This document shows positions 1-28,274 of a stretch of DNA of 28,274 nucleotides, in pieces. Source of the DNA: an uncultured Bacilli bacterium (lineage in GTDB: Bacteria > Bacillota_I > Bacilli_A > RF39 > UBA660); NCBI GenBank assembly GCA_910586425.1, contig CAJUHL010000008.1, positions 1-28,274 on the forward strand, written 5' to 3'. Within the stretch, counting starts at the first letter, position 1. Every line of letters begins with the position of its first letter. A program made the translations under genes and the position numbers. The notes beneath the pieces are model-generated. The model was not told where the DNA came from and did no database searches. It worked only from the letters and a program-made list of their open reading frames with translations.

Positions 1-206
1 ATATTTATACACCATGGATTACTCCAGAGGAAGATGAGAAAATGATACTCAATACGGAAAAACATATTTCTTATCATCAAGGGATTGAACAAGGAAAATT
101 GGAAACTGCAAAGAAAATGTTAGAAGAAAAATTACCAATTGAAACAATCACGCGTATTACAAACTTAACCAAAGAACAATTATATCATCTTGGTTGTTCT
201 ACATAA
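1..206 (+). CDS. Rpn family nuclease/putative transposase, C-terminal end (partial)
   Basis: Open from the window edge; the reading frame starts at base 3 and ends at TAA 204-206, giving 67 residues. The visible tail has the usual C-terminus of PD-(D/E)XK nuclease family transposases (Rpn): a charged linker with the repeated G-I/K-E-Q-G-K pattern (GIEQGKLETAKKMLEEKLP) and then a short helix-turn-helix-like segment (IETITRITNLTKEQLYHL). Family members are thought to be mobile or recombination-promoting nucleases. The catalytic domain lies outside the window, so activity cannot be judged. The call rests only on this recognisable tail. Confidence 0.6.
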   Translation, partial: IYTPWITPEEDEKMILNTEKHISYHQGIEQGKLETAKKMLEEKLPIETITRITNLTKEQLYHLGCST

Positions 207-264
207 AAACAGTATCTATTTGAAAAAATAAGAACTATCTTATAGAACAAAAACAGTATATATT

Positions 265-301
265 GGTATGCCGTAGCAGACATACTAAAATAGATAGTAT
301 G
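265..301 (+). other. Two mutually exclusive short hairpins
   Basis: TTGGTATG (263-270) can pair with CATACTAA (281-288, one G-T wobble), and the same CATACT (281-286) can instead pair with AGTATG (296-301). No T-run follows, so it is not a convincing terminator for the Rpn gene. It may be chance in AT-rich DNA. Confidence 0.25.
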
Positions 302-346
302 TAAATTTAGGATGGATCAAAAATAGAAAAGCCTCTTAAAATATAT

Positions 347-374
347 TTGAAAAAATATATTTTTATTTTATAAT
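347..374 (+). promoter_or_regulatory. SigA-type promoter of the yfhO-like gene
   Basis: TTGAAA at 347-352 and a perfect TATAAT at 369-374 are separated by 16 bases. The start codon at 394 follows an SD-like AAGGTG (383-388). An AT-only inverted repeat (AAATATATTT twice around GAAA, about 339-361) overlaps the -35 element. Confidence 0.65.
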
Positions 375-393
375 AAACTTATAAGGTGATACT

Positions 394-2823
394 ATGAAAA
401 AAATAAAGCAAATGATAATCGCTTTTTGCCTTCCAATTACTCTATTTATTTTAGGTTATTATTTTCTGGGATATCAAATACAAGAAGAAAATTTTGTCAT
501 ATCAGATATGAAAGCACAATATGTTTCTTTGTTTTCTTATTTACAAGATGTTTTCTTGGGAAAAGAAACAATTTTATACTCTTTTCATAAAGGAATAGGT
601 GGTAGTATGATTGCAACATTTGCATATTACCTTTCCAGTCCTTTAAATCTTGTGGTAATGTTTTTCTCGAAAGGAAATCTCCCATTTGCTATATTCGGCT
701 TAATTCTTCTTAAAATAGGGCTTTCTGGTGGAACCATGTATATTTATTTGCAAAAACATATCCCAGAAAATCAAAGAATCAATTACTTATTTTCAACAGC
801 TTATGCATTAATGGGTTATACTGTACAATACTATTTTCATCCCATGTGGTTAGATGCTATTTATTTACTCCCCCTTGTTTTACTTGGAATAGATTATTTC
901 GTGAAAGAAAACAAAAAGGGAGCCTATTTTGGATTTCTTCTGCTTACAATTACCAGTAATTTTTATACTGGATATATGGTTTGTCTTTTTGTACCAATTT
1001 ATTATTTCATTCAAATACGATTACAGCAGCAAAAAGTGTTGTCTAAAAAGACGGCTCATTTTCTTCTGATTTCTCTTTTGGCAACTGGAATTGCTATGGG
1101 ATTATTGCTTCCAACCCTATTAGAATTACAAAATGTATATCGCTATCCATTGCCCTCTTTTTGGAATATCCATTCGATTGTAAATTATTTCAATGAATTA
1201 GTTGCAAAATTATATATTGGAGCACATAATTGTAAAAATGTATTGAATGTGAATGGAACAAATTTATATTGTGGCATGTTTTCGCTTGTTTTGGTGTATT
1301 TTTATTTTATTAACACAACAAGAAAAGAAAAAAAGACAACATTTTTTCTCTTGCTATTCCTCTTGATTAGTTCCATTTTCCCTATTTTAATTTACATTTG
1401 GCATGGTTTTTCAATGCCCAATTATTTTCAAAATCGGCATTCTTTTTTATTCACTTTTGTTCTCATCGTCATTGCCGCCAATACTTATCACCATTTAAAA
1501 ACAATTTCATTACAATCCATTCTCTATTTTTTTATTGGTTATACAATTATTAGTGTGTTTTTATACTTTCGAGGATACCAATACCTACGGTTAGAAGAAA
1601 TTTTCTTAACAGGAATTTTTGCCTTACTATATTTTATTTTACTATATGTAAAATCAAGAACAAAGCAACAAACAATTTTTTCTTTTTTATTCATAATACT
1701 TTCCTTTTTGGAATTATTACTTCATATTCAACTTACTTTTCAGGGGGCAAAGGCAAATCAAAAATTTACATATTTACTTTCTAATTGTGAAACGTTTGCC
1801 ACACATTCTAATTATCGAACTGGTAGCATACAGTATTATAGTGGATTGGATGGTTTGGTTTGCAAAAAACAAACGCTTACTAGTTTTATTTCCACCAACA
1901 AAAAATCAATTCATCAATTTATGTATCATGCAGGATACCCAACAACAGGAGTTACCATTAAAGACAATAATACCAATACCATTGTCATTGATTCCCTCTT
2001 GGGAATTGGAACGTATTTGTCAAAAAGAGAAAGTATTGGATATCATCCAGTTTTAACAACTCAAAAATTGGAAGAAATCATTGTTTACGAAAATCCAAAT
2101 GTTTTACCAATTGGCTACGCTATTGAAGAAATTCCTTATGATTTGAATCGTCAAAATGCTTTTGTTTATCAAAACGACCTCATGATGACGTTTTCTGGCA
2201 TCAAAGAAGAACCACTAAAACAAATATATGAAATAAAGGATAAAAAAACAAAATATGTATTACCTGTAACAGATGGTGACTACTATATCCAAATTCACTA
2301 TGAGGATGGAAATCATTTGCGTGGTGATATCGCAGAAGTTACTGTGAATGGGAGAAAAATAGAAAGTGAAACATGGGAAGAAATTGGTGTATTTCAAGCA
2401 AGAAATGTCAAAAATCAAATTGAAATAATAATTGATCATATAAAAGATGGAATAACAGCAACAGGAGTATCTATATATCAATTAGATGAAAAAGTATTTC
2501 AAAGACAGATTGCTCAACTGAAAAATAATACATTAGAAAATATAGATATCCATAAAAATCAATTTTCGGGTAGCCTATATATAGACAAACCAAAAATTCT
2601 ATTTTTATCCATTCCATACGACAAAGGTTGGCAATTAACAGTAGATGGAAAAAGAAAAGAATTCATTTCGATTGCGGATACATTTATTGGAGTAGAATTG
2701 GAAAAGGGAATGCATGAAATCAATTTAAAATATGTGCCAACGGGCTTTTATCTAGGAATTGTGATAACCTTTATGAGCAGTTTTCTATCCATCCTCTATT
2801 TTAGAGTGTGTAAAAAAACGTAA
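394..2823 (+). CDS. YfhO family multi-pass membrane glycosyltransferase-like protein
   Basis: An 809-residue membrane protein of the usual YfhO length. Residues about 7-27 form the first membrane helix; D38 in the first outside loop (FVISDMKAQY) fits the loop aspartate of GT-C fold enzymes. About a dozen helices follow to residue about 455 (including WLDAIYLLPLVLLGIDYF). A largely extracytoplasmic beta-rich region covers about 460-780, with a last helix at about 785-805. Characterised relatives (B. subtilis YfhO with CsbB, Listeria GtlB) transfer sugars from undecaprenyl-phosphate carriers to teichoic acids on the outer membrane face. No CsbB-like partner is in the window, so the substrate is unknown. 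The gene has its own promoter and lies just before the T4SS block without obvious functional linkage. Confidence 0.8.
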   Translation: MKKIKQMIIAFCLPITLFILGYYFLGYQIQEENFVISDMKAQYVSLFSYLQDVFLGKETILYSFHKGIGGSMIATFAYYLSSPLNLVVMFFSKGNLPFAIFGLILLKIGLSGGTMYIYLQKHIPENQRINYLFSTAYALMGYTVQYYFHPMWLDAIYLLPLVLLGIDYFVKENKKGAYFGFLLLTITSNFYTGYMVCLFVPIYYFIQIRLQQQKVLSKKTAHFLLISLLATGIAMGLLLPTLLELQNVYRYPLPSFWNIHSIVNYFNELVAKLYIGAHNCKNVLNVNGTNLYCGMFSLVLVYFYFINTTRKEKKTTFFLLLFLLISSIFPILIYIWHGFSMPNYFQNRHSFLFTFVLIVIAANTYHHLKTISLQSILYFFIGYTIISVFLYFRGYQYLRLEEIFLTGIFALLYFILLYVKSRTKQQTIFSFLFIILSFLELLLHIQLTFQGAKANQKFTYLLSNCETFATHSNYRTGSIQYYSGLDGLVCKKQTLTSFISTNKKSIHQFMYHAGYPTTGVTIKDNNTNTIVIDSLLGIGTYLSKRESIGYHPVLTTQKLEEIIVYENPNVLPIGYAIEEIPYDLNRQNAFVYQNDLMMTFSGIKEEPLKQIYEIKDKKTKYVLPVTDGDYYIQIHYEDGNHLRGDIAEVTVNGRKIESETWEEIGVFQARNVKNQIEIIIDHIKDGITATGVSIYQLDEKVFQRQIAQLKNNTLENIDIHKNQFSGSLYIDKPKILFLSIPYDKGWQLTVDGKRKEFISIADTFIGVELEKGMHEINLKYVPTGFYLGIVITFMSSFLSILYFRVCKKT

Positions 2824-2839
2824 ATGATAAGGGAAATAT

Positions 2840-2868
2840 TTGATAATTCAAATAAAACGTGTTATACT
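2840..2868 (+). promoter_or_regulatory. SigA-type promoter of the TadZ/T4SS block
   Basis: TTGATA at 2840-2845, 17-base spacer, TATACT at 2863-2868. The first gene starts at 2900 after an SD AAGGTGG (2886-2892). Near-consensus spacing and hexamers make this the likely entry promoter of the first transcription unit (2900-5004). Confidence 0.75.
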
Positions 2869-2899
2869 AAAATTATAGAAAGTGTAAGGTGGTGATAGA

Positions 2900-3070
2900 A
2901 TGAAGGAAGTAACTGGGGAAGCAAACATGACGGTTGTTACAATCATATTAATAGGAGTCATTGTTGCAATCGCTACGCCAATCATTACAAATATGATGAA
3001 TAATACAAAGGCAAGAAGTGAATGTCATAACAATGGTGGGATATGGACCAATAATTCATGCCAACCATAA
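2900..3070 (+). CDS. Small pilin-like single-pass membrane protein (56 aa)
   Basis: A short gene behind the promoter at 2840, with an SD (AAGGTGGTGAT) ending four bases before ATG 2900. It has a short polar N-terminus, one hydrophobic helix at residues 11-31 (TVVTIILIGVIVAIATPIIT), and a small outside tail with two cysteines (C42, C54) and a GGIW motif that may form a disulfide loop. The helix resembles type IV pilin and Flp N-termini (the IVAIATP stretch recalls pseudopilins), but a clear prepilin peptidase site with E at +5 is absent. It is the first gene of a unit with two related membrane proteins and a TadZ-like protein, which fits a minor pilin or assembly component. Function is inferred from context only. 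Confidence 0.6.
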   Translation: MKEVTGEANMTVVTIILIGVIVAIATPIITNMMNNTKARSECHNNGGIWTNNSCQP

Positions 3071-3102
3071 CAATTATATGATTTTAGGATGGTGTAAACT
3101 AT

Positions 3103-3549
3103 ATGAGACAGGCAATCGGAAGTACATTTCTGTATAATATTATCATTGTTTTTATTGTAATTACTTTCGGTTTCTTGGCGGCAACCTTAAGTTATACAAA
3201 GGCGTTTAAAATTAATGGTAAAATCGCCAATTCTCTTGAAAAGTTTGAAGGGTATAATACGCTATCATTAGGGGAAATTGAACGTGCGATGCAAACACTG
3301 GGATATCGAATCAGTCCAACAGGTAATTTGAATTGTCCTGAACGAAAACATAAAGGAAGAAACTATATGCCAATCCAAGAGTTTGGAACAAACTATAAAT
3401 ATTGCATCTATGAATACCCCAAAGAGAATGGTTATTTTACTTATGGAATATTGACCTATATTTATATGGATATTCCTATTGTAGGTGGAACTTTTACACT
3501 CCCTGTTTATTCAGAAACAGAGCGTATATATGAATTTAGTCAAAGATAG
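3103..3549 (+). CDS. Single-pass membrane protein, pseudopilin/TadE-like (paralogue 1)
   Basis: 148 residues. An N-terminal hydrophobic helix (about 8-28) is followed by LSYTKAFKINGKI and an outside domain of about 110 residues with two cysteines (in LNCPE and YCIYEY). The C-terminus reads MDIPIVGGTFTLPVYSETERIY. The next gene encodes a clear paralogue sharing the YTKAFK motif, a GYRI segment, the YCxYEY motif and the final IP-IxG-LPV-ETxxI pattern, so this is a tandem duplication. One N-terminal helix plus a small extracytoplasmic domain ending in a proline-rich strand recalls TadE/TadF minor pseudopilins, in keeping with the TadZ-like gene downstream. No family can be assigned with certainty. 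Confidence 0.7.
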   Translation: MRQAIGSTFLYNIIIVFIVITFGFLAATLSYTKAFKINGKIANSLEKFEGYNTLSLGEIERAMQTLGYRISPTGNLNCPERKHKGRNYMPIQEFGTNYKYCIYEYPKENGYFTYGILTYIYMDIPIVGGTFTLPVYSETERIYEFSQR

Positions 3550-3560
3550 TTGGTGATCAA

Positions 3561-3983
3561 ATGAAAGAAGCAATTGCAAATGCATATATTGTGAATATTG
3601 TTATTGTTTTTGTAATTATATTTATATTCTTTTTTGCAAGTTCTTTGACTTATACAAAGGCTTTTAAAGTAAAAAATAGAATTATAGATATTATTGAAAA
3701 ATATGAAGTCTATAATAAAGATGCGATAGATGAAATTGCGTCTTCCCTTTCTGAAATGGGATATCGTATTAATACATCTCATAATGGTTGTCCAAAACGA
3801 AATGGAAAAGAATCCATTTCAACTACCAATAATACATATCGTTATTGTGTTTATGAGTATGATACACCAAAAGGAAAATATTATAGTGTTTCTGCTTTTA
3901 TGTATTTTGATTTTCCAATTATAGGTCAGTCTTTAGAGTTACCTGTACATGGGGAAACCAAAATTATGGGCATATTGAAATAA
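3561..3983 (+). CDS. Single-pass membrane protein, pseudopilin/TadE-like (paralogue 2)
   Basis: 140 residues; starts 11 bases after the previous stop, with SD GGTGAT. Same plan as its upstream paralogue: N-terminal helix at about 9-29, then LTYTKAFKVKNRI, a cysteine in HNGCPKR, the YCVYEY motif, and a C-terminus FDFPIIGQSLELPVHGETK. The conserved cysteine pair suggests an intradomain disulfide outside the cell. The two paralogues may form a heteromeric minor-pilin complex. The nearest recognised architecture is the TadE/TadF pair of Tad pili; this is inference from shape and neighbours. Confidence 0.7.
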   Translation: MKEAIANAYIVNIVIVFVIIFIFFFASSLTYTKAFKVKNRIIDIIEKYEVYNKDAIDEIASSLSEMGYRINTSHNGCPKRNGKESISTTNNTYRYCVYEYDTPKGKYYSVSAFMYFDFPIIGQSLELPVHGETKIMGILK

Positions 3984-3999
3984 AAAGGAGGTAAATCTA

Positions 4000-5004
4000 A
4001 TGAACGTTATTATTGCAAATAAACAAAAATCTATGTTACAAGAATTGGAGATTGATGTAATTAAAACGTTAGAGGGAGAATTTGACGTTGATGATATTAT
4101 CGCACAATTTCATAATTTTTTCTTTCAAAGAATGATTTTAGATGTTACCGCATTAAAAAATTATAAAGATATTAAAGTATTACAAAAATTATCAATCACA
4201 TTGGATATGGATAAAGTAATATTACTGTTAGATGACTCTGAAGAAAGTGGTTCTAACGAATACTTATCTAAATTGATTTCTATGGGGATTTATAATTTTA
4301 CAAAAAATGTTGAAGGAATTCTATATTTATATAACAATCCAAATACATATCGTGATGTTGCTCATATTCATCAGTTGGATGGAAGTAAACCACAAGATGT
4401 TGTGGTAGAGAAATATGTAGAAGCAGAACCTGTGGTAAGCAATAAAATTATTGGTGTCAAAAATATAACCAAGCAGTCAGGTGCGACGACATTAATTTAT
4501 ATGATGGTAAAACAATTAGAAAAAAATTATTCTGTTATCGCATTTGAAGTCAATAAAAGCGATTTCCGCTACTTTAATGATAAGAAATTAATCTCTATAC
4601 CCAATACAGATATTGGAAATGCGATTGCAAAATATAGGGATTATAATGTCATTTTAATAGATGTAAATGATAGTAAAGAGGCAGAAAGTTTGTGTGATGA
4701 AGTTCTTTATTTAGTGGAGCCTTCTATTATCAAATTAAATAAATTGATGCTAGTGAATAGTAATACCTTTAGAGAATTGAAAAATAAAAAAATTATTTTA
4801 AATCAGAGTTTATTAAATGCAAAGGATGTACTCGATTTTGAATATGAATCTGGGGCTAAAATCTATTATAATATGCCACCACTAGATGAAAGGGAAAAAA
4901 GTATTCATGCACTTAATCTATTGTTGGTAAGATTGGGATTTGTACGACAAAAAACTGACAATCAAGAGAAAAAAAATAGTATTTTGGGGTTATTTAGTAA
5001 GTAA
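4000..5004 (+). CDS. TadZ/CpaE-like MinD-fold protein with degenerate Walker A
   Basis: 334 residues with a strong SD (AAGGAGG) eight bases before ATG. Residues 1 to about 115 look like an atypical receiver domain with alternating strands and helices. Residues about 149-320 form a ParA/MinD-type fold. The P-loop position reads GVKNITKQSGATTL: the signature lysine is K158, but the invariant catalytic Lys of KGGxGKT is replaced (T163). A Walker B-like strand VILIDVND follows at about 224-231. TadZ/CpaE proteins combine these two domains, often with a weakened P-loop, and place Tad pilus machinery at the cell pole. Here the gene joins pilin-like genes and precedes a T4SS, and no TadA/B/C is present in the window. 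It may localise the secretion apparatus; that is inference. Confidence 0.7.
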   Translation: MNVIIANKQKSMLQELEIDVIKTLEGEFDVDDIIAQFHNFFFQRMILDVTALKNYKDIKVLQKLSITLDMDKVILLLDDSEESGSNEYLSKLISMGIYNFTKNVEGILYLYNNPNTYRDVAHIHQLDGSKPQDVVVEKYVEAEPVVSNKIIGVKNITKQSGATTLIYMMVKQLEKNYSVIAFEVNKSDFRYFNDKKLISIPNTDIGNAIAKYRDYNVILIDVNDSKEAESLCDEVLYLVEPSIIKLNKLMLVNSNTFRELKNKKIILNQSLLNAKDVLDFEYESGAKIYYNMPPLDEREKSIHALNLLLVRLGFVRQKTDNQEKKNSILGLFSK

Positions 5005-5007
5005 AGA

Positions 5008-5036
5008 TTGACAAATCAAGGAAAAAAAGGTATAGT
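5008..5036 (+). promoter_or_regulatory. Strong SigA promoter of the major VirB2-like pilin gene
   Basis: Consensus TTGACA (5008-5013), 17-base spacer, TATAGT (5031-5036), only four bases after the stop of the TadZ-like gene. It is the best -35 match in the window and would give the pilin gene its own high-level transcription. Confidence 0.75.
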
Positions 5037-5046
5037 TAGTTATGTG

Positions 5047-5059
5047 AGACAGTATGTCT
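5047..5059. promoter_or_regulatory. Palindrome at the transcription start of the pilin gene (candidate operator)
   Basis: AGACA-GTA-TGTCT, a 5-bp dyad with a 3-bp centre, begins about 10 bases after the -10 element and so overlaps the start of the transcript. Its position is typical for a repressor operator, but the dyad is short and unproven. Confidence 0.35.
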
Positions 5060-5092
5060 TATCGGTAAACAAGAATTATAGGAGGTTTTAGA

Positions 5093-5455
5093 ATGTTAGA
5101 AGTGTTAGATTTAGTTACGTGCACAGATTTAGGAGGTAACATAGACAAAATAGTTCCTGATACAGTGAGTACGGTTGTGACTTTAATTAAGATTGCAGTT
5201 CCAATTTTGTTAGTTATCTTTGGTATGGTAGATTTGGGAAAAGCTGTTATGTCCAATGACGAAAAGGAAATGAAAAGTGCACAAACAAGATTGATTAAAA
5301 GAATTTTATACGCAGTATTGATATTTTTCATTATCGCAATTGTACAATGGATTTTTGGAGTTTTAGATAATAATGGTAATTCTACTAAAACTGCTAGTTG
5401 CTTTAACTGCTTTATTAACGGTAAGTGTTCTTCACCAGACGGCGTAGAAGAATAA
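5093..5455 (+). CDS. VirB2/TrbC-type T4SS pilin
   Basis: 120 residues, strong SD (AGGAGG, 5080-5085). Two hydrophobic helices at about 27-48 and 66-88 enclose a short charged cytoplasmic loop (MSNDEKEMKSAQTRLIKR), the hallmark of VirB2/TrbC-like pilins in Gram-positive T4SS. The C-terminal tail has clustered cysteines (CFNCFINGKC). The N-terminus lacks a long signal peptide. The gene has its own consensus promoter, a candidate operator and a hairpin plus T-run downstream, which fits the need for excess pilin. The next protein carries a homologous C-terminal domain. Confidence 0.8.
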   Translation: MLEVLDLVTCTDLGGNIDKIVPDTVSTVVTLIKIAVPILLVIFGMVDLGKAVMSNDEKEMKSAQTRLIKRILYAVLIFFIIAIVQWIFGVLDNNGNSTKTASCFNCFINGKCSSPDGVEE

Positions 5456-5478
5456 AGTAATTGATAATGATTAAAAGT

Positions 5479-5509
5479 AATAAGAATTTATTTCCTATTA
5501 TTTTTTTTT
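5479..5509 (+). terminator. Weak terminator/attenuator after the pilin gene
   Basis: AATAAGAA (5479-5486) pairs with TTCCTATT (5492-5499) with one A-C mismatch, and nine T residues follow (5501-5509). The stem is AT-rich, so read-through is likely; it could set a pilin-rich expression ratio. Confidence 0.4.
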
Positions 5510-5510
5510 A

Positions 5511-5519
5511 TGTTATAAT
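5511..5519 (+). promoter_or_regulatory. Extended -10 promoter before the second pilin-like gene
   Basis: TG-T-TATAAT (5511-5519) is an extended -10 element. The -35 region (5491-5496, TTTCCT) is poor. ATG at 5552 follows SD AGGTGAT. This would start the T4SS channel/ATPase transcript. Confidence 0.5.
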
Positions 5520-5551
5520 GTATATGTGAAAATTTAGATATAGGTGATAAT

Positions 5552-6352
5552 ATGCAAAAAAAGATTAAAATAAGTTTATTTATTATACTTACCCTTTTTA
5601 TTTGTAATGCAAATCAGGTAGAGGGGAAAAACTTAAATGGAATTTTAGATGATATGATTGAAAAAAAATGTGAATATGTAACACCAGGTGATACAATACC
5701 TGCTCAACAAACTAGTGTGTTATGTGATGTTTTTGATGATGGTGCTCATCAATGTTGGATGCAAGTAGGTGGAGGCCAAGCTAGTTCGTCATCAAACAAG
5801 GAAAAAATCCTCAATTGGAATCAAGGGGTCATTGGAGTTCCTAAATTTGAATATGCAGGAAAATGCCCAATGTATTTAGTTGCTACTATTGATGTTGCTA
5901 TTGGCGGATACAGTATATGGGGATTTAATAATATCACTGATGCAGAAAAATGGAGAATCGATCGCCAACAATATAATACAACAGTAACCTTAAGTCTAAT
6001 AAAAGAAAATATAATAAATGAAAAGCCAGAGGAAGATGGCGCTGAAGAAGAAATTAATAAATGTGTTGTATTTGGGCAAAATACAGATAAAATTTTAAAA
6101 TGGGTCATTAATTTTATATATATTGCGGTTCCTGTTATCATCATTATTATGTCGATAATCGAATTTGCTGGTATTGCCCTTTCTGGGGATGAAAAAAACT
6201 TTAAAGCAGTCGGAACTAAATTAATAAAAAGACTGATTATCGGTGCTGTTATTATTTTTTTACCAATACTAATTATTTTTTTAGTAGATTTAAGTGGTGT
6301 TTTAATACCATATGGAATAGAGCCAAATCAAATATTTTGTTCATTATTTTAG
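5552..6352 (+). CDS. Secreted/membrane protein with C-terminal VirB2-like pilin domain
   Basis: 266 residues. An N-terminal signal sequence (about 1-25, KISLFIILTLFICNANQVEG) leads to a roughly 150-residue extracytoplasmic region with several cysteines. The C-terminal part (about 185-255) has two helices around LSGDEKNFKAVGTKLIKR. It aligns well with the loop of the 120-aa pilin upstream (MSNDEKEMKSAQTRLIKR), so the two are paralogues and this one carries an added cysteine-rich outer domain. A plausible role is a minor or tip pilin, or a membrane component of the T4SS. The stop is 15 bases before the VirB6-like start, so the genes are co-transcribed. Confidence 0.7.
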   Translation: MQKKIKISLFIILTLFICNANQVEGKNLNGILDDMIEKKCEYVTPGDTIPAQQTSVLCDVFDDGAHQCWMQVGGGQASSSSNKEKILNWNQGVIGVPKFEYAGKCPMYLVATIDVAIGGYSIWGFNNITDAEKWRIDRQQYNTTVTLSLIKENIINEKPEEDGAEEEINKCVVFGQNTDKILKWVINFIYIAVPVIIIIMSIIEFAGIALSGDEKNFKAVGTKLIKRLIIGAVIIFLPILIIFLVDLSGVLIPYGIEPNQIFCSLF

Positions 6353-6367
6353 AAAGGAGTGGTGAAA

Positions 6368-8446
6368 ATGAATTGGGGAACAGATACTTTTCGAAATCTA
6401 TTTGCTGCTATTGATAGTATTGTTTACTCACTAGTTTCAATTATATATGAAATTCTAATGCAAATTTCAAAATTCAATCTATTTGGTAATGATGCATTTG
6501 AAGGAGTTGCAGGAAAAATATATACGCTACTGGGTGTATTTATGCTATTTAAAGTTACATTTTCGTTTATTTCCTATTTAGTACATCCAGATGATTTATC
6601 CGATAAAGCGAAAGGCGCTCAAAAAATAATATTAAATATACTTTTAGTATTTGCAATGATTATTCTTGCACCAACTGCTTTTGAAAAGTTATATGAAGCA
6701 CAAAGTGCCATAGTACAAGATAATGTAATTGCCAAATTGATTTTAGGACAGGAAAATGCAAATCTTTCGAATAGGCATTATCAAATGTCGGATGTATGTC
6801 CTGCTGATAAAACATCTGCAGCTACAGATGGGGATTATATCGCGATAATGATATTTCGCCCCTTTTATCAAATAATAGATGGGGCTTCTGATGATATTAA
6901 AAATGCTTACTGTGGTGAAGGTAATGATATGACAGTATCTAAATATCTTGATCTTGCACAGGTAGATGCTTCTTCAGGTGTTTCAAGCATTTTTAAAAAA
7001 TTAGTAAATGCTGCGCAACAAATTATGATACCTGGTATTCAAGGAGCTCAACCTCAAACAACTATTACATACACCATTGACTACAAATTCTTAATGTCAA
7101 CGATTGTTGGAATTGTTGTACTGTTGGTTCTAATATCATTTTGTTTTGATGTTGCAATACGTAGTATTAAGCTTGGCTTTTTACAAATTATAGCTCCAAT
7201 TCCAATTATTTCTTATGTGGATCCTAAATCAGGAAAAGATGGAATGTTTAAAAAATGGTTAAAAGAAGTGGGAAAAACATGGGCAGATTTATTTGTTAGA
7301 TTGGTTGCTCTATACTTTGCAGTTTATATTATTCAGCTAATGGATTTTACTACAATGGATGAGAGTATAGAAAAATATAAATTTTGGGTTATGCTATTTA
7401 TTATTATAGGTGCCTTGATGTTTGCTAAAAAACTTCCTAAATTGGTAGAAGATATATTAGGTATTAAGCTAGATAGTGGTTTTACATTGAATCCAATGAA
7501 GAAAATTAGAGATAATGCCCTAGGCGGAAAGCTAATTGCTGATATGCCAAAAAAGACGGTAGGATTAGGTGCTGGTTTAGCTGGAGGTATGATTGCTGGT
7601 GCAATGGCTGGAAAACAGGTTGGTGCAACCGGAAAAGGTTTAGTTTTAGGTGCATTAGGTGGAGCTAAAAATGGTTTTAAAAATCCCAAAGAAGCATTCT
7701 CAAAAGGTATGCGAGAGGAATTTAAAAACTTGACAGGAAATGAGATGGCCAGATTATCAGTTAGCAAAATAATGCTGTCATCCAGTGGTGCAGCAGCAGT
7801 TAAGGAAACAAAAGACGCACTTTCAATTGCATACTCCAATTTGAATGACAAGCAAACGGAATTAAATGTATCAGAACATACGACAGCGTCATTAGCAGAA
7901 AGTCTTCGTTCGCAGGGGTATGATGTATCTAGAATGGCTGATTCCAAGAAACTGGTAGAAGAAAGAAAAAATGCTCAACTGAAAAAGCTGAACGAAATGA
8001 AATCAAACTCTACTAAATATAGCGAATCGTATAAAGCAGCTCAAGAGGAATATCAAAAAATATCACGGGGCGTAGCAAGTGGAATCGTTGGTGTAGATGG
8101 CAACCCTGTTTACTCGCAAGAACATTTATCTGCAGCTAAAGCAAAAATGGAACAATCAGAAAAAGAATATAATAATTACCTAAAACAAGTTCAAGAGGGA
8201 GAAATTTTATTTAGACAATATCAACAATCAGAAAACGCTCTTAATACCTACCAAGATAATAAGGTCAAAGAGGCTGGATTGCGTGATGAAATTTCAAAAA
8301 TTCAGAAGAATATAGAAACAATAAAAGCAGAAAAAGCACAAAGAGAGCGTTTCTATCAAGTTGATAAATCACCACAGAAGGATTATAAAGATGCAATTAA
8401 TCAAGAGATGGAACGTCATAATAAACTAAAGGGGATGGATGAATGA
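6368..8446 (+). CDS. VirB6/TrbL-like polytopic T4SS channel protein
   Basis: 692 residues. The start is placed at ATG 6368 because the SD AAAGGAG (6353-6359) lies eight bases upstream; an upstream in-frame GTG (6359) overlaps that SD. Membrane helices are visible at roughly residues 15-40, 50-75, 85-110, 240-285 (two), 310-330 and 340-358, as in VirB6-family proteins. A glycine/alanine-rich stretch (about 395-430, GAGLAGGMIAGAMAG) follows, then a long charged, coiled-coil-like cytoplasmic tail (about 480-690). VirB6 proteins form the inner-membrane channel for substrate transfer; tails of this kind are common in Gram-positive versions. The stop TGA overlaps the next start (ATGA at 8443-8446), so translation is coupled. 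Confidence 0.75.
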   Translation: MNWGTDTFRNLFAAIDSIVYSLVSIIYEILMQISKFNLFGNDAFEGVAGKIYTLLGVFMLFKVTFSFISYLVHPDDLSDKAKGAQKIILNILLVFAMIILAPTAFEKLYEAQSAIVQDNVIAKLILGQENANLSNRHYQMSDVCPADKTSAATDGDYIAIMIFRPFYQIIDGASDDIKNAYCGEGNDMTVSKYLDLAQVDASSGVSSIFKKLVNAAQQIMIPGIQGAQPQTTITYTIDYKFLMSTIVGIVVLLVLISFCFDVAIRSIKLGFLQIIAPIPIISYVDPKSGKDGMFKKWLKEVGKTWADLFVRLVALYFAVYIIQLMDFTTMDESIEKYKFWVMLFIIIGALMFAKKLPKLVEDILGIKLDSGFTLNPMKKIRDNALGGKLIADMPKKTVGLGAGLAGGMIAGAMAGKQVGATGKGLVLGALGGAKNGFKNPKEAFSKGMREEFKNLTGNEMARLSVSKIMLSSSGAAAVKETKDALSIAYSNLNDKQTELNVSEHTTASLAESLRSQGYDVSRMADSKKLVEERKNAQLKKLNEMKSNSTKYSESYKAAQEEYQKISRGVASGIVGVDGNPVYSQEHLSAAKAKMEQSEKEYNNYLKQVQEGEILFRQYQQSENALNTYQDNKVKEAGLRDEISKIQKNIETIKAEKAQRERFYQVDKSPQKDYKDAINQEMERHNKLKGMDE

Positions 8447-8760
8447 ATTTTTTGATACCAGCAAATTCAAAAAAATCAATGATGATATTTGGGCTATTTT
8501 ACCCATTTGATCTTATTTTATTTGGAAGTGGAATCGGAGTGACATTATTCTTAATGATGCTACTTCCAGTTGGCAATACCGTAATGGCATTTATTTCCAT
8601 TGCGCCTGCTGTGATAACAGGATTTCTGGTGTTTCCAGTTCCAAATTATCACAATGTGTTAACAGTAATAATAGGGGTTTGGAATTTCTTTACAACAAGA
8701 CAAAAATTTGTATGGAAAGGTTGGTGTGTAGAAGATGGGCAAGAAGAAAACAAGGAGTAA
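8443..8760 (+). CDS. PrgI-like (VirB3-type) small T4SS membrane protein
   Basis: 105 residues with two hydrophobic segments near residues 20-45 and 50-66, after an N-terminus MNFLIPANSKKSMMIFGLF typical of the PrgI family. PrgI/VirB3-like proteins sit in the membrane next to VirB4, and the gene precedes VirB4 genes in most Gram-positive T4SS. It overlaps the VirB6-like stop by four bases and the next gene by 26 bases, a tightly coupled order. The C-terminus (TTRQKFVWKGW) fits the family. Confidence 0.75.
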   Translation: MNFLIPANSKKSMMIFGLFYPFDLILFGSGIGVTLFLMMLLPVGNTVMAFISIAPAVITGFLVFPVPNYHNVLTVIIGVWNFFTTRQKFVWKGWCVEDGQEENKE

Positions 8761-9283
8761 ATATACAGAACAATTTGTACCGATAAAAAGTATTACCAAT
8801 GGGATGATTATATTAGATAATAATGAAAAGGTTAGTGGTGTAAAAATAATGCCACGCAATATCTTTATTGCAGATTACGAAACACAAAATGCTATCATTA
8901 ATAATTTAAAAAATGTATATAACTTAATCGATTATGAGTTTTGGATTATTGCAGCAGATAGACCAGTAGATATTAATGTTTACTTATCACAATTGCAATT
9001 ACTATTTAATTCAGTAAATGATCAGATTAGACGCAAATTAATCATGGAGGATATCAATAAGGCCAATATATTTATGAACAATAATATTGTGGATACAGAA
9101 TACTTCTTATTATTTAAAGAAGCTAACAATGAAGTTATCGCAAAAAGGATTCGTGGTTTGATTAATTCCTTTGCAAGTGCAGGGTTAAATACACATCAAG
9201 TTACAAATGATGATTTGAGAATTATATTGGATAATTTCTTAAATGGTGGAGTAACAACCACATTTGGAACGGTGGCGGCATAA
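8735..9283 (+). CDS. VirB4 N-terminal-domain protein (TraD/TrsD-like)
   Basis: 182 residues, soluble. The N-terminus has a basic start, then YTEQFVPIKSITNGMIILDN, resembling the beginning of VirB4-type ATPases where an N-terminal barrel precedes the ATPase. No Walker motifs are present. The gene starts inside the end of the PrgI-like gene and ends in TAATG, one base overlapping the start of the ATPase gene. From memory, the pSK41/pIP501 conjugation loci keep a comparable small TraD/TrsD gene directly before the VirB4 ATPase TraE/TrsE, so this is probably a natural two-gene VirB4 and not a frameshift error. Clean start, stop and coupling support this. Confidence 0.65.
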   Translation: MGKKKTRSKYTEQFVPIKSITNGMIILDNNEKVSGVKIMPRNIFIADYETQNAIINNLKNVYNLIDYEFWIIAADRPVDINVYLSQLQLLFNSVNDQIRRKLIMEDINKANIFMNNNIVDTEYFLLFKEANNEVIAKRIRGLINSFASAGLNTHQVTNDDLRIILDNFLNGGVTTTFGTVAA

Positions 9284-11067
9284 TGAATGTAAAAAGTCAA
9301 ATTGCACCAAAAGGCCTTGAATTCAAATCCAATTCTTTTATGATTAGCGATAAATATGCAACAATACTAACAGTAATATCCTATCCAAAATACATTCAAC
9401 CAGGGTATCTGTCTTCTTTGACTAGTATGTCTGGAATTAAAGTAGTCATCAAACATATTCCATTACCATTTAGCGTAATCAGCAAAATGTTAAATAGGGA
9501 AATTGTAGATTTAAAACAAAGACATCAAGATACAACTGATCGTACATTACAAGAACGAATTCGTCAAGACTATGAATCGTTAGAACAATTTATCTCACAA
9601 CTTGCTGCAACACAAGCTAAAATTTATGATTTTCAAATGCATGTAATGATTACTGCAGATAGTGAAGATGAACTAACAAGTAAAAAATTACAAGTACGTA
9701 GCTATTTAGAAGCAATGGAAATGCGTGCTTTTCCACTTCGTTTTGAACAGGAAAAAGTACTCAAATCCATCTTACCAATTTTTCCAAAACAGGATATTGA
9801 ATCTCGAATTGGAACACCAATTCCAGCACCAACCATTGCAGCAATGTATCCATTTATCTTTGATAGTATCAAGGATCCAGGTTTATCTACATTGCTTGGT
9901 GTCGATTTTTCTGGTGGGGTAATTTTATTCAATCAATTTCTATATCAAATCCGAAAAGAACATAATCGAAACAATGCCAACTTAATTATTTTAGGTACTT
10001 CTGGTAGTGGAAAATCAACTGCTGCTAAAATTATGTTAAGAACACATATCCGTAATAACTGTCAACTGGTGATTATTGACCCTGAAGGTGAGCTAGAAGA
10101 CATGGCCCGTCGGTATGATGGTGATTTTATTGACCTTGGAAAAGGTGGAGAATTTGGAATGGTAAATCCTCTTGAAGTAATCATTGATGCTGATGATGAA
10201 GAGATAGAGGGGGGACTTGGCTATACTGTTCTTACGAGAACATTACAAAGCATCAAAGCTTTCATGAAATACTATGATCCAAGAATCGAAGAAGATGTTT
10301 TGAATATGTTTAGCGAAGTAGTACAAGAAACATATAGACGTTTTGAAATTGATTTTGAATCTGATTTTACCCGTTTAACATCAGAAGATTATCCAACATT
10401 TAAAGATGTGTACGCAACCATCAAAGGTCGTTTGGCTTCTATGACAGAACCAACACATGAAAAAGATATTATGGAAAAATTAGAACTTAAAATAAGACCA
10501 ATTGTGAAAGAATTGAAATACTATTTTGATGGGCACACAACGATTGCCTCTCAAAGTAATTTCATTGTATTCAATATTCGTGAATTAATGAATGCAGATA
10601 CCAATATTAGAAATGCCTTATTTTTTAACATATTAAAATATGCTTGGGGTCTTACATTGGATAAAAGAGTGAACACAGTATTGATGGTAGATGAAGCCCA
10701 CGTATTATTATCTGGAAATAATACATTAGGAGCAGATTTTCTAGCACAAATTCAAAGACGTTCTAGAAAATATAACACAGGAACAATTATCATTACCCAA
10801 CAACCAAGTGATTTTAGTGATCCAAGTGTTATTACACAAGGTAAAGCAATATTTGATAATGCTTCTTACTATTTAGTAATGGGCCTCAAAAAACAAGCGG
10901 TGGAAGATTTATCAAGATTAATTGACTTAAATGATAATGAAAAAGAAAATATCAAAAGATACAATCAAGGGGATGCCCTATTTGTATGTGGCAGTCGAAG
11001 AATGCAAATTAATGTTATTGCTACCGAGCAGGAGTTAGATTCCTTCGGTAGTGGCGGCGGATTTTAA
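9283..11067 (+). CDS. virB4: VirB4-family T4SS ATPase
   Basis: 594 residues. The N-terminal part (IAPKGLEFKSNSFMISDKY) and the segment at about 150-215 match VirB4/TraE proteins. The P-loop GTSGSGKS is at 238-245 (K244), followed by VIIDPEGE, and Walker B is LMVDEAHVLL with D470/E471. A RRSRKYNTG arginine-rich segment and IITQQPSDF follow, as in the HerA/FtsK-like ATPase fold of VirB4. VirB4 powers pilus assembly and substrate transfer at the inner membrane. Translation is coupled to the preceding gene by TAATG. All key motifs are intact. Confidence 0.9.
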   Translation: MNVKSQIAPKGLEFKSNSFMISDKYATILTVISYPKYIQPGYLSSLTSMSGIKVVIKHIPLPFSVISKMLNREIVDLKQRHQDTTDRTLQERIRQDYESLEQFISQLAATQAKIYDFQMHVMITADSEDELTSKKLQVRSYLEAMEMRAFPLRFEQEKVLKSILPIFPKQDIESRIGTPIPAPTIAAMYPFIFDSIKDPGLSTLLGVDFSGGVILFNQFLYQIRKEHNRNNANLIILGTSGSGKSTAAKIMLRTHIRNNCQLVIIDPEGELEDMARRYDGDFIDLGKGGEFGMVNPLEVIIDADDEEIEGGLGYTVLTRTLQSIKAFMKYYDPRIEEDVLNMFSEVVQETYRRFEIDFESDFTRLTSEDYPTFKDVYATIKGRLASMTEPTHEKDIMEKLELKIRPIVKELKYYFDGHTTIASQSNFIVFNIRELMNADTNIRNALFFNILKYAWGLTLDKRVNTVLMVDEAHVLLSGNNTLGADFLAQIQRRSRKYNTGTIIITQQPSDFSDPSVITQGKAIFDNASYYLVMGLKKQAVEDLSRLIDLNDNEKENIKRYNQGDALFVCGSRRMQINVIATEQELDSFGSGGGF

Positions 11068-11091
11068 AAAATATAGTTTGGTGGTGGTACC

Positions 11092-13287
11092 ATGAAAGAG
11101 GAAAATCAAAATAGAGAAAAGGAGCTACAAGAAAATGTAGCTTTTAGGCTTTCTTCTAAAGAAAAAGAGGAACAAAGGATAGTACTACCCAAAAATACCG
11201 TCTTTCAAAATTTACACAATCCATCTGATGGAACACAGGAGCATCTTCGAAATGTTGTAAATCAACATAAAAATGTTTTACCTCAAAGTAGTAATTTTAT
11301 AGAAGAACAGGAACAGGAAAAAGAAAATGCTTTTGAACAAGTAGCGGATCAAGTAGCTGCGAAAGGAATTTCTGCTGCCACTGGTGGCGCGATTCCAAAA
11401 GAAGAAGCGGAAAAAGTGGTAAATGTATTAAAAATGATGAAAATCAAAACAATCCCTCAACGTATTTTAGAGTTTTTGGGCTTCATTTCAAAAAAAATTA
11501 CTGATAGCCCCATACTATCTAAAATTGTTCTTAGCTTTGGAATTTCTCTATTTGTATTTATTCTATTTATGTCTTCCAGTATGATAAGTATTGGTAGAGA
11601 AAGCATTGGAAAAGATAAATTGGTATCCTATCTTTCTGTGGGACTAGACGATGAACATAATTCACTTAATGTGATAGAGTACTTACAACAAGGAGGTTGG
11701 TGTTCAAGTCGTTTGGATTGTATGAATTCGCAAGGGTATTATTTTTTATCTACATTTCGAAGAAAAATTAAAGACCAATTAGAAAAATATGAAGAATTAA
11801 ATGAGGAAAATGATTGTTTAAATCAATTAACAATGACAGAAGAGTTTACCTCATTGTTATTAGGAACTATTTTTTTCAATCGTTCCAATGATGAATTACT
11901 GTCTACAGACTCACTTTTCAATTCTAAAATGAGCCAATATGAACAAGAAATGGATTATATCATAAATGCCTTGTATGAAGCGGATGAACCATGGAAAGAA
12001 AATACCTGTTATCGTATTTCAAAAGATGCATATCAGGATGCGATTATAGGTCAAAATGGATATATAGACCGATTTCGTGGGGATTTAGGAAGTAATTTGT
12101 CTTCGGAATTAAAATTGCAAATATATCAGTCGATTCTTTCTGATATCAATTACTTTATGAAAAATCCAATAATAGCATCACAAGGAAGTTATGTAGAGTG
12201 CTCTGGTGTTACCGTTGTAGATGACAATAATAATATCATTGGAACCTATACTTTAGAAGATTATGTTGCTGGTGTGTTGTCAAAAGAAACATATGACTAC
12301 TTTCCTTTGGAATCCAAAAAAGCGCTTGCCGTTGCAGCTAGAACTTATGTACTTTCGCGTACCAACTCTTGTAAAACGTCAATCGAGAGCAGTTCTAATC
12401 TGCAAAACTTCAACAAGGATATTCGCGATTCCAATAGAGAAGTTGCCAAAGCAACGGAAGGGCAGATATTAGTAGATAGTGCTGGAAAGATATTTGACTC
12501 TGAATATGACTCTTGGAATTGTATTGGGCAAAATACATGTACTTATGAAAAAAAACCATATGGTGAAATTCATCAAGTAACAATTTCGGATAAATATTTA
12601 CATCACGCAGCTGGGGGACATGGCTGTGGAATGAGCCAAATTGCGGCAGCGGATTTAGCGGATCAGGGAATGAACTATGAACAAATTTTAAAATTCTTTT
12701 ATTCGGATGGGGTACAATTATCAAGCCTAACCAGAAATATGGGATTTGCTAGTGGTGGAAAATATATAAGTACCGCTCCACTTCATAAAGATGTAGCAAG
12801 CTTACAAAATAGTAAATGGTATCCGAATATCGGACATTTAACAGGACAGTGTGTTTGGTATGCAAAAAATAGAGCCCAAGAAATTCTATATTATTCCAAT
12901 ATGCCTGAAGAATTAAAACAAAGAGCAATTACTTCTATTCAGAATACTTCTGGAAACGGAGAAGCATGGTATCGTAATCCAGATGGAAACCTATTTGCCA
13001 AGTCTGCCGATGCAACACAACCACGTGCTGGCGCTATTGTATCCTGGTCTGGTGGTAAAAGGCAAGAGAATACCAATTATTATTACGGCCATGTTGCAAT
13101 TATAGAATCTGTGAATGCAAATGGGACAGTCACCATTTCAGAGGGATGGAAAGAAGGCAGTTGGGATAGTGCTTCTTGGTCTACTGTACGATATCGTAAG
13201 TTTAATGTTACAATAGATTATATCAAGCAGCATTCTTATAGTGGAAAAACATACTATTTTAATGGATATGTATATTTACTAGGTTAG
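11092..13287 (+). CDS. T4SS-associated cell-wall hydrolase: SpoIID domain fused to CHAP domain
   Basis: 731 residues. Residues 1 to about 140 are charged and probably cytoplasmic, with one membrane helix at about 145-168; the rest lies outside. At about 370-545 is a SpoIID/LytB domain: YTLEDYVAGVLSKETYDYFP, with E399 at the position of the SpoIID catalytic glutamate, followed by KALAVAARTY and the signature HAAGGHGCGMSQ (504-515). At about 575-731 is a CHAP amidase/endopeptidase domain: GQCVWYAKNRAQ with C587, YGHVAI with H667, and ISEGW with E684. SpoIID enzymes are lytic transglycosylases of sporulation engulfment; CHAP cuts peptide stems. Gram-positive T4SS usually carry an SLT or NlpC/P60 enzyme here (pIP501 TraG is SLT-CHAP). 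This protein most likely opens the wall for the T4SS channel, with SpoIID replacing SLT. Confidence 0.85.
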   Translation: MKEENQNREKELQENVAFRLSSKEKEEQRIVLPKNTVFQNLHNPSDGTQEHLRNVVNQHKNVLPQSSNFIEEQEQEKENAFEQVADQVAAKGISAATGGAIPKEEAEKVVNVLKMMKIKTIPQRILEFLGFISKKITDSPILSKIVLSFGISLFVFILFMSSSMISIGRESIGKDKLVSYLSVGLDDEHNSLNVIEYLQQGGWCSSRLDCMNSQGYYFLSTFRRKIKDQLEKYEELNEENDCLNQLTMTEEFTSLLLGTIFFNRSNDELLSTDSLFNSKMSQYEQEMDYIINALYEADEPWKENTCYRISKDAYQDAIIGQNGYIDRFRGDLGSNLSSELKLQIYQSILSDINYFMKNPIIASQGSYVECSGVTVVDDNNNIIGTYTLEDYVAGVLSKETYDYFPLESKKALAVAARTYVLSRTNSCKTSIESSSNLQNFNKDIRDSNREVAKATEGQILVDSAGKIFDSEYDSWNCIGQNTCTYEKKPYGEIHQVTISDKYLHHAAGGHGCGMSQIAAADLADQGMNYEQILKFFYSDGVQLSSLTRNMGFASGGKYISTAPLHKDVASLQNSKWYPNIGHLTGQCVWYAKNRAQEILYYSNMPEELKQRAITSIQNTSGNGEAWYRNPDGNLFAKSADATQPRAGAIVSWSGGKRQENTNYYYGHVAIIESVNANGTVTISEGWKEGSWDSASWSTVRYRKFNVTIDYIKQHSYSGKTYYFNGYVYLLG

Positions 13288-13295
13288 GAGGTCCT

Positions 13296-13928
13296 ATGAA
13301 AAAAATAATGATATTGGTTTTACTATTTTTTGTAACAGGATGTTCTGCTGAATATAATTTGGAGTTTCATGACAAAATATTATCCGAAACCATCAATATC
13401 AGTGCATTCAATGAAAGTATAACAGAAGAGCAGATTAAAAACTTAATCGAATCTTATATTCCAACCGATAATGAAAATCCTCCTATATATCAAGTAAAGC
13501 AAAACCATAAAGAAGTACAACTATTTGCGAAATATAATATACAATCATATCAAAAGTCCAAATTACTATCACAATGTTATCTTGCCCATAACCTGATTGA
13601 TAGTGGGGATTATTATGATCTTACAACCAGTGAAACATTTACTTGTAACCCATTTGACTATATGCTAATTGATGAATTGAAAATTAAAATAAAAACCAAT
13701 CATAAAGTACTTTCTCATAATGCCGATTTGGTTGAAAAAAATACATACATTTGGAATATAACAGTTGAAAACTCACAAAATAAACCGATTCAAATTCGTT
13801 TTTCAAAAGAAACAAAAGAAGATAATAAAGTCTTGATTATTTTAGGAATAACTGCTATTATAGCTATAATCATTTTGATGATTGTGTTTATTGTATCAAT
13901 CATATCTAAAAAGAATAACAAAATCTAG
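13296..13928 (+). CDS. Lipoprotein with an additional C-terminal membrane anchor
   Basis: 210 residues, strong SD (AGGAGG) just before ATG. A lipobox VTGC (cysteine at residue 16) ends a short signal peptide, so the mature N-terminus is probably lipidated. A polar extracytoplasmic domain follows, containing two cysteines (in LSQCYL and TFTCNP). A single hydrophobic helix (about 178-203, VLIILGITAIIAIIILMIV) lies just before a lysine-rich end. Two anchors on one protein is uncommon. It sits between the wall hydrolase and VirD4 and is the only candidate here for an outer-face scaffold; no VirB8/TcpC-like protein was recognised. Family unknown. Confidence 0.7.
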   Translation: MKKIMILVLLFFVTGCSAEYNLEFHDKILSETINISAFNESITEEQIKNLIESYIPTDNENPPIYQVKQNHKEVQLFAKYNIQSYQKSKLLSQCYLAHNLIDSGDYYDLTTSETFTCNPFDYMLIDELKIKIKTNHKVLSHNADLVEKNTYIWNITVENSQNKPIQIRFSKETKEDNKVLIILGITAIIAIIILMIVFIVSIISKKNNKI

Positions 13929-13940
13929 GGAGGTTAAGGT

Positions 13941-16079
13941 ATGAAATTAAAATTTAGAGCCGATTCAAAAGATTTATTAATATTTATAATGTTCTCACTT
14001 GCATTACTATATTTTATTGCAATTGCAGTTTTGAATGTTGTCTCACTCTTGAATGAATCGACCATACATGGACTCAACCCGTTTCCAGCGTTCACTGGTG
14101 AATATTTAGCGCCAACTATGGTATTTTATATTGCCTTTATGATTGCTATTATAACAGGGGTATCTTCTTCCTTTTTCGAAAGAGAAAAAGGAATTGGAAT
14201 TACAACAAAAGAAAAAAAAGAAAAAGGGTACTCTAGATGGGCCAAAGACAAGGAGATACAAAAAGAATTGAAATTGGTTCATCCTCATGATGAAAAAAGC
14301 GACGCTGCAGGAATTCCGCTTATGAATAATGGGCATGAATTATGGGTTGATAATGGAGAATATCACAATTTGGTAATTGGTAGTACAGGTTCTGGTAAAA
14401 CAGAAATGCTAGTACAGCCAATGGTTAAAATATTATCCAAAAAAGGAGAATCGATGATTATCACCGATCCTAAAGGTGAAATTTATGAAAACAATGCCAA
14501 TGAATTACGTGAACGAGGATACAATATTGTTCTTTTGAATTTCCGTGATCCCCAAAAAGGTAATTGTTGGAATCCATTGACATTACCATACACATTATAC
14601 AAAAATGGTGATTCTGATAAAGCCAATGAATTATTAGACGATTTGGCTAAAAATATCTTATATGATGAATCTTCTAAAAACAATGATCCTTTCTGGGAAA
14701 ATACTTCTGCTGACTATTTTGCAGGACTTGCGCTCGCATTATTTGATGATACAACCGAAGATAAAATTAACTTAAATAGTATTAACTTAATGACAACTGT
14801 TGGAGAAGAAAAAATAGGTGGAACTACTTACATGAAAGAATATTTCAGTGATAAAGATCAAAGTTCTTCAGCCTATGTCAATGTCGCAAGTACTTTACTT
14901 GCACCATCCGATACCAAAGGAAGTATTTTATCGGTATTTAAACAAAAAATTAAATTATTTTCATCCAGAGAAAATTTATCAGAAATGCTATCCTATAGTG
15001 ATTTTGATATGGAAGAAATTGGACGTAAAAAAACAGCTGTATTTATAGTAATTCAAGATGAAAAGAAAACATACCATTCTTTGGTAACTATATTCTTAAA
15101 ACAATGCTATGAAACTTTAATTCGTGTAGCACAAGAAACTGGTGGGAAATTGCCATACCGTACTAATTTTATATTGGACGAATTTGCTAACATGCCACCA
15201 CTCAAAGATGTTACAACCATGGTTACAGCAGCACGTAGTCGCTCTATCCGCTTTACATTCATTATTCAAAACTTTGCTCAACTTTATCAAGTATATGGAA
15301 AAGAAAATGGTGAAACGATCAAGGGAAACTGTGGTAATATCATATACTTAATTAGTAGTGAACTTGCAGCATTGGAAGAAATTAGTAAAATGTGTGGCGA
15401 AGTAAAATCGGGTAAGGATGACAAAACAGCAAGTACGCCACTGGTTACAGTAAGTGATTTGCAACGTATGAAATTTGGGTCAATGATTGTATTACGTACG
15501 AGATGTATGCCATTTAAAACTACACTGACACCAAACTATAAAATGGTTCAAGAAGGTTTATGGGGCCATGAATATGGCAAATCAGAATATCCACAAAGAG
15601 AAAAACGCGAAGTAAAATTGTTTGACTTGAAAAAAATTGTGGATGAAAAAAGACAAAAAAAGATTAATGATATGTTAAATGGGAATGGTGGAATGAACAT
15701 GGGAATGCCACCAATGCCTGGTATGCCTTCTATTCCAGGAATGAATATGGGCAGCATGCCTTCCATGCCTGGAATGAACATGGGAATGCCTTCTATGCCC
15801 GGAATGAATATGCCACCAATGCCTGGCATAGGAACACCAAGGGGCAGCCAACCTGGGAATAACCAACCATTTAATGTGGACGATTTAGTCAAAAGAATTG
15901 ATGCTAAAATTGCAGAGTTGGAAGAAGAAGAACGAAAAGAAAAAGAAGAACAGGCAAGAAAAGAAAAACAAGAAAAAATGAAAGAAGACATTAAAGAAAT
16001 TCCAAAGCCAAAGACAATTGAAACACGTGAAATTACAGACGACCAATTTTTCGATGACTTCTTTTCAGAAGATGAATAA
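13941..16079 (+). CDS. virD4: VirD4/TraG-type coupling ATPase with Met/Pro/Gly-rich tail
   Basis: 712 residues. Two N-terminal helices (about 12-37 and 54-76) anchor a cytoplasmic ATPase. Walker A is GSTGSGKT at 147-154 (K153), followed by MIITDPKGEIYENN. Walker B is FILDEFANMPP with D413/E414, and then ARSRSIRFTFIIQNFAQL, all typical of type IV coupling proteins. Residues about 584-630 are a repeat of MPxMPGMNMG units, unusual in this family, then an acidic/lysine-rich coiled tail to the end. Coupling proteins recruit substrates and drive them into the channel; the extra tail could be a substrate- or partner-binding extension. It is the last gene before a strong terminator. No relaxase gene accompanies it. 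Confidence 0.9.
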   Translation: MKLKFRADSKDLLIFIMFSLALLYFIAIAVLNVVSLLNESTIHGLNPFPAFTGEYLAPTMVFYIAFMIAIITGVSSSFFEREKGIGITTKEKKEKGYSRWAKDKEIQKELKLVHPHDEKSDAAGIPLMNNGHELWVDNGEYHNLVIGSTGSGKTEMLVQPMVKILSKKGESMIITDPKGEIYENNANELRERGYNIVLLNFRDPQKGNCWNPLTLPYTLYKNGDSDKANELLDDLAKNILYDESSKNNDPFWENTSADYFAGLALALFDDTTEDKINLNSINLMTTVGEEKIGGTTYMKEYFSDKDQSSSAYVNVASTLLAPSDTKGSILSVFKQKIKLFSSRENLSEMLSYSDFDMEEIGRKKTAVFIVIQDEKKTYHSLVTIFLKQCYETLIRVAQETGGKLPYRTNFILDEFANMPPLKDVTTMVTAARSRSIRFTFIIQNFAQLYQVYGKENGETIKGNCGNIIYLISSELAALEEISKMCGEVKSGKDDKTASTPLVTVSDLQRMKFGSMIVLRTRCMPFKTTLTPNYKMVQEGLWGHEYGKSEYPQREKREVKLFDLKKIVDEKRQKKINDMLNGNGGMNMGMPPMPGMPSIPGMNMGSMPSMPGMNMGMPSMPGMNMPPMPGIGTPRGSQPGNNQPFNVDDLVKRIDAKIAELEEEERKEKEEQARKEKQEKMKEDIKEIPKPKTIETREITDDQFFDDFFSEDE
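15690..15830 (+). repeat. In-frame Met/Pro/Gly repeat in the virD4 tail
   Basis: An imperfect tandem repeat with units near 30-40 bp (for example ATGCCTTCCATGCCTGGAA and ATGCCTTCTATGCCCGGAA), encoding repeated M-P-S-M-P-G-M-N-M-G. Silent third-position differences show the copies have been kept in frame at the protein level. Confidence 0.75.
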
Positions 16080-16083
16080 TGAC

Positions 16084-16109
16084 AGGAATCCTACAAATGA
16101 TTCCTTTTT
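16084..16109 (+). terminator. Terminator closing the T4SS block
   Basis: AGGAATC (16084-16090) pairs perfectly with GATTCCT (16099-16105) around an 8-base loop, followed by five T residues. It lies four bases after the virD4 stop. Confidence 0.8.
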
Positions 16110-16201
16110 AATTTATAATGCCTTCAGCAGATTCAAAAGAGATAGTCAAATTCCATCTGTGGAATACGACCTTGTGCATATACTGTATTAGGGTGGTTGA
16201 T

Positions 16202-16492
16202 ATGATATCTAGTATTTCCATATCAGATTTATTAAATATAAAAGATACTGTACATGTTATTGATGTTCGTAGTCCACAAAGTTACAACAACAATCATATG
16301 GATGGTGCAATTAATATACCATATGAAAAACTAATTGCGAATCCGAGCGAATATTTAAACCCCAACATACGATATTACATTTATTGTCAAAAAGGGTTAA
16401 CCAGTGGAAATGTATGCCAAATCTTAAATAGAATGGGCTACAAAGCGACCAATATCATAGGTGGATATGAAGAGTGGATATTACTAAGTTAG
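16202..16492 (+). CDS. Rhodanese-like domain protein
   Basis: A single rhodanese domain, 96 residues. The start is placed at ATG 16202 because GGGTGG (16191-16196) lies directly upstream; an ATG at 16118 in the same frame would add 28 residues with no SD and no family similarity. Motifs: VIDVRSPQSYNNNHMDGAINIP (D21, R23) and the active-site loop YCQKGLTS with C62, then GYKATNIIGGYEEW near the end. Single-domain rhodaneses carry sulfur as a cysteine persulfide. An inverted repeat ATTCCA-TCTG-TGGAAT (16150-16165) and a TATACT at 16179-16184 lie upstream, but no good -35 was seen. A terminator follows immediately. Confidence 0.85.
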   Translation: MISSISISDLLNIKDTVHVIDVRSPQSYNNNHMDGAINIPYEKLIANPSEYLNPNIRYYIYCQKGLTSGNVCQILNRMGYKATNIIGGYEEWILLS

Positions 16493-16515
16493 ATAGAGAA
16501 ATCTCTATCTTTTTT
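16491..16515 (+). terminator. Terminator after the rhodanese gene
   Basis: GATAGAG and CTCTATC form a perfect stem around a small A-rich loop (16491-16510), followed by six T residues. The 5' arm begins in the stop codon of the rhodanese gene. Confidence 0.8.
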
Positions 16516-16574
16516 AGGTATTTACCTTTCCAAATCTTACCATTTTTCCATAACCTATAGTGGGGGAGATAGAT

Positions 16575-16910
16575 ATGGAAAGGGAAATAATACCCACATT
16601 TATTTCAATTGCAATTTGCCCTCAAATTTCTAAAATGACAGTAAGTAAAATTTTTTTTCACCGATTGACAGCAGGAAGAAAGTATGCACTCACCAAAAAA
16701 GAATATCAAATTTTAACAGATCCAGAGGATGCACAAATGTTCATTTTTTATCAATATCTCAAATATATTATTTATAGAAGAAAAATACCTTGTACTTCTT
16801 ATCATTTTAAATATATGAATTGTATGTTAACACAGATTGAAAATCGTGTTAAAAAAATAGAAACAGAAGAACAAAAGGTAAAAAAGATTACAAAGCAAAA
16901 GAATATATAA
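16575..16910 (+). CDS. Uncharacterised 111-aa protein
   Basis: The start is set at ATG 16575, six bases after a strong SD GGGGGAG (16562-16568); an in-frame GTG at 16560 overlaps that SD. The protein starts MEREIIPTFISIAICPQISKM, has no clear signal peptide or full membrane helix, and ends in a lysine/glutamate-rich helix (about 85-111). It contains a YQYLKYIIYRRK segment. No family was recognised. It lies alone between a terminator and the DedA-like gene's promoter. Confidence 0.6.
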   Translation: MEREIIPTFISIAICPQISKMTVSKIFFHRLTAGRKYALTKKEYQILTDPEDAQMFIFYQYLKYIIYRRKIPCTSYHFKYMNCMLTQIENRVKKIETEEQKVKKITKQKNI

Positions 16911-16924
16911 TTTTAAAAATATGG

Positions 16925-16954
16925 TTGTGAAAATGGTGTATCATGTATTATAAT
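16925..16954 (+). promoter_or_regulatory. Promoter of the TVP38-like/rmuC unit
   Basis: TTGTGA (16925-16930), 18-base spacer, perfect TATAAT (16949-16954). An in-frame ATG at 16943 lies inside the spacer, so it cannot be the start if this promoter is used. That favours GTG 16973, with SD AGGATGG (16960-16966). Confidence 0.5.
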
Positions 16955-16972
16955 AGAATAGGATGGATAATC

Positions 16973-17542
16973 GTGGAAACATTGATTCAAAACATGATAG
17001 AAGTATTACAAAATGCTGTTCAAAATGGAAATTACATCTTAAGTATATTGATAGGGGTGTCTATCATTATTTTAGAATCGATGATTCCAATGTTACCACT
17101 TGCTTTATTTATTGCGATTAATCTGTTGGTATTTGGAAATATAATGGGCTTTTTTCTTTCATGGATTGCGACTATCATAGGCTGTTCTATCAGTTTTTTC
17201 TTGTTTCGCTTGATTCAGAAAAAATGGCAAAAAAAAGTAACATACAATTGGATGCAGCAGATTGGAACTATGTCTTTTTCCAGTCTGGTCATTCTGCTTT
17301 CTATTCCATTTACACCTGCTTTTTCCATTAATATTGGGGCAGGATTATCGGGTATGAGATTTTCAAAGTACTTATTGGCGCTTTTGGTATCCAAGCTGTT
17401 TTTAATTTACTTTTGGGGTTTTATTGGGACAACCCTAATGGAAAGTATTACCGATATTGGTGTACTTTTCAAATTAGGAAGTATGATTATTCTCGCTTTT
17501 GGATTATCCAAATGGGTTACGCATCAGTTTGATATACAGTAG
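16973..17542 (+). CDS. TVP38/TMEM64 (DedA/VTT-type) membrane protein
   Basis: 189 residues from GTG 16973, preferred because SD AGGATGG precedes it; ATG 16943 would add 10 residues. Five or so hydrophobic helices. The core IPMLPLALFIAINLLVFG and SIPFTPAFSINIGAGLSGMRFSKYL matches the VTT domain (re-entrant loops with P and N-x-x-A-G). Such proteins are lipid flippase/scramblase-like or membrane homeostasis factors. The stop is nine bases before rmuC, so they are co-transcribed. Confidence 0.75.
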   Translation: METLIQNMIEVLQNAVQNGNYILSILIGVSIIILESMIPMLPLALFIAINLLVFGNIMGFFLSWIATIIGCSISFFLFRLIQKKWQKKVTYNWMQQIGTMSFSSLVILLSIPFTPAFSINIGAGLSGMRFSKYLLALLVSKLFLIYFWGFIGTTLMESITDIGVLFKLGSMIILAFGLSKWVTHQFDIQ

Positions 17543-17551
17543 GAGGTTATT

Positions 17552-18619
17552 ATGGAGTATGTAATAATTGGGGTTTTGATTGTAATCTTAATATTGGTTG
17601 TAATTTTGCTCGTTCAAAATGGAAATGAATCCAATATTACAGAACGACTTGGTAAACTAGAAACCATAGTGGTCAAAGAATTAGGAGAATTTCAAAATCA
17701 TATATCCAAAAATTTGAATGACGATTTTCAAGCCATGAATGAAAGAATAGATACACGACTTCGGCTTATGAACGATCATGTCAATGAACGTTTGGACCAA
17801 AGTTTTGAAAAAACCAATCAAACATTTACCTCTGTTTTAGAAAGATTATCTAAAATTGATGAAGCCCAGAAAAAGATTGATCATCTATCAGGAGATATTG
17901 TATCTTTGCAAAGTGTGCTAACGGATAAAAAGACAAGGGGAATTTTTGGAGAAGTCAATTTAAAACATATACTTACAAATGTATTTGGCGAAAACAGTCC
18001 CAAAGTATATCAATTACAATATCCACTGGGAAATGGAACCATTGTAGATTGTGCTTTATTTGCTCCATCCCCACTAGGATTGATTGGTATTGACTCTAAA
18101 TTTCCATTGGAAAATTATCGTACTATGGTAGATAAAAATGAAACAAATACAATCAGAGAACAAGCTGAAAAATTATTTAAAATGGATATGAAAAAACATA
18201 TCGATGCGATTGCGTCGAAATATATCATACCAGGAGTTACTTCAGATCAAGCTATTTTGTTCTTACCAGCAGAAGCGATTTTTGCAGAACTAAATGCCTA
18301 TCATGTCGATATTATAGAATACGCATATAAAAAAAGAGTATGGATCACAAGTCCTACTACCTTAATTAGTACACTTACTACCATTCAAATGATTATAAAA
18401 AATATGGAACGTGATGCTTATGCATCTATCATTCATCGCGAATTAAAACTATTAGACGAGGAATTTAAGCGTTATAAAGATAGATGGGACAAGCTTTCCA
18501 GAAGCATTGAAACCGTAGGAAGGGATGTGAAAGATATTCACACAACGACCGAAAAAATAACAAAAAGGTTTGAATCAATTAATGAGGTAGAAGTAGAAAC
18601 AATTGAACATAAAGAATAG
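17552..18619 (+). CDS. rmuC: DNA recombination protein RmuC
   Basis: 355 residues with strong SD (AGGAGG). One N-terminal membrane helix (1-24), a coiled-coil region (about 30-115) and the RmuC domain (about 120-330) with GEVNLKHILTN, PLGNGTIVDCALF and GIDSKFPLENY. RmuC proteins are predicted membrane-anchored, endonuclease-fold proteins that limit rearrangements between inverted repeats. All the expected parts are present. The gene lies between the TVP38-like gene and a tail-anchored unknown gene, apparently in one transcript. Confidence 0.9.
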   Translation: MEYVIIGVLIVILILVVILLVQNGNESNITERLGKLETIVVKELGEFQNHISKNLNDDFQAMNERIDTRLRLMNDHVNERLDQSFEKTNQTFTSVLERLSKIDEAQKKIDHLSGDIVSLQSVLTDKKTRGIFGEVNLKHILTNVFGENSPKVYQLQYPLGNGTIVDCALFAPSPLGLIGIDSKFPLENYRTMVDKNETNTIREQAEKLFKMDMKKHIDAIASKYIIPGVTSDQAILFLPAEAIFAELNAYHVDIIEYAYKKRVWITSPTTLISTLTTIQMIIKNMERDAYASIIHRELKLLDEEFKRYKDRWDKLSRSIETVGRDVKDIHTTTEKITKRFESINEVEVETIEHKE

Positions 18620-18629
18620 AGGGTGAAAA

Positions 18630-19160
18630 ATGGAATCTTCATTAAAAAAACAATATTATAATTATTATCTAGAGGTACATAATCTCATGTTAGAACTTTC
18701 CAATCATCCACCATTATTACAAGATTCTAATTTACAACAAAGACTTACCCAATTACAAGCATGCCTCAATCTTCCCATTACAGAAGGAAGTATTCATTTT
18801 TTAGCTCATACTATATCGAATTTAAAACAGTGTATGGAAAAAGAATCCAACGAAAATAAGATAGAAGTGGATGAGTGGAAAGAATCAGGATATACAAAGG
18901 TGAAAAAATCTGGGAATGCTTTTATCCCAGTCGAAGAAAAATCGAAAGAAATAGAAGTACCCAATTACAGTATTCCTATTGTCAATACACGAAAATCATT
19001 AAGACAGGAACCAGATTACATTTTTCATGATAAACCAGTACGCCTCTCTCCTTTGTCCAACTATTATAATCGTGGTAGTTCTCATGTATTTATGCTTGCC
19101 TTTCTTACCTTTTTATTCGAATCCATCTTTTTAGTACTTGCCTTCTTTTTATATCAATAG
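18630..19160 (+). CDS. Uncharacterised protein with C-terminal membrane anchor
   Basis: 176 residues, SD AGAGGGTG before ATG, 10 bases after rmuC. The N-terminal half (1-80) is helical (LKKQYYNYYLEVHNLMLEL). The middle is polar, with YTKVKKSGNAFIPVEEKS. Residues about 150-174 form one C-terminal helix (VFMLAFLTFLFESIFLVLAFFL), so most of the protein faces the cytoplasm. No known domain was recognised. It ends the rmuC transcript; a terminator follows at 19233. Confidence 0.7.
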   Translation: MESSLKKQYYNYYLEVHNLMLELSNHPPLLQDSNLQQRLTQLQACLNLPITEGSIHFLAHTISNLKQCMEKESNENKIEVDEWKESGYTKVKKSGNAFIPVEEKSKEIEVPNYSIPIVNTRKSLRQEPDYIFHDKPVRLSPLSNYYNRGSSHVFMLAFLTFLFESIFLVLAFFLYQ

Positions 19161-19232
19161 TAAGCAATAAAGTTGGTAGTTATCAAGAAGAGATTACTTC
19201 ACAAAGATTCCTATTGATGAAATTGTGATATG

Positions 19233-19260
19233 AAACTATCATTTTAAAGTGATAGTTTTT
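19233..19260 (+). terminator. Terminator after the rmuC unit
   Basis: AAACTATCA (19233-19241) pairs with TGATAGTTT (19250-19258), followed by T residues. The loop TTTTAAAG can add one wobble pair. Confidence 0.75.
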
Positions 19261-19324
19261 GTGATATATAAAATACCATATTTCTTAAAACAAAAATCCA
19301 ATTTATCTTTTCCCTAAAAAGGAA

Positions 19325-19353
19325 TGGACTTTTCCATTGATTTGTACTATAAT
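19325..19353 (+). promoter_or_regulatory. Promoter of lon with overlapping dyad
   Basis: TGGACT (19325-19330), 17-base spacer, perfect TATAAT (19348-19353). An inverted repeat AATGGA-CTTT-TCCATT (19323-19338) covers the -35 element and could be an operator. No CIRCE or CtsR-type site was seen. Confidence 0.55.
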
Positions 19354-19383
19354 AAATATCAATTTATTTGGAGGTGTATCAAT

Positions 19384-21711
19384 GTGAAGACAAATTTACC
19401 AGTCATAGTACTTAAAGGAATCGCATTACTTCCAAATAACGACATTCGTCTTGAATTTGAAAACAACGGAAGTAAAAATATTATCGATACATCAGAACTA
19501 TTTCATGAAAATAAAATACTACTCATAAATCAAAAAAATTCATTGGAAGAAAATATAAAAATCCAAGACTTACCGACAATTGGTGTAGTATGTAAAATCA
19601 GTCATAAAATCGAATTACCAAATGGAAAAATTCGGGTCTTATTGACAGGACTTTATCGGGCAAATGTAGTGGAATATATGAATGTCAATCAACCAGAAGA
19701 AATACTAGAATCTATTATTTCCAAAATAGAAGTACCAACTTTAGAGGAAAAAGAAGAAAAAATTTATATTAATAAACTCTATAAAGAAATAGAAACTTAT
19801 ACCAAAAAAGTACCTTATATAGGAAATAGTATGTTATCTTCGATTCAAAATATAGAATCGCTAAACAAGATGACCGATATCATTGTTCCTTTTTTGAATA
19901 TCCCTTTAGAAAGACATATGGATTATTTATACTGTATTGACCCAAAAGAACGACTCGAAATGATATTAAATGATGTTCATGAAGATGAAGAAATGTTTGA
20001 AGTAGAACATCAGATTGATTTAAAAGTAAAAAAAACATTAGATGATAGTCAAAAAGAATATTTACTTCGCGAAAAATTGAAATTAATCAAAGAAGAATTA
20101 GGGGATGCGGTTATTAAAGATGACGAAATAGATGAACTAAAAAAACAAATTGAAGCATTAAAAGCACCTGAAAAAATCAAAGATAAACTGTATGCAGAAG
20201 TCCAAAAATATGAAGCCCTATCCCCAATGTCACCAGAAATCAATGTCGTAAGAGATTACATTGACTGGCTTTTATTCCTACCATGGAATACCTATACCAT
20301 TGACAATGATGATTTAGAAAATGTTCGTTTTAAATTAGATACTTCTCATAATGGACTTGAAAAAGTAAAAACGCGTATTATCGAGTATTTAGCTGTAAAA
20401 CAAATGACCAACAGTTTAAGAGGACCTATTATTTGTCTAGTAGGCCCACCTGGCGTTGGAAAAACTTCTCTCGCCTTTAGTATTGCTGAATCTATGAACC
20501 GCAAATTTGTAAAAATTTCTGTGGGAGGAATTAGTGACGAAGCAGAACTCATTGGTCATAGAAGAACTTATGTTGGAGCAAGTCCTGGACGTATTATTTC
20601 AGCTTTGAAAAAGGCCAAGAGTAGTAATCCTGTTTTTCTCATTGATGAAATTGATAAAATGACCAAAAACTATAAAGGAGATCCTGCGAGTGTTCTACTA
20701 GAAATCCTAGATCCAGAACAAAATAAGTTTTTTAGTGATCATTATATTGAAGAAGAATATGATTTATCCAAAGTTATGTTTATCGCAACAGCAAACTATA
20801 TAGAAGATATTCCAGAAGCATTAAAGGATAGATTAGAAATTGTAAATCTTTCCAGTTATACTGAATATGAAAAAATGGATATCGCTTTCAAGTATGCGAT
20901 TCCTAAAATATGTAAAGAACATGGGGTAAATCCAAAAGGGATTGAATTCAAACAAGATGCGATGGAAAAAATCATTCGCAATTATACCAAAGAAGCTGGT
21001 GTTCGTGAACTGGAAAGATGTATCGCAACTATTTTACGAAAAATTATTACTACGATGGTTACCAAACGTATTATTGTGAATAAATATATCATTGATGCCA
21101 AAAAAGTAACTGAATATTTGGGAAAAGAAAAATATTCCAATACTACCATCAAAATAGGAGAAGTTGGTGTGGTAAATGGATTGGCCTATACATCCTTTGG
21201 CGGAGATACTTTGCCAATTGAAGTCAATTATTTTGAAGGAAAAGGCAATTTGATACTAACCGGTTCTTTGGGAGATGTTATGAAAGAAAGCGCTATGATT
21301 GCCCTTAACTATGTCAAATCCAATTATAAAATGTTTGGAATTCATTATGAGAAATTAGTAAATAATGATATTCATATCAATGTGCCAGAAGCAGCCATTC
21401 CCAAAGATGGCCCAAGTGCAGGTATTACCTTAACAACCGCTATTATTAGTGCTTTTACAGGGAAAAAAATAGATAGAAAAGTTGCAATGACAGGAGAGAT
21501 TACACTACGAGGGAAAGTGCTAGAAATTGGTGGTTTAAAAGAAAAAAGTATTGGGGCGCACCGAAATGGAATTCAAACCATTTTTATTCCAGAAGAGAAT
21601 AAAAAAGATTTAGAGGAAATTCCAGAAGAAATTAAAAAAGATATTACCTATATTCCTGTTAAAACTTACAAAGAGGTTTATACTCATTTGTTTCAAAAAA
21701 ATGAAAAATAA
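19384..21711 (+). CDS. lon: ATP-dependent protease Lon
   Basis: 775 residues from GTG 19384, the usual length of Lon. This start is chosen because SD GGAGG (19370-19374) lies nine bases upstream; an in-frame ATG at 19324 lies in the promoter. Residues about 5-190 form the substrate-binding LON domain. The AAA+ module has Walker A GPPGVGKT (354-361, K360) and Walker B VFLIDEIDK. The protease domain has PKDGPSAG with S678 and GGLKEK with K721, the Ser-Lys dyad. Lon degrades misfolded and regulatory proteins. An ATG at 19382 overlaps the GTG and is followed at once by TGA. All key residues are intact. Confidence 0.95.
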   Translation: MKTNLPVIVLKGIALLPNNDIRLEFENNGSKNIIDTSELFHENKILLINQKNSLEENIKIQDLPTIGVVCKISHKIELPNGKIRVLLTGLYRANVVEYMNVNQPEEILESIISKIEVPTLEEKEEKIYINKLYKEIETYTKKVPYIGNSMLSSIQNIESLNKMTDIIVPFLNIPLERHMDYLYCIDPKERLEMILNDVHEDEEMFEVEHQIDLKVKKTLDDSQKEYLLREKLKLIKEELGDAVIKDDEIDELKKQIEALKAPEKIKDKLYAEVQKYEALSPMSPEINVVRDYIDWLLFLPWNTYTIDNDDLENVRFKLDTSHNGLEKVKTRIIEYLAVKQMTNSLRGPIICLVGPPGVGKTSLAFSIAESMNRKFVKISVGGISDEAELIGHRRTYVGASPGRIISALKKAKSSNPVFLIDEIDKMTKNYKGDPASVLLEILDPEQNKFFSDHYIEEEYDLSKVMFIATANYIEDIPEALKDRLEIVNLSSYTEYEKMDIAFKYAIPKICKEHGVNPKGIEFKQDAMEKIIRNYTKEAGVRELERCIATILRKIITTMVTKRIIVNKYIIDAKKVTEYLGKEKYSNTTIKIGEVGVVNGLAYTSFGGDTLPIEVNYFEGKGNLILTGSLGDVMKESAMIALNYVKSNYKMFGIHYEKLVNNDIHINVPEAAIPKDGPSAGITLTTAIISAFTGKKIDRKVAMTGEITLRGKVLEIGGLKEKSIGAHRNGIQTIFIPEENKKDLEEIPEEIKKDITYIPVKTYKEVYTHLFQKNEK

Positions 21712-21723
21712 ACCTTTCAAATG

Positions 21724-21751
21724 AGAGATAGTCATAAACTATTTCTTTTTT
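21724..21751 (+). terminator. Terminator after lon
   Basis: AGAGATAGT (21724-21732) pairs with ACTATTTCT (21738-21746) with one G-T wobble, followed by a T-run to 21751. Confidence 0.7.
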
Positions 21752-21759
21752 CATAAGCT
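21731..21759 (+). promoter_or_regulatory. SigE-like (sporulation) promoter candidate before the spoVID-like gene
   Basis: GTCATAAA (21731-21738), 13-base spacer, CATAAGCT (21752-21759) resembles the B. subtilis SigE pattern GTCATATT / CATACAnT. It overlaps the lon terminator. The known SigE control of spoVID in B. subtilis supports the reading, but AT-rich sequence gives such matches by chance. Confidence 0.35.
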
Positions 21760-21786
21760 TAAGTGAATAGGAAAGGGGAAATAGAA

Positions 21787-22530
21787 ATGAAAAAAATAAT
21801 TCCTTTTAAAAAAGACATTATTTTTAAAACCAATGTATCAGAAATTACCAGTATTTCATTGGAACATACATTACATTTTGAAGAAAATAACACAGTTAGT
21901 GGAGATTTTACAGTCAGTGGAGAATATAAAATCACTGATACCAGTGTCAATGTAGAAGCCTTCTCATATAATCTACCATTTGATATTAGTTTAGATGATA
22001 AATATATGATAGAGAAAGCCAATATTGATATCAATGATTTTTATTATGAAATCATGAATGAAAATGTCCTTTTTGTCAATATTGAAGTAGTGATGGATGG
22101 ATTAGAAGAACGATTGCTTCCAGTCGAAGAGATGGTAGAAGAAGTATCCAAAGAACCTGTAAGGGAAGATTTAAAAGAAGAAATCAACCCCATTGTAATA
22201 GATCAATCCTTTGATCGTGAAATGGAAGAAATAGAGGGAGAATCGGAAGTGTTTGAAGAACAAGAAGTGTTAAAAGAAGTTGAGGAAATCGAACAACAGA
22301 CACAAAGATGTATTGAACCAGAAGAAGGAAAAATGGTTTCTTTATTCGATCATATGGATGATTCGGTTGAAACCTACCAAAGTTACAAAGTATATATTGT
22401 AAGAGATGGTGACACATTAGAAACCATTTTAGAAAAATATAGTATGACAAAAGAAGAAATAGAGTCTTACAATGATGTAAAAGAAATTCATATAGGCGAT
22501 AAAATTATTATTCCTACTGTACATGCGTGA
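21787..22530 (+). CDS. spoVID: SpoVID-like spore coat/cortex morphogenetic protein with LysM domain
   Basis: 247 residues from ATG 21787, with SD AAAGGGG eight bases upstream; an in-frame GTG at 21763 precedes the SD. Residues 1 to about 110 form a beta-rich domain with IIFKTNVSEITSISLE and VSGDFTVSGEYK, like the N-terminal domain of SpoVID/CotE-type morphogenetic proteins. A long acidic, low-complexity linker (about 110-195) follows, then one C-terminal LysM domain (about 200-244, VYIVRDGDTLETILEKYSM ending in IGDKIIIP). In B. subtilis SpoVID directs coat encasement and is encoded beside ysxE. The same order here, with an 8-base overlap to a YsxE-like kinase gene, strengthens the call. The protein is much shorter than the Bacillus one. 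Confidence 0.7.
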   Translation: MKKIIPFKKDIIFKTNVSEITSISLEHTLHFEENNTVSGDFTVSGEYKITDTSVNVEAFSYNLPFDISLDDKYMIEKANIDINDFYYEIMNENVLFVNIEVVMDGLEERLLPVEEMVEEVSKEPVREDLKEEINPIVIDQSFDREMEEIEGESEVFEEQEVLKEVEEIEQQTQRCIEPEEGKMVSLFDHMDDSVETYQSYKVYIVRDGDTLETILEKYSMTKEEIESYNDVKEIHIGDKIIIPTVHA

Positions 22531-23419
22531 GCTCAATGATATTTTAAAAAAATATGATTTAAAACCATATCGTTATCAAAAATTGGGAAAGGCAAATTTG
22601 GTTGAGACCAATCAAGGAAAGTATGTGATAAAAGCTAAAAATAGGGAATATAATCATGAGATTTTTACCTATTTAGATGCCCGTAGTTTCCCTTATTACC
22701 CTAAAAATGTAAGTGATATAAACGATGATTATACGATTACAGAATATCAAGAATCTATCGATATGCCTGAAGAACAGAAAATGATGGATATGATGGATTT
22801 GGTTACCCTATTACACAGTAAAACCACTCATTATAAAGAGGTAGATGAAGCGGATTATAAGAAAATATACGAAGATATTCAAAATAATATTGAATATCTA
22901 AATAGTTATTATATTGATATCATTACAGTCATTGAAAGTAGGGTCTATATGAGTCCATCAGAATATTTGTTGGCTCGTAATATTTCCAAGATATTTTCTG
23001 CTATTAATTATTGCCGTCATGAATTAGAAAAATGGTTAGAGATGGTTAAAACAAAAAGAAAACAACGCTTTGTTGTTCTCCACAATCATTTAGAATTAGA
23101 TCATTTTATTAGGAATCGGAATTCTTATCTCATTAGTTGGGATAAGGCAAAAATTGATTTACCCATTTTTGATTTATATAAGTTATACAAAAAACATGGA
23201 TTGGATTATGATTTTGAAAGCATTTTAAGGTATTATGAGAAAAATTATCCATTATTAGAAGAAGAAAGAAAATTACTGTTCATTTTAATATCATTGCCAG
23301 ATAAAATAGAGTTTAATGAGCGTGAATATGAAATGTGTAGACGCATTAGTCGACAAGTTGATTTATTGTATAAAACAGAACTTCTCTTGTCACCATATTA
23401 TGCGAAAGATAAAAAATAG
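22523..23419 (+). CDS. ysxE: YsxE/CotS-like spore coat kinase-fold protein
   Basis: 298 residues, starting inside the end of the spoVID-like gene (ATG 22523, 8-base overlap). Aminoglycoside phosphotransferase/CotS-like fold: an N-lobe beta sheet (KLGKANLVETNQGKYVIKAK with a candidate ATP lysine), a hinge ITEYQE, and a C-lobe with VVLHNHLELDHFI and LISWDKAKIDLPIFDLYKLY. The catalytic HxD motif reads H-N-H, so the usual catalytic aspartate is missing; it may be an inactive scaffold. YsxE and YutH proteins are coat-associated in Bacillus. The pairing with the spoVID-like gene is the main support. Confidence 0.7.
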   Translation: MRELNDILKKYDLKPYRYQKLGKANLVETNQGKYVIKAKNREYNHEIFTYLDARSFPYYPKNVSDINDDYTITEYQESIDMPEEQKMMDMMDLVTLLHSKTTHYKEVDEADYKKIYEDIQNNIEYLNSYYIDIITVIESRVYMSPSEYLLARNISKIFSAINYCRHELEKWLEMVKTKRKQRFVVLHNHLELDHFIRNRNSYLISWDKAKIDLPIFDLYKLYKKHGLDYDFESILRYYEKNYPLLEEERKLLFILISLPDKIEFNEREYEMCRRISRQVDLLYKTELLLSPYYAKDKK

Positions 23420-23575
23420 TAAGCAAAAGATAAAAAAACAAAGTAAAAAGAGATTAAAGCGAGTAATAATGAAAAATGTTAAAATCAGCTGATAAAAAAT
23501 AAGAACAGAACAGATAAAAAGACCAATGAACCATCTTCCACGACATCCCCACCAATTATTACGACCATTTGGCAT
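23390..23575 (-). CDS. Small membrane peptide convergent with ysxE (61 aa)
   Basis: Minus strand, ATG at 23575-23573 with a good SD (AGGTGATA) just upstream. The sequence begins MPNGRNNWWGCRGRWFIG, followed by two adjacent hydrophobic helices (about 16-60) rich in F, I and L. The upstream in-frame start at 23632 would add 19 residues but has no SD. The 3' end overlaps the last 30 bases of the ysxE-like gene in antisense. A W/R/G-rich head with a hydrophobic tail is seen in small sporulation membrane proteins, but no family is recognised. The coding call is moderate. Confidence 0.5.
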   Translation of the reverse strand: MPNGRNNWWGCRGRWFIGLFICSVLIFYQLILTFFIITRFNLFLLCFFIFCLLFFIFRIIW

Positions 23576-23630
23576 ATTATCACCTAATATATCATATGTA
23601 GGATGATAAAAATGTATAGGATAACAACCC

Positions 23631-23650
23631 AAAAAGAGTCATCTCTTTTT
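23631..23650. terminator. Bidirectional hairpin terminator
   Basis: AAAAAGAG (23631-23638) pairs with CTCTTTTT (23643-23650) around TCAT. U-rich arms face both directions, so it may end transcripts from either side. It lies 211 bases after the ysxE stop. Confidence 0.65.
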
Positions 23651-23653
23651 ATT

Positions 23654-23681
23654 TTGTATGAATAATAAATTCTGGTATAAT
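23654..23681 (+). promoter_or_regulatory. Promoter of a short 24-codon reading frame
   Basis: TTGTAT (23654-23659), 16-base spacer, TATAAT (23676-23681) with an upstream TG (23673-23674) giving an extended -10. Confidence 0.65.
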
Positions 23682-23709
23682 AACAGTTATATGAATTTGA
23701 GGTGGGCAT

Positions 23710-23784
23710 ATGAATCGTTTAGATGATTTATATCAATTATTATTAAACAAAAAACAAAAAGAAAACATTGCATGCAAAAAATAG
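23710..23784 (+). pseudogene. 24-codon reading frame with strong signals: leader peptide or frameshifted small gene
   Basis: ATG 23710 with SD GAGGTGGG and the extended -10 promoter above it. The frame reads MNRLDDLYQLLLNKKQK and then stops at TAG 23782-23784, inside an A-rich tract (23747-23766). A one-base shift in that tract would continue into the +1 frame with HAKNSENKFFIELVHNTLL to a TGA after about 41 codons. This suggests either a broken small gene, an indel in a homopolymer-like tract, or a true short peptide. It also lies upstream of yqeG and could be a leader. The remaining bases to 23866 hold only the inverted repeat at 23813. Confidence 0.35.
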
Positions 23785-23812
23785 CGAAAATAAATTCTTT
23801 ATTGAGTTAGTA

Positions 23813-23829
23813 CATAATACTTTATTATG
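23813..23829. repeat. 7-bp inverted repeat upstream of yqeG
   Basis: CATAATA-CTT-TATTATG is perfect, with no T-run after it, so it is a possible operator or RNA hairpin and not a terminator. Confidence 0.4.
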
Positions 23830-23866
23830 CCAATGATTTTATCATGGAAAATTTTAGAAAAATAAA

Positions 23867-23895
23867 TTGAAATTAATAGGGTTATATGCTAAAAT
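23867..23895 (+). promoter_or_regulatory. Promoter of yqeG-yqeH
   Basis: TTGAAA (23867-23872), 17-base spacer, TAAAAT (23890-23895), with TG at 23887-23888 giving an extended -10. yqeG follows with SD AGGAGG at 23911-23916. Confidence 0.7.
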
Positions 23896-23922
23896 GGAAA
23901 CAATGGAAGTAGGAGGAACTAT

Positions 23923-24444
23923 ATGGAAAAGTATATTCCCGATGTATATCAAAAAAGTATATATACAATAGATTATTCAAAACTAAAAGAAAAAGGTATC
24001 AAATGTTTATTATTTGATTTGGATAATACATTAGCGCCATACCACATCAAAATGGTGGATGAGAAATTAATAGAATTATTTTCCAATTTAAAAGAAATGG
24101 GCTTTCAACTGATTATCTTTTCCAATAGTTATAAAAAAAGGGTCAAACCATTCAAAGAAGAATTAGAAGTAGATTGTTGTTGCAATGCCAGAAAACCACA
24201 TAGCAATCGGTTTTATCAAATATTAAAGGAATATCGCCTAGCAGAAGATGAAGTTGCAATCATTGGAGATCAAATTATGACAGACGTGGTAGGGGGAAAT
24301 CGAGTTGGAATTACGACTATTTTGGTCAATCCAATTAGTGTAAGAGATCCTTTTTGGACACGCCCAAATCGTTTTATGGAAAAAAGAGTTATGAAAAAAC
24401 TAAAAAATCATGATTTGTTTTTCAAAGGAAGATACTATGAATAA
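23923..24444 (+). CDS. yqeG: YqeG family HAD phosphatase
   Basis: 173 residues. HAD motif I LLFDLDNTLAPY (D32 nucleophile, D34), motif II IIFSNS, a lysine in NARKPHSNRF (motif III), and motif IV IIGDQIMTDVVGGN. YqeG proteins are class IIIA HAD phosphatases; the gene order yqeG-yqeH is conserved in Bacillota. The gene has its own promoter with an extended -10, and its last eight bases overlap the yqeH start, so the two are coupled. Substrate unknown. Confidence 0.9.
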   Translation: MEKYIPDVYQKSIYTIDYSKLKEKGIKCLLFDLDNTLAPYHIKMVDEKLIELFSNLKEMGFQLIIFSNSYKKRVKPFKEELEVDCCCNARKPHSNRFYQILKEYRLAEDEVAIIGDQIMTDVVGGNRVGITTILVNPISVRDPFWTRPNRFMEKRVMKKLKNHDLFFKGRYYE

Positions 24445-25426
24445 ATGTAGTGGATGTGGTGCTCTTTTACAGATTCAAAATGAAAATGAAGTAGGGTACA
24501 TTCAAAAAAACGCTAAAAATAAAAACTTATGTAATCGTTGCTTCCGCATTCAAAATTATAATGAATACAAAAGAGTGACCAAAGTAAATACAGAGTTTAT
24601 AGACAATCTAGAAAAAATAAAGCAAACAGGTGATTTGACACTTTTAATCGTCGATTTACTACATATGAATCAAAACCTGATAGAAATCACAAAACACTGT
24701 TCTAAAAATATAATCGTGGTATTTACCAAAAGAGATTTATTGCCACTATCCGTATCGGATGAAAAATTAAAACAATACAGTCAAATTTTAGGACTAAATC
24801 CCTTGGAAACTTTGGTGATTAGTGCAACCAAAAATAAAAATTTAGATGCTTTATATGAAGCAATTCGCACCTATCAAACAAGTAAGTATGTGTATCTAGT
24901 AGGATATACAAATGCTGGTAAATCAACATTAATGAATCACTTTATTTCTCACTATTCAGATTTGAAACAAACAATTACCACCAGCATGCTTTCCTCTACT
25001 ACGTTAGGGAATTTAGAAATTCCTTTGCAAGAAAATTTGATATTGCTAGATACTCCTGGTATTTTAGAAGAAGGAAATATTGGGGAACAAGTAGATTTAG
25101 CGACATTAAAACGGATTTTACCGAAAAAAGAAATCAAACCACTTACCTATCAGGTGAAATCCAAGCAAAGTATAAGGATTGAAGATTTGGTGAGAATTGA
25201 TACAGAAAAGAACAATTTAACACTTTATTTTTCCAATCAACTGAAAATAGATCGTACGTTTAAAATACAAGAAGAAACAAACTTAATTCCTCATGTTATT
25301 TCAGTCAAAAAAGATGAGGATATTGTGATTTTAGGACTTGGTTTTATCAAAGCTACAAAGGCAGAAACGATTACTATCTATACCTTACCAAATGTGCATG
25401 TTTTTACACGAAAGAGTTTAATTTAA
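24437..25426 (+). CDS. yqeH: Ribosome-assembly GTPase YqeH
   Basis: 329 residues from ATG 24437, with SD AAAGGAAG (24424-24431). An N-terminal zinc finger (C4, C7 and the pair in NLCNRC) precedes a circularly permuted GTPase: G4 TKRD, G5 SATK, then G1 GYTNAGKST (156-164), and G3 DTPG. YqeH acts in 30S subunit maturation. The order G4-G5-G1-G3 is diagnostic. The gene overlaps yqeG by eight bases. Confidence 0.95.
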   Translation: MNKCSGCGALLQIQNENEVGYIQKNAKNKNLCNRCFRIQNYNEYKRVTKVNTEFIDNLEKIKQTGDLTLLIVDLLHMNQNLIEITKHCSKNIIVVFTKRDLLPLSVSDEKLKQYSQILGLNPLETLVISATKNKNLDALYEAIRTYQTSKYVYLVGYTNAGKSTLMNHFISHYSDLKQTITTSMLSSTTLGNLEIPLQENLILLDTPGILEEGNIGEQVDLATLKRILPKKEIKPLTYQVKSKQSIRIEDLVRIDTEKNNLTLYFSNQLKIDRTFKIQEETNLIPHVISVKKDEDIVILGLGFIKATKAETITIYTLPNVHVFTRKSLI

Positions 25427-25442
25427 AATACTCTTTTTTTTT
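25411..25442 (+). terminator. Terminator after yqeH
   Basis: AAAGAGT (25411-25417, inside the last codons) pairs with ACTCTTT (25430-25436) around a 12-base loop, and the T-run extends to 25442. Confidence 0.7.
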
Positions 25443-25456
25443 ATACATAAAACAGG

Positions 25457-25462
25457 TATAAT
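25457..25462 (+). promoter_or_regulatory. -10 element of the herA-like gene
   Basis: A perfect TATAAT 24 bases before ATG 25487. The -35 region lies in the T-run of the preceding terminator and has no good match. Confidence 0.45.
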
Positions 25463-25486
25463 GAAAATAATTGAGGAGGTAATTAT

Positions 25487-27250
25487 ATGTTAGGACGCAT
25501 GATTGGAATGGAAGAAAATTTGGTATCAGTTGCATTAAACCCAGAACAAGTACAACAAGAAATGATGAATAGGCATGTCGTTTTAGATGATGGAAGACAG
25601 CTAATTGGTGAAATTGTGGATGTCAAAGATGGTATTGCTTATGTGATGTTATTAGGAGAATTAAAAGAGAAAAATTTTGTTTTTGGTGTAGTGAAAAAAC
25701 CATCTTTTCAAGCTAAAATCTCATTTGTTCCAAGAGAAAAAATAGGATATATTATTGGTATTTCTGATTATAAAGAAGAAAAAGATTTATATATTGGGAA
25801 AAGTCCAATCTATGAAAATGTTTCAATTGGGGTCCATATCAATGATTTTTTTAGTAGCCATTTTGCGATTTTTGGTTCCACAGGAAGTGGGAAATCTTGT
25901 AGTATTGCACGTATTGTTCAGAATTTATTTGAAAAGAAAGAAAAAATTGCTTACCGCTCTAGCCTTTTTATATTTGATGCTTACGGCGAATATCATAATG
26001 CCTTTCAAAAATTACATGAAGTGGTTCCAGAGATTCAGTTTAAGTCCTATACAACAGATATAAAATCAAATCAAGAATTGGTAAGAATTCCGCTATGGTT
26101 ACTCGGAGTTGATGATATTGCACTATTACTAGGTGCTGAAAAACATTCTCAATTATTACTCATTGAAAAAGCGCTTAAATTAGTCACAGTCTTTGCTCGG
26201 AATGAAGATGAAGTATTGAAAATCAAAAATGATATCATCGCAAGAGCTATTTTAGATATTTTATCCAGTGGACGAGCACCTGCCCAAATTCGTGACCAAA
26301 TTTTTTCAGTTTTATCGTATTATAATACCAAAGAATTGAATTTAGAAACTCCAATTTTTCAACCGGGATATACAAGACCACTAAAACAATGTATTATGAT
26401 TGATTCCAGTGGGAAAATTCGGGAAATGGAAATGATTGTCGATTTCATGGAAACCTATTTAACGGATGATTATGATCTTTCGTTACCAGATGGAAGTTTC
26501 CCATATTCATTGAAAGATTTACAAGATGCTTTTGACTTCGCTTTGATTTCAGAAGGTGTATTGAAAAGTGATAAAGTTTATGATGAGGCCAATATATTAA
26601 AGGTTCGTCTGCATGCCTTGGTTTCAAGTGATGATAGTCAGTATTTTTCTTATCCTAAATTTATTGATAGAACGAGTTATGTAAGGCAATTATTGACCGC
26701 TGATGACGGAAAAAAAGCGCAGATTATCAATTTTGATATTAATTATGTAGATGATCGCTTTGCTAAAAACTTAACCAAGATTTATTCTAAATTGCTGTTT
26801 GATTTTTCAAAAAGTGCTGTAAAACGTGCCACGATGCCATTTCATATCATATTAGAAGAAGCACATCGATATGTTCAAAATGATAATGATAAATTTTTAC
26901 TTGGATATAATATTTTTGAACGGATTACAAAGGAAGGAAGAAAATATGGTGTTCTTTTGGGATTGATCTCTCAAAGACCCTCTGAATTATCGGAAACTTC
27001 CTTATCCCAATGTAGTAATTTCCTAATTTTTAAGATGCTACATCCAACAGATGTCGATTATATTAAAAAGATGGTCCCTAATGTAACACAGGAAGTCATC
27101 AAACGATTACGTATTTTACAACCAGGAACTTGTGTTGCCTTTGGTTCTGCTTTTAAAGTACCTGTACTGGTAAAAATAGACATGCCATCTCCTGCCCCTT
27201 CTAGTAGCAGCTGTGATATATCTGCATCTTGGTTTGTAGATAAAGATTGA
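25487..27250 (+). CDS. HerA-type DNA translocase ATPase
   Basis: 587 residues, strong SD GAGGAGG. An N-terminal HAS-barrel-like beta domain (1 to about 105) is followed by a HerA/FtsK-fold ATPase: Walker A GSTGSGKS (130-137, K136), LFIFDAYGEYHNAF, Walker B FHIILEEAHRY (E457/E458), and GRKYGVLLGLISQRPSELS. The C-terminus has LRILQPGTCVAFGSAF. HerA forms hexamers that move along DNA, usually with the NurA nuclease. No NurA, Sir2 or DUF4297-like partner is adjacent, so this is an orphan. It may act in DNA repair or in defence with a partner elsewhere. Confidence 0.85.
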   Translation: MLGRMIGMEENLVSVALNPEQVQQEMMNRHVVLDDGRQLIGEIVDVKDGIAYVMLLGELKEKNFVFGVVKKPSFQAKISFVPREKIGYIIGISDYKEEKDLYIGKSPIYENVSIGVHINDFFSSHFAIFGSTGSGKSCSIARIVQNLFEKKEKIAYRSSLFIFDAYGEYHNAFQKLHEVVPEIQFKSYTTDIKSNQELVRIPLWLLGVDDIALLLGAEKHSQLLLIEKALKLVTVFARNEDEVLKIKNDIIARAILDILSSGRAPAQIRDQIFSVLSYYNTKELNLETPIFQPGYTRPLKQCIMIDSSGKIREMEMIVDFMETYLTDDYDLSLPDGSFPYSLKDLQDAFDFALISEGVLKSDKVYDEANILKVRLHALVSSDDSQYFSYPKFIDRTSYVRQLLTADDGKKAQIINFDINYVDDRFAKNLTKIYSKLLFDFSKSAVKRATMPFHIILEEAHRYVQNDNDKFLLGYNIFERITKEGRKYGVLLGLISQRPSELSETSLSQCSNFLIFKMLHPTDVDYIKKMVPNVTQEVIKRLRILQPGTCVAFGSAFKVPVLVKIDMPSPAPSSSSCDISASWFVDKD

Positions 27251-27281
27251 GATATTACTGAAATATAGAATCATTTTGATT

Positions 27282-27388
27282 AAAAAAGTTTCTAAATTCC
27301 TAGGAGTATCTATAAATAAAACTATAATAAAACATACTCAAAATAGAAACCTAGCGAATAACCTATAGAATTTTAATTCTATAGGTTA
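27282..27388 (-). ncRNA. Candidate structured small RNA (minus strand)
   Basis: On the minus strand, a perfect 14-bp palindrome arm pair (27359-27372 with 27375-27388, centre TT) comes first. A nested hairpin follows: GTTTCTA (27350-27344) with TAGAAAC (27294-27288), enclosing GAGTAT/ATACTC, and ends in six T residues (27287-27282). This looks like a small RNA with an intrinsic terminator. The upstream promoter is weak (TTTAAA, then TAATAT, near 27440-27412). No coding potential seen. Confidence 0.35.
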
Positions 27389-27428
27389 GAACAAAAAGGA
27401 CAACGTTCAAATATTATTTTTTAAATCA

Positions 27429-27457
27429 TTGCTTTTAAACACAAAATATGATAGAAT
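27429..27457 (+). promoter_or_regulatory. Promoter of a candidate antisense RNA to the small toxin gene
   Basis: TTGCTT (27429-27434), 17-base spacer, TAGAAT (27452-27457), preceded by TG (27449-27450). The transcript would start near 27464, form a hairpin GCAAG-AAA-CTTGC (27468-27480), and run antisense to the peptide gene. Confidence 0.45.
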
Positions 27458-27487
27458 AAGTATGTAAGCAAGAAACTTGCATATAAT

Positions 27488-27529
27488 AAAAAAGGGAATA
27501 CCTAGTTTTGACGAGTTAGGTACTATTCC
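27488..27529 (-). terminator. Terminator of the small minus-strand gene
   Basis: GGAATACCTA (27495-27504) pairs with TAGGT (27517-27521) and ATTCC (27525-27529) with a 3-base bulge. On the minus strand six T residues follow (27493-27488). Confidence 0.65.
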
Positions 27530-27553
27530 AAATTTAATTGTTCAAGTACCGAC

Positions 27554-27646
27554 TTATGCAGTTGGTACTATTTTTATTAACATGATAATAATCACGATAA
27601 TAAGGAGTATTATGATAGTACAAAGATATTTCTCTGATTTTCTCAT
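27554..27646 (-). CDS. Small hydrophobic peptide, candidate type I toxin (30 aa)
   Basis: Minus-strand start ATG 27646, with SD AAAGGGGG (27661-27653) at good spacing. The peptide MRKSEKYLCTIIILLIIVII starts with a short basic head, has one membrane helix (about 8-26), and ends at MLIKIVPTA. It has its own promoter, a leader hairpin, and a terminator. An opposing promoter at 27429 would give an antisense RNA covering its 3' half. Bacillus TxpA/RatA and BsrG/SR4 type I systems have this layout. The mRNA 5' leader and 3' end carry complementary 14-base stretches, like long-range pairing in hok. Toxicity is inferred, not shown. Confidence 0.5.
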   Translation of the reverse strand: MRKSEKYLCTIIILLIIVIIIMLIKIVPTA

Positions 27647-27680
27647 AATTTCACCCCCTTTCACTTAAAAAAGTAAAAAG

Positions 27681-27710
27681 GGAATAGCACCTAAACTAAC
27701 TAGTTATTCC
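27681..27710 (-). promoter_or_regulatory. 5' leader hairpin of the small toxin-like gene
   Basis: GGAATA (27681-27686) pairs with TATTCC (27705-27710) and begins at the predicted first transcribed base. T-rich runs follow on the minus strand (27679-27667), so it also resembles an attenuator. Confidence 0.45.
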
Positions 27711-27717
27711 TATCATA

Positions 27718-27746
27718 ATTATACTATTTTTTGGTATATAAGTAAA
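27718..27746 (-). promoter_or_regulatory. SigA promoter of the small minus-strand gene
   Basis: On the minus strand, TTTACT (27746-27741), 17-base spacer, perfect TATAAT (27723-27718). Transcription would start near 27711. Confidence 0.65.
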
Positions 27747-27780
27747 GATTTTTCCTTTTAAAATAAAAGGAAAATAGGTA

Positions 27781-27807
27781 TATTACAGATTTTCAAAATC
27801 TGTAATA
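27781..27807. repeat. 13-bp perfect inverted repeat with single-base centre
   Basis: TATTACAGATTTT, C, AAAATCTGTAATA. No T-run is adjacent on either strand. Confidence 0.7.
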
Positions 27808-27855
27808 AATACACCACAGAAATGTGTTTTTATTTTGCTCCCTATTGGCTTGCAG

Positions 27856-27915
27856 ATATTCAAACCTTTTACCATTTCTCTTATTCACATAAACTATGGT
27901 AAAAGGTTTGAATAT
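27856..27915. repeat. 20-bp perfect inverted repeat with 20-base loop
   Basis: Arms 27856-27875 and 27896-27915 are exact reverse complements (core AACCTTTTACCAT / ATGGTAAAAGGTT). The base is not followed by a T-run. It is the longest uninterrupted dyad in the window. Confidence 0.75.
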
Positions 27916-27916
27916 A

Positions 27917-27931
27917 ACAGGCAATGCCTGT
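27917..27931. repeat. 15-base palindrome
   Basis: ACAGGCA-A-TGCCTGT, perfect 7-bp arms, directly after the 20-bp inverted repeat. Confidence 0.65.
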
Positions 27932-27971
27932 ACAATTTTAGTGCATAGTGGAAATTCTTAATTTAAAAGAG

Positions 27972-28056
27972 TTCTGCCCTAGTTTGCACGTGATTATTTA
28001 TTTCTATACTTATAATTAAATTAATGATAGAATATCACGTATAAACTAGGACAGAA
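27972..28056. repeat. Long imperfect inverted repeat, 23-base arms
   Basis: Arms 27972-27994 and 28034-28056: TTCTG/CAGAA, CCTAGTTT/AAACTAGG and ACGTGAT/ATCACGT pair, separated by one C-A mismatch and a G-T plus C-A step. The 39-base loop holds an inner dyad TTCTAT/ATAGAA. Confidence 0.7.
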
Positions 28057-28073
28057 TGTTTAAAATTGCAATA

Positions 28074-28150
28074 GACTTGTCTGTAAACAATAATTTTTTT
28101 AAGTATTAACATAATAAAAATTGTAATAGAAAAGTGTTTATAGACAGGTC
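28074..28150. repeat. 16-bp imperfect inverted repeat
   Basis: Arms 28074-28089 and 28135-28150 match at 14 of 16 positions, and the two mismatches are G-T wobbles. Nearby direct repeats AAATTGCAATAGA and AAATTGTAATAGA lie at about 28063-28075 and 28119-28131. No coding sequence was recognised from 28151 to 28247. Confidence 0.6.
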
Positions 28151-28247
28151 TTTTGATAAAATTTCCACAGGTGTTTTCAACACAACCTTTCATTTTATAG
28201 TATGATGTCGTTATTTTCATAGGTGGTTTATCTAATCTATATTACGT

Positions 28248-28274
28248 AGATCGGAAGAGCACACGTCTGAACTC
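28248..28274 (+). other. Illumina TruSeq adapter sequence (artefact)
   Basis: AGATCGGAAGAGCACACGTC and the following seven bases equal the first 27 bases of the TruSeq read-1 adapter. This is untrimmed library sequence at a contig end and should be removed. Confidence 0.97.

Follow-up and report, generated by a model that had tools for sequence, protein, structure and literature searches.

The closest described counterparts of the hydrolase reported here are the VirB1-type proteins TraG of pIP501 (ALPHA) and PrgK of pCF10 (DELTA), which, in the available portions of the sources, are anchored in the membrane, carry wall-acting domains outside it, combine a glycan cutter with a CHAP domain, and form part of a type IV secretion system, or T4SS (PMC12857230, PMC11323569). 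Their glycan cutter is an SLT or phage-tail-like muramidase domain. The accessible text of the T4SS review assigns SLT or muramidase domains to the Gram-positive VirB1 proteins that it names, mentions LytM and CHAP domains as well, and does not contain the word SpoIID (PMC12857230). As described in the accessible part of the pCF10 study, only the muramidase domain of PrgK is active in vitro, and the CHAP and LytM domains are inactive themselves and lower muramidase activity (PMC11323569). SpoIID belongs to forespore engulfment, where SpoIID and SpoIIP are separate proteins; the extract available for the Clostridioides difficile enzyme reports no activity without SpoIIP, which must act first, and loss of activity with the E101A substitution (PMC6221140). 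Polyvalent proteins encoded by phages and conjugative elements have also been described with SpoIID-like domains, but the Pfam code printed in the available portion of that paper is PF07486, not PF08486, so another family may be meant (PMC5512222).

The protein that we describe shares the general build of TraG and PrgK, but its glycan-cutting domain is of the SpoIID type and its gene is followed by a companion with an LppM-like predicted fold. With the engulfment enzyme it shares the SpoIID fold and catalytic glutamate; unlike SpoIID and SpoIIP, which are separate proteins of sporulation, it is a single chain in a T4SS and its SpoIID domain forms a distinct branch. With the polyvalent proteins, as far as the available portion of that paper describes them, it shares a SpoIID-like wall-cutting domain and a link to DNA transfer elements, but the domains there are not part of a T4SS channel hydrolase. 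Keyword searches of the open literature found no T4SS with SpoIID, nothing on SpoIID together with CHAP and conjugation, only unrelated material for LppM and type IV secretion and, among the matches listed, nothing on topic for RF39 with type IV secretion or conjugation. As far as that literature and the available text of the T4SS review go, a T4SS with the SpoIID-CHAP pairing was not found in print, which agrees with the original prediction, where no described case was known.

The gene lies in a window of 28,274 nucleotides, the whole stretch of DNA analysed (contig CAJUHL010000008.1 of an uncultured Bacilli bacterium), and occupies positions 11092-13287 of the forward strand, as do all genes of the operon described below. 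It encodes a protein of 731 amino acids that we call VirB1-like from its position and build, based on the open reading frame, Pfam matches, an AlphaFold model and matches to PDB folds. A single membrane helix is predicted at about residues 139-163 (11506-11580) by hydropathy, where the model places a helix at 140-165, and is followed in the model by a helical stalk at about residues 170-366 (11599-12189) that is predicted to lie outside the membrane. The SpoIID-type domain comprises residues 367-546 (12190-12729), with E399 encoded at 12286-12288 and the motif GHGCGMSQ at 12616-12639. The CHAP domain (12832-13284), recognised by Pfam, conservation and fold matches, has a Pfam match at residues 581-685 and a fold reaching up to residue 731, with C587, H667 and E684 encoded at 12850-12852, 13090-13092 and 13141-13143. 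The protein thus has one membrane anchor with both catalytic domains C-terminal to it, their sidedness being a matter of prediction.

The original prediction of a SpoIID and a CHAP domain, with these named residues, behind one membrane helix was borne out at each point. In the HMMER comparison with Pfam the protein passed the gathering score for SpoIID (PF08486), with the catalytic glutamate present, and scored 63.4 bits for CHAP (PF05257) against a cut-off of 26; with each domain above its cut-off, chance domain matches were ruled out. Structure prediction agreed, in that the AlphaFold model and PDB fold matches covered the hydrolase domains. Within the family of the window protein, E399, C587 and H667 were kept in 28 of 28 rows and the position of E684 was glutamate or aspartate in all 28; the cysteine inside GHGCGMSQ, C512, was replaced by arginine in 20 of the 28 rows and by asparagine in four. 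Pfam gave no match to an SLT or muramidase glycan cutter in the protein, where SpoIID is found instead. The score for SpoIID_LytB (TIGR02669) was 77.3 against a cut-off of 83.3, and neither the hydrolase nor its companion had a match in PADLOC. A profile of the stalk (residues 135-367) drifted and was dropped because it pulled in 114 open reading frames without a hydrolase domain.

The operon runs in the order of two TadE-like genes, a CpaE-like gene, VirB2-like, a membrane protein, VirB6/TrbL-like, VirB3-like, VirB4 in two open reading frames, hydrolase, lipoprotein and VirD4, with several of these names given by position or resemblance only. The TadE-like genes (3103-3549 and 3561-3983) and the CpaE-like gene (4000-5004) are likely a Tad-like module (3103-5004), so named by resemblance, as the family search gave them no convincing match. 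The VirB2-like (T4SS_pilin) small membrane protein (5093-5455) reached 0.0095 with PF18895, below the cut-off, and has a homologue in 106 of the 120 related loci that we compared. The next membrane protein (5552-6352), with no family above cut-off, has a VirB2-like C-terminal part, and as queries these two proteins matched the same stretches in loci L002 and L004. The VirB6/TrbL-like protein (6359-8446) scored 29.7 bits with PF19597 against a cut-off of 27; the gene at 8443-8760 had no family match, is called VirB3-like by position and size, and has a homologue in 120 of 120 loci. VirB4 is encoded by an N-terminal part (8735-9283, NF045975 profile positions 97-276, 7e-16) and an ATPase part (9283-11067, profile positions 294-891, 3.4e-104), the ATG of the second overlapping the stop of the first by one base (TAATG). 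The ATPase part scored 349.3 bits and the N-terminal part 57.1 bits against an equivalog cut-off of 590 for NF045975 (VirB4, Mbov_0397 family), with both halves present but split, and VirB4 was two separate open reading frames in all 120 loci. The VirD4-type coupling protein (13941-16079; PF02534, 1.2e-56) passed the equivalog cut-off of NF045973 (VirD4-like, CD1115) with 294.5 bits against 250. Its C-terminal tail carries Met/Pro/Gly-rich repeats of the MGMPPMPGMPSIPGM type, and a terminator-like hairpin follows the gene at 16084-16105.

The flanks of the window look chromosomal, with YfhO on one side and rhodanese, VTT, RmuC, Lon, a SpoVID-like LysM protein, YqeG and a YqeH-like protein on the other; GC content is 28-35%. 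A HerA-type helicase is found at 25487-27250 (PADLOC HerA, 397.5 bits), and from there to the end of the window no open reading frame exceeds 63 amino acids. In four relatives (L090, L088, L117 and L143) a Tad-like module stands directly upstream of the T4SS genes, and the window seems to begin inside such a module. There the module consists of a T2SSE/VirB11-family ATPase and two membrane genes, then the TadE-like and CpaE-like genes. Among the module genes scanned in relatives the ATPase alone had a convincing family match above cut-off, an RcpC match in L090 being weak (0.00027, below cut-off). Of 98 loci with 8.5 kb or more of upstream sequence, 43 have the ATPase, many of the fetched stretches ending near there. 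With the ATPase and Tad-like genes upstream in relatives, a Tad-like part may belong to the machine.

The related loci come largely from one group of genomes, which we take to be the GTDB order RF39: of the 120 loci fetched, 116 came from a VirB4 search of that order and four from another search, and they lean towards more similar ones because they were picked from the matches listed. Scanning named genome contigs yielded 80 loci, and in five of them, all from Bacilli metagenome genomes (L001-L005), T4SS genes lie where the match is. Those detected follow the gene order of the window, with the upstream genes of L003 not detected and L001 and L005 cut by contig ends; the order searched is that of one of these five genomes. 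In all 98 testable loci, those with VirB4 and VirD4 in place (22 of the 120 fall outside), a hydrolase gene lies between the two, the position of a VirB1-type hydrolase in a T4SS operon. The same fusion, sought beside virB4 and virD4 in other genomes, was found there, and SpoIID with CHAP proved to be one of many combinations in this slot. Uniqueness of the fusion was rejected by 54 homologues among the best 7,996 candidates scored; by precomputed Pfam annotation they comprise 30 with SpoIID and CHAP, 11 with SpoIID and M15_4, four with SpoIID and VanY, five with SpoIID alone, and four with SpoIID and NlpC/P60, one of these also with M23. A plasmid- or phage-borne relative was likewise rejected, as matches in seven of 72,556 plasmid records and two of 50,697 phage records each spanned 14-19% of the query, within or close to the CHAP part.

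What occupies the slot varies widely. Among 109 first genes behind VirB4 (at least 300 amino acids), Pfam recognised SpoIID in 41, M23 in 34, CHAP in 20, C39_2 in 17, Phage_lysozyme2 in 14 and NlpC/P60 in nine, and, in smaller numbers, domains such as Phage_lysozyme, glucosaminidase, Amidase_5 and M15; a few of the genes were not hydrolases. Local profiles run over the interval open reading frames found SpoIID in 60 of 120 loci, a phage-tail-type lysozyme in 15 and neither in 46; of these 46, 14 had no recognised hydrolase domain, several being cut by contig ends. A profile from before iteration also found 50 of the 60 SpoIID frames (E 0.01). Peptidase partners in the slot are CHAP, C39-like, NlpC/P60, M23 or M15. 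The papain-like classes are approximate, since for the 109 genes the local profiles and Pfam agree on M23 (34 and 34) but give different counts for C39 (34 and 17), NlpC (20 and 9), CHAP (18 and 20) and SpoIID (55 and 41); the M23 and C39 profiles were each seeded with a single sequence, doubled.

The catalytic position of the 60 SpoIID-type domains is glutamate in 51 and aspartate in nine, and the GHGxGMSQ-type motif was matched as a pattern in 23, so that SpoIID in this slot is often not of the intact form. Eight loci (L134, L142, L145, L147, L148, L149, L154 and L159) form a clade whose SpoIID-type domain has aspartate for the catalytic glutamate in WTDN and is without GHGxGMSQ, and to judge from these residues this form is possibly inactive; the ninth aspartate-type domain is in L099, elsewhere on the VirB4 tree. 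That tree (121 rows, 107 labelled including the window, the 14 loci with no recognised hydrolase domain being unlabelled) requires a minimum of 46 changes of peptidase combination and 24 of glycan class, counts that wrong peptidase labels would inflate. Shuffled labels required 61-73 and 34-44 changes, respectively (200 shuffles); the observed changes are fewer, indicating some inheritance and much replacement. The sister rows of the window carry SpoIID with CHAP, and the next rows carry NlpC with M23, or C39.

In a tree of SpoIID domains (a quick search with midpoint root, of long rows and full-type domains only, the stand-alone rows picked from a listing), the 24 full-type T4SS domains, from 23 loci and the window, fell on one side of a branch with an SH-aLRT of 97, opposite 95 others. 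Twenty stand-alone SpoIIDs from that order, 12 of them about 300 and eight about 450 amino acids long, grouped with other Bacillota SpoIIDs. Literal recruitment of a sporulation enzyme into the secretion machine, as the original prediction had it, finds no support in this separation or in a score of 65.8 bits against the cut-off of 234.75 for the Stage II sporulation protein D equivalog (TIGR02870), nor does this quick, midpoint-rooted tree of full-type domains support descent from the sporulation SpoIID of the lineage itself. Of the 193 genomes sampled from the order, 178 have PF08486 above cut-off, many rows among the matches listed being frames of 300-340 amino acids, and Spo0A was found in 93 of 97 genomes; together these indicate wide retention of a separate SpoIID of sporulation size.

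Directly behind the hydrolase gene, at 13296-13928, is a companion gene for a lipoprotein of 210 amino acids with a lipobox, a predicted fold like that of LppM and a C-terminal membrane helix. The resemblance to LppM of Mycobacterium tuberculosis (Rv2171) is one of predicted fold, without a sequence-family match above cut-off: the window companion had no Pfam match to LppM (PF21946) at E 0.05, and two of 40 aligned proteins matched, the best at 0.023. A small open reading frame follows 106 of 115 hydrolase genes, and the identity of the LppM-like protein follows that of the hydrolase beyond the relatedness of the machine itself, so that the pairs look like two-gene cassettes; six loci, four of them close kin, have two hydrolase-LppM units, L094, L103, L104 and L109 being among the loci with two. 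The companion is likely an anchor, an inhibitor or a guard, and the co-variation fits each alike.

Our best reading is that the SpoIID-CHAP protein is probably the VirB1-type wall opener of a resident T4SS, encoded with its companion in a cassette that is likely exchanged as a unit. The role of wall hydrolase in a T4SS operon, as originally predicted, is supported as the likely one by the place of the gene between virB4 and virD4. The locus might instead be an ordinary integrated conjugative element, with the window showing its transfer genes and the hydrolase having come along; the VirD4 equivalog match agrees with this, as do the likeness of VirB4 to mycoplasma and clostridial element ATPases, at scores below cut-offs, and relaxase genes elsewhere in many genomes of the order (of the 193, 33 have PF03432 and 101 have Mob_Pre above cut-off, the latter with up to eight matches in one genome). 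We nevertheless consider it very improbable, given how the machine is distributed. VirB4 was found in 176 of the 193 sampled genomes of the order, which are 0.6-1.9 Mb in size, at E of 1e-3 or better; six of these matches were weak or distant (best E 1e-98 or worse), leaving about 170 strong ones by reading of the table. All 150 VirB4 matches listed from the order were at least 71% identical to that of the window. Among 296 genomes sampled from the class (E limit 1e-50), 34 had a VirB4 that was 67-82% identical, all of them genomes already met in the order, and the other 10 rows among the matches listed had at most 33% identity, two of them being second copies in genomes of the order. VirB4 distance follows RmuC distance across 25 loci with RmuC (r 0.75, 0 of 1000 permutations), and 51 of the 70 loci that could be assessed have rhodanese, VTT or RmuC no more than 6 kb behind VirD4; this fit and these kept neighbours point to descent of the T4SS with the chromosome and away from a recent element. 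No relaxase was found among the 20 window frames scanned with Pfam. In a comparison of 41 of the 57 listed PF03432 rows (those above cut-off) and 150 listed Mob_Pre rows, a sample of a larger Mob_Pre set covering these two relaxase families, one PF03432 row and six Mob_Pre rows shared a contig with any of the 150 listed VirB4 rows, the closest being about 14 kb from VirB4, start to start. Relaxase-bearing mobile elements elsewhere in these genomes might borrow the channel of the resident T4SS.

Other readings concern what the hydrolase does once the machine is taken as resident. One half of the protein, CHAP or SpoIID, could be a wall-binding regulator and not an enzyme, a role compatible with that of VirB1. 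PrgK, in the available text, is a precedent for both CHAP and LytM (PMC11323569), and since its CHAP domain lowers activity, the CHAP half of the present protein may have a regulatory role as well; the aspartate substitutions and scarce GHGxGMSQ-type motifs across the slot lean the same way. With the active-site positions kept throughout the family of the window protein, as described above, we regard this as possible but rather doubtful. A bolder reading is that the order carries a Tad-plus-T4SS machine whose wall-piercing tip is a cassette of polymorphic enzyme and membrane guard, swapped like a phage tail lysin or a toxin-immunity module, for attacking or entering neighbours with different walls. 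It counts against the preferred reading that a conserved machine acting on its own wall alone would have no need of such a variable cutter, and the mosaic better fits an arms race; even so, we hold the bolder version to be rather unlikely. We rate lower still an effector-immunity reading, in which the hydrolase is an antibacterial effector delivered to neighbours by the T4SS or by contact and the lipoprotein, or another small membrane protein, protects the producer. A cognate small gene that stands behind the enzyme gene and co-varies with it was indeed found for the LppM class, but would be equally expected of a chaperone or an anchor.

Under the preferred reading, a VirB1-type wall opener, the hydrolase would be held in the membrane by its one predicted helix, and the CHAP half would cut stem peptides or cross-links first, after which the SpoIID half would cleave the bared glycan. 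One chain would then carry both steps, which in sporulation fall to SpoIIP and SpoIID separately, and the result would be a local gap in the wall through which the T4SS channel passes. The likely task of the companion lipoprotein is to hold the enzyme or to restrain it. Throughout the order, the pair of genes between virB4 and virD4 is probably exchanged jointly, with the rest of the machine conserved.

On the best reading of these sequences, the domain class would be new for a VirB1-type enzyme: the fusion of SpoIID with a peptidase would add a class to the SLT and muramidase VirB1 proteins of Gram-positive bacteria named in the T4SS review. The bigger point is a resident T4SS with conserved ATPases in which the wall cutter, with its companion, appears to have been repeatedly replaced, and such a system allows one to test whether the hydrolase of a T4SS is matched to the wall of the producer, to the wall of the recipient, or to an inhibitor.
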